41,735 nucleotides of DNA from Mollicutes bacterium (lineage in GTDB: Bacteria; Bacillota_I; Bacilli_A; Izemoplasmatales; Izemoplasmataceae): assembly GCA_003568315.1 (NCBI GenBank), contig PWYL01000031.1, positions 1 to 41,735 of the forward strand. Reading direction: 5' to 3'. The notes under the pieces were generated by a model. The model was not told where the DNA came from. It saw only the letters and a program-made list of their open reading frames with translations, and made no database searches. This document shows positions 1 to 41,735 of the stretch, piece by piece. Every line of letters begins with the position of its first letter. Within the stretch, counting starts at the first letter, position 1. The position numbers and the translations under genes were made by a program.

Positions 1-365
<365 letters not shown>

Positions 366-399
366 TTTCAGACCGTATTATCCAGTTTTGAAAGAACGA

Positions 400-507
400 C
401 CTGGTGACGATGGCGAAGCGGCCACACCTGTTCCCATATCGAACACAGAAGTTAAGCGCTTCAGCGCCGATGGTAGTGCTTACGCGCGAGAGTAGGACGT
501 CGCCAGG
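400..507 (+). rRNA. rrf: 5S ribosomal RNA
   Basis: About 108 nt with complementary ends (CCTGGTGACG at the 5' end, CGTCGCCAGG at the 3' end). It contains the conserved loop region CCCATATCGAACACAGAAGTTAAG of bacterial 5S rRNA. It follows the 23S gene by about 35 nt, the usual 23S-5S order of one transcription unit. Confidence 0.97.
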
Positions 508-557
508 TCTCTTTCTTATGTAATGTTTGTGATTGATTTTTCCCATACACTTTCCGC

Positions 558-634
558 GCCTCAGTAGCTCAGCTGGTTAGAGCACTTGACTGTTAATCAA
601 GGGGTCCTAGGTTCGAATCCTAGCTGGGGCGCCA
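558..634 (+). tRNA. tRNA-Asn (GTT)
   Basis: Cloverleaf is complete: acceptor GCCTCAG pairs with CTGGGGC (one G-T pair), the D arm is GCTC/GAGC, the anticodon loop is CTGTTAA with anticodon GTT, and the T arm carries GTTCGAATC. CCA is encoded. It lies in the rRNA operon directly after 5S. Confidence 0.97.
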
Positions 635-638
635 GTGC

Positions 639-715
639 GGCCCGTTGGAGAAGTGGTTTAACTCACCAGCCTTTCACGCTGGCATGCACGGGTTCGAATC
701 CCGTACGGGTCACCA
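639..715 (+). tRNA. tRNA-Glu (TTC)
   Basis: Acceptor GGCCCGT pairs with ACGGGTC (one G-T pair). The anticodon stem CCAGC/GCTGG holds loop CTTTCAC, anticodon TTC. The T loop is GTTCGAATC and CCA is encoded. Four nt separate it from tRNA-Asn, so both are processed from the rRNA transcript. Confidence 0.96.
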
Positions 716-726
716 ACGCCGCCAAG

Positions 727-759
727 ACGCATCCTCCCTTTTCGGAGGATGCGTTTTTT
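727..759 (+). terminator. rRNA/tRNA operon terminator
   Basis: Perfect 11-bp stem ACGCATCCTCC / GGAGGATGCGT followed by a run of six T. Placed 11 nt after tRNA-Glu, it ends the rRNA operon. Confidence 0.93.
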
Positions 760-790
760 GATGAAAACCCTCCGTCCGCAACGAAACATC

Positions 791-820
791 TGTACAAGCC
801 CTCTTGTCGGGACGTATAAT
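791..820 (+). promoter_or_regulatory. Predicted promoter of the DUF2157 gene
   Basis: A consensus -10 TATAAT at 815-820 is preceded by a weak -35 (TGTACA at 791-796). The start codon is 56 nt downstream of the -10. Confidence 0.55.
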
Positions 821-875
821 ATAGCCGGAAAACAGCAAGAATCACGGCCGAGGAGAAGTGGGAGGCAAGACCACG

Positions 876-1964
876 ATGGAGATAAGACACATCCGGAAAC
901 AGAGATACCGGTTTCTCCGGCAGGAATTGGACCTGTCGGTGACCCGCGGAATCATCACGGAAGAAGAGCGGGACCGTCTACTCGAACAATATGAAGAAAG
1001 CCCCGGATTGAATATCGTCCGCGTACTGGTCACAATCGGGGCGGTGCTCATGGGACTCGGTTTCATGTTGTTCGTGGCGGCGAGTTGGGACGCGATCCCC
1101 GACCCCTTCAAGGTCGTGCTCCTCGCAACCATGTTCGCGGCCGCCCTTTCGGCGAGCTATTGTCTCCTGCGGAAACGGCCAATCACTTCACACGCTCTTC
1201 TCTACCTTGCCGTTTTGATCTTCGGAGCCGGGGTGTTCTTGGTCAATTCCGCCTACAACCTCGATGCACAAAGCAACATCCTCCTCTCTTTTTGGATCAT
1301 GCCGGCCCTCATCCTCGCGTGGCAGCGGAAGGAACACGCACTCTTCATGTTCGCGCATGTTTTGCTTCTCATCATGATGATCATCGACTTTACCGAGGCT
1401 ATGTTCTTCCCGGTTCTTCCCATGTTGGCGCTTATCGTCCTCGTCAACCATCGTCTGGGTTATCGGAAAGCGCATCTTTTCGCCACGCTTTCAGTGGCCT
1501 TGTTCCATCTATTGCAAACCTTCGCCCATATCGACCTCCTTTTCTTCCATGTCGCCGTGGTCTTCCTCGTGATAGGCATCGTCCTCTATCACGTACCTCT
1601 CCGTTTCCGCCGAGAGGTCTTTCGCACCGTGGGTCTCTTGACGCTCGGAACGGCGGGATTCTTCCTCTCCTTCAAAAGCAGCTGGGCAACACTCGGTTTC
1701 ATTGAGACCGGCACCATCTCCAGCCTGCTTTTCACGCTTCCTTTTGTCTTCTATCTCCTCTATCTCACCACCCGCAGACACATCATCGCCCTCGTCTTTC
1801 TCGGGGCATTGATTATGCGGTATTATTTCGACGCCTTTTATGAAACGCTCTCCCGGGCGCTCTTCTTCTTTGTCGGTGGCCTTTTCCTCCTTGTCTTCGG
1901 CTACATCCTCGAACGTTACCGGCAAAAGACGTCCGTCAAACAGAAAAAGGAGGAACCCCGATAA
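876..1964 (+). CDS. DUF2157 multi-pass membrane protein
   Basis: A 362-residue protein with a soluble N-terminal segment of about 50 residues rich in Arg/Glu, followed by around ten hydrophobic segments. The layout (short acidic/basic head with a YEES element, then VRVLVTIGAVLMGLGFMLFVAASWD) fits the DUF2157 membrane family, whose molecular role is unknown. I start it at ATG 876 because GGGAGG at 860-865 is ten nt upstream. An in-frame GTG at 858 sits only two nt after another AGGAG and would be badly spaced. It stands alone between its own promoter and the next gene's promoter. No catalytic motif is visible. Confidence 0.8.
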   Translation: MEIRHIRKQRYRFLRQELDLSVTRGIITEEERDRLLEQYEESPGLNIVRVLVTIGAVLMGLGFMLFVAASWDAIPDPFKVVLLATMFAAALSASYCLLRKRPITSHALLYLAVLIFGAGVFLVNSAYNLDAQSNILLSFWIMPALILAWQRKEHALFMFAHVLLLIMMIIDFTEAMFFPVLPMLALIVLVNHRLGYRKAHLFATLSVALFHLLQTFAHIDLLFFHVAVVFLVIGIVLYHVPLRFRREVFRTVGLLTLGTAGFFLSFKSSWATLGFIETGTISSLLFTLPFVFYLLYLTTRRHIIALVFLGALIMRYYFDAFYETLSRALFFFVGGLFLLVFGYILERYRQKTSVKQKKEEPR

Positions 1965-2021
1965 GCGAGCGGGATTGTGCTCGCGTCATCCCGCGGATTC
2001 AAGTTCTCCGACGGAGAAAAA

Positions 2022-2050
2022 AAGACAAATCCGCCCGGACATGATACAAT
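2022..2050 (+). promoter_or_regulatory. Predicted promoter of the serine hydrolase gene
   Basis: -10 TACAAT at 2045-2050 with TGn just upstream (TGATACAAT). AAGACA lies 17 bp further upstream as a partial -35. A start near 2057 leaves a leader of about 55 nt before ATG 2111. Confidence 0.5.
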
Positions 2051-2110
2051 CGGGGTTGGATGATGCAAGTCGTGACAAGGAAAGGAGTGGCAGGCGACAG
2101 CCGGCGAATT

Positions 2111-3817
2111 ATGATGGAACCTAGGAGACTGAGCGAAGAACGGAAAGAAAGACTGGAAAAGACCATTGAAAAAATTTTGAAAAAACACCGCATCCGGGGA
2201 GCCTCCGTGGCAGTGACCGACAAGAAGGGCCCCATCTATGAGAGGTATTTCGGCACTGTCCGCGCCGATGGCGAAAAGAATGGACCCGAGAAGATGATGA
2301 TGATCGGTTCCAACACCAAACCGCTCACCGCCCTCGCCATTCTCACCCTCAAGGACAAGGGACTTTTGGACCTCGATGCGGACATCAGGACCTACCTTGA
2401 GGATTTCGCCATGAAGAGCCGCTTCGGCGATGTGACCGTCACCGTCCGCGACCTCTTGATGCACATTGGCGGCATCCCGGATGATCTCGGCCTCATCATC
2501 GACAAGGAGAAGAAACTTCCCGACACCATCGACGCCCTCCGTGAAGACTTCTTCACCGAACGCCCCCAGACGATGTATGCCTATTCGAACCCGGGCTACG
2601 GCCTTCTCGGTCTCATCATCGAGAAGGTCTCGGGACAATCCTACGAAGACCATCTCCAAAAGGCGGTGCTCGATCCCTTGGGCCTTTCCCTGCGGATTCT
2701 CGATTCGAAAGAATCCAGAAAGGCCATGCGTGATCGCATCTCGGCCTCATTCGACAAGAAGGAAAATGAGCACGAAGACCCGCTGACCACCCTCACCGCC
2801 GCCGGGAGTTCGACCTATGCGACGCTTTTCGACATGATCCGGCTCGCCCGCTTCTTTTTGGATTATGAGAACCAATCACTCCTTCAGAAAGAGACCATGG
2901 CGGAAATGTTGGAAAGGCCCGCGAGCGATCATGTGATCTGCGAATCGGAAACCATCGGCCTCGGCCTCCGCCACGACTACATCCGTTTCTATGACGAAAA
3001 CGTCGGGAAAGTCCTCGGTCATGGCGGAAACACGGTGTATCACCACAGCACCTTCGACATCCTCATGGACCAAGGCCTCGGTTTCATCGTCATGAACAAC
3101 ACCGAAAAGGGTGCGATGGTCTGTCAGAAGATTTCCCGGGAACTCATGAGCGCTTTCCTTGCCGAACGAGGTCTCGACGTGCCGAAAAGGCCGAAAGAAG
3201 AGGAAAAGGGCGAACCTGTGTTCGCTGAAGACAGGACGAAGACGTATTTCGCGCCGGGATACCGGCTGCCTTTCCAAGAAGACAGAAAAGGATACCTCAT
3301 TCTCAAGATGGGTCCTTTGCGAGCGCGTCTTCATCATGCCAAGGATGGTTTCCTCACCCCCGTCCCCAAGGGAATCGCGCGCCTACCCCTCTTGCGGAGC
3401 GCTTTCAAGCGTTTGCGTTTCAAACCGGCCTCCATCAAGGGCCATGATGTCCTCTTTGTCGAGATACTGCAAGAATTCGGAAGTCTTTGTACGCTCTTCG
3501 CGGGGGCGGATGATGAGAAGGCAAAGATTCCCGACACCTTCCTCAAAGCTTGCGGTGATTACACCCCCGTCGCCCAATCTCCCGCCGCCGGGCTTGTGAA
3601 ACAAGCGAAACTCGAGGTGAAAAAGGGCGTGCTCACGTTTTCGATGAAATTCTTCGAAGAACGCATGACCTACAGCTTGCGGGCCTTGGATGAGAAAGAG
3701 GCCATCATCATGGGCTTCGGACGGGGAGCAAGAGAGACGGTGACGCTTCATGAGGATGACGATGGACGTTTCATCCTTCGCATAAAAGGTTTGCAGATGA
3801 CAAGAAAGGATGCTTGA
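2111..3817 (+). CDS. Serine hydrolase, beta-lactamase class C / PBP4* fold
   Basis: About 568 residues. The first two thirds is a penicillin-binding-protein-like beta-lactamase domain: SxxK as SNTK (Ser67, Lys70), the Tyr-Ser-Asn triad YSN (158-160) and the third motif HGG (304-306). Family members are D-aminopeptidases, esterases or penicillin-binding proteins, so the substrate is open. The last 200 residues form an extra C-terminal domain of the kind often attached to these hydrolases. There is no signal peptide, so a cytoplasmic location is likely. The start is uncertain: in-frame ATGs lie at 2060, 2063, 2111 and 2114. I chose 2111 because the predicted promoter leaves no room for 2060, but no good SD lies close; AAAGGAG at 2081-2087 is 23 nt away. 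Confidence 0.85.
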   Translation: MMEPRRLSEERKERLEKTIEKILKKHRIRGASVAVTDKKGPIYERYFGTVRADGEKNGPEKMMMIGSNTKPLTALAILTLKDKGLLDLDADIRTYLEDFAMKSRFGDVTVTVRDLLMHIGGIPDDLGLIIDKEKKLPDTIDALREDFFTERPQTMYAYSNPGYGLLGLIIEKVSGQSYEDHLQKAVLDPLGLSLRILDSKESRKAMRDRISASFDKKENEHEDPLTTLTAAGSSTYATLFDMIRLARFFLDYENQSLLQKETMAEMLERPASDHVICESETIGLGLRHDYIRFYDENVGKVLGHGGNTVYHHSTFDILMDQGLGFIVMNNTEKGAMVCQKISRELMSAFLAERGLDVPKRPKEEEKGEPVFAEDRTKTYFAPGYRLPFQEDRKGYLILKMGPLRARLHHAKDGFLTPVPKGIARLPLLRSAFKRLRFKPASIKGHDVLFVEILQEFGSLCTLFAGADDEKAKIPDTFLKACGDYTPVAQSPAAGLVKQAKLEVKKGVLTFSMKFFEERMTYSLRALDEKEAIIMGFGRGARETVTLHEDDDGRFILRIKGLQMTRKDA

Positions 3818-3836
3818 GCTGATTTTTCACTCTTGA

Positions 3837-3865
3837 CCGTTCCCGCATTCGCGGGAGCGGTTTTT
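3837..3865 (+). terminator. Terminator after the serine hydrolase
   Basis: Stem CCGTTCCCGC / GCGGGAGCGG (ten pairs, one G-T) followed by TTTTT, 19 nt after the stop codon. Confidence 0.9.
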
Positions 3866-3896
3866 ATTCGTCGGTGTGAAGAAAACCGTCCCTTCT

Positions 3897-3907
3897 TGTG
3901 GTACAAT
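3897..3907 (+). promoter_or_regulatory. Extended -10 promoter of the AEC transporter gene
   Basis: TGTGG followed by TACAAT, an extended -10 element; no clear -35. The same TGTGGTACAAT string recurs at 9606-9616 in front of the B12-binding gene. Confidence 0.6.
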
Positions 3908-3954
3908 GATTTTTGGTATTGTTTTCTATTGATTGACGAGAGAGGATGACCGCC

Positions 3955-4932
3955 ATGGAGAGTTTCGTCTTCGCGTTCAACGCTTTGGCACCCCTTTTGG
4001 CCTTGGCTCTTCTTGGGTATTTTCTCCGCGCTTCCCGCTTGGTCGGCGCGACATTCATCGAACATCTCAACCGCTACATCTTCTATGTGGCGCTGCCGGT
4101 CTTGATATTCAACGCTCTTGCCGACATGGGCGATTTTTCCCGTGTCAATCTCCATGTGGTCTTCTTCGCCGTCGCCATGATCTTCGTCATCGTGATGATA
4201 GGTTATGTCTTTTTGCGCTTCTTCAAGACGGCCGACAAACACAAACCCGTCCTTTTGCAGGGTTTCTTCCGGGGAAATTTCGTGTTGATAGGCATCCCGC
4301 TCGCCATCCGACTCGGCGGCGACGAGGCGCTCACCGTCATCGTCATCTTGAACGCTTTCTTGATACCCCTGACAAACCTCATGTCCATCCTGGTCTTCAA
4401 ACTCTGGCGGGAGAACGGCCGGTTCACCTGGAAGAAGTTCGGCCGCACTGTCAAAGAGACAATCACCAATCCCTTGATGATAGCCGTTTTCCTCGGTCTT
4501 GCCGCTTTCGCCTTGCAAGCGCAATGGCTCGCCTTTTCCGAACGGGTCGTCTTCGTGCCGGAGACGCTCGAACTCATCGCGGCCACCGCGACCCCGATGG
4601 CGCTTGTCGCGGTGGGCGGACAGTTCCGGGCGAAACGTTCGCGTGACCTTCTCCGGCCGCTTATCGCCGGGGTCAGCGGCCGTCTGGTCGTCGTGCCCGC
4701 CTTCGCTTTCAGCTTGGCGGCCCTCCTTTCGGGATTCATCCGTTTCGAGGGCTCTTGGGCGGGACTCGTCTCCATTTTCGCATCGCCCGTCGCCGTGGCG
4801 AGTGTCGCCGTGACCAAAGGGTTGGAAGGAGACGAGGAACTCGCCGGCCAGCTTGTCATATGGTCTACGGCCATGGCCGTCTTCACGCTTTTCTTCCTGA
4901 TTGTCATCTTTCGTCAACTGGGTTTGCTTTGA
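3955..4932 (+). CDS. AEC family transporter (auxin efflux carrier-like permease)
   Basis: A 325-residue, all-hydrophobic protein with about ten membrane segments. It has the two inverted halves typical of the auxin efflux carrier (AEC) family, with NALADMGDFSRVNL near residue 45 and the broken-helix region APVAVASVAVTKGLEGD-like near the end (here ASPVAVASVAVTKGLEGDEE). Bacterial members export malate, malonate or other organic anions; the substrate here is not deducible. Start: GAGAGG at 3940-3945 touches the ATG at 3946, whereas ATG 3955 has a nine-nt spacer, so 3955 is preferred. The ABC permease gene follows after 42 nt with no terminator, so read-through is likely. Confidence 0.87.
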   Translation: MESFVFAFNALAPLLALALLGYFLRASRLVGATFIEHLNRYIFYVALPVLIFNALADMGDFSRVNLHVVFFAVAMIFVIVMIGYVFLRFFKTADKHKPVLLQGFFRGNFVLIGIPLAIRLGGDEALTVIVILNAFLIPLTNLMSILVFKLWRENGRFTWKKFGRTVKETITNPLMIAVFLGLAAFALQAQWLAFSERVVFVPETLELIAATATPMALVAVGGQFRAKRSRDLLRPLIAGVSGRLVVVPAFAFSLAALLSGFIRFEGSWAGLVSIFASPVAVASVAVTKGLEGDEELAGQLVIWSTAMAVFTLFFLIVIFRQLGLL

Positions 4933-4974
4933 CGGTTATCGACCACCAAGATTGACAGGTTCCGGGAGGACAAT

Positions 4975-7452
4975 ATGCGGATATTTTGCAAGTATATCAT
5001 GAGAACGATGCTCGAGAAGAAAGCCAGACTGGTTTTGCTCCTTTTTGCGATAACACTCTCCACAGCCTTGTTTTTCGCCAGTCTCGGTCTCACCGACCTG
5101 ATTGTCGAAAGTGTGAGCCGCCCCATCGTCGAGAAGACGGAGGAACACCATATACGCATTGTTTCCGAAACGGGTGATTCCTTTTTCAGCGCAGACGATA
5201 TCGTTACAGCGGGCATAAAGTCCCACACCTCCTCAATCGTGCTTCCGGGTGTGATACAGAACCTGGACCACGAGATTGTCACCCTTCATGGCAGGACATG
5301 GGATTCGCTCTCTCCTTACACGTTCGTCGATGCTCCATCGGAGGATTCTTTTTCCGGTTCTTCAGCCGTCATCTCCGTACGGGTCGCCGAACTTTTTTCT
5401 TTGGAGAGAGGGGATGCTCTCGAGGTCCTTTTTGCGGGAGAGACCCACACATTGCACGTATCGGGTATCGTCGGGAACCAAGGTGTTTTCTACGGAGACA
5501 CGAATCGTAGCTTCGACGTTATCGTTCCCTATGGATATCTTGCAGAGACCTTGGAGGTCGAAGGATTGTACAACCACGTTACGGCCGTGATGGGGGAGGA
5601 TTCCCTTGATGCTTCCTTGGTCCTTTTCAACGAGATGAATCCGGATTTTCGGGGTATACCGCTCTATAATGAAGATTTTGTGGCTTCCATGGTCAATCAA
5701 CAGGTGAACGCGCTGTATTTCATGTTGGTTTTCATCATTCTTGTCAGCGGTGTCATCATCCATGGCGCTTTCAAATTGATTGTCACAGAAAGAAGGCGTG
5801 TCATCGGCACTTTCTTGAGCCAAGGAGCCACCAAGGGCACAATCCGCGGCATCCTTCTAGCGGAAGGTTTCGTCTATGGATTGGTGGGCGGCGCTTTCGG
5901 CATCCTTCTCGGCATCGGCATGCTTTATGTCCTGCATGATTACTCTTCTCCCCTCCGCGCGTACGGTGTCGTTGAACCTTTCCGATTTGCTGGCGCCCTT
6001 GTCGTCTATGCCGGCCTTTTCGCTATCGGCTTCGCGATGGTGTCGGCGCTCAGTCCTGTCATCCGTAGCGTTCGGCGCGAAGTGAAGAACATCATTCTCG
6101 ATATTCGCGAACCGCAGAGGAAGAAGGGGGCTTTGCTTTTTGTGCTCGGCACTCTCTTGCTATGTGGTAGCGCACTCTTGAGTTATGTCTCTCCGCCGAC
6201 GGCAATCGATTACGCGCCATTCGTCATGCTTTCGGCTATCATCGGTGTTCTCATGGTCTATCCCCGCGTCTTGGATTTCCTCATCTCACTCTTCTTCCGG
6301 CGCATCCTTCCCGTTTTCCGTTTGACGGCACTTTCCATACAGAATGTCCGTACATCGGCCGCTCTCCGCGGCAATATCACCGTGATCGTCATCGCCGCAA
6401 TATCCGTTGTGACGGTCGTCTCCCTCAGTTCCTCGATGGTGAGGATTGTCACCGACGCCTTCGATTCCATGCGCTTCGACATCTATGTCCACAACATCCA
6501 AACGAACGACCCCGGGAGCAGAAGAACAATCATGGACACTTTGCGAGAGGATGAGCGCATCGTGGGAGAAAGCCTCATGGAGACCACCTCCGTGGAAGGG
6601 AACGTGGCCGGCGAGTTCGCCATCGCCGAAGGTATCGAACCCGGGCGGTTCGATGATTTCACCGACTACATCGATTTCACCCATGGTGACGGCAACCTGC
6701 TCGATGCGCTCGAAAATGCCGAAGAAAGGAACACGGTCATCGCGACCACCACGGCCGCACGACTCGGCCTCGATGTGGGCTCCGCGGTTGATCTCGATTT
6801 CAACGGTATCGTGCAGACCTACACGGTGACGGGCATCGTCGATGTCCGGCTATGGAACACAAGGGACATGTTCTTTGTGAATCTTGCGAATTTGCGAGAA
6901 GACCACCACATCGACCACGGCAGGATCTATTTCGACACTCACGAGAATCCGGAGACGCTTGTCGACGAACTGCAGGATTACTTCCGCAATTTCGGCGGCA
7001 TCGTGCAGACGCGGGACGAAGCGAGAGACATCAACATCGAGAACAACCGTCAGCTGTCGCGGATGTTGAGCGCCTTCTCCCTTTTCGCCATCGTCATCGG
7101 CTCCTTCGGCGCCCTAAACAACATGTTCATAAGCTGTCTGCAAAGGAAAAGGGATTTCGCCGTGTTGGAATCACTCGGAACCCATCAAGGCCAGAGGAAC
7201 CGGATATTGCTCACGGAATCGCTTTTCTGCGTGGTGTTCGCACTCGTGGTCGTCGTTCTCTACGGCAATTTCCACGCCCGTCTCATCGGGCAGGTCGCGA
7301 GTTTCCTCCTCCTGCCCATGGACATCACGTTCTCTTTGGTGGAAATCTTCCCCTTCCTTCTGGCTTCCATCGCCATCTACACGCTTGCGACACTGCCATT
7401 GTTGGTCAAGACCCGGAATCTCAATGTCATCGAGGAGATGAAAATCGAATGA
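4975..7452 (+). CDS. ABC transporter permease, FtsX/MacB type
   Basis: An 825-residue permease. One membrane helix near residues 18-40 is followed by an extracytoplasmic domain of about 200 residues. A first FtsX domain covers roughly 240-370 (three helices), further helices lie near 385-485, a second extracytoplasmic domain covers about 490-690, and a second FtsX domain about 695-815. This two-FtsX layout is typical of exporters of the lipoprotein or peptide-resistance type (LolCDE/BceAB-like superfamily). GGGAGG five nt before ATG 4975 sets the start. The ATPase gene overlaps its end by four nt, so the pair forms the transporter. The substrate is unknown. Codon use looks slightly more AT-rich than the flanking genes. 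Confidence 0.9.
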   Translation: MRIFCKYIMRTMLEKKARLVLLLFAITLSTALFFASLGLTDLIVESVSRPIVEKTEEHHIRIVSETGDSFFSADDIVTAGIKSHTSSIVLPGVIQNLDHEIVTLHGRTWDSLSPYTFVDAPSEDSFSGSSAVISVRVAELFSLERGDALEVLFAGETHTLHVSGIVGNQGVFYGDTNRSFDVIVPYGYLAETLEVEGLYNHVTAVMGEDSLDASLVLFNEMNPDFRGIPLYNEDFVASMVNQQVNALYFMLVFIILVSGVIIHGAFKLIVTERRRVIGTFLSQGATKGTIRGILLAEGFVYGLVGGAFGILLGIGMLYVLHDYSSPLRAYGVVEPFRFAGALVVYAGLFAIGFAMVSALSPVIRSVRREVKNIILDIREPQRKKGALLFVLGTLLLCGSALLSYVSPPTAIDYAPFVMLSAIIGVLMVYPRVLDFLISLFFRRILPVFRLTALSIQNVRTSAALRGNITVIVIAAISVVTVVSLSSSMVRIVTDAFDSMRFDIYVHNIQTNDPGSRRTIMDTLREDERIVGESLMETTSVEGNVAGEFAIAEGIEPGRFDDFTDYIDFTHGDGNLLDALENAEERNTVIATTTAARLGLDVGSAVDLDFNGIVQTYTVTGIVDVRLWNTRDMFFVNLANLREDHHIDHGRIYFDTHENPETLVDELQDYFRNFGGIVQTRDEARDINIENNRQLSRMLSAFSLFAIVIGSFGALNNMFISCLQRKRDFAVLESLGTHQGQRNRILLTESLFCVVFALVVVVLYGNFHARLIGQVASFLLLPMDITFSLVEIFPFLLASIAIYTLATLPLLVKTRNLNVIEEMKIE

Positions 7453-8147
7453 AAAACGACATGAAGAAAGCATCCGACCCTTGCATCAAGGTGGAAGGAC
7501 TGAAGAAGACCTTTGTGAACGGAACCGTAACGGTAGAGGTGTTGAAAGGCCTCGACTTCACCATCGCTCCGGGTGAGTTCGTCTCGATCATGGGGCCTTC
7601 GGGGAGCGGGAAGTCGACGCTTCTATATCTTCTTGGAGCTTTGGACACTCCCACTGCGGGCACCGTGCAGATGAACGGCAGAAACTTGCATAGCATGAGA
7701 GGACGGGAGAAGAGCCGCTTGCGCCGTACGGAGTTGGGGTTCGTGTTCCAGTTTTACAATCTCGTGCCGAATCTCACCGTCGAAGAGAATATCCTGCTTC
7801 CGATCATCCTCGACGGCAAGCCGCTGAAGATGTACAAGGAGAGACTCGACGAGCTCTTGCGCATCATCGACATGGAGGATCACAGAAAACACACCCCTCG
7901 AAAACTATCAGGCGGCCAACAACAGCGTGTCGCTGTCGCCAGGGCGCTCATCTTCGATCCCGGAGTGCTCTTGTTGGATGAGCCCACCGGCAATCTTGAT
8001 TCCAAAAACAGCGAGAGCCTCATGAGGCTTGTCGCCGACATCAACAAGACCTTCGGGACCACAATCGTCCAAGTGACCCACTCCGACACTTTCTCGACTT
8101 GGGGCGACAGGATTCTGCATCTCGAGGACGGAATGTTCAGCGATTGA
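7449..8147 (+). CDS. ABC transporter ATPase, LolD/MacB type
   Basis: A 232-residue nucleotide-binding subunit with every canonical motif: Walker A GPSGSGKST (49-57), Q-loop near Gln101, signature LSGGQQQR (153-160), Walker B LLLDEP (174-179) and the switch His211. The start is ATG 7449, which overlaps the TGA of the permease (ATGA). GGAG at 7434-7437 is correctly spaced. An open frame extends upstream into the permease gene but is only its shadow. It energises the FtsX-type permease encoded just upstream. Confidence 0.95.
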   Translation: MKNDMKKASDPCIKVEGLKKTFVNGTVTVEVLKGLDFTIAPGEFVSIMGPSGSGKSTLLYLLGALDTPTAGTVQMNGRNLHSMRGREKSRLRRTELGFVFQFYNLVPNLTVEENILLPIILDGKPLKMYKERLDELLRIIDMEDHRKHTPRKLSGGQQQRVAVARALIFDPGVLLLDEPTGNLDSKNSESLMRLVADINKTFGTTIVQVTHSDTFSTWGDRILHLEDGMFSD

Positions 8148-8159
8148 GGACTTTGTTTG

Positions 8160-8191
8160 CGGGGGGATTTCCCCCATCCCCCGTTTTTTTT
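8160..8191 (+). terminator. Terminator after the ABC transporter
   Basis: G-rich arm GGGGGAT and C-rich arm ATCCCCC enclose a TTCCCCC loop, followed by eight T. It separates the transporter from the PadR unit. Confidence 0.82.
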
Positions 8192-8200
8192 GCATAGGTA

Positions 8201-8229
8201 TTGTGTAAGGAACAGTACTGTGTTATAAT
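8201..8229 (+). promoter_or_regulatory. padR promoter with an embedded palindrome
   Basis: -35 TTGTGT (8201-8206), 17-bp spacer, -10 TATAAT (8224-8229) preceded by TGTGT. The spacer contains the perfect palindrome ACAGTACTGT at 8212-8221, placed where a bound repressor would block RNA polymerase. PadR proteins usually repress their own operon, so this is a candidate PadR operator (inference). Confidence 0.7.
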
Positions 8230-8248
8230 TCACTAAAAGGAGGATGCC

Positions 8249-8626
8249 ATGAATGCACAATTCAAACGGGGAATCATAGATCTCTGTGTGTTTTCTGTGT
8301 TGGTCGAAGAAGACATGTATGGCTACAAGATCATTCGCGAACTGGCAGAATACATCGATGTGAACGAGAACACCATCTATCCGATTCTGCGTCGTCTGAC
8401 GAAGGAAGGCTACTTCGAGACCTATCTCGAAGAGTCCGACGCCGGCGCGCCACGCAAGTACTATCGTGTCACAAAAAAAGGAATTGACAGGTATATGCGG
8501 TTGCGCGACGAGTGGGACGCTTTCATCGGCGGCGTGTATCGGATCATCAATCGAGGAGGAAAAAAGAGTGAAGAAATATTTAGAAGACTTGGAAAACGAG
8601 CTGAAGAAGAAACTGAAAGCGAATGA
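8249..8626 (+). CDS. PadR family transcriptional regulator
   Basis: A 125-residue protein with the PadR winged helix: the N-terminal core (LCVFSVLVEEDMYGYKI), recognition helix ENTIYPILRRLTKEG and wing YYRVTKKG. PadR-like proteins are ligand-responsive repressors, often of transporter or envelope-stress genes. AAAAGGAGG eight nt before ATG 8249 is a strong SD. The 3' end overlaps the next gene by 59 nt, which implies tight translational coupling. PadR genes next to HAAS-DUF4097 proteins are a recurrent Gram-positive pairing. A terminator separates it from the upstream ABC transporter, but that exporter remains a plausible target. Confidence 0.93.
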   Translation: MNAQFKRGIIDLCVFSVLVEEDMYGYKIIRELAEYIDVNENTIYPILRRLTKEGYFETYLEESDAGAPRKYYRVTKKGIDRYMRLRDEWDAFIGGVYRIINRGGKKSEEIFRRLGKRAEEETESE

Positions 8627-9548
8627 GATCGAGGAGATTCTCGCCGATCACGAAGAGATGATCCGAACGGCTCTCGAAGAAGGTCTTGACGAAGACAAGA
8701 TCGTCGAACAATTCGGCGAACCGAAGAAGGTGGCCGAAGCCCTCGGTGAGGTCACAGATGACAAAACCGACACTGAAGATGCGCAAGAAGAAGATGCGAA
8801 GAAAAAGACATTCAAGACGCTTGCGACCTTTGCGGCGGGTGAAGAGCCCGTGGAATTCCGCATTGAACTCGCCAACGACGATGTGACCTACAAAAAGGCT
8901 GAAGGGGACAGTCTTCGCGTTTCCGTCCGCGGGAACGCCGACACCGAAGAATACACTTTGGCATTCAAAGACAACAAATTTGTCCTCTCCTCGCCCAAGA
9001 AAAGTGGTTTCGACTTCCTTTCGTTCGGGAAAAACCATGTGGATTTCCTCATCGAGATTCCCGCAGGACTGGCAATCAAAAATTTCTTTCACAAAAGCCT
9101 GAACGGCGATATCATGATGGAAACGATCAAGACGAAAGCCTTCGAGTTGAGCACTGTCAACGGCGATGTGCGTTTACGAGACACTTCCGTAGGCGAGGCG
9201 AGGTTGCACACCGTCAACGGCGATTTCGATATCAAAGACCTGCAAGCCGATTTCTTCAAAGTCTCGCTTGTGAGCGGCGACATGAGAATCAAAGGCGCTT
9301 GTGTCAAAGAGGACTTCCATGTCTCGACCGTCAGCGGCGATGTGCGGATCGAGGATGCCGAAAGCGCTGGCTGCATCCTGCATTCGGTTTCCGGCGACAT
9401 TGAAGGGAAGGAGTTCTATCCCGACAGGGTCGCTTTGAAGTCCGTGAGCGGAGACATCCGTTTGCAGAACAAAGAGGACCGCGACATCCGGGTCGAAGCG
9501 AAGAAGACGGTGAGCGGCCGGATCAAGATACGGCAGGAAGAAGGATGA
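8568..9548 (+). CDS. HAAS domain protein with DUF4097 beta-repeat domain
   Basis: A 326-residue protein. Residues 1-75 match the helical HAAS/DUF1700 domain (LEDLENELKKK, then DHEEMIRTALEEG and EQFGEPKKVAEALG). From about residue 90 on it is a DUF4097-like beta domain with at least seven turns marked by NGD or SGD (VNGDVR, VNGDFD, VSGDMR, VSGDVR, VSGDIE, VSGDIR), spaced about 17-21 residues as in a beta-solenoid. It lacks a transmembrane helix between the two domains, unlike many relatives. The GTG start at 8568 is chosen because GAGGAGG at 8553-8559 precedes it by eight nt; it lies inside padR. It probably works with PadR as a sensor, function unproven. Confidence 0.85.
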   Translation: MKKYLEDLENELKKKLKANEIEEILADHEEMIRTALEEGLDEDKIVEQFGEPKKVAEALGEVTDDKTDTEDAQEEDAKKKTFKTLATFAAGEEPVEFRIELANDDVTYKKAEGDSLRVSVRGNADTEEYTLAFKDNKFVLSSPKKSGFDFLSFGKNHVDFLIEIPAGLAIKNFFHKSLNGDIMMETIKTKAFELSTVNGDVRLRDTSVGEARLHTVNGDFDIKDLQADFFKVSLVSGDMRIKGACVKEDFHVSTVSGDVRIEDAESAGCILHSVSGDIEGKEFYPDRVALKSVSGDIRLQNKEDRDIRVEAKKTVSGRIKIRQEEG

Positions 9549-9553
9549 AAAAC

Positions 9554-9584
9554 AAAAAGCGAAGCTTTCCGGCTTCGCTTTTTC
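9554..9584 (+). terminator. Terminator after the HAAS-DUF4097 gene
   Basis: AAAAAGCGAAGC / GCTTCGCTTTTT, a perfect 12-bp hairpin with a TTTCCG loop. The A/T flanks make it usable in both directions. Confidence 0.9.
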
Positions 9585-9605
9585 GTTTCTGCCCTTGCAG
9601 GGGCT

Positions 9606-9616
9606 TGTGGTACAAT
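9606..9616 (+). promoter_or_regulatory. Extended -10 promoter of the B12 sensor operon
   Basis: TGTGG followed by TACAAT, identical to the element at 3897-3907, without a recognisable -35. GGAGGAGGG lies about five nt before the start codon 9651. Confidence 0.6.
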
Positions 9617-9650
9617 GAAAGCAAGGGGAAGATGATGGAGGAGGGATTGC

Positions 9651-10715
9651 ATGGGGTTGTTGGTGCATGATTTTCCGTTGGAGTTCCACAAAGTGGCCGA
9701 AGAAGTCTTCTTTCGGCATCTTGGGGCGGACCCGCTCATCAAGGACGCCTACGACGATTACCGGAAACGGAAGCTCTACGAGGATACCTTGCACAATCTG
9801 AGTTTCTTGCATACCGCATCCGAACTCGAAGATGACAAAATCTTCCGAGACTATGCGGTGTGGCTTTATGAATTGTTGGCGAGACTGATGCGAGACATCC
9901 CGGAAGAAAAACTGAAAGAACAGATCATCAAACACTACGGTTTCTTGTCGGAGGCGATCGGCAAGGTTCTGGGTGAAGAAAGGCGTGCACATTACAAGCC
10001 GTTTCTGGAAGCGGCCGTCCGTTCGACGAAGAAGGCGACCCTCGCCGAAAAAAAGAGCGCTTTCTCCCGGGGGAAACATGGCGACATCCGCAAGAAGTAT
10101 CTGGATCTCCTCCTCGCCGCCGACACCGAAGGCGCGCTTTCCTATGTTAGATTCCTTGCGGCCAAGGAACTTCCGCTGGAAGACGTCTATGTGGACATCT
10201 TCCAAGAGGTGATGAAAGAGATCGGTGAACGCTGGCACAAAAACGAGATTTCCGTCGCAGAAGAACACTACATGACTTCTCTCACCCAGAGGGCGCTCGC
10301 GGAGTTCTATCCGCACATCTTCGACACCGAAAGGAACGAGAAGAAGATCGTCGTCTGCACGGTAGGGAGTGAACTGCACGAATTCGGCGCCCGCATGATC
10401 TCGGATTTGTTGGAACACATGGGTTTTGATTCCGTCTATCTCGGTGCCGCGGTCCCGAAAGCTTCAGTGCTTCGAAGCGTCGAGAAAAACAAACCTTTCT
10501 TCTTGGCGCTTTCTGTGACCATGCCCCAATATCTGAAGGAATGTTTGGAAATCGTGGAAGCCGTCAAAGAAAAACACCCCGACGTGATGGTCGTCGTGGG
10601 CGGGAGAGCCTTCACCACCACCGACGAGATCTGGAGGAGATGGCCCGTCGATGCCTATGAGCCCGACGGCAAAGGTCTCATCCGCTGGGTGAAGAGAACG
10701 GAGGGGGGAACCTGA
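9651..10715 (+). CDS. CarH-like cobalamin-binding photosensor without DNA-binding domain
   Basis: A 354-residue protein. Residues 1-140 are helical and unlike the MerR head of CarH. Residues 145-225 form the B12-capping helical bundle and 230-350 a cobalamin-binding Rossmann domain. Compared with Thermus CarH (known residues Trp131, His132, Val138, Glu141, His142, His177), this protein has Trp195, His196, Val202, Glu205, His206 in the motif WHKNEISVAEEH and the axial His243 in ELHEFG. So the cap and both histidines used in the dark and light states are kept. Predicted role: sensing light (or adenosylcobalamin level) and passing it to a protein partner. The diguanylate cyclase gene overlaps its stop codon (TGATG), which makes that enzyme the obvious partner. 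A corrinoid methyl-carrier protein is less likely given the long N-terminal domain and this context. Confidence 0.85.
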   Translation: MGLLVHDFPLEFHKVAEEVFFRHLGADPLIKDAYDDYRKRKLYEDTLHNLSFLHTASELEDDKIFRDYAVWLYELLARLMRDIPEEKLKEQIIKHYGFLSEAIGKVLGEERRAHYKPFLEAAVRSTKKATLAEKKSAFSRGKHGDIRKKYLDLLLAADTEGALSYVRFLAAKELPLEDVYVDIFQEVMKEIGERWHKNEISVAEEHYMTSLTQRALAEFYPHIFDTERNEKKIVVCTVGSELHEFGARMISDLLEHMGFDSVYLGAAVPKASVLRSVEKNKPFFLALSVTMPQYLKECLEIVEAVKEKHPDVMVVVGGRAFTTTDEIWRRWPVDAYEPDGKGLIRWVKRTEGGT

Positions 10716-11683
10716 TGCGGCATGCACTGTTCGAGATCGATGTGAACGGCATCATCCATGACACCCTCTTCAACAGCTTGGAAGTGAATCATGACGTCCC
10801 TTCCGTATTCAGCCTGTTTTCCGGCGCGGAAGACAAGCTCCTTGCAGCGTTGAGAAAGGCGAGAAACTCGCACACTGTGCATGATTTTCACCTTTGTGAG
10901 ATGGAGGTCTCGGGATTGCTTTTTCCCATCGATGGGGGGCTCTATCTTTATGTGGCACCGCCCGAGGACGCATCACTCATGAAGGATGCGCTTCATGATT
11001 TCCTTCGCGCTTTGTCCCCAAAAAAGGGGACTCATCCCACCGACAGCTGGCGGTTCTATGAGCAAATCCAGAAACTGAACAACGAACTCATGAACAAAAG
11101 CCGGAAAATCGAGAAACTGAACCGGCATTTGAACCGCTTGAACGAGATGTTGAACCGCCGGCTCATCACGGATCCCCTCACGGGTCTTTTGAGCCGCTAC
11201 CAATATCGCGACGAAATCATGGCCGCCATCGAGAAGGACCCTAAAAAAGGCGGAGTGTTTTGCTATATCGACATCGATGATTTCAAAGCGGTGAACGACA
11301 CGCACGGTCATCGTATCGGCGACCTCTATCTACAGGCATTCGCCACGCGATTGCGTTCCCTCCCGTTGGAGAACGCTATCGCCATGCGCATCGCCGGCGA
11401 CGAGTTCGGTCTTTTCCTCCACCCCGTCGATAAGGAAAAGAAGACGTTTTCCCAAAAGCTTTGGACAATGATTCGCGAAAACGTCGTCCGCCCCGTGGAG
11501 ATTGAAGGGAAGAGCATCCCCCTGCGGCTGAGCATGGGCATTGTCCGCTACCCCGAAGACACAAACGAAATCCACCGGCTCATCGACTATGCCGACTATG
11601 CGATGTATGTGGCCAAAAGGTCCGGCAAGAGCAAATACGCACTTTTCGACAAGAAGAAGTACGAAAGAGCGAAGTCCTCATGA
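10715..11683 (+). CDS. Diguanylate cyclase with PAS-like and coiled-coil input
   Basis: A 322-residue protein that makes cyclic-di-GMP from two GTP. Residues 1-100 form a small PAS-like alpha/beta domain, 112-150 a charged helical coiled coil (KLNNELMNKSRKIEKLNRHL), and 151-315 a GGDEF domain. The domain has DPLTGLLSR, the metal-site Asp186 in YIDIDDFK, and the signature RIAGDEF (AGDEF at 227-231), a variant that is normally active. The RxxD inhibitory site expected just upstream of the signature is absent, so product feedback is unlikely. There is no membrane segment. Its ATG overlaps the upstream B12-sensor stop by one base, so both are made together and the sensor probably controls this enzyme. 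Confidence 0.93.
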   Translation: MRHALFEIDVNGIIHDTLFNSLEVNHDVPSVFSLFSGAEDKLLAALRKARNSHTVHDFHLCEMEVSGLLFPIDGGLYLYVAPPEDASLMKDALHDFLRALSPKKGTHPTDSWRFYEQIQKLNNELMNKSRKIEKLNRHLNRLNEMLNRRLITDPLTGLLSRYQYRDEIMAAIEKDPKKGGVFCYIDIDDFKAVNDTHGHRIGDLYLQAFATRLRSLPLENAIAMRIAGDEFGLFLHPVDKEKKTFSQKLWTMIRENVVRPVEIEGKSIPLRLSMGIVRYPEDTNEIHRLIDYADYAMYVAKRSGKSKYALFDKKKYERAKSS

Positions 11684-11717
11684 AAAACACTCCCGCCCGG
11701 GAGTGTTTTTCATGAGG
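11676..11717. terminator. Bidirectional terminator between convergent genes
   Basis: A perfect 19-bp hairpin (CCTCATGAAAAACACTCCC and its complement, loop GCCC). The A/T-rich arms supply a T tract in both directions. The stop codon of the cyclase lies inside the left arm. On the other strand it ends the DUF554 transcript. Confidence 0.88.
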
Positions 11718-11723
11718 ACGTTC

Positions 11724-12431
11724 TCAAAAGAGGCCCACAATCAGGAAATAGATGACGGGAACGAGAAGCGAAGGCAACATGTTCGCCACGCGTATCTCTT
11801 TTATCTCCATGAAGTTGATTCCCATGGCGATGAGGATGACATAGCCGACCATGGCGATGCCTTCTGTCATCACTTCAGGCATGAATGTTCCCGCGAAATA
11901 GGCGGCAACGGTAATCGCTCCCTGATAGAGGAGCACGCTCAAAGCGGCGAAGGCCACCCCGATGCCGAACACGGCTGCCAGCATGAGCGCAGTGATGAAA
12001 TCCAGGGCGCTCTTCATGACCAAGATTGTGATGTCGCCGTGCATTCCGTCCTGGATGGGGCCGAGAATCGCCATCGCCCCGACACAGAAGATGAGTGTAC
12101 CCGCGATGAATCCTTTCGCCAGCGGTGGAAGGTCATATTTTCTCTCCACGCCATAGGCGAAACGCTGCAGTTTCCCGTCGATATCGATTTTCTCCCCGAC
12201 AAGCGTGCCGATGACGAGCGAGGAGAGGATCAACAACTCGTTCGAGGTTTCCAGCACACCGTCCTCGATGGACAGGAAATATTTCAGGAACCATCCGATC
12301 GAGAGTGCCATGAGCGAAAGTCCCATGACGAAGAGAACGGCCTTCTGGAGTCTCTCGGGCAGGCTCTTCTTGAAGAAGACACCGATGATGGCGGCGATGA
12401 TGATGGCCAAAGCGTTGATTATTGTTCCCAT
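11724..12431 (-). CDS. DUF554 family membrane protein (YdfK/YqgA-like)
   Basis: A 235-residue membrane protein with about seven hydrophobic helices. It carries family hallmarks: N-terminal MGTIINALAIIIAAIIG, a GTLVGEKIDI element, FCVGAMAILGPIQDG and a C-terminal MGINFMEIKEIRVANMLPSL. The family is widespread in Bacillota and its function is not established; transport is assumed. GGAGG eight nt before the ATG fixes the start. It follows ridA by 52 nt on the same strand and is probably the last gene of that unit. Confidence 0.9.
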   Translation of the reverse strand: MGTIINALAIIIAAIIGVFFKKSLPERLQKAVLFVMGLSLMALSIGWFLKYFLSIEDGVLETSNELLILSSLVIGTLVGEKIDIDGKLQRFAYGVERKYDLPPLAKGFIAGTLIFCVGAMAILGPIQDGMHGDITILVMKSALDFITALMLAAVFGIGVAFAALSVLLYQGAITVAAYFAGTFMPEVMTEGIAMVGYVILIAMGINFMEIKEIRVANMLPSLLVPVIYFLIVGLF

Positions 12432-12483
12432 GGCATTTCCTCCATTGCGTCAGTGGTGATAGAGAAAGGGTCCCGTTCGGGGA

Positions 12484-12858
12484 TCAATCCTTGACGGCGA
12501 TGGCGTCGATCTCGATGATGACGTCCTTGGGAAGTCGTTTCGCCTCGATCGCCGCTCTTGCGGGTTTGTGGCCGCCGAAGAAATCGGCGTAGACTTCGTT
12601 CATGGCCCTGAATTGATTCAAATCGCGCATGAAGATGCCGCAGCGGACGATGTCCTCTTTTTCGAGTCCCGCTTCCCTGACTACGGCCAACACGTTCTCG
12701 AGGCTTTGCCGGGTGGCTTTCTTGATATCGTCGATCGGCGTGTCAGCACCGGGTTCGATGGGGAGTTGTCCGGACACATAGAGGGTGCCGCCCTTCATGA
12801 CACCTTGTGAATAGGGGCCGATGGCTGCGGGTGCGTTTTTTGTTTCGATGGTCTTCAT
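12484..12858 (-). CDS. ridA: RidA family reactive-imine deaminase
   Basis: A 124-residue protein with the RidA/YjgF signature. It starts with APAAIGPYSQGV, has LYVSGQLPI, and includes the substrate-binding Arg in ARAAIEAKRLPK near residue 105. The C-terminal EIDAIAV is also present. RidA hydrolyses enamine/imine intermediates released by PLP enzymes such as threonine and serine dehydratases, which protects other PLP enzymes. The start ATG 12858 has AAAGGAG nine nt upstream. An open frame continues upstream into the neighbouring gene but has no SD. PLP enzymes encoded in this window (KBL, cysteine desulfurase) are possible sources of such intermediates elsewhere in the cell. Confidence 0.95.
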   Translation of the reverse strand: MKTIETKNAPAAIGPYSQGVMKGGTLYVSGQLPIEPGADTPIDDIKKATRQSLENVLAVVREAGLEKEDIVRCGIFMRDLNQFRAMNEVYADFFGGHKPARAAIEAKRLPKDVIIEIDAIAVKD

Positions 12859-12872
12859 AGGGAAAACTCCTT

Positions 12873-13904
12873 TCAAGATTGGTAATGGATTTCCAAAATG
12901 TTCATCCATTCGTCGACGCGTGCCACGGACGGAGAGGTTATCGCGCGTTTTTCCCCGTCCTTTTCCAACATCACGAAATGGCGGAAGAAGATGTGTTCGC
13001 CCCGTTTCAACGTGTTCAAGGGATCGAGGCCCACAATGCGGAAAGGTCCTTTCTCGTGTCTTTTCGCTCTTTCCAGACACGCCACGATGGCTTCTTTGTT
13101 CTTTTCGTTGAAGTGTCGACTGAGGTTATGCACTTCCGTATCGACATCCCAAAAGCCGACATCTTCCGGATAGGGGGCGAAGACGATATCGGAGAGCGTG
13201 CGTGATTCCTCACCGACGGTATGTGTCCAGCAATCCTCGTCGAAGGCGAGCATGATGGCCGCACCGCTTGTGTTGTTGACGGTGCGGACGGGAAAGAGGC
13301 TCTCGGCCGATGCGAGACTTTTCTTCATGCTTGCGACAGTTTCCGTGTACGCTTTGACGTTCAACTTTTCCAGAGCCTTCATCTCGGCGTATACGGCCAT
13401 GCCCTCATAGGTCTCGACACGGGTCTCGTATGTGAAAGCCTCGGGGAACCTGCGCCTTCGGAAGCCGCGGAGTCCGCGGATCTTTTCGACAAGCGATTCG
13501 TCGCAACTGTCGAGGAGTCCGCAAAGCAGACGGTTCTCTTCAAGTTTCGCCGAGAGGTTCGTTTCATCGTAGGGGTAGTCGAGGGCGCAAAGCTCGTTGG
13601 CGAAACGTTTCTCCCCCGAAGTCAACTGATGAGCGTGGAACATCTCATGGACAATCAAAGAGGTCAACCGGTCTATGCTCAACGAGCGGGTGTGCTCGTC
13701 CACATGCCAAATGGCGAGATAGTCATCGCCATAACGGATAGCGGTGTTGCCGCGGAACCGGTCGTCTCTCGGGATTGTCCCCTCTTCCAGTCGGACGGTG
13801 TCGTCGTCATACAGGGCGAAAGGGGAGGGCTTGAAACCGGGAAAGATCCGTTCAAAAGGAATCTTTTGGATTCTTTTTCGGATCAATTCATGCATCTCGT
13901 CCAT
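12873..13904 (-). CDS. Putative zinc metallopeptidase (HExxH), unknown family
   Basis: A 343-residue soluble protein. HEMFH at residues 86-90 is an HExxH zinc site in a hydrophobic helix (LIVHEMFHAH). About 75 residues later ETYEGMAVYAE (Glu167 region) could supply the third ligand, as in gluzincins (EGxAxY). The rest has no motif that I recognise and there is no signal peptide, so it is probably cytoplasmic. Start ATG 13904 has AAGAAGG eight nt upstream. In-frame codons continue upstream through the EF-G terminator and are not credible. The stop is 14 nt before ridA, so they are probably co-transcribed. No clear promoter lies between it and the terminator upstream. Confidence 0.7.
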   Translation of the reverse strand: MDEMHELIRKRIQKIPFERIFPGFKPSPFALYDDDTVRLEEGTIPRDDRFRGNTAIRYGDDYLAIWHVDEHTRSLSIDRLTSLIVHEMFHAHQLTSGEKRFANELCALDYPYDETNLSAKLEENRLLCGLLDSCDESLVEKIRGLRGFRRRRFPEAFTYETRVETYEGMAVYAEMKALEKLNVKAYTETVASMKKSLASAESLFPVRTVNNTSGAAIMLAFDEDCWTHTVGEESRTLSDIVFAPYPEDVGFWDVDTEVHNLSRHFNEKNKEAIVACLERAKRHEKGPFRIVGLDPLNTLKRGEHIFFRHFVMLEKDGEKRAITSPSVARVDEWMNILEIHYQS

Positions 13905-13931
13905 GGACAAAACCTTCTTTCCGACATATGC

Positions 13932-13963
13932 AAAAAAGGACCCCCCTTGACGAAGGGGTCCTT
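13932..13963 (-). terminator. Terminator after the EF-G-like gene
   Basis: On the minus strand: stem AAGGACCCC / GGGGTCCTT followed by a T tract (plus-strand A run 13932-13937). It lies nine nt after the stop codon of the EF-G-like gene. Confidence 0.88.
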
Positions 13964-13971
13964 GTCGGAGC

Positions 13972-16062
13972 CTATTTCTTATCTTCTTCCGCCTTTTTAC
14001 GTTCTTCGATGATTTTCTCGACAAGGTTGCCGGGCACTTCCTCGTAGCGGTCGAACCTTCTGGTGAAGGAGCCGCTGCCCTGGGTCATGGCCTTCAAGTC
14101 GATGGAGTATTTGACAATCTCCGCTTCGGGGATGTCGGCGGTGATCTTCTTCATGCCGCCGTCGACGGGGTCCATGCCGAGGACGCGCCCGCGGCGTTTG
14201 TTGATGTCGCCCATGATGTCGCCCACATAGTCGTCCTTCGCGAGGATCTCGACCCGCATGATGGGCTCGAGGATGGTGGGGGAAGCCTTCTCGAACGCGT
14301 CCTTCAATCCGAGGCGGGCCGCGGTCTTGAAGGCCATCTCGTTGGAGTCCACGGGGTGGTAGGAACCATCAAAGAGAACCGCTTGGAGGCCGATGACGGG
14401 ATATCCCGCCAAGGGACCTTTCTCGATGGCCTCGACAAGGCCTTTTTCCACGGCCGGATGGAAGTTCTTGGGAACAGCGCCCCCATAGATTTCTTCCTTG
14501 AAGATGAATTTCTCTTCGCCGTTCGGATCAAGGGGCTCGAAACGGATCTTGACTTCACCGAATTGTCCGGCGCCGCCTGTTTGTTTTTTATGGCGTCCAT
14601 GACCTTCGGTCTTCTTCTTGATGGTCTCACGGTAGGCGATTTTCTGGTCGAGAGTGTCGACATCGACCTTGTACATGTTTTTCATCTTTTCGAGGATATA
14701 GCCGATATGGGTCATGCCCATGCCGCCCAAAAGCAACTGTGCGGTCTCTTTGTTGCGCTGGGTGACGAACGAGGGGTCCTCCATGTTGAGTTTCTGCAGT
14801 GCCGAGGAGATCTTGTCCTCGTCCTCTTTGCGTTTGGGATGGATGGCCACATATATGGTGGGTGAGGGGAGTTCGGCCCCGTCAAAGATAATCGGGTTCT
14901 TGGGGTCGGTGATGGTCGCCCCGGTATGGATATCGGCGGCTTTTGCGACAGCACCCATGTCCCCCGCGCCGATCGAATCGATTTCTAGTTGTTTCTTGCC
15001 TTGCAGGGTGAAGATGTTTCCGAGTTTCACGGTCTTTTTCGAGTTCGTGACAAGGACCTCCTTGCCGGAGGTGATGTTGCCCGAGACGACCTTGAAGATG
15101 TTCACGGAGCCGATGAAGGGGTCGATGGTCGTCTTGAAGACATAGGCGGAGAAGGGAGCTGCATCCTTGGTCTCTCTTTCCGTCTCGTCGCCGGTTTCCG
15201 GATTCTTGCCCCGCATGGGCTTGAGTTCGCTCGGAGCCGGCATGAACCGGGCGGCCATCTCCAAGATGGCCTCGGTACCGATGTCTTTCGTCGCTGAACC
15301 GACAACCATCGGTTTCAGTTCACCGTCCACGACACCTTGTCGGAGCCCTTTGCGAATTTCTTCGGGGGTGAGTTCCTCACCTTCGAAATATTTCTCCAAA
15401 AGCTCCTCGCTGGTCTCGGCTACCGATTCGACAATCTGTTCGCGGAGCTTTTCGACCCTGTCTTGAAGGTCTTGGGGAATCTCGGCCTCTTTGGCCGCGC
15501 CGGAGTCAAAAAGGTATGCTTTCATATCGACGAGGTCGACATAACCCTTGAAATCCTGGGCGGTGCCGATCGGCCAAGTGAAGGGGACGGCCTGACGGCC
15601 GAATGTATCGTTGATATTGTTGATGAGTTCTTCGAACTTGATGTTTTCCTTGTCGAGCTTGTTGATGAAAAGGATGGTGGGGATGTTCCGTTTGTTCAGT
15701 TCGATCCACAAACGTTCGGTCCCGACTTCGATACCCTTGGTCGCATCGATCACGAGGATGGCGCCTTTGACGACGGAGAGCGCCCGGTTGATCTCACCGA
15801 CGAACTCCTCGCTACCCGGGGTGTCGATGAAATTGTACTTGTGGCCCTCGTGTTCAGCGGGGATCAAAGACAAAGACATACTCGTCATGCGGTTTTGCTC
15901 TTCGACGAGATAGTCCGAGGCGGTGTTTTTCTCTTCCACAGTGCCTTTTTTCTCTTTCGCACCGCTCACCTGAAGGACGGACTCGGTGAACGAGGTCTTT
16001 CCCGAGCCGAGATGTCCCAATACGGCGACGTTTCGTATTTTGTCAGTGTCGTATCGTTTCAT
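13972..16062 (-). CDS. EF-G-like translational GTPase (EF-G paralogue)
   Basis: A 696-residue EF-G-type protein with G domain, domain II, and domains III-V. P-loop GHLGSGKT (16-23) replaces the AHIDAGKT of canonical EF-G, and switch 2 reads DTPGSEEF, so the GTPase-activating His of DTPGH is Ser. NKLD and the SAT loop (VVGSATKD) are intact. It ends with an EF-G C-terminal domain (GSFTRRFDRYEEVP). Such FusA2/EF-G-II-like paralogues are common in Bacillota and Actinobacteria; their role is unclear and they are not the housekeeping elongation factor. Start ATG 16062 has GGAGG nine nt upstream. The gene is monocistronic, with its own promoter and terminator. Confidence 0.92.
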   Translation of the reverse strand: MKRYDTDKIRNVAVLGHLGSGKTSFTESVLQVSGAKEKKGTVEEKNTASDYLVEEQNRMTSMSLSLIPAEHEGHKYNFIDTPGSEEFVGEINRALSVVKGAILVIDATKGIEVGTERLWIELNKRNIPTILFINKLDKENIKFEELINNINDTFGRQAVPFTWPIGTAQDFKGYVDLVDMKAYLFDSGAAKEAEIPQDLQDRVEKLREQIVESVAETSEELLEKYFEGEELTPEEIRKGLRQGVVDGELKPMVVGSATKDIGTEAILEMAARFMPAPSELKPMRGKNPETGDETERETKDAAPFSAYVFKTTIDPFIGSVNIFKVVSGNITSGKEVLVTNSKKTVKLGNIFTLQGKKQLEIDSIGAGDMGAVAKAADIHTGATITDPKNPIIFDGAELPSPTIYVAIHPKRKEDEDKISSALQKLNMEDPSFVTQRNKETAQLLLGGMGMTHIGYILEKMKNMYKVDVDTLDQKIAYRETIKKKTEGHGRHKKQTGGAGQFGEVKIRFEPLDPNGEEKFIFKEEIYGGAVPKNFHPAVEKGLVEAIEKGPLAGYPVIGLQAVLFDGSYHPVDSNEMAFKTAARLGLKDAFEKASPTILEPIMRVEILAKDDYVGDIMGDINKRRGRVLGMDPVDGGMKKITADIPEAEIVKYSIDLKAMTQGSGSFTRRFDRYEEVPGNLVEKIIEERKKAEEDKK

Positions 16063-16107
16063 GAGCGAATTCCTCCACGTTTTGATAGTTTTTGTGCAAC
16101 CCTGTAC

Positions 16108-16136
16108 ATTATAGCATAGTCGCCGCCCATTGAATA
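16108..16136 (-). promoter_or_regulatory. Promoter of the EF-G-like gene
   Basis: Minus-strand -10 TATAAT (16108-16113) with the extended element TATGC. The -35 position reads TTCAAT-like, a weak match. Confidence 0.7.
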
Positions 16137-16197
16137 GTGCCCGAAACGGGTGAACGGGGATTTTCTGGAATCGGTGGTTCCCGGGACCCAAGCAAAG

Positions 16198-16233
16198 AAA
16201 AAAACCGGTACGCCAGGGGGGATGGCGCACCGG
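16198..16233 (-). terminator. Terminator after sodA
   Basis: Stem between 16205-16215 and 16223-16233 (11 positions, one mismatch) with a seven-T tract on the minus strand, just after the sodA stop. Confidence 0.83.
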
Positions 16234-16248
16234 GTGGTGCCGCTTTTT

Positions 16249-16866
16249 TTAGGTGCTCCGGTGTTTCTGGTAGAGGCGGGTGACCTCTTCCCAGTCGACA
16301 ACGTTCCAGAAGGCTTTGATGTAGTCGGGGCGACGATTCTGGTATTTGAGATAGTACGCGTGCTCCCAGACGTCGAGGTTGAGAAGCGGTTCGCCTTCGT
16401 CGAAGGGGATATCCTGGTTGGGACTCGACGTGACGACGAGTCTGCCGTCCGGTCTCACGAGCAGAAAGGCCCAGCCGCTTCCGAAACGGGTCTTGGCGGC
16501 GGTCTCGAATTTTTCCTTGAAGGCGTCGAAGGAACCGAAGGAATCCTCGATGGCCTTCATGAGATCATCGCCGATCTGCGGCTTCTTGTCTGCAGGGGCG
16601 AGTATCCGCCAGAAAAAGGTGTGATTGTAATGTCCGCCACCGTTGTTGCGGACGGCTGTCCGAATGTCCTCCGGTACTCCGTCGAGGTTCTTCAAGACCT
16701 CCTCGAGAGGTCTTTGGGCCAAGTCTTCATGGCCTTCTACGGCGTTTTTCAATTTGTTGATGTAGGCTTGGTGATGTTTGGTGTGGTGGATTTCCATGGT
16801 CTGTACATCGATGTGGGGTTCAAGGGCATCATACGCGTAGTCCAGTTTTGGCAATTGGAAATTCAT
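16249..16866 (-). CDS. sodA: Superoxide dismutase, Mn/Fe family
   Basis: A 205-residue cytoplasmic enzyme that converts superoxide to oxygen and hydrogen peroxide. The four metal ligands are visible: His27 (IHHTKHH), His82 (NHTFFW), Asp165 and His169 (DVWEHAYY). The Gly-rich [11 protein letters not shown] and the Gln in SSPNQD suggest a Mn-type or cambialistic enzyme rather than Fe-type; metal use cannot be proven from sequence. GGAGG eight nt before ATG 16866. Monocistronic, with a good SigA promoter and terminator of its own. Confidence 0.97.
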
Positions 16867-16901
16867 GTTTGGAACCTCCTTTTCTCCTTGGTTTCAATTA
16901 C

Positions 16902-16930
16902 ATTATCACAACAATTTAGACAGATTTCAA
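16902..16930 (-). promoter_or_regulatory. sodA promoter
   Basis: Minus strand: -35 TTGAAA (16925-16930), 17-bp spacer, -10 GATAAT (16902-16907) preceded by TGT. Confidence 0.75.
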
Positions 16931-16946
16931 ATAATATGCACCCATG

Positions 16947-16980
16947 AAAAAGATGCCAGTGACGATATGTCACTGACATC
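16947..16980 (-). terminator. Terminator after the MsrQ-like gene
   Basis: Minus-strand hairpin GATGTCAGTGAC / GTCACTGGCATC (12 pairs, one G-T that pairs only on this strand) followed by TTTTT. It sits just upstream of the sodA promoter. Confidence 0.86.
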
Positions 16981-17015
16981 CTATCGGTCCTTTCGTGTCC
17001 AATTATGTCGATGAT

Positions 17016-17705
17016 TCAAGCTTTTTGCGTCTTCTCTTTCGTTCGGGCGGGGAGTATGTGGTTTTGGAATTTCAAGTAGGAATAAAAGAGGAAGATGACG
17101 GTGTAGATGCCGAAACGGACGAATCGGAGGTTCCCCGTATCTTGCTGGGCGATGAGATTGATGGTGAGAAGATGGGCATAGATGAAAGCATAAGCCGCGT
17201 AGGCCCATTTATGGAGTTTCCGCCATTGGAGCGGGTGGAGTTTCTTGCGGATTTTCGGGAAAGATGTCACAAATAGCGGCAACATGATCAAGAAAGCGAT
17301 GGTGCCGGTCGGATTCCATGCCGTAAGGGCGGTGACAATCAAAAAGCCGGCATGGGGAACGAGAAATATGAAGCCGAGTATGGCCATTTCCCTCCGGACG
17401 CGCATCAAGGTGATCTTTTGTGGGGATTTGTTCTTGAACGCCCCCGCGAACATGACAAGCACGAAGAGAGCGAAGGTCAGATGTCCCTGGAAAACGAGTT
17501 GATAGACGACGGGTATGCTGGCAAGCTCGAAAGCCAAGGCTCCGGCCTGTTCGAGGATGCCCAGGACCAAAGCGGCAAGAGCGATGATTGAAGCGATGCC
17601 GTAGTAGACGTATTCGTTCTTGTGCAGATGCTTGCCGAGATACACGATAAAAAGGACAAGCGGAATGATGGCGATGAATCCCGCGAAACTCAGGATGTGT
17701 TCCAT
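17016..17705 (-). CDS. MsrQ-like ferric reductase-type heme membrane protein
   Basis: A 229-residue protein with about six to seven membrane helices. It has well-placed histidines for heme binding (His75, His118, His165, His178) and the LHKWAYAAYAFIYAHLL element typical of ferric-reductase-like/MsrQ (YedZ) proteins. MsrQ passes electrons to the periplasmic methionine sulfoxide reductase MsrP; no msrP gene is seen in this window, so another acceptor is possible. Start ATG 17705 is set by AGGAGG seven nt upstream; codons further upstream overlap the promoter. Lying beside sodA, it fits an oxidative-stress neighbourhood. Confidence 0.75.
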   Translation of the reverse strand: MEHILSFAGFIAIIPLVLFIVYLGKHLHKNEYVYYGIASIIALAALVLGILEQAGALAFELASIPVVYQLVFQGHLTFALFVLVMFAGAFKNKSPQKITLMRVRREMAILGFIFLVPHAGFLIVTALTAWNPTGTIAFLIMLPLFVTSFPKIRKKLHPLQWRKLHKWAYAAYAFIYAHLLTINLIAQQDTGNLRFVRFGIYTVIFLFYSYLKFQNHILPARTKEKTQKA

Positions 17706-17737
17706 GTTGTTCCTCCTAATGTGTTTGGTCTGTATCC

Positions 17738-17748
17738 ATTCTATCACA
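17738..17748 (-). promoter_or_regulatory. Extended -10 promoter of the MsrQ-like gene
   Basis: Minus strand TGTGA followed by TAGAAT. No good -35. Confidence 0.6.
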
Positions 17749-17839
17749 ACCGGGTACGCTTTACGAAAGGTGGATGCGACATGTTTTCCTCTTGCCCCCC
17801 TTGCGGTTTTTTGGTATCATTGGTAACGGTTGTGTCCGC

Positions 17840-17868
17840 TTGCAAAGCCTTGGCGACTGTGTTATAAT
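17840..17868 (+). promoter_or_regulatory. Promoter of the tRNA-Arg/tRNA-Pro unit
   Basis: TTGCAA (17840-17845), 17-bp spacer, TATAAT (17863-17868) with TGTGT in front of the -10. Confidence 0.85.
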
Positions 17869-17897
17869 CTTCGTGCCGTTGAGGGAATGCGGAAGAT

Positions 17898-17974
17898 GCG
17901 CCCATAGCTCAATTGGATAGAGCGTTTGACTACGGATCAAAAGGTTAGGGGTTCGAGTCCTCTTGGGCGCGCCA
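17898..17974 (+). tRNA. tRNA-Arg (ACG)
   Basis: Acceptor GCGCCCA / TGGGCGC, anticodon stem TTTGA/TCAAA around CTACGGA with anticodon ACG (A34 normally becomes inosine), T loop GTTCGAGTC, CCA encoded. Confidence 0.97.
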
Positions 17975-17976
17975 CA

Positions 17977-18053
17977 CGGGAAGTAGCTTAGCTTGGTAGA
18001 GCGCTTGGTTTGGGGCCAAGAGGTCGCAGGTTCAAATCCTGTCTTCCCGACCA
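17977..18053 (+). tRNA. tRNA-Pro (TGG)
   Basis: Acceptor CGGGAAG / CTTCCCG, anticodon stem CTTGG/CCAAG, loop TTTGGGG with anticodon TGG, T loop GTTCAAATC, CCA encoded. Two nt after tRNA-Arg. Differs from the tRNA-Pro at 18196 at only three positions. Confidence 0.97.
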
Positions 18054-18080
18054 TCGTCATACGGGCGGAACGCACGTATG

Positions 18081-18106
18081 AAATCCTTCGGCCGAAGGAT
18101 TTTTTT
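18081..18106 (+). terminator. Terminator after tRNA-Pro (TGG)
   Basis: AATCCTTCGGCCGAAGGATT is a self-complementary stem followed by a run of seven T. Confidence 0.9.
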
Positions 18107-18134
18107 GTTACCGCGTTCCGCCCGCGAGATTCCG

Positions 18135-18163
18135 TTTACAAAAGTCGAAAAATACAGTACAAT
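18135..18163 (+). promoter_or_regulatory. Promoter of the second tRNA-Pro gene
   Basis: TTTACA (18135-18140), 17-bp spacer, TACAAT (18158-18163). The tRNA starts 32 nt downstream. Confidence 0.82.
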
Positions 18164-18195
18164 GGCTTTGATTTCGCGCATTGGCACACGTTTCA

Positions 18196-18272
18196 CGGGA
18201 AGTAGCTCAGCTTGGTAGAGCGCTTGGTTCGGGGCTAAGAGGTCGCAGGTTCAAATCCTGTCTTCCCGACCA
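18196..18272 (+). tRNA. tRNA-Pro (CGG)
   Basis: Same acceptor, D and T arms as the tRNA-Pro at 17977. The loop is TTCGGGG with anticodon CGG; the anticodon stem is CTTGG/CTAAG with one G-T pair. CCA is encoded. It has its own promoter and terminator. Confidence 0.96.
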
Positions 18273-18280
18273 TCGATTAT

Positions 18281-18302
18281 AACGCCTTTCCGAGGCGTTT
18301 TT
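18281..18302 (+). terminator. Terminator after tRNA-Pro (CGG)
   Basis: AACGCCT / AGGCGTT stem with loop TTCCG followed by TTTTT. Confidence 0.88.
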
Positions 18303-18640
18303 CATTTGTTTCGGATATCCGATTGAGAGGATTGCGGACGGTGGGAAACATTTTTTCCGCTATCAGCTCAGAACCGTTTTGACAGGCGATATCCGTCCCG
18401 ATATGTTACAATGTAAGAAAGTTGGCCCCCGGGCCTTTGCTTTTCCCCTTCGTGGCAGCAACCATATCATCCCGCCCGCAAGGGGATTTGAGAGCCCGCT
18501 ATACCGGCAGGAATGTCGCCATGTCCGGTGTCTTCGCATCTTGCTCCTTTCATTGTCCAAAAGATGCTGTGCTCGGTTTTCAATCATAGAGATACCCACG
18601 GAAAATAGCGCAACGGTGGTATGCATGACGACACATAGGA
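18303..18640 (+). other. Unassigned intergenic stretch, possible structured RNA
   Basis: No credible protein is encoded in any frame. A promoter-like TATGT-TACAAT lies at 18402-18412. Downstream are several self-complementary segments: GGCC/GGCC near 18424-18435, ACCGG/CCGGT around 18502-18528, and GCATCTT/AAGATGC around 18537-18568. I looked for the conserved cores of SRP RNA, RNase P RNA, tmRNA, 6S RNA and common riboswitches and did not find them. No terminator is evident before the promoter at 18641. Confidence 0.35.
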
Positions 18641-18669
18641 TTGTTGGCGGGTCGGACTTGTGCTATAAT
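18641..18669 (+). promoter_or_regulatory. Promoter of the YqaA/DedA-like gene
   Basis: TTGTTG (18641-18646), 17-bp spacer, TATAAT (18664-18669) with TGTGC before the -10. Confidence 0.8.
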
Positions 18670-18733
18670 GTTTCGTAGCGAGAAGGGGCCTGTGTGAGTG
18701 TTCCATTGACGCAGGGACGCAGGAGTGGAAGCC

Positions 18734-19402
18734 ATGTTCATACATCTTTTGGCAAACGGCAACCCCATCATCGAAACACTCAATGATTTTTTCGAGATCG
18801 TCATCGATTTCTTTAAGCAATATGGAGAAATCGGGCTTTTCATATATTCCATCATAGAGACCATCACCCCCATGGCGGGTGTGGAACTCATCCTCATACC
18901 CATCGTGAGTCTTGAAGTGAGACCGTGGTGGTTCACGACACTGAACATTGTCGTCGCTAACACCATCGGTGCCATGATCGTCTATTTCTTTTTAGCGAAA
19001 GAAGACAACCGCATCTACAACCGCATGGTCAAAAAGAAGACCCGCGACCGTGCCAAACGTCTCTTCGACCGTTATGGTTTTTGGGCCATCTTCATCTTCG
19101 CTTTGACCCCGCTTCCCTTCTTTTTGATTCTTTTCACGGCCTCTGTCGCCAAAATGAAGTTCGTTCCCTACATCATTGCCGCCTTCTGTTCTCGGGCGAC
19201 CCGTTTTTTCATCATCACCTTCACCGTACATGTTCTCGGCGGACAGACGAGCGACATCATCCTTTGGCTCGCCCTCATCGGCAGCAGTATGGCTTTTCTG
19301 ATGATGTTTCTACAGCGGCGGGCCTTGGCCCACTTCGAGAAAAGAGCCGCTGATGGTGTTCCTTCGGAAGACGCAGAAACCGACAAGCAGCACGATGTGT
19401 AA
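18734..19402 (+). CDS. YqaA/DedA-like (VTT/SNARE-associated) small membrane protein
   Basis: A 222-residue membrane protein with about five helices. Features of the DedA/VTT superfamily are visible: an amphipathic entry (EIVIDFFKQYGEIGLFIYS), a re-entrant region with Glu and Pro (IIETITPMAGVELILIP), and the conserved region with GFWAIFIFALTPLPFF followed by ASRATRFF-like basic residues (here CSRATRFF). Relatives act as lipid scramblases or transporters in the cytoplasmic membrane. Start ATG 18734 is chosen because GGAG at 18722-18725 has an eight-nt spacer; an in-frame GTG at 18725 overlaps that SD. Monocistronic; tRNA-Cys follows with its own promoter. Confidence 0.8.
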   Translation: MFIHLLANGNPIIETLNDFFEIVIDFFKQYGEIGLFIYSIIETITPMAGVELILIPIVSLEVRPWWFTTLNIVVANTIGAMIVYFFLAKEDNRIYNRMVKKKTRDRAKRLFDRYGFWAIFIFALTPLPFFLILFTASVAKMKFVPYIIAAFCSRATRFFIITFTVHVLGGQTSDIILWLALIGSSMAFLMMFLQRRALAHFEKRAADGVPSEDAETDKQHDV

Positions 19403-19406
19403 AGTC

Positions 19407-19434
19407 TTGACAACCACGGGAAATGTGATACCAT
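19407..19434 (+). promoter_or_regulatory. tRNA-Cys promoter
   Basis: Consensus -35 TTGACA (19407-19412), 16-bp spacer, -10 TACCAT (19429-19434) preceded by TGTGA. Confidence 0.72.
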
Positions 19435-19452
19435 AAATTCGCCAAGGACGAG

Positions 19453-19527
19453 GGTCCCGTAGCCAAGTGGCTAAGGCAATGGACTGCAACTCCGTGATCA
19501 CCGGTTCGAATCCGGTCGGGACCTCCA
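19453..19527 (+). tRNA. tRNA-Cys (GCA)
   Basis: Acceptor GGTCCCG / CGGGACC, anticodon stem ATGGA/TCCGT around CTGCAAC with anticodon GCA, T loop GTTCGAATC, CCA encoded. Confidence 0.97.
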
Positions 19528-19538
19528 AATGGAACCCC

Positions 19539-19562
19539 CAAAAGCCCTCCGGGGCTTTTTTT
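19539..19562 (+). terminator. Terminator after tRNA-Cys
   Basis: AAAAGCCC / GGGGCTTTT stem with a short loop and a T run. Confidence 0.88.
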
Positions 19563-19573
19563 GTGGAAGGAAA

Positions 19574-19602
19574 AGAAAAAAGGAAGCCACGACGGGCTTC
19601 CT
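19574..19602 (-). terminator. Terminator after the 5'-nucleotidase
   Basis: Minus-strand stem AGGAAGCC / GGCTTCCT followed by TTTTTT. It faces the tRNA-Cys terminator, so the two convergent units are insulated separately. Confidence 0.85.
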
Positions 19603-19622
19603 CGGGTTATGGCGACAGATGG

Positions 19623-21116
19623 TCAGTCCTTTCCTTCGATCTCGTCTATGGGCCAATCCTCTTGGCCGGCGTAGGGGGTGATCAGGATGTCGTTCGTGAC
19701 ACAGAATTCACCATAGACTTCCGCTTGGAGCTTGAGCTCGAGTTCGATGAGTTCCCGGATATAGAGGGGAAGCTCTGTGATGTTCTCGCCGATGTCGTCG
19801 AACCGGTTGTCTTCATAATAGAAGACGTAGTCGTTCGTCGCGATCGTGTAGTATTCGTCATCGTCGAAAGCGGTCGTCTCCCCATAGCTGATGTTGTTGC
19901 TGGTGTCGATGAAATGGTTCAAGTCGCTGCCGAGAAGATCCGCCGCCACGACCGCGTTGTCGAAAGGCCAGACTTCATAGAGCGTGGACAGGGTGATGGG
20001 CTCGTCACCCGGAAACGGGTGTCTGGTTCCGCCGTAGTTTTGACTGCCGACATCGGCAGAAGAAGCGATTCGCATGAGTTCGGCCGCCCAGTCGGAGAGC
20101 TCACCGCGGTCGAAACCGCGAGCGGGCGTGATGATGGGATCGTTGAATATCTCGTCGGTCTCGAGGACATATTCGTCGATTATCGCCTGGATGTCGGGAT
20201 GGGCCTCCCAGAACAAGGTATCGTCATTGCGGGAGAGGTTCCGCATGGAAGTGTCGACAATGTCGTTCCCATCGAGTTCGAAGCGGATGTGACCGACATA
20301 TTCTCCGTAAGCCCCGGATTGGATGGCGGGGACATCGCCGTCATAACGTGTGTATTCCCAGTGTCTGTGGCCGTTGAAGATGGCATCCACGCGGGCGTCT
20401 TCGTCAAAATGCCGGACATCGTCGTTCACGTTGCCGATATCATGGGTGAGAAGGAGCACGATGTCGACATCCTCGTCCTGTCTCAGATAGCGGGCGTAGT
20501 CCTCGACGATGGGTCCGGGATTCTTGAATTCATAGTTTTCGACCATCCTTCTCGCGATCGAGGATTCGAGGCCGTAACCGATGGTGCCGATGATACCGAT
20601 CCGGAGATCACCGCGTTCGAAAATCACATAGGGGTCGATGTTCTCGGGCATATCGTCGGTTCCCTTGTAATGCACATTGGCGCCAAGGAGAGGGAATTCG
20701 GCGATGCCTCCGTCGGGGTCGAAATAGTCGGTGACGACTTCCAACCCCCAGTCGAACTCGTGGTTGCCGATGGCCAAAGCGTCGAAATATGTGGCGTTCA
20801 TCAGTTCGATGACGGATTTCCCGTGATAGTAGTTGGAGAGCGCGCTCCCTTGCAGCATGTCGCCGCCCGCGAGCACGAAAGTCCCTTCCGGGTTCTCCCG
20901 TCTTCTTTCGATGAGAAAATTGCCGATGCGAGCCATGCCCATGGCGTTACCACTTGGAAGGATGGCACCGTGGAGATCGTTCAGATAATAGATGTCGATG
21001 ACCTCGGGTGTCACTTCGGGGTCCGGTTCCAAGGACCCTTCCGAGGGAGAGGTGCCGCAAGCGACAAGCGTCAAAGCGGCGATGATGAAGAGCGTGAAGG
21101 TCAGAAAGTGTTTCAT
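19623..21116 (-). CDS. 5'-nucleotidase (UshA/CD73 family) lipoprotein
   Basis: A 497-residue exported enzyme. Residues 1-20 form a lipoprotein signal with lipobox LVAC, Cys20 being the lipid-anchored residue. A calcineurin-like phosphoesterase domain (about 40-290) has Asp47 and His49 (NDLHG), Asp86 (GGDMLQG), Asn118-His119 (GNHEF), THD and NGHRH. The C-terminal 5'-nucleotidase domain (about 310-490) has the substrate-site element YEVWPFDN. It should hydrolyse extracellular nucleotides or UDP-sugars to scavenge nucleosides and phosphate at the outer face of the membrane. The start ATG 21116 has AAAGGA ten nt upstream; codons upstream overlap the promoter. Confidence 0.93.
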   Translation of the reverse strand: MKHFLTFTLFIIAALTLVACGTSPSEGSLEPDPEVTPEVIDIYYLNDLHGAILPSGNAMGMARIGNFLIERRRENPEGTFVLAGGDMLQGSALSNYYHGKSVIELMNATYFDALAIGNHEFDWGLEVVTDYFDPDGGIAEFPLLGANVHYKGTDDMPENIDPYVIFERGDLRIGIIGTIGYGLESSIARRMVENYEFKNPGPIVEDYARYLRQDEDVDIVLLLTHDIGNVNDDVRHFDEDARVDAIFNGHRHWEYTRYDGDVPAIQSGAYGEYVGHIRFELDGNDIVDTSMRNLSRNDDTLFWEAHPDIQAIIDEYVLETDEIFNDPIITPARGFDRGELSDWAAELMRIASSADVGSQNYGGTRHPFPGDEPITLSTLYEVWPFDNAVVAADLLGSDLNHFIDTSNNISYGETTAFDDDEYYTIATNDYVFYYEDNRFDDIGENITELPLYIRELIELELKLQAEVYGEFCVTNDILITPYAGQEDWPIDEIEGKD

Positions 21117-21149
21117 GGGGAAATCATCCTTTGTGAGAAATCTAAAAGC

Positions 21150-21160
21150 ATTATAACACA
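21150..21160 (-). promoter_or_regulatory. Extended -10 promoter of the 5'-nucleotidase gene
   Basis: Minus strand TGTGT followed by TATAAT; no -35 match at 17 bp. Confidence 0.68.
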
Positions 21161-21242
21161 GGCAGGTCCATATGATGAAAACGACGATGCATCTTTCGCC
21201 AAGACACAGTTTCTTTCCACAAGATGCGTTGTGGGGGGCGTA

Positions 21243-21253
21243 TATGTTATAAT
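21243..21253 (+). promoter_or_regulatory. Extended -10 promoter of the hydrolase/XRE unit
   Basis: TATGT followed by TATAAT, 63 nt before the start codon at 21317. It is divergent from the 5'-nucleotidase promoter about 90 bp away. Confidence 0.68.
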
Positions 21254-21316
21254 TATGATACAAACACGGTCTTTGTGCGGAAGAAACCATGAGTATCCGC
21301 TGCCACGGAGGCTCTC

Positions 21317-22240
21317 ATGACCTTTCAAAGACGTTTCATCGATGCGGTTGATGGTAGAAGGCTGAAACTGCACGTGATGCGCGCAAAAGACGACAGGAAA
21401 GGGGTCGTCCATATTTTGCATGGTATGGGCGAACATGCCGAAAGATATGAAGAGTTCGCAGCGTATCTTGCCCAAAACAATTACACCGTCTATGCCCATG
21501 ACCACCGGTTGCACGGCGGGAGTCGTGAAGAAGGGGAAGAGGTCGGAATCTTTCGCAAAAAAGACACATTCGACAGCATCATCGAAGATGTCGGCACCGT
21601 CCAAGCATACATATCCGAGAAGGAGGGTGTCACGGACATCACCACCCTCGGCCACAGCATGGGCTCTCTCATCCTGCGGCGCCATCTCCAGACGGACGGC
21701 CGTTTCACGAAAAGAGCGATCGTCATGGGGACTCCCCCCGCATATTCGCGGGTCATGGTCACAACAAGCCGCCTCCTGGCTTTTCTCACAGGACTTTTCC
21801 TTTCGACGCAAAAGCGCAACCGGTTGATGCATGCCCTCATGAAGCGTAATACCGCCCACCGCGTAAAGGAGAGGGAACGGGAGAACGATTGGCTCACCCA
21901 TGATGAAGAGATCGTCCGTCGTTATGAAGAAGACCCGCATTGCGGTTTCGCCTACAACAAATTCTTCTATCGCGAATTCTTCGGACTCTTCGCAAAGGTG
22001 AATCACCCCCGAGCCATCGGCCAGACCCCCGCCATCCCCATGCTTTTCATCTCCGGCGAAAAGGATCCCCTTTCCCGAGGCATGCGTTCGGTAGAGCGGC
22101 TTTTCTCCCGATACGACAAGCTCATCGACGGTTTTCAAGGAACCATCCATACAGTGACGAAAGCCCGCCACGAAGTTTTGAACGAAACCGACAGGTCGAA
22201 GACCTTTACGCGTATACTCGCATGGATCAAGGAGAATTGA
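21317..22240 (+). CDS. Alpha/beta hydrolase, monoacylglycerol lipase-like
   Basis: A 307-residue cytoplasmic serine hydrolase. Oxyanion/N-terminal motif HGMGEHAERY (35-44), nucleophile elbow GHSMGS with Ser114, acid Asp250 (SGEKDPLS) and His285 (KARHEVLNE) form the expected catalytic triad of the Hydrolase_4/monoglyceride lipase family. The cap region around 150-220 is rich in Arg and aromatic residues. CGGAGG six nt before ATG 21317. Likely substrates are lysophospholipids or monoacylglycerols; not proven. The XRE-TPR gene starts 28 nt downstream with its own SD, so both probably share a transcript. Confidence 0.92.
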   Translation: MTFQRRFIDAVDGRRLKLHVMRAKDDRKGVVHILHGMGEHAERYEEFAAYLAQNNYTVYAHDHRLHGGSREEGEEVGIFRKKDTFDSIIEDVGTVQAYISEKEGVTDITTLGHSMGSLILRRHLQTDGRFTKRAIVMGTPPAYSRVMVTTSRLLAFLTGLFLSTQKRNRLMHALMKRNTAHRVKERERENDWLTHDEEIVRRYEEDPHCGFAYNKFFYREFFGLFAKVNHPRAIGQTPAIPMLFISGEKDPLSRGMRSVERLFSRYDKLIDGFQGTIHTVTKARHEVLNETDRSKTFTRILAWIKEN

Positions 22241-22268
22241 GCATTCCTCCAATCAAGGAGGTCGGATC

Positions 22269-23540
22269 ATGACATCGCTTCCCTATTCACGAGACAATCT
22301 GAAGATTCTGGGACGCCTTTTCCGCAATTTTCGTGAGTGCAAGGGGTATTCCGCCCGCGGGGTGGCCCGGAGCGCCAGACTCTCCCACACCGTCGTCAGC
22401 GACATCGAGAACTGCAAAATCCATCCGAATCAGGATACATTGAAGGAACTCTACCGGACCGTGGGTGTCTCCATGTTTTTCGGCGCGGAGGAAATAAGCT
22501 CTTTGAAGCACCTCCTCGCCGCTTTCAACAACGCGGTCTATTACACCCATCCGGACGATGTCGACATGTATTATGAAGCCTTGAAAAAACGGGCCAAGAG
22601 GCTTTTGCACTCCCCCTTGCGCGTGGATTTCTTGCTGGCCAAGGAGACATATCGGAGTTTCCGTCTGCAGAAGCGTCGCCACGGGATACTCGACGAACTC
22701 GAAGAAGTCTATGAGTATCTCTCTTCAGAACAAAAACAGATGTACAACCTGATTTTGGGCATAAAATATTATCATGCCGCCGAATACGATGTGGCTCTCA
22801 CATATCTGAAAAAGAACATGGAGATTCCCGAACCGCAGAATTTCTATGCTGTGACCATCTCCTTCCTCGCGCGAGTGTACGATTTCCTCTTCAAAGACCA
22901 CAGAAGCCTGAAATACGCTTTGGAGGCCGCCAAACTACACACCGCCCTGAACAACACCTACCGGAAGATGGAAATCGAGGTTGTGGTCGTCAAGAAACAC
23001 ATCGAATTGGGGAACTATGAGGAGGCGGAGAACACCATCCGCTATCTCAAACAGTCCCTGAACCGCACCTTGCGCTTCCGGGAAGCGTTCCAGCGGGTGA
23101 TCGCCCGCATGGAGGCCTATCTCGCTTTCGCCAAGGGCGATAATGAGCAAGCGCTAGCACATTTCGAGACCGCGAAAGAGGATGCCCCGCGGTTTTGGTT
23201 CTATCAAGCGTATCTCAACCACGAGATCGGCAACGCCGACAAGGCCCGGACCTGCCTGGACCAAATCGAAAAACATCCGCCGGGGAAGGTGCGGGATTTC
23301 TTCTTCGCCGCGGGGCGACTCTTCTTGGCTCATATCGGCGAGGATATCCCCGATACGGATCTCGAGAATGCGGTCCGGACCATCTACGAAAACATGGATG
23401 TCATCCCGAATGCGCCCTTGTACTATATGATCAACGAGATGCTCATCGCCCATCATGAACGATGCGGTGATTACAAGGCAGCCCTCGAAGTGGCGAAACG
23501 GCATCTTTCCTTCTATAAACAACGTGATTTTTTGCGCTGA
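22269..23540 (+). CDS. XRE-TPR regulator, paralogue 1
   Basis: A 423-residue protein. Residues about 13-70 form an XRE-type helix-turn-helix (RNFRECKGYSARGVARSARL, then SHTVVSDIENCK as the recognition part). The remaining 350 residues are helical with TPR-like repeats (AEYDVALTYLKK, NYEEAENTIRYLKQ, DNEQALAHFETA, GDYKAALEVAKR). The domain order is that of RRNPP regulators (Rgg, PlcR, PrgX), which bind secreted peptides, but this is longer than the usual 280-320. Two more proteins of the same length and layout are encoded at 28522 and 32616. CAAGGAGG precedes ATG 22269. The target and ligand are unknown; the downstream antiporter is one candidate. Confidence 0.85.
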   Translation: MTSLPYSRDNLKILGRLFRNFRECKGYSARGVARSARLSHTVVSDIENCKIHPNQDTLKELYRTVGVSMFFGAEEISSLKHLLAAFNNAVYYTHPDDVDMYYEALKKRAKRLLHSPLRVDFLLAKETYRSFRLQKRRHGILDELEEVYEYLSSEQKQMYNLILGIKYYHAAEYDVALTYLKKNMEIPEPQNFYAVTISFLARVYDFLFKDHRSLKYALEAAKLHTALNNTYRKMEIEVVVVKKHIELGNYEEAENTIRYLKQSLNRTLRFREAFQRVIARMEAYLAFAKGDNEQALAHFETAKEDAPRFWFYQAYLNHEIGNADKARTCLDQIEKHPPGKVRDFFFAAGRLFLAHIGEDIPDTDLENAVRTIYENMDVIPNAPLYYMINEMLIAHHERCGDYKAALEVAKRHLSFYKQRDFLR

Positions 23541-23557
23541 CCGAACAGAATTCCGCA

Positions 23558-23733
23558 CTTAACCCCCCGAAAAACGGATGGTGTAAACTAACGTTCCCAT
23601 CTTGCTAATTCGTTCATGGTCTATCATAATGATGGTAGAGCGGTGGGTTAAGGAAGTCGCGGATGAATCATATACGATTCATCGCAAAAAAAAAATCATT
23701 TTTTTCACCGGGCGGAAGCCCGGTGTTTTTTTT
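23558..23733 (+). ncRNA. Predicted three-way-junction RNA element ending in a terminator
   Basis: Non-coding stretch after XRE-TPR paralogue 1. A 12-nt outer stem (23558-23569 with 23641-23652, one mismatch) encloses two inner hairpins. One is GATGG/CCATC (23577-23581 with 23597-23601); the other is an eight-pair stem TCTATCAT/ATGGTAGA with loop AATG (23620-23639). A further hairpin GCGGATGAATC/GATTCATCGC (23659-23685, one bulge) and a perfect terminator follow. The fold is my reading by eye; it matches no riboswitch class I know. It could be a 3'-UTR structure, an independent small RNA or a riboswitch with attenuator. Confidence 0.45.
23706..23733 (+). terminator. Strong terminator after XRE-TPR paralogue 1
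   Basis: Perfect stem CACCGGGC / GCCCGGTG with loop GGAA, followed by eight T. Confidence 0.93.
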
Positions 23734-23750
23734 GTCACCGGATAGAATCC

Positions 23751-23779
23751 TTGAACAAAGACGAGAGGAGGTGTATGAT
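23751..23779 (+). promoter_or_regulatory. Candidate antiporter promoter
   Basis: TTGAAC (23751-23756), 17-bp spacer, TATGAT (23774-23779). If it is used, transcription starts near 23786, inside the small frame described at 23778, which then would not be translated. TAGAAT at 23743-23748 is an alternative, upstream -10. Confidence 0.45.
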
Positions 23780-23876
23780 GGAAATGCGGAGGGCGGCGGA
23801 GTTGGCCCTCTCTCCAAAACAAGCTCCTAGAGGCGTGTGTCTCCCTCTTTTTCTACCAGGCACGACAGCACGATAG
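23778..23876 (+). CDS. Possible leader peptide upstream of the antiporter
   Basis: A 32-codon frame starting MEMRRAAELALSPKQAPRG and ending in CLPLFLPGTTAR. AGGAGG at 23766-23771 stands six nt before ATG 23778 (another ATG at 23775). It ends 17 nt before the antiporter start, a typical place for a leader peptide that controls translation of the next gene. Against it: the same bases can be read as a promoter (23751-23779), and the peptide has no obvious bias or signal sequence. Confidence 0.3.
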   Translation: MEMRRAAELALSPKQAPRGVCLPLFLPGTTAR

Positions 23877-23893
23877 AACGGTGGTGAACCATT

Positions 23894-25138
23894 TTGGATC
23901 CTTACTCATTGTTGTTATATATTGCGGTCATTCTCCTTGTGGGATATGTTTTTGGAAAAATCGTCGGGCTTTTGCATCTTCCGGAGATTTCCGGATACAT
24001 TCTGGCAGGGCTTGTCATCGGACCGAGCATGCTGAATCTCATCGACCACACGGCGATTGGTGGATTGAGCGTCATCTTGAATGTTGTTTTGGCCGTCATC
24101 GCCTATCAGATCGGTACGGAGCTTTGGTTTCCGAAACTGAAGAAACATGGTGTACGGATCGTATTCCTCACTCTTATCCATGCTATCGGTGTGGCCGTAA
24201 TCGTCTTTTTTGGCACTTATCTTTTGATGGGGGAACTGTGGTTGGCACTGGCTCTTTCGGCATTGGCTGTCGCTACGGCGCCGGCGCCCATCATGGTCAT
24301 TATCCATAAGTTGCACGCCAAAGGTCCCCTGAGTGACACTATCGTCCCTTTTTTGGGGATTCTCGACATCACAGCGGTGCTCATGTTCGGTCTTCTTTCC
24401 TCTATAGCGGTGTCGTTAGTGAGCGGTGCCGCACTTGACATTTTCAACACGTTGCTCATTCCGCTCAAAGAAGTCGCTTTGTCCGTCATCGTCGGGGCAA
24501 TCTTCGGTGCCGGGTTTGGTATTGCTTCGAAATTGTTCCTCTGCAGGCTGACGAAAGACGATCAATACACCGCCTATCTAGTCATGGCTCTGGCTTTCAT
24601 CACCCTTTCCGTCTGGGTTGCGCACACTTATCATCTTTCCATGATATTGATCCCTCTCATCACGGGTATGGTTTTCACGAATTTCATCGGCAAAGAGACT
24701 TTTTTGCTTCAGGATAGCGCTATCGAACACTTTGAGCGTCCCTTCATCATCCTTTTCTTCACCATTGTCGGATTGGACATGTCACTCGGTGTTTTGCGTG
24801 ATGCCGGCGCTTTGGCTTTGCTCTACATATTTTTCCGGGTTGTCGGCGTGATTGTCGCGAACTATCTCGGTGCGACAATCACAGGTTATCCCGCTACAAT
24901 CAAGAAACACATGGGCTTGAGTCTACTGTCGCAAGGTGGAGTGACAATAGGAATGCTGATCGCTCTCACGACGTTACTTCCGGAAGAAGAAGCCCGCATC
25001 ATACAGACTGTGGTTCTCTCGAGCATCCTCTTCTTCGAGATCGTCGGTCCCGCTGTCTTCCAGTCGACACTGGAGAAGGTCGGAGAGATAAAACCGCCTT
25101 CCGGGATGTTTTCCGTCAAAGATGGCGAGAAGACTTGA
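23894..25138 (+). CDS. Cation/proton antiporter, CPA2 family
   Basis: A 414-residue membrane protein with about 12-13 helices. Conserved CPA2 elements are the N-terminal GLLHLPEISGYILAGLVIGP, the ATAPAPIM core (127-134) and SLLSQGGVTIGML near residue 340. It should exchange Na+ or K+ for protons. It lacks the C-terminal TrkA-N/RCK domain found in KefB/KefC, so nucleotide gating is not expected. The start is an unusual TTG at 23894, supported by GGTGGTG eight nt upstream and because the first membrane helix begins at once. The codon use is somewhat more AT-rich than its neighbours. Upstream lies the leader-peptide/promoter region. Confidence 0.88.
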   Translation: MDPYSLLLYIAVILLVGYVFGKIVGLLHLPEISGYILAGLVIGPSMLNLIDHTAIGGLSVILNVVLAVIAYQIGTELWFPKLKKHGVRIVFLTLIHAIGVAVIVFFGTYLLMGELWLALALSALAVATAPAPIMVIIHKLHAKGPLSDTIVPFLGILDITAVLMFGLLSSIAVSLVSGAALDIFNTLLIPLKEVALSVIVGAIFGAGFGIASKLFLCRLTKDDQYTAYLVMALAFITLSVWVAHTYHLSMILIPLITGMVFTNFIGKETFLLQDSAIEHFERPFIILFFTIVGLDMSLGVLRDAGALALLYIFFRVVGVIVANYLGATITGYPATIKKHMGLSLLSQGGVTIGMLIALTTLLPEEEARIIQTVVLSSILFFEIVGPAVFQSTLEKVGEIKPPSGMFSVKDGEKT

Positions 25139-25205
25139 AATCCGGCCCCACAGGTCGTTTTGAGCGTCAAGAATTTCCCTCTCTGCCTTATCTGCACAGC
25201 TTGCG

Positions 25206-25216
25206 TATGTTATAAT
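25206..25216 (+). promoter_or_regulatory. Extended -10 promoter of the tdh-kbl operon
   Basis: TATGT followed by TATAAT (25211-25216). A second -10-like TGTGATAAAAT follows at about 25224. The -35 region is weak. Confidence 0.68.
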
Positions 25217-25232
25217 GTCAATTGTGATAAAA

Positions 25233-25246
25233 TGTAAGCGCTCTAA
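25233..25246 (+). promoter_or_regulatory. cre-like site (CcpA) in the tdh leader
   Basis: TGTAAGCGCTCTAA matches the catabolite-responsive element TGWAANCGNTNWCA at every defined position but one. It lies 17 nt downstream of the -10, where bound CcpA would block initiation or elongation. This suggests glucose repression of threonine catabolism (inference). Confidence 0.55.
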
Positions 25247-25306
25247 CCCTTGCAAACATCCAAGAATGGAGATGACGAGACCATGGACGAAGCGAAGGAA
25301 CTGTGC

Positions 25307-26356
25307 ATGACGGCCGTTATCAAAGACCGGCCGGAACAAGGGTTCACCATCGAGAAGAGGAAAATCAGCACCGAATTGAAAAAAGATGAAGTTCTTGTAA
25401 AAGTCCGCACAGCTTCGTTTTGCGGAACGGACTATCACCTCTACACCTTCGACGAATGGGCGAAAAACCGTTTGCGGCTCCCCTTGATTGTCGGCCATGA
25501 GTTCAGTGGCGAGGTCATCAAGGTCGGAAAACGCGTCGAGAAGGTGAAAAAGGGCGACATTGTCAGCGCCGAGACTCACATCATCTGCGGCGAGTGCGAG
25601 TTCTGTCTTCGCGGTGAAGGACATATCTGTGAGAACACAAAGATTATCGGTGTTGACACGGATGGTTGTTTCGCCGGTTATGTCAAAATCCCCGAGGCGA
25701 ACTGCTTCTTGAACAACAAGGCCGCGAACCACTTGCACCTTTCCGTCCAGGAACCATTGGGCAACGCCGTCCACACCATGGCGCACTTCCCGGTGGAAGG
25801 AAGAAGCGTGGCGATTGTCGGTTGCGGGCCGCTCGGCCTCATGGGTATCGATGTCTCACGTGCCTATGGTGCGAAGAAGATCATCGCCATCGAGATCAAC
25901 GCGTATCGTCGACAAAAAGCGGAGGAGCTCGGTGCCGACGTGGTCATCGACCCCCGGGAAGAAGATGTCGTGAAACGGGTCCTCGAAGAGACCGACGGAC
26001 GCGGTGTGGATGTCGTCGGCGAATTCAGCGGCAACAAGACCGCCATTGAACAGGCGTTCAAATATATCAAGCCCGGCGGCGGCATGAGCCTGCTCGGCAT
26101 CCCGGCGGAAAACATCGAGTTGAATCTCGCCGATGATGTCGTGTTCAAAGGCATCGAGATCTACGGCGTCGTCGGAAGAAGGATCTATGACACCTGGCAT
26201 GAAGTGCGCCGACTGATTGATGAGGGAAGGCTCAATCTCGACAAGATCATCACACATCAACTCCCGCTCAAGGATGTCGAGAAAGCGGCCGAAATCATGA
26301 AATCGGGCGACAGTGGAAAAATCGTTTTGATTCCCGAGGAGGACGACTATGAGTGA
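25307..26356 (+). CDS. tdh: L-threonine 3-dehydrogenase (zinc alcohol dehydrogenase family)
   Basis: A 349-residue NAD enzyme that oxidises threonine to 2-amino-3-ketobutyrate. Catalytic zinc ligands Cys39 (FCGTD) and His64-Glu65 (GHEFSG), structural zinc cysteines 94, 97, 100 and 108, and the Rossmann GCGPLG (172-177) are present. The length and N-terminus match E. coli Tdh when started at ATG 25307, which has AAGGA seven nt upstream. ATG 25283 with GGAG is an alternative adding eight residues. kbl follows with an eight-nt overlap, and this pairing confirms the pathway. A cre-like site lies in the leader. Confidence 0.93.
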
Positions 26357-27530
26357 AAAATGGAAATTCATCGAAGACGAGATTCAAAAACTGAAAGACG
26401 ACGGGGTCTATCGGAAACTCCCCGTGAACTACGGCCCCTGCGACAATGAAATCGAACTCGACGGAAGAAAGGTCATCAACCTCTCCAGCAACAACTATCT
26501 CGGTTTCGCCAACCATCCGCGCGTGAAGAAAGCCGCCAAAGAAGCCGTCGACAAATACGGTGCCGGCGCCGGCGCCGTACGGACGATTGTCGGCAACCAG
26601 GACCTCATCGAGAGACTTGAAGAACTCCTGGCGGAGTTCAAGCGCGAAGAGGCCGTCATCTGTTTCCAATCGGGCTTGAACTGCAACATCGGCACCATCC
26701 AGGCCGTTACCGCCAAAGGCGACCTCATTGTGAGCGACGAATTGAACCACGCCTCGATCATCGACGGCGTGCGCCTTTCCCAAGCCGACAAGGCCATCTA
26801 CAAGCACAACGACATGGCGGATCTGGAGCGGATTCTCAAAAAGAGACGCAAGGATTATGCGAACGTCTTCATCATCACCGACGGTGTCTTCTCGATGGAC
26901 GGCGATCTGGCCGACCTTCCGCGGATCGTCGAACTGGCGAAAGAACACGATTGCCTCACCTATGTGGATGACGCCCACGGTAGCGGTGTGCTCGGCGAGA
27001 GCGGCCGCGGCACCGTGGACCATTTCGGCCTCCACGGCGAGATCGATTTCATCGTCGGCACCCTGAGCAAGGCCATCGGTATTGTCGGCGGCTATGTCGC
27101 CACCAAACAGAGTGTGAAGGATTGGCTCTTGCACCGGGCTCGTCCCCTGCTTTTCTCGACCGCGCTTCCGCCGGCGGCGACGGCGGCGACCATCGAAAGC
27201 GTGAAGATGCTCATGGAAAGCGAAGAGCACACGGAGAAACTCTGGGCGAACGCGGAGCATTTCAAGAAATCGCTGCGTGACCTCGGATTCGACATCGGCG
27301 AGAGCGAAACCCCCATCACCCCGGTCATGATCGGCGGGGAGGCCAAGACCATGGATTTTTCCAAGGCTTTGTTGGATGAAGGGGTATTCGTTTCCGGCAT
27401 CGTCTTTCCGACCGTTCCCAAGAACAAAGGCCGTTGCCGCGTCATGATCAGCGCCGCGCACACCAGAGAGAATCTCGATAAAGCCATCGCCGCTTTCGAG
27501 CGGGTGGGGAGGAAACTGGGCGTCATCTGA
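26349..27530 (+). CDS. kbl: Glycine C-acetyltransferase (2-amino-3-ketobutyrate CoA ligase)
   Basis: A 393-residue PLP enzyme of the alpha-oxoamine synthase family that splits 2-amino-3-ketobutyrate with CoA to glycine and acetyl-CoA. Conserved features: [22 protein letters not shown] (131-140), the cofactor region [15 protein letters not shown] (207-221) and the PLP lysine Lys241 in TLSKAIG. Full length. The ATG lies within the last codons of tdh (GAGGAGG seven nt upstream), so the two enzymes are translationally coupled. The family also includes BioF and serine palmitoyltransferase; the tdh neighbour decides for Kbl. Confidence 0.95.
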
Positions 27531-27542
27531 CGCTCTTTTTCC

Positions 27543-28493
27543 ATGAGACGCTATATCGGTTATGCCTCATTGGTCGTTTTCGCCGTGGTCCTCATGGGGG
27601 CGACCATCCACAGTGCTTACAGCGAAAACATCTTTCTCTCTCTGGCGTTCGTCCCTTTCATCATCGCCATGCTCTATGTGTTCCGACGTGCCTTCATCGA
27701 GACGAAAAACCTCGAGGAGAGCTATGGGCCCTTTTCGAGAAAAGCCCTATATGATTTTTTGGCGACTTCTATCGCCTCCGTCATCACTTTCATACTGAGT
27801 ACGCAAGCCGGGCTCGGTGCCGTCACCGCTTCCGGGGCCGTCGGGCTTGTGGCCGCGATCGCCGTGAAGCCTTATGCCGTACCGATCTTCTGCGGGTCGT
27901 TTCTCGGGATGTGTTCCCCGGACCATTTTTCCATGGGGCAGTTCATCATTGCTTCTGTCGTGGTGGGAGTCATTTTTGTGGCAACGAAAGACGTCTTCAA
28001 CGGCTATGGGGGGAAGCTCGGGACCATCGCCTTCGGTGCGGCCCTTCTGACGGGCATCATCGTGCGGGCCGATTTTCTCGATCCGATCGTCTATGACTCC
28101 TGGGAAAGGATTCATCTCGTCGCCGCGAGCGTTGTCGGTGCTGTGACGGCCTACATCATCAGTATCCGCTTCAAAGCCGGACCGGTATTCGGTAGCGCCG
28201 TCGTCGGTGTGGTCGCGGGCCCTCTTTTACCCTTTATTTTCGGTGACTTCGGCATCGACCTCGCCATCGCCGCTTTCGGAGCGTCTTTCGTCGGCATGAG
28301 TTCTCCCGAGAAGTTGCGCGATGAGCGCTATATCTTCCTTGCCGGGGTCATGTTCGGTTTCATCTTCGTTTTGAGCGCGCCTTTCTTCAACGGTTCCGGG
28401 GGCAAACTCGGGACCATCGCCTTCATCAGCGCGATGATGATCGGCGGGGTACGGATCTTTCTCGAACGGAAAATCTTCACCGGCGCCTCTTGA
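27543..28493 (+). CDS. Membrane protein with internal duplication, unknown function
   Basis: A 316-residue protein with about nine hydrophobic segments. I do not recognise the family. Two halves resemble each other at an offset of about 130 residues. GSFLGMCSPDHF (118-129) corresponds to ASFVGMSSPEKL (247-258), and FNGYGGKLGTIAF (152-164) to FNGSGGKLGTIAF (282-294). The duplicated glycine-rich loops look like pore or binding elements of a small transporter. It follows kbl by 12 nt without terminator; no proper SD precedes ATG 27543, so translation may depend on coupling. It may import or export something linked to threonine/glycine metabolism (speculative). Confidence 0.65.
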   Translation: MRRYIGYASLVVFAVVLMGATIHSAYSENIFLSLAFVPFIIAMLYVFRRAFIETKNLEESYGPFSRKALYDFLATSIASVITFILSTQAGLGAVTASGAVGLVAAIAVKPYAVPIFCGSFLGMCSPDHFSMGQFIIASVVVGVIFVATKDVFNGYGGKLGTIAFGAALLTGIIVRADFLDPIVYDSWERIHLVAASVVGAVTAYIISIRFKAGPVFGSAVVGVVAGPLLPFIFGDFGIDLAIAAFGASFVGMSSPEKLRDERYIFLAGVMFGFIFVLSAPFFNGSGGKLGTIAFISAMMIGGVRIFLERKIFTGAS

Positions 28494-28521
28494 CAAAGAA
28501 CCCCAAAAGCGGGGTGGATGC

Positions 28522-29796
28522 ATGCAGGATCTCCTGACTGTCTTCAATCTGTCCGAGAACAAAGAGGATTTCGGCTATGCGGTGCGCATTCTACGCACCC
28601 GCCGGAACGAATCGTTGCGCGATCTCGCCCGCAAAGCGGGCTTTTCGCATGCACACGTGAGAAAGATCGAGACCGGCTCGACGGCCATCGGCCGGGATGT
28701 CTTTACGCGTCTATCCCGCGTGCTCGATCTCGACCTCACCTTCGACGAAGAAGAAAAAGCCACGTTCAAGGACCTTGAGGAACGACTGGAATACGCCTTT
28801 TTGTATTTGGATCACGATGCGACCGAACGTCTGTACAAACAATTGCAAGACCCCCGCGACATCCATGGTCATTCGCTTTGGATGACCGATTATATGGTCG
28901 TCATGCTCGGATGCGCCTATCTCGGGCGGACCGGCTCACCGGAGGATGCGGATTCCTTGGTCGGGGAACTCACATCCGTCGCAGCCCTTTTCCCTCCCGA
29001 AAAAAAACAGAAGTTCCATGTCTATCGGGGCGCCCACTATTATCACTGGAATCATTTTGATGAGGCCATTGAGGATTATCGCCAAGCGATCGATCTGGCG
29101 GTGAACCGTTCGCACACGGCGCTCGCGCATCTTTTGTTGGCCCGCACCTATAACGAGACCGGCCATCTGACGGAATCATCGCATCATATCGAAAAAGCCC
29201 GCGACATGTTCGAGAAGGACCAGAACGTGCTCCGCGTCTCAGAATGTGATGCCGTGGAGATATCGAACATGATCAAGGCCGGAATCCGTGTTGGTGTGGA
29301 GGAACGATTGGAGAAGATCGTCGCGACCGCGCACCGCTATGGATATACTGCCCTGGAGAGCTTCTTGGAGACCGCCTGGGCCCTCTATCACTATTTCGGG
29401 AAGGATTATGACAAAGCCCTTGAAAGACTGGACAAAGCCAAAGATGATACGACCCGTGGCCATTATTTCCGCGCCCTCCTCTTATTGAAGCAGAAGGGAC
29501 CGCAAGCGGCATTGTCCCATATCGAGAGTCTGCCAAGAGAAAGCGACAAGACCGGGCGTTTCGACATGTACGAGAAAGGAATCTCCTTCATGAGGGTATA
29601 TGCGGAAAAAGGACTTGCCGAATCAAAAAAGGAGCTCGAAATGTTCTTCGAGACCGCTTGGGAACAGATGGCCCCGGTCACGGCGGATGTCGCCTATTCC
29701 TACTATATTCGGCTTTTGAAAGAGAAACGCCGCTACAAAGAGGCTTATGAAGCCACGAAGAAGATGATCACCATGACCAAGCGTTCATTGGCTTGA
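28522..29796 (+). CDS. XRE-TPR regulator, paralogue 2
   Basis: A 424-residue protein. The XRE helix-turn-helix spans about 17-72 (AVRILRTRRNESLRDLARKA, recognition helix SHAHVRKIETGS). The rest is helical with TPR-like repeats (NHFDEAIEDYRQAIDLA, LTESSHHIEKARDMF, KDYDKALERLDKAKDD, RRYKEAYEATKKM). Same size and order as the proteins at 22269 and 32616, though their sequences have diverged. A small stem (ACCCC/GGGGT at 28500-28515) overlaps its SD GGGGTGG and might lower translation. It sits in the tdh-kbl operon, 28 nt after the duplicated membrane protein, and may regulate that operon. Confidence 0.83.
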   Translation: MQDLLTVFNLSENKEDFGYAVRILRTRRNESLRDLARKAGFSHAHVRKIETGSTAIGRDVFTRLSRVLDLDLTFDEEEKATFKDLEERLEYAFLYLDHDATERLYKQLQDPRDIHGHSLWMTDYMVVMLGCAYLGRTGSPEDADSLVGELTSVAALFPPEKKQKFHVYRGAHYYHWNHFDEAIEDYRQAIDLAVNRSHTALAHLLLARTYNETGHLTESSHHIEKARDMFEKDQNVLRVSECDAVEISNMIKAGIRVGVEERLEKIVATAHRYGYTALESFLETAWALYHYFGKDYDKALERLDKAKDDTTRGHYFRALLLLKQKGPQAALSHIESLPRESDKTGRFDMYEKGISFMRVYAEKGLAESKKELEMFFETAWEQMAPVTADVAYSYYIRLLKEKRRYKEAYEATKKMITMTKRSLA

Positions 29797-29812
29797 GAAG
29801 GAGTTATCCGCC

Positions 29813-30181
29813 ATGTCCGAATGCATATTCTGCAACTTGAAACACGAGATCATCTACGAAAACACGCACGTTTTCGCGGTCTATGACCGCTTCCCCGTGA
29901 GCAAGGGTCATGTCCTCGTCATTCCCAAACGCCATATCGAACATTACTTCGAAGCCACCGAGGAAGAGATCGTCGCCATCCACAAGGGCCTTCACGCCAT
30001 GAAGACCCATCTGGACAAGCGCTACGCCCCCGACGGCTATAACATCGGCGTCAACGTCCATGCCGCGGCGGGACAGACCGTGTTCCATCTGCACATCCAT
30101 CTCATCCCGCGCTACGCGGGCGATGTCGACAATCCCGCGGGTGGTGTCCGCGGTGTGATTCCGGACAAGAGGACGTATTGA
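29813..30181 (+). CDS. HIT family nucleotide hydrolase/transferase
   Basis: A 122-residue protein with the histidine triad HLHIHLIPR (about 93-101) and the Hint-type N-terminus CIFCNLKHEIIYEN, where two cysteines may bind zinc. Such proteins hydrolyse adenylated or phosphoramidate nucleotides. AAGGAG precedes the ATG by nine nt. It is 16 nt after the XRE-TPR gene and 12 nt before the phosphodiesterase, inside the same apparent operon. Confidence 0.94.
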   Translation: MSECIFCNLKHEIIYENTHVFAVYDRFPVSKGHVLVIPKRHIEHYFEATEEEIVAIHKGLHAMKTHLDKRYAPDGYNIGVNVHAAAGQTVFHLHIHLIPRYAGDVDNPAGGVRGVIPDKRTY

Positions 30182-30193
30182 GGGGGGGCGGCT

Positions 30194-32056
30194 ATGAACA
30201 TGAATCGTTTCGAAGCTTTCTTTCTGAAACGTCTCGTCATGGCGGGAGCTCTGCTCCCCTTGGCATCAGTGCTCATCCTTTTTATCTTGTCCGGTGTTTT
30301 CGACACACTCGAGACCGCCTTTCTCCATTATGTCCTTCTCGTCCTGGCGACCTCTTCCCTCGGCATCTTCACATATTTTATCGCCACGAGACATCTGCGT
30401 CACACTCTGGCGCTCGCTTCGGTCATCGCCGATTCCAGTCATGACGGCATCGTGATCACGGACCGGAAGAACCGCATCGTCTATGTCAATCCGACGGTGG
30501 TCCGCGCGACGGGATACGGAAAAGAAGAGATCATCGGCGGGACACCCGGAGACTTCAAGTCGGGTATCCACGACGAGGAATACTATAAGCGGATGTGGCG
30601 TTCTATCCACGAACAAGGGTATTGGCGCGGAAAAATCTGGGACCGCCGGAAAAACGGCGACTTTCTTCCCAAGGACCTCACTATCCGTACCGTGAAAGAC
30701 AAAAGAGGAAACATCCGCTACCATCTCGGCATCCATCGCGATCTGACCGAGATCGAGGCGTTGAAAAAAGACAAGGAAAAGCTCCTCCGGACCCATCCCG
30801 AAACCGGTCTCTCCAACGAGTTGGCTTTGCGGGAAAGGATGGAGGAGCTCTTCGACAAATCCATTCCCTTCCACCTCCTTCTCACCAAGGTCAACAACAA
30901 GTCCGCTCTTATGGCGAGCGCGGATGAGACATCCTATCTGAGCGTGTTCAGGCCTCTTTCCCAGAAACTTAAAGAGGGGGACCCTCCCGCCTTCTATGCG
31001 CAAATCGACAGCGAATTCTTCGCTCTTCTCGTCTACAGGGGTGCAAAAGCGGAAGAAGCTTTCGAATCTGTTCTCCGCGACCATAACGAGAGATTGAAGG
31101 ATACGGCCGGACGCCTCGATGTTCCCTTGGATTGCACTTCGGCACTTGCCGCCCATCCGGAACATGGTGATGCCACCGACGATCTCCTCACCGCCGCCTT
31201 CGTCACACTGGAAGCCGCCATCGAAGCGGGCGAAGAGGCCATGTCATTCACACCCTCCCTCCAAAAGGCGCTGGAAGAGACCCAACGCCTCGCGGATACA
31301 CTCAAGACCGCTGTGGAGAACGAAGAACTCACTGTGGCCTATCAACCCATCGTCAATCTGGAATACGGCGGGATTGCCGGATTCGAAGCACTGGCCCGGC
31401 TTGCGGGACATTCTCCGGCAGCGTTCATCCCTCTCGCCGAAAGACGCGGTCTGATCGGTGCCATCGGTGAGCTCGTCCGCAAACAAGCGCTTGCGGCGAA
31501 GAAGGTCTTCGACGGACTCGTCGGTGAAAATTGCCTGCTCTTTTTGAACATCAGCGTGCAAGAGTTCACGGATGATGCGTTCCTTCCCGAAATCACGGCT
31601 CAATGCCGAGAGGCCGGCGTGCATCCCGAAGACATCATCTTAGAGATCACTGAGTCCACATACATCTCGAACTATGCCGCTTTCAACGACCATCTGCGCG
31701 CATTCAAAAAAGAGGGTTTCCGCATCGCCTTGGATGATTTCGGTACGGGATATTCCTCGCTCTCCCATCTGCACGAGATGCCCATCGACATGTTGAAGAT
31801 CGACCGTTCATTCATCGCCGACCTTCCTCGTGCGAGAAGCCTCGGTGTCATCGAGGGGATTCTCGCCCTCGGGAAGGCCTATGGACTTGGCATCATCGCC
31901 GAAGGGATCGAACGAGCCGAGCAAGCGGAAGTCATCAAGAGACTCGGTGGCACGTTCGGTCAGGGATTCCATTTCTCAAAGCCTCTCAGCGAAGAAGTGA
32001 TGACAAGGGTCTTGCAAAAGAAAAACGGCCCTTTCAACGGCCGCTTCGAGGTTTGA
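30194..32056 (+). CDS. PAS-GGDEF(degenerate)-EAL c-di-GMP phosphodiesterase
   Basis: A 620-residue membrane protein. Two membrane helices (about 14-34 and 44-64), a PAS domain (75-185), a GGDEF-like domain (195-355) and an EAL domain (368-605). The GGDEF signature is IDSEF (271-275) and the metal-binding DxD region reads TKVNNKS, so cyclase activity is almost surely lost. The EAL domain keeps EAL (398-400), Asn452, Glu484, DDFGTGYSS (514-522), Lys535, Glu570 and Gln590, so it should cleave c-di-GMP to pGpG. The PAS domain suggests control by redox or ligand. It is the last gene of the tdh-kbl operon, and its end overlaps the convergent next gene by 23 bp. Confidence 0.93.
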   Translation: MNMNRFEAFFLKRLVMAGALLPLASVLILFILSGVFDTLETAFLHYVLLVLATSSLGIFTYFIATRHLRHTLALASVIADSSHDGIVITDRKNRIVYVNPTVVRATGYGKEEIIGGTPGDFKSGIHDEEYYKRMWRSIHEQGYWRGKIWDRRKNGDFLPKDLTIRTVKDKRGNIRYHLGIHRDLTEIEALKKDKEKLLRTHPETGLSNELALRERMEELFDKSIPFHLLLTKVNNKSALMASADETSYLSVFRPLSQKLKEGDPPAFYAQIDSEFFALLVYRGAKAEEAFESVLRDHNERLKDTAGRLDVPLDCTSALAAHPEHGDATDDLLTAAFVTLEAAIEAGEEAMSFTPSLQKALEETQRLADTLKTAVENEELTVAYQPIVNLEYGGIAGFEALARLAGHSPAAFIPLAERRGLIGAIGELVRKQALAAKKVFDGLVGENCLLFLNISVQEFTDDAFLPEITAQCREAGVHPEDIILEITESTYISNYAAFNDHLRAFKKEGFRIALDDFGTGYSSLSHLHEMPIDMLKIDRSFIADLPRARSLGVIEGILALGKAYGLGIIAEGIERAEQAEVIKRLGGTFGQGFHFSKPLSEEVMTRVLQKKNGPFNGRFEV

Positions 32057-32525
32057 GTCGGCAGACGCTCCGATCGAGCGTTCGCAATATCAAAAAGAAT
32101 CCCGCGCCAATCAACAAGAGCAGAATCACCTTCCAAAGCAGGTTGCCGTGCGGAAAGACGATGGGCGTGAAAGCGATGCCGATCGCCGAGAAGAAGGCGA
32201 CGACGCACGGTGTGCAACCGAAAGTGAGAAGACCGAAGAAGAACGAGAAGAAGGGGATTCCCGTCGAGCCCGCGGGTTCCTTCCCCGTGAGATGGAGCCG
32301 GATACGGCCGAGGCTCAGCATGAGGGCCGCCAGGGCCGCCATCGCAGCGTTCAGCAACTGGTGCATCAAGAGCAGAGGGGCGCCCAGCGCGGTGATTGTG
32401 TCCAAGACACCGCCATGGGCGAGCACATCCAAAAAGGTATAGATCCCATGCATGAAAAAGAACGCCGCCAGCAAAAACAGCATGTTATTTTGTTTTCTTT
32501 GTCTGTACAAGAGCGTCCTGAGCAT
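32034..32525 (-). CDS. Small membrane protein with GCTPC motif, unknown function
   Basis: A 163-residue protein with four membrane helices (about 15-37, 46-70, 90-118 and 128-148). The third contains GCTPC, a CxxC pair within the membrane, as in some metal-ion or thiol-redox membrane proteins. A short conserved Pro/Phe region follows. I do not recognise the family. Start ATG 32525 is set by AAAGGT nine nt upstream; an ATG at 32531 is an alternative. The gene converges on the phosphodiesterase and overlaps its last 23 bp. Its extended -10 promoter lies at 32546-32554. Confidence 0.65.
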   Translation of the reverse strand: MLRTLLYRQRKQNNMLFLLAAFFFMHGIYTFLDVLAHGGVLDTITALGAPLLLMHQLLNAAMAALAALMLSLGRIRLHLTGKEPAGSTGIPFFSFFFGLLTFGCTPCVVAFFSAIGIAFTPIVFPHGNLLWKVILLLLIGAGFFLILRTLDRSVCRLKPRSGR

Positions 32526-32545
32526 TCTCATCACACCTTTACCAC

Positions 32546-32554
32546 AGTATAACA
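32546..32554 (-). promoter_or_regulatory. Probable promoter of the GCTPC membrane protein gene
   Basis: Minus strand TGT followed by TATACT, 20 nt before the start codon; weak -35. Confidence 0.45.
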
Positions 32555-32615
32555 ATCTCCACCAAGGATGCGGTCGCGAACGCTCAAGAGTTCATAACAT
32601 TCCGAGGAGGTTTCC

Positions 32616-33890
32616 ATGGAGGAAAGCGGAACAAAACAACTTCGCTTGGGCCTTTTCATCCGTCAATGTCGCAAGGAAGAAGGCCTTTCTCTCACCGAAC
32701 TCGCCCGCCGGGCGGATATTTCGCGTGGGTGTCTCCAAAGACTGGAAAAAGAAGGGGTCCCACTCGAAAAAGCGGCTCTCGGCCGTCTCAAGGAGACTCT
32801 CGGAATCCCCTTCCATGACGACTATGTTTTGTTGTCGACATTCAAGGAACAATTCGACAGTCTCTACCATAACATCCTCTATCGGGAATATTTCGAGGCC
32901 GAAAGCCAATACGACCATCTGCTCAGAAACAGAGAACGATATGTGAAAAGCGACTGTTTCGTCGATTTTCATCTGATCATGTTCATCGCGACCTACCGTC
33001 TGAAACGCTCGCAACAACAAACGGAACCATTCTATCAAACAGCCAAGATTCTTTCTCCGGCCATGGACGAATGGCAAAAGGGACTTTTCAATGTCGAAGA
33101 GGCCATATATCTCTATCGCACATCTCGCGGAGAAAAAAGCATGGATCAGCTGAAAGAATGCCTACGGACCTTGGACGACCCCCATCATCTCGCCAACGCG
33201 CACATCACCATAGGGACCATTTTCCATAACGACTACCGTCATTATCAAGAAGCCGTGGACCATTTCGAAAAGGCGCTCGAACTCTACGAGCGACACGCCA
33301 ATTTCCATCGGGCTTGTCGGACCAAACTCCTTTTGCAGATCATCCGCATCCACCAACACAACCCGCTCGAAGTCCAAAGCCTCCATGAGGATGTAACCAC
33401 TTTCGCCTCCCGGGTAGGGGCGCTCGAACTCTACTATTTCGCCCAACTCAACATGGCCCGTTTCCACCTGTTGGAGAAACGTCCCGAGAAAGCGCTCGAG
33501 ATTCTTTCTCGATTCCGGCTCGAAATCGCTTGGTATTACATCCTGAAGATTTATGCCTACCATCTTCTCGGCCGGACTGTTCTCGCACTGCAGACGATTG
33601 AAGAATACAAGAAGCGGCCGGTGAAGACATACAAGCCGGTGGAGCGGATGTTTTTCGGAATCATGGAGAAATTTTATGTGAAAGAGACGGACGATCACAC
33701 GCTCGAAAGGCTCAAGGATATCACGGACATCTGCCTCGAGAAAGGGGATTATTTGATGTTTGTGATCACGATGGAAATCTATACCGGCGCTCTCGAAGAA
33801 ACAAGGAAATACAAAGAGGCATATATCTATGCCGAGAAGATGCTGGATGTCCTCCGGCGTAGCAGAAAGAAAAGGAGGGAGACAATATGA
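32616..33890 (+). CDS. XRE-TPR regulator, paralogue 3
   Basis: A 424-residue protein of the same layout as those at 22269 and 28522. The XRE helix-turn-helix is at about 10-65 ([20 protein letters not shown], recognition helix [12 protein letters not shown]). A long TPR-like helical domain follows ([50 protein letters not shown]). GAGGAGG stands seven nt before ATG 32616. The gene overlaps yjbQ by four nt, so both proteins are made from one message. Its 5' region lies divergent from the GCTPC membrane protein, another possible target. Confidence 0.84.
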
Positions 33891-34303
33891 AGAGTCATCG
33901 CAAGGAACTCTGGTTCAACACGAAGACAAGGCGCGAACTCATCAACATCACCAAGGACGTGGAAGAGGCCGTGGCCGCAAGCGGCATCAAAGAGGGGTTC
34001 GTACTCGTCAATGCCATGCACATTTCGGCGAGTGTCTTCATCAACGACGATGAATCCGGCCTGCATCATGATTTCGAGGCCTGGCTCGAGCGTCTGGCAC
34101 CCGAAAAACCCTACGACCAATACCGGCACAACACATATGAGGACAATGCCGACGCGCATCTGAAACGCACCATCATGGGTCGCGAGGTCGTCGTGGCGAT
34201 CACAGACGGCAAACCGGATTTCGGTCCTTGGGAACAGATATTCTATGGCGAGTTCGACGGGAAACGCCGAAAACGCGTGTTGATCAAAATCATCGGCGAA
34301 TGA
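33887..34303 (+). CDS. yjbQ: YjbQ family protein (UPF0047)
   Basis: A 138-residue cytoplasmic protein with the UPF0047 signature: [18 protein letters not shown] (histidine/acidic cluster) followed by [18 protein letters not shown]. Family members are reported to have thiamin-phosphate-synthase-like activity, but the physiological role is unsettled. ATG 33887 overlaps the XRE-TPR stop (ATGA) and has GGAGGGAGA just upstream. It is full length. The M48 protease gene follows 21 nt later. Confidence 0.93.
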
Positions 34304-34324
34304 TGCCGGAAGGGGGCATGCCCC

Positions 34325-35422
34325 ATGGGAGGAGCCATCCTTCTTTTCGCTTTCGTCGCGCTTTTGGCCTTGGACAGTGTCGCCTTGCGACTCGATGTCC
34401 GCCATCGTGGCGACGGGGGGTTCTCCGCCTACCGTCCGCTGGTCAAACGCGTCTTTGTCATGGTGGCGGCCATCGTCTACATGGCGTTCTCTCTCATGGG
34501 CTTGACCATTCGAGGCGCTATCGTCTTGGCTCTTGTCTTCGTGTTCGTGAGCGCTTTTTTGGAAGCTTTGCCGGGAGAACGTTGGCGCCGCTCCTTTTGG
34601 CGCGGCCTTTTTCTGCACACGCTAACGTATTCGCTTCTTTTCGCTTTCTTTGTTCTCGCCGCTTGGCTTCTTTTTCTCGTTCTCACAATCCAGGGTCTTT
34701 TGTTCCTGCTTTTCCTTTCCATTCTGGGCGCTTCGGCCGTCATGTACACCTTCGGTCCGCGAATCCTGGGCAAGCATATGTCTTTGGTCCCTTACGAACA
34801 CCGAATCGATACAGGGCGGCTCCCTTTCGAGACGGATCTCCTCGATGACGTCCGCATGGTCCGCACTTCCGGGGGACTCTTTGCCATGAACGCCGTACTT
34901 TTGGCTTTTTTCGGTAAAAGGAAACTCATCGTCTCACCGGAGATCCTCGCCAACCTTTCTTCGGACGGAGTGGCGGCCATCATGGTCCATGAAATCGCCC
35001 ACGACAAAAAAAGACACCTCCATCGCCGGCTCGTTTTCGCCGCGTCGGTCTTCATCCTCTATCTGGGCACGGGACGTTTCCTCGCCGGACACGAAATCTT
35101 CGGCGCCGGAGCTGAGATGTGGGGCTCCTTGTTTTTCGGTCTCGGCATCTTTTCGATGTTGCTCAGGATGCCGTTTTTGGCTCTTTTGCACAGGCAGGAA
35201 TTTGAAGCTGACGCTTTCGTGGCCGATGCCGGACACGGCAAGGCCCTGCAGAAGGCGTTGAGGACGATTGAGAAGCACGGGTCTCCGACCGATCGCCACC
35301 CGCTCTATGCCCGTCTATTCCTCACCCATCCTTCCACAAGTCGCCGGATCGAAGTCCTGCAGAAACGCGAAGAAGTTGTCGAGCCCACCGAACTCGATGT
35401 GCAGAACCGTAAACCCGAATAA
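34325..35422 (+). CDS. M48 family membrane zinc protease (Ste24/HtpX-like)
   Basis: A 365-residue membrane protease. Several N-terminal helices (about 1-20, 40-75, 95-140) precede the catalytic site HEIAH (His222, Glu223, His226). A second membrane region (about 238-285) follows, then the third-ligand motif EFEADAF (Glu292). This spacing and EFEADAF are typical of Ste24-like CAAX proteases and HtpX. It probably degrades or cleaves membrane proteins with the active site at the cytoplasmic face. Start ATG 34325 has AGGGGGC eight nt upstream; another ATG at 34318 is out of frame. It is probably co-transcribed with yjbQ and the XRE-TPR gene. Confidence 0.9.
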   Translation: MGGAILLFAFVALLALDSVALRLDVRHRGDGGFSAYRPLVKRVFVMVAAIVYMAFSLMGLTIRGAIVLALVFVFVSAFLEALPGERWRRSFWRGLFLHTLTYSLLFAFFVLAAWLLFLVLTIQGLLFLLFLSILGASAVMYTFGPRILGKHMSLVPYEHRIDTGRLPFETDLLDDVRMVRTSGGLFAMNAVLLAFFGKRKLIVSPEILANLSSDGVAAIMVHEIAHDKKRHLHRRLVFAASVFILYLGTGRFLAGHEIFGAGAEMWGSLFFGLGIFSMLLRMPFLALLHRQEFEADAFVADAGHGKALQKALRTIEKHGSPTDRHPLYARLFLTHPSTSRRIEVLQKREEVVEPTELDVQNRKPE

Positions 35423-35471
35423 GAACCCCGTGGTTTCATCCATTGTGCGAATGGACAGCATTTTCCCATGA

Positions 35472-35524
35472 TAAAAAAGACGCCCCCCTTGCTTGGACGA
35501 TTCGTCCAAGCAAGGGGGGCGTCT
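35472..35524 (-). terminator. Long-stem terminator after the GPx-like gene
   Basis: A perfect 22-bp inverted repeat (35478-35499 with 35503-35524, loop ATT) rich in G and C. On the minus strand it is followed by TTTTTT, which ends the def-tal-GPx operon. The plus strand lacks a T tract, but the hairpin also lies behind the M48 gene. Confidence 0.88.
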
Positions 35525-35541
35525 CATACTGCGCTGCCGTT

Positions 35542-36015
35542 TCATAGAACCTTTGCGATATCGACTCGCATCCGTTCGAAACTCTTTCGGGGGCCGAAAC
35601 GTTTGACCACGTTTCCATCTCTGTCAATCAAGAACTTGGTGAAATCACTCCGGATCTCGTTGCCGAAAAGACCCCTCTTGCGTTTTTTCAACCACTTGAA
35701 CAAGGGGTGGGCCTTGGCTCCCTTGACGGGGGTCTTCGCAAAAAGCGGAAAAGAGATGCCCAGTCCCGAAAGGGCCTGATAGTACTCCTTGCTTGTTTTC
35801 GGCTCATCACCCTTGAACTGGTCACATGGGAAACCGAGCACGAGGAACATCTCTGTCCGGTAGTCCTTGTGGATATGCTCCAGTTCCTTGAGCTGCTTTT
35901 TTGCACGCTTGCCTGCGGACGCGATGTTCACGACCAGCAAGACGTTCCCTTCGAGGTCCTTCAGGTTTTGTTTCTTGCCGTTGATGAGTGTGGCTTGATG
36001 ACGAAAGAAAGACAT
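35542..36015 (-). CDS. Glutathione-peroxidase-like protein lacking the catalytic Cys
   Basis: A 157-residue thioredoxin-fold protein of the glutathione peroxidase family: LLVVNIAS (26-33), GFPCDQF (61-67), EP, and DFTKFLIDRDGNVVKRF. The peroxidatic Cys/Sec that should follow NIAS (as in NxASKCGF) is absent; the region reads NIASAGKRAKKQ, coded by ordinary Ala and Gly codons. The Trp-Asn of WNFxKFL is replaced by Ser-Asp. Only Gln66 of the catalytic tetrad remains. So it is probably not a peroxidase; a binding or regulatory role is possible. GGGAGG precedes ATG 36015. It is the last gene after def and tal. Confidence 0.85.
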   Translation of the reverse strand: MSFFRHQATLINGKKQNLKDLEGNVLLVVNIASAGKRAKKQLKELEHIHKDYRTEMFLVLGFPCDQFKGDEPKTSKEYYQALSGLGISFPLFAKTPVKGAKAHPLFKWLKKRKRGLFGNEIRSDFTKFLIDRDGNVVKRFGPRKSFERMRVDIAKVL

Positions 36016-36038
36016 GGTATCCCTCCCCGGGTTCCGGA

Positions 36039-36692
36039 TCAGTCGTCTTTGCCGAAAACGGCTTTCCAGTCGGCCAAGAACGCATCGATACCCTTATCCG
36101 TCAGGGGGTGGGTCAGCGCTTTCTTCAACACGGCATAGGGGACAGTGGCGATGTGGGCGCCGGCGCGGGCGGAATCGGCAAGATGGGACGGATGCCGGAT
36201 GCTGGCGCTGATGATTTCCGTTTCGAAACCATACATGTCGTAGACGTCACGGATATCGCTAACGACTTCGATACCGTCGTGCAGGGTGTCGTCGAGCCTG
36301 CCGACGAAGGGGCTGACATACGTGGCGCCGGCAATGGCCGCAAGCAATGCCTGGTTGAGGCTGAAGACGAGGGTGACGTTGGTCTTGATGCCATCTTCGG
36401 CGAGAATCTTGACGGCCTTCAGACCTTCGTCGGTCATGGGGATTTTCACGACCATGTTCTTGTGCATCTTGGCGATCTCTCTGCCTTCTTCGACCATTTC
36501 GTCGGCCTTGAGGCTTATGACCTCGCCGCTTATCGGACCGTCGACAATGCCGGTGATCTCTTTGATGACTTCCTGGAAATCCCTGCCCTCTTTGGCGATG
36601 AGGGTGGGGTTCGTGGTGACGCCCGAGAGAATGCCGAGCGCGGCGATCTCTTTGATGTGTTCGGTGTTCGCGGTGTCGATGAAGATTTTCAT
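36039..36692 (-). CDS. tal: Transaldolase, TalC/fructose-6-phosphate aldolase type
   Basis: A 217-residue cytoplasmic aldolase of the short transaldolase family: N-terminal [29 protein letters not shown], the Schiff-base Lys83 in VVKIPMT, and [19 protein letters not shown]. It moves dihydroxyacetone units between sugar phosphates in the pentose phosphate pathway. The short length and motifs cannot separate transaldolase from fructose-6-phosphate aldolase with certainty. Its ATG overlaps the def stop codon by four nt. Confidence 0.94.
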
Positions 36693-37321
36693 GTTTTTCC
36701 CTCCTTCGGAAAGCGGTTGTGGTTCTCTTCCGGAGTGGATTCATCATCTTCTGTTTCCGGAAGTTTGAATTCGATCGGTTCGGCACGCTCGAGATCGGCG
36801 ACGATGCGTTTGGTGAAGAGGATGCCGTCGAGATGGTCGATCTCGTGTTGAATCACGACGGAAAGGAAACCGCGGAGACGGATCGTCTTCTCCTCGACGG
36901 TGTCCGTGTCGGGGCGATAGAAATGCCCGCGCATGCTCACGCGCTTGTGGCGGGGGACGACGCCGTCGACCTCGCGGTCGACGCTCAGACAGCCTTCACT
37001 GCCGGCGATATAGGTCTTCGCCACGGAATGGCCGATGATTTTCGGATTGATGATGATGTAATCGTGATGCTCTTCGAAATCCTCGTCCAAGGTGTATATG
37101 GCGAGCATCCGCTTGGAGATGCCGATTTGCGGTGCGGAGAGCCCCACCCCTTCTCGCAGACCGTGTTCTTCTCTGATGGTCTCGTCTTGGGAGTTGATGA
37201 GGAACTGCCGCATCCGGGTGAGGGTCTTCTTGGTATCCTCGTCCAGAGGGAGCCCAACCTCTTTTGCGCGTTTTTCCAGGGTCGGATGCCCTTCCCTGAT
37301 GATGTCGTCCATCGTGATCAT
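36689..37321 (-). CDS. def: Peptide deformylase, type 2
   Basis: A 210-residue metalloenzyme that removes the formyl group from new proteins. Motif 1 GVGLSAPQ (58-65), motif 2 EGCLS (109-113, metal ligand Cys111) and motif 3 HEIDH (His159, Glu160, His163) are complete. The long insertion near residues 75-90 and the length are those of Gram-positive type 2 enzymes. GAGGTGAG lies four nt before ATG 37321; the in-frame ATG at 37312 is too far from it. The promoter leaves a leader of only about 12 nt. First gene of the def-tal-GPx-like operon. Confidence 0.96.
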
Positions 37322-37339
37322 GTTGCTCACCTCGCATAC

Positions 37340-37350
37340 ATTATAGCAAA
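37340..37350 (-). promoter_or_regulatory. def promoter (extended -10)
   Basis: Minus strand TTTGC followed by TATAAT (37340-37345); no good -35. The predicted leader is unusually short, about 12 nt. Confidence 0.65.
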
Positions 37351-37408
37351 TTTCCCCCGGATTGCCATCCGACCCGCCCAAAATTCGCAAAAGACCGAAG
37401 AACACAAG

Positions 37409-37446
37409 GAAAACGGAACCGTTTTCAAGGTCCAAAAACGTTTTCA
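37409..37446. promoter_or_regulatory. Two palindromes between def and pfk (operator/cre candidates)
   Basis: GAAAACGGAACCGTTTTC at 37409-37426 is a perfect palindrome with eight-bp arms. CAAAAACGTTTTCA at 37433-37446 matches the cre consensus at all but its first two positions. Both have the central CG typical of LacI/CcpA-type operators, and the second ends 14 bp upstream of the pfk -35, an activating position for CcpA in other Bacillota (inference). Confidence 0.5.
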
Positions 37447-37460
37447 TGGTGGGATACATG

Positions 37461-37489
37461 TTGAGATTTGTGTGTTTAAGGAGTAGAAT
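37461..37489 (+). promoter_or_regulatory. pfk promoter
   Basis: TTGAGA (37461-37466), 17-bp spacer, TAGAAT (37484-37489). Confidence 0.78.
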
Positions 37490-37541
37490 AGAAGAGCATT
37501 AGGAGAACTACGTATGAACAAGTCCGGTCTTGGAGGCCATT

Positions 37542-38672
37542 ATGAAACCGATCAAGAAAATTGGAATCATAACAGGCGGGGGAGATTGCAGCGGCTTGAA
37601 CGCCGTGATAAGCGGGATAACAAAAGCGGCCACCTTCAACTACGGCGTAGACGTCATCGGTTATCGCCGAGGGTATCTGGGACTTTATCTGAACGATTTT
37701 ATCGATTTGAACCTCAAGAGCGTTTCCGGCGTCATGCATTTGGGTGGAACGATGCTCAAGTCCTCGAACAAGGACAACCTTTTCAACTACCGGATCAAGA
37801 ACGAAGACGGGAGCGTGGAGTACAAGGATGTCTCCGACGTCGCTCTCGAGAACATGGAAAAAGAGGGTGTCGACGCTTTGATCGTCATCGGCGGCGACGG
37901 AACCTTGACCAGCGCCCGTGACTTCCAACGGAAAGGCATACCCGTCGTCGGCGTCCCCAAGACCATCGACAACGACCTGCCGGCGACCGATGTGAGTTTC
38001 GGTTTCAACACCGCGTTGGGGGCCATCGTCGGAGCTTTGGACCGAATCCACACCACGGCCTATTCCCATGACAGGGTCATGGTGGTGGAAGTTATGGGGA
38101 GGAACACCGGGTGGCTCGCATTGGAAGGCGGTATCGCCGGCAGCGCCGATGTGATCCTCATCCCCGAGATTCCCTATGACCTCGACATCGTGGTCGAGAA
38201 GGTGAAGGAACGCGACGCACGCGGCAACAATTTCTCCATCATCGTCGTGAGCGAAGGTGCGAAGCCCAAGGACGGCAAGGTGCATGTGCGTGATGTCGTC
38301 GAGGATTCCCCCGATGCCATCCGCCTGGGCGGCATCGGCCAAGTCATCACCGACCAGCTCTCCGAGATGATCGACGACCACGAAGTCCGCTACAACAACC
38401 TGGCCTATCTGCAACGCGGGGGGACCCCGACCCAGTTCGACAGACTCCTCGGGCTCCGCTACGGCGTGGCCGCTCTCGACCTCCTCATGCAGGGAGGGAT
38501 GGGGAAGATGGTCCGCTATCGCGGCCGGGACATCTCGCATGTCGCCCTCGAGGAAGTCGTCGGCAGCGGCGAGACCGGAGAGACGAGCAAAGGCGGCGAA
38601 AAATTCGTCGACCCCGAAGGCCATACGGTCCGGACCGCCAAATCGATAGGGATCTCGTTCGGCGATGAATGA
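37542..38672 (+). CDS. pfkA: 6-phosphofructokinase (PFK-A family)
   Basis: A 376-residue glycolytic enzyme. Motifs: ITGGGDCSGLN (10-20), GGDGT (117-121), PKTIDND (139-145), MGRNTGWLA (about 188-196) and the C-terminal LQRGGTPTQFDRLLG. Phosphoryl donor: Gly120 (E. coli Gly104) favours ATP, whereas Lys140 (E. coli Gly124) is typical of the pyrophosphate-dependent lineage. The combination occurs in ATP-dependent members of the longer PFK group, so I favour ATP. ATG 37542 has GGAGG five nt upstream. An out-of-frame ATG at 37514 with a better SD (AGGAG) lies just before. The UPF0223 gene overlaps its end by eight nt. Confidence 0.93.
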   Translation: MKPIKKIGIITGGGDCSGLNAVISGITKAATFNYGVDVIGYRRGYLGLYLNDFIDLNLKSVSGVMHLGGTMLKSSNKDNLFNYRIKNEDGSVEYKDVSDVALENMEKEGVDALIVIGGDGTLTSARDFQRKGIPVVGVPKTIDNDLPATDVSFGFNTALGAIVGALDRIHTTAYSHDRVMVVEVMGRNTGWLALEGGIAGSADVILIPEIPYDLDIVVEKVKERDARGNNFSIIVVSEGAKPKDGKVHVRDVVEDSPDAIRLGGIGQVITDQLSEMIDDHEVRYNNLAYLQRGGTPTQFDRLLGLRYGVAALDLLMQGGMGKMVRYRGRDISHVALEEVVGSGETGETSKGGEKFVDPEGHTVRTAKSIGISFGDE

Positions 38673-38919
38673 ACAACGTCCCTTCCCGATCGATTATGAA
38701 GCCTACGATACAAACGAACTTGCCGACATTGCCGAGTTCCTCGCTTTGATCGAGGCGTATCATCGCTCGAAAAAGGCTGTGGACGAGAGGGAACTGAAAG
38801 CGAAACACGAACGTTTCCGGGAGATCGTCAACAGCATCGCCGAAGAGAAACAGATCGACAAGCGGTTCGAAAAGCAGACAGGTATTTCCATCTATCGCAC
38901 CATGAAGGGAATAGAATGA
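38665..38919 (+). CDS. UPF0223 family protein
   Basis: An 84-residue protein with the UPF0223 pattern known from Bacilli: N-terminal FPIDYEAYDTNELADIAEF, central helix FREIVNSIAEEKQIDKRFE, and C-terminal TGISIYRTMK. The family's function is unknown. It is charged and helical with no membrane segment. It overlaps the pfk stop by eight nt, so the two are translationally coupled. Confidence 0.9.
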   Translation: MNEQRPFPIDYEAYDTNELADIAEFLALIEAYHRSKKAVDERELKAKHERFREIVNSIAEEKQIDKRFEKQTGISIYRTMKGIE

Positions 38920-38949
38920 AAAGAAGAGGCCCGGCCTCTTCTTTTTTTT
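38919..38949 (+). terminator. Terminator after pfk-UPF0223
   Basis: AAGAAGAGGC / GCCTCTTCTT stem followed by eight T. The A-rich left flank lets it also serve the convergent cysteine desulfurase unit. Confidence 0.9.
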
Positions 38950-38956
38950 GATGTGT

Positions 38957-40102
38957 TTACGGCTTTTTCTTTCCAACGTTTCCGACAATCTTCTCGAGGG
39001 CATGGACAAGTCTTTCCATGTCCTCTTTCGTCTGCTCGTGGGAGAATGAGATCCGCACCGAACCCCCGATATGGTCATCATCGACACCGATGGCCCTGAG
39101 CACGTGGCTTTCCTCGATGATTCCCGAACTGCAGGCGCTGCCTTCCGAGATGCCGATTCCCTCTTTGTCGAGTCTGAAGGCGACATCGTCGGCATCGAGG
39201 TCTTTGAGGCCGATGTTCAAGATGTTCTTCAGCCGGGGTTTGTCGAGCGGGGGACCGTTCAACCGCCAAGTGATAGAAGATTCTGCGAGAGCCGAAAGCA
39301 GGTCCCCGGCCAGGATGCCGATTTTCTCTTCCCGTTTTTCGACATGCTTTGCGGCTTCCGCCAAAGCGACTTCCGTTCCGACGATACCCGGAAGATTCTC
39401 TGTTCCGGCCCGGAGACCGTCCTCCTGTTTCCCGCCGTGAATCAACGGGTCCAGGTCGTCCTTCGTTTTCGCATAGAGGAATCCCACTCCGCGCGGACCG
39501 AAAAACTTGTGTGCGGAAAAACTCGCATAGTCGCAACCGAGTCCTTTCAGATCGATTTTCTCGTGAAGGGGGGATTGGACCATGTCGAGATGGAGTTTCA
39601 CATCGTGGGCGTGGCACATGGCCGCGATTTTTCGCGCATCCTGGACGGTGCCGATCTCGTTGTTGGCATAGATCAAAGAAAGCAGCGAAACATCGGTCTC
39701 CCGGAGAGCTTTCTCGAGTTCGTCGATCCGGAGGTATCCATCCTTGTCGCAACCGATCCGCCGGATGGAAGTCCCCTTGTCTTCGAGGTACTCCGCGGCC
39801 TTCTTTGTGGCGGTGTGCTCGATGGTGGACACGAGAATCGTCTTGTCCGGATGTCTGGCATGGGTGCCCTTGATGACGAAGTTGATGGCCTCGGTGCCGG
39901 AAGATGTGAAAAGAATGTTCTCACGGTTTGCGCCCAAAAGGTCGGCAATGTGCTTTTTGGCACGATTGTAGCGTTTGTTTGCTTTTCTCCCCTCCGCATG
40001 CAAAGAAGAGGGGTTGCCGGGGAATTCCCGCATGGCGGAAACCATGGCATCGACGACCTTTTCCGCCGGCTTGGTGGTGGCGGCATAATCGAGATAGAGC
40101 AT
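38957..40102 (-). CDS. Cysteine desulfurase (NifS/IscS family)
   Basis: A 381-residue PLP enzyme that takes sulfur from cysteine for Fe-S clusters, thiolated tRNA or thiamine. N-terminal LDYAATTKP, SSGTEAIN (67-74), the cofactor Lys199 in SAHKFFGPRG, and the active-site Cys324 in GSACSSG are present. The SACSSG segment is of the IscS/NifS group rather than SufS. GGGGTG stands six nt before ATG 40102; a GTG at 40111 overlapping the upstream stop is an alternative. No scaffold gene (iscU/sufU) is adjacent, and the gene ends the CcdA-small protein-NifS unit. Confidence 0.94.
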   Translation of the reverse strand: MLYLDYAATTKPAEKVVDAMVSAMREFPGNPSSLHAEGRKANKRYNRAKKHIADLLGANRENILFTSSGTEAINFVIKGTHARHPDKTILVSTIEHTATKKAAEYLEDKGTSIRRIGCDKDGYLRIDELEKALRETDVSLLSLIYANNEIGTVQDARKIAAMCHAHDVKLHLDMVQSPLHEKIDLKGLGCDYASFSAHKFFGPRGVGFLYAKTKDDLDPLIHGGKQEDGLRAGTENLPGIVGTEVALAEAAKHVEKREEKIGILAGDLLSALAESSITWRLNGPPLDKPRLKNILNIGLKDLDADDVAFRLDKEGIGISEGSACSSGIIEESHVLRAIGVDDDHIGGSVRISFSHEQTKEDMERLVHALEKIVGNVGKKKP

Positions 40103-40107
40103 GTTTT

Positions 40108-40398
40108 TCACCCCGTTTTGCGGATGGTGACGCTCGCGTTGTCATCGATGTCCAAGAATGCTTTGATGTCCGGATGGTCCTCGAGGAGGAGGACATCCTT
40201 CTTTTCGGACTTGAAGCGTTCCTCTAAGATATCCGCGAAATGTCTTGCGACATGCGACTTGTGGATGATACAGGGGTCGTCGTCATCGAAGAGCTCGATG
40301 CTCTTCTCGATGACGGCCTCCTTCTTGAAGGGCATCTCCAGAGGCCTTCCCTCGAACAGGACAGTGCCGTCCGCGTGTACCAAAGCGACTTTTTTCAA
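40108..40398 (-). CDS. Small conserved-looking protein of unknown function
   Basis: A 96-residue soluble acidic protein (KVALVHADGTVLFEGRPLEM, later HPDIKAFLDIDDNAS). No family is recognised. The probable start is TTG 40398, with GGGAGG seven nt upstream; no ATG is suitably placed. It lies 13 nt after the thioredoxin-CcdA gene and overlaps or nearly touches the cysteine desulfurase, so it probably belongs to the same operon and may serve sulfur or thiol chemistry. Confidence 0.65.
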   Translation of the reverse strand: MKKVALVHADGTVLFEGRPLEMPFKKEAVIEKSIELFDDDDPCIIHKSHVARHFADILEERFKSEKKDVLLLEDHPDIKAFLDIDDNASVTIRKTG

Positions 40399-40411
40399 GG
40401 TCAATCCCTCC

Positions 40412-41599
40412 CTACAGGAAGTATCTGAAGAGGTCGATGCCCGCCAGATGGAAGATGAAATAGACCGCCATGAACAAGAAAAAGATGCTCGCGGCAAGTT
40501 TGACCTTCCCCATGTGGCGGCGGAAGAAATCAGTGATTCCCATCACGTTCTTCGAACGGATGGCGATGAAGGCGATGACGATGAGCGGCGTGACGAAGAT
40601 GATGTTGAAAAGGAGGAGGTAGAGCCGTCCCGTGACGGGATGGGCGTCCCGGATGGAATTGATGATGATGATGTATGTCTGTCCTGTGCACAATGCTTCG
40701 GTCACACCGACGATCGCGCCGACGAGGAAGGGCACGGCAAGGATGTAGAGTCGTTTGCGGACACTACCTTCATCACTCTGTAAAAGTGAGGTGAAACGCT
40801 CCATGACTCGCTCATTGAATTGCCGGATGCGTTTGGGAAGCTGGTTGCGGATTTCCCCGTATTCCGTCTTGCGCACGTTCAAGAAGTCCATGAAGGTGAT
40901 GAAAAAGAGATAGACGCAGAGGATGGCGAAGACGAGATAGAGGATCCAGGCGATGATCCGGATGGCCCCCAGGGTCCGGAAAACATTCAACAGGAACACA
41001 CCGAAGAGGAAATTGACGGCGAAAATGGCGCCGATGAACGCGACACTGACGAAGATGAGGACACGGTTGCTTTTCAGAAAGCCGAGCATCGAGATGAACA
41101 TCAAGAGCATGGCGATCGCACAGGGATTGAAACTCGCGATGAGCGCTCCCGTGACCACCCTGACGAACCCACCCCAGCCTTCCAGTGTGAAAGGCGGTGC
41201 ATCCTCGATATCGAGCAGGGGGTCATTGGCGCTTGCGCGGATGGAACCGTCCCGCACGGCGTCCCGGATGGAGCGGAATCCCTCGTAATAGTCATCCCCG
41301 GCGAAAATCACGGGGACGAGGATGTCGGCGCGAGGGTCATATGCGGCACCGTACTGCAAGAAGAGTTTCTCATTCTCGGCTTGGACGATGTCATACTTCT
41401 CGACATGCAAGCCCTGGGCCCGGAGTTCTTCGATGAGGCCCTCTTCTTCCACAGTGATGCAATCGGGACACCCCTCGATCATGAAATAGACGACGGGATG
41501 GAGGCCATCGTCGTCTTCTCCCGCGAAGATGACCTTCGCGGAGGAAAACGCCGCCAAGGCGAAAAGGAGAAATATCGCGACTCGCACAATCTTCCGCAT
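40412..41599 (-). CDS. Thioredoxin-like domain fused to CcdA/DsbD-type membrane domain
   Basis: A 395-residue protein. A signal anchor (about 1-26) leads to an extracytoplasmic thioredoxin/glutaredoxin-like domain with CPDC at residues 44-47. A CcdA/DsbD-like domain follows from about 150 to 395 with seven or so helices. Its conserved cysteines are in SFNPCA and EALCTGQTY. CcdA-type proteins carry electrons from cytoplasmic thioredoxin across the membrane; here the first acceptor is fused at the N-terminus. It should reduce disulfides outside the cytoplasm. GGGAGG precedes ATG 41599, with a consensus promoter at 41634-41662. It heads the operon ending in the cysteine desulfurase. Confidence 0.87.
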   Translation of the reverse strand: MRKIVRVAIFLLFALAAFSSAKVIFAGEDDDGLHPVVYFMIEGCPDCITVEEEGLIEELRAQGLHVEKYDIVQAENEKLFLQYGAAYDPRADILVPVIFAGDDYYEGFRSIRDAVRDGSIRASANDPLLDIEDAPPFTLEGWGGFVRVVTGALIASFNPCAIAMLLMFISMLGFLKSNRVLIFVSVAFIGAIFAVNFLFGVFLLNVFRTLGAIRIIAWILYLVFAILCVYLFFITFMDFLNVRKTEYGEIRNQLPKRIRQFNERVMERFTSLLQSDEGSVRKRLYILAVPFLVGAIVGVTEALCTGQTYIIIINSIRDAHPVTGRLYLLLFNIIFVTPLIVIAFIAIRSKNVMGITDFFRRHMGKVKLAASIFFLFMAVYFIFHLAGIDLFRYFL

Positions 41600-41633
41600 G
41601 GGCAGACCTCCCGAGGGATTTCTTTCCTAGTTG

Positions 41634-41662
41634 ATTATATGGGCAAAGCCGCACCTTGTCAA
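41634..41662 (-). promoter_or_regulatory. Consensus promoter of the thioredoxin-CcdA operon
   Basis: Minus strand perfect -35 TTGACA (41657-41662), 17-bp spacer, perfect -10 TATAAT (41634-41639). The strongest-looking promoter in the window and one of the few without TG in front of the -10. Confidence 0.88.
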
Positions 41663-41702
41663 ACAAATACGGACCCTTACGGAGTTCCTTAAAAAGACCT
41701 TG

Positions 41703-41713
41703 TGTGCTATAAT
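41703..41713 (+). promoter_or_regulatory. Extended -10 promoter for a gene beyond the window
   Basis: TGTGC followed by TATAAT. The gene it serves starts after the window's end. Confidence 0.65.
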
Positions 41714-41735
41714 GGCGTTGGTGATTCCATGGACC

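Follow-up and report, generated by a model that had tools for sequence, protein, structure and literature searches.

A putative standalone photocobilin and its apparent dedicated partner cyclase, encoded by overlapping genes in a Mollicutes bacterium

Two overlapping genes on the forward strand of a 41 735-nt stretch of DNA from a Mollicutes bacterium (contig PWYL01000031.1; the whole stretch is referred to here as the window) appear to specify the two halves of a split signalling system. The first, ORF1 (9651–10715; 354 aa), has the sequence characteristics of a standalone photocobilin-type sensor, in which a bilin-type globin is followed by a cobalamin-binding domain (CBD); the second, ORF2 (10715–11683; 322 aa), is a predicted diguanylate cyclase and apparently a dedicated partner of ORF1. 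The reading that we favour, and consider probable, is that ORF1 is a sensor of the adenosylcobalamin (AdoCbl)/bilin type, which would switch its partner cyclase by direct contact according to a light-set state of AdoCbl. A light- or AdoCbl-controlled c-di-GMP switch acting through protein contact was also the proposal of the initial annotation of this DNA, and it remains the best-supported interpretation, given the match of the CBD to those of photocobilins and CarH, the one-to-one pairing of the genes, and the precedent of photocobilins that act on cyclases both when fused to them and in trans.

Organization of the locus

The stop codon of ORF1 (TGA, 10713–10715) and the start codon of ORF2 (ATG, 10715–10717) form a TGATG overlap at 10713–10717, placing the start of the second gene inside the stop codon of the first, as had been noted in the initial annotation; this arrangement suggests that the two are translationally coupled. 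A purine-rich, Shine-Dalgarno-like ribosome site precedes each of them. The pair is bracketed by a hairpin with a 12-pair stem (9554–9583), lying between it and the upstream DUF4097 gene, and by a perfect 19-bp inverted repeat (11676–11717) that spans the stop codon of ORF2; the latter faces a convergent DUF554 gene and is likely to be a bidirectional terminator. The pair is therefore probably its own transcription unit, and a simple scan of the sequence upstream of it found no sigma-70-type promoter. On the far side of the hairpin, directly upstream of the pair, lie genes for a PadR regulator and a HAAS-DUF4097 protein (8249–9548), with an ABC/FtsX transporter adjoining.

The cobalamin-binding domain of ORF1

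Within ORF1, Pfam places B12-binding_2 at residues 147–217 (5.5e-14) and B12-binding at residues 232–326 (2e-19), and detects no MerR/HTH head; the absence of the MerR head rules out ORF1 as a simple relative of CarH. The CBD comprises a four-helix bundle (residues 143–225; 10077–10325), bearing the GxxW motif (W195) and E205-H206, and a Rossmann domain (10335–10712), bearing the lower-ligand H243 and the GxxxP motif (G265 and P269). In the AlphaFold (AF2) model (pLDDT 93.8), an all-helical head is joined to a CBD of the same two-part construction, which in Foldseek aligns to photocobilin CBDs at 1.9–2.4 Å, and also to dark-state CarH. By sequence, ORF1 is matched best in the PDB by three photocobilins (8J2Y, 8J2W and 8J2X), with corrinoid proteins and CarH ranking below them.

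All of the residues that had been singled out in the initial annotation for their part in CarH photochemistry (W195, H196, V202, E205, H206 and H243) are present in ORF1. Across 69 sensor homologues, W195, E205, H206 and H243 are invariant, as is G265; H196, the residue that would permit a light state with bis-His ligation as in CarH, is not shared by the whole family, the position being occupied by Gln in 33 and by His in 31 of these proteins. Set against the SignatureFinder signature for light-responsive CBDs (GxxW, EH, GxxH and GxxxP), ORF1 has GERW, EH and GAAVP, but SELH in place of GxxH, and a strict GxxH pattern would miss it. The E/DxH motif is nonetheless there, as E241-L-H243, and together with W195, E205 and H206 it gives the combination of W-(10)-EH plus E/DxH by which photocobilins are recognized. 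By analogy with its characterized relatives, ORF1 would be expected to bind AdoCbl and to undergo Co–C photolysis.

The N-terminal globin of ORF1

The head of ORF1 (residues 1–135; 9651–10055) had been described in the initial annotation as a helical domain in place of that of MerR, and so far this is correct; what was missed is that it is recognizable as a bilin-binding globin (BBD) of the phycobiliprotein/photocobilin type. When a profile of this domain alone was searched against the whole PDB, the bilin domains of SasPcob (1.3e-6) and AbPcob (6.5e-6) were the best matches, followed by a long run of allophycocyanin β chains (from 7.5e-6). Moreover, hhalign paired the domain with the SasPcob and AbPcob fragments at 97% probability and in the expected register, as compared with 0.3% for the unrelated partner profile, used as a control. 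In the AF2 model the domain is all-helical, with pLDDT mostly >85. The alignment of residues 40–89 of ORF1 with the bilin domain at the C-terminus of 8J2Y pointed to a reversed order of the domains, and this was confirmed by the N-terminal profile search.

Both of the known biliverdin contacts of SasPcob are kept in the alignment: D45 (9783–9785) corresponds to Asp270, equivalent to the Asp of the phycobiliprotein CxRD (CLRD) motif, and W71 (9861–9863) corresponds to Trp296, which contacts both ring D of the bilin and the corrin. No other of the 141 N-terminal columns is as well conserved: W71 is found in all 69 homologues and D45 in 62 of them. The cysteine through which phycobiliproteins attach their chromophore covalently is absent, its place being taken by Leu42; photocobilins too are without a linking cysteine (PMC10979010). 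Given the bilin-globin head and the conservation of D45 and W71, ORF1 is best described as a putative standalone photocobilin with its bilin domain first, rather than as a headless CarH. At four other loci (L066, at 6001–7133, L070, L076 and L102), the reading frame of the sensor is broken into two parts, reflecting either real decay or assembly errors.

The partner cyclase

The N-terminal domain of ORF2 (residues 1–81; 10715–10957) belongs to no Pfam family. Its AF2 model (pLDDT 89.5) has the order β-β-α-α-β-β-β, and a Foldseek search with it gave no significant match, although PAS domains were among the best PDB matches; having the right order of strands and helices but no significant fold match, it is termed here only 'PAS-like'. 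Taken alone, this domain gives weak cross-phylum matches beyond close relatives, and most of the signal is carried by the signalling helix that follows (residues 111–148; 11045–11158). The helix contains an LNNELxNxxR motif (residues 121–130; 11075–11104), in which N122 and R130 show no variation across 33 diverse partners. A PAS-like plus coiled-coil input had also been described for ORF2 in the initial annotation.

The GGDEF domain itself (residues 152–306, 1.5e-32 in Pfam; 11168–11632) has an intact AGDEF (residues 227–231; 11393–11407) and no RxxD I-site, as had also been reported in the initial annotation; LENA stands in the place of RxxD. The GGDEF-type active site and the metal/GTP residues are kept: in addition to AGDEF, D186, N194, D203 and K301 are present, and are invariant in 12 sequences. 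Among the GGDEF-containing partners, the motif reads AGDEF in 24, SGDEF in seven and GGDEF in one, and is degenerate in five; the RxxD site is absent from all 32 that could be scored. Ala or Ser at the first GGDEF position, together with the missing RxxD, forms a clade-wide signature of nearly all GGDEF partners (L035–L114). Cyclases with AGDEF can be active (PMC3974145). The diguanylate cyclase VCA0965 resembles ORF2 in its AGDEF active site but, unlike ORF2, has an RxxD site and an unrelated input (PMC3974145).

Linkage of sensor and partner

The sensor and partner are neighbours well beyond chance. In a survey of 90 genomes of the host's order, based on a sensor search and a partner-profile search, each of the 28 strong sensor matches has a partner 3–101 nt away; conversely, 28 of the 30 partner-profile matches adjoin a sensor, the two exceptions being an orphan cyclase (L146) and a coiled-coil-only match. 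None of the 26 weaker sensor matches has an adjoining partner: judged by length and match range, 25 of them look like ordinary corrinoid proteins (~220 aa), and the remaining one is part of a sensor cut off by the end of its contig. The host genome has 13 GGDEF domains (and four EAL proteins), so that the adjacency is not a by-product of GGDEF abundance. The initial annotation had raised two possibilities for the homologues, namely conserved linkage to GGDEF genes and a position beside corrinoid methyltransferases; it is a signalling partner that adjoins the sensor, in 28/28 loci of the order. On the strength of this neighbourhood, along with the CarH-type residues, the identification of ORF1 as a corrinoid methyltransferase protein was rejected. 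No natural fusion of sensor and partner was seen among the loci examined.

Exchange of outputs across phyla

A GGDEF partner, as described in the initial annotation, is indeed what is found at this locus, but the output varies across phyla, which had escaped notice. A cross-phylum set of 80 named genome loci was compared; several of these are MAG contigs and may carry an incorrect taxon in their titles. The gene after the sensor encodes a GGDEF protein in records of Mycoplasmatota, Clostridia, Fusobacteriota and Synergistota. In Blautia and relatives a GGDEF-EAL protein takes that place, and in Bacteroidota, Chloroflexota, Thermoplasmatota archaea and others a histidine kinase does so. The kinase partners were classified by Pfam, HATPase_c being present in 30 of the 32 non-GGDEF downstream proteins that were scanned. 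The helix profile matched (i-E <1e-3) in 63 of 75 downstream genes. On the sensor tree, output type changes four times, as compared with 25.6 times for shuffled labels, which indicates that the pairs are mostly inherited together, with an occasional exchange of output; for example, the GGDEF partner of L091 lies inside the kinase clade.

A broader proposal, to which we would give an even chance, is that globin-first standalone photocobilins are one half of a two-gene system that is widespread in bacteria and extends to some archaea, its hosts being mostly without heme oxygenase. A constant AdoCbl/bilin sensor would signal, by contact and not by phosphotransfer, to its dedicated PAS-like/LNNELxNxxR partner, the output of which (A/SGDEF cyclase, GGDEF-EAL protein or histidine kinase) would be exchangeable.

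Relationship to known systems

ORF1 resembles the photocobilins SasPcob and AbDPcob (8J2W, 8J2X and 8J2Y; PMC10979010) in having a CarH-type CBD with W-(10)-EH and E/DxH, a bilin globin that keeps the Trp contact and, as in SasPcob, the Asp contact, and a link to a cyclase (AbDPcob). In contrast to both, its domain order is reversed, with the globin first, and the hosts of sensors of this type are mostly without heme oxygenase; unlike AbDPcob, its cyclase is separately encoded, behind a front end composed of the PAS-like domain and the LNNELxNxxR helix. It has already been published that the AdoCbl domain of photocobilins may stand at either end of the protein, including the C-terminus (PMC10979010). 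With CarH of Thermus thermophilus, ORF1 shares the fold of the CBD and its W, H196, V, EH and H residues, but it is without the MerR DNA-binding head, and its output is predicted to be an enzyme partner, not DNA. The photoglobins of Schneider et al. 2022 (doi 10.1016/j.csbj.2021.12.022) reportedly couple a globin to a B12-binding domain in signalling proteins. The BBAG-2 globin and B12 protein pairs of Myxococcales (PMC10151467) associate the same two sensory domains, but these are encoded by two genes, a CBD and then a globin-like protein of 234–238 aa, whereas in ORF1 they are fused and paired with an output enzyme. Four Myxococcus loci in our set (L098, L103, L104 and L107) have a cobalamin protein of ~220 aa followed by a separate globin-like protein of 234–238 aa (LSYLADAL...HVRWY).

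The function of standalone photocobilins has been regarded as less clear, and it has been suggested that they may act by protein contact (PMC10979010). The family described here would supply them with natural cognate partners, with the LNNELxNxxR helix as a candidate interface, and with a set of exchangeable outputs; together these make the question testable with purified pairs, and may furnish split, swappable parts for light control. Within the literature that could be searched, which leaves the photoglobin text of Schneider et al. 2022 outside, what appears to be new is the dedicated trans partner with its conserved helix, along with the A/SGDEF signature, the swapping of outputs and the lack of heme oxygenase.

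Proposed mechanism and alternatives

In the mechanism that we propose, ORF1 would, in the dark, bind AdoCbl in the base-off/His-on form through H243. The adenosyl group would be held at a dimer interface by W195, E205 and H206, and the globin would cap the edge of the corrin, perhaps with a bilin at D45/W71. Cleavage of the Co–C bond by green light, or by red light where a bilin is present, would alter the assembly state of ORF1; this change would reach the co-translated ORF2 by direct contact, via the PAS-like domain and the LNNELxNxxR coiled coil of the latter. Dimer geometry usually controls cyclases and histidine kinases that lie just after such a helix. Since the helix sits immediately before the catalytic or kinase domain in these partners, the simplest model is one in which the change in ORF1 assembly shifts the register of the coiled coil; the two cyclase domains would then pair differently and c-di-GMP would change in consequence, acting at least through the three c-di-GMP-I riboswitches of the host genome.

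That ORF2 may be regulated by contact is suggested by the behaviour of characterized relatives: in AbDPcob, bound AdoCbl inhibits the fused cyclase in the dark and light activates it >10-fold, while a cyclase encoded apart from the sensor responds in trans, by contact, to isolated photocobilins (PMC10979010). Pairs of the ORF1/ORF2 type look like natural cases of this in-trans arrangement. When SasPcob lacked biliverdin, its effect on the cyclase was reversed (PMC10979010), and the sign of the ORF1 response is, therefore, not predictable.

The conservation of bilin contacts in organisms without known bilin synthesis is a puzzle. Canonical heme oxygenase (PF01126) is found in none of the 90 genomes of the order, and in only two of 50 sensor-bearing genomes. 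Anaerobic synthesis via HutW/ChuW was considered and rejected: there was no match over the cut-off in 29 genomes, and the sub-threshold matches are probably HemN/HemW relatives. Additionally, members of the sensor family are present in Lachnospiraceae and in isolates from stool, settings that light is unlikely to reach. With heme oxygenase mostly missing and some hosts belonging to gut-type families, it is from residues that we infer light sensing through AdoCbl.

It is conceivable, albeit rather unlikely, that the pair senses not light but the availability of AdoCbl (or its oxidation or damage), such that occupancy sets the state of ORF1 and of the cyclase, and the globin is a structural cap for the corrin. 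Many of the hosts are anaerobes, some of them from gut-type families, and most have no known bilin synthesis; moreover, the binding of AdoCbl alone lowers the cyclase activity of AbDPcob (PMC10979010). D45 is lost from the sensors of Blautia, Clostridium sp. 1001271st1, Anaerovorax and Lachnospiraceae L155, in which W195, E205, H206 and H243 are kept. Nevertheless, the W, EH and H of the CarH/photocobilin light signature are present in all 69 sensors, and the retention of D45 in 62 of them is hard to explain without a bilin-like ligand. Nor does the loss of D45 track habitat cleanly: it is lost in Blautia, L062, L063 and L155, but kept in L066 and in other Lachnospiraceae (L156–L158), and this mixed pattern does not provide the clean natural test that the gut members might have offered.

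We consider it improbable that the globin binds a linear tetrapyrrole, either acquired from the environment or produced by some O2-independent pathway, and that this bilin, rather than AdoCbl, is the main light absorber or regulated ligand. In favour of this, D45 and W71 are conserved despite the absence of heme oxygenase, and purified BBAG-2 globins, which are photoglobin relatives, bind biliverdin (PMC10151467), but a photocobilin with bilin only gave no photochemistry (PMC10979010). Least credible of all is the notion that ORF1 and ORF2 are merely co-expressed, without contact, and that ORF1 is an orphan corrinoid or methyl-transfer protein; its CBD is homologous to those of corrinoid proteins, but there is no methyltransferase neighbour, a signalling partner is present at every one of the 28 loci, the ordinary corrinoid proteins show no partner linkage, the CarH-type W, EH and H are invariant, and different signalling outputs have been swapped behind one helix.

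Genomic context

The host genome encodes an AdoCbl adenosyltransferase, and no PilZ receptor was found in it. Its three c-di-GMP-I riboswitches are located at L163 (1474–1548) and L164 (4923–4997 and 5014–5088), the latter two forming a tandem pair. They lie upstream of small, exported-looking proteins that resemble SipW-processed fibre proteins, and near genes for a SipW-like signal peptidase, a CBM_5_12 protein and an HD-domain phosphodiesterase. In the window, 19 kb from the sensor pair, there is a PAS-EAL protein (30194–32056), one of the four EAL proteins of the genome and a candidate opposing phosphodiesterase.

Elsewhere in the window, at 19453–21320, a tRNA (19453–19524) overlaps the start of a 617-aa ORF on the forward strand, in which Pfam finds no match, and a 555-aa ORF lies on the reverse strand. 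Finally, three proteins of 423–424 aa with an N-terminal XRE-type HTH are encoded within 12 kb (22269–23540, 28522–29796 and 32616–33890); two of them have detectable TPR, and the trio, which may be paralogues, resemble peptide-sensing regulators of the Rgg/PlcR type.
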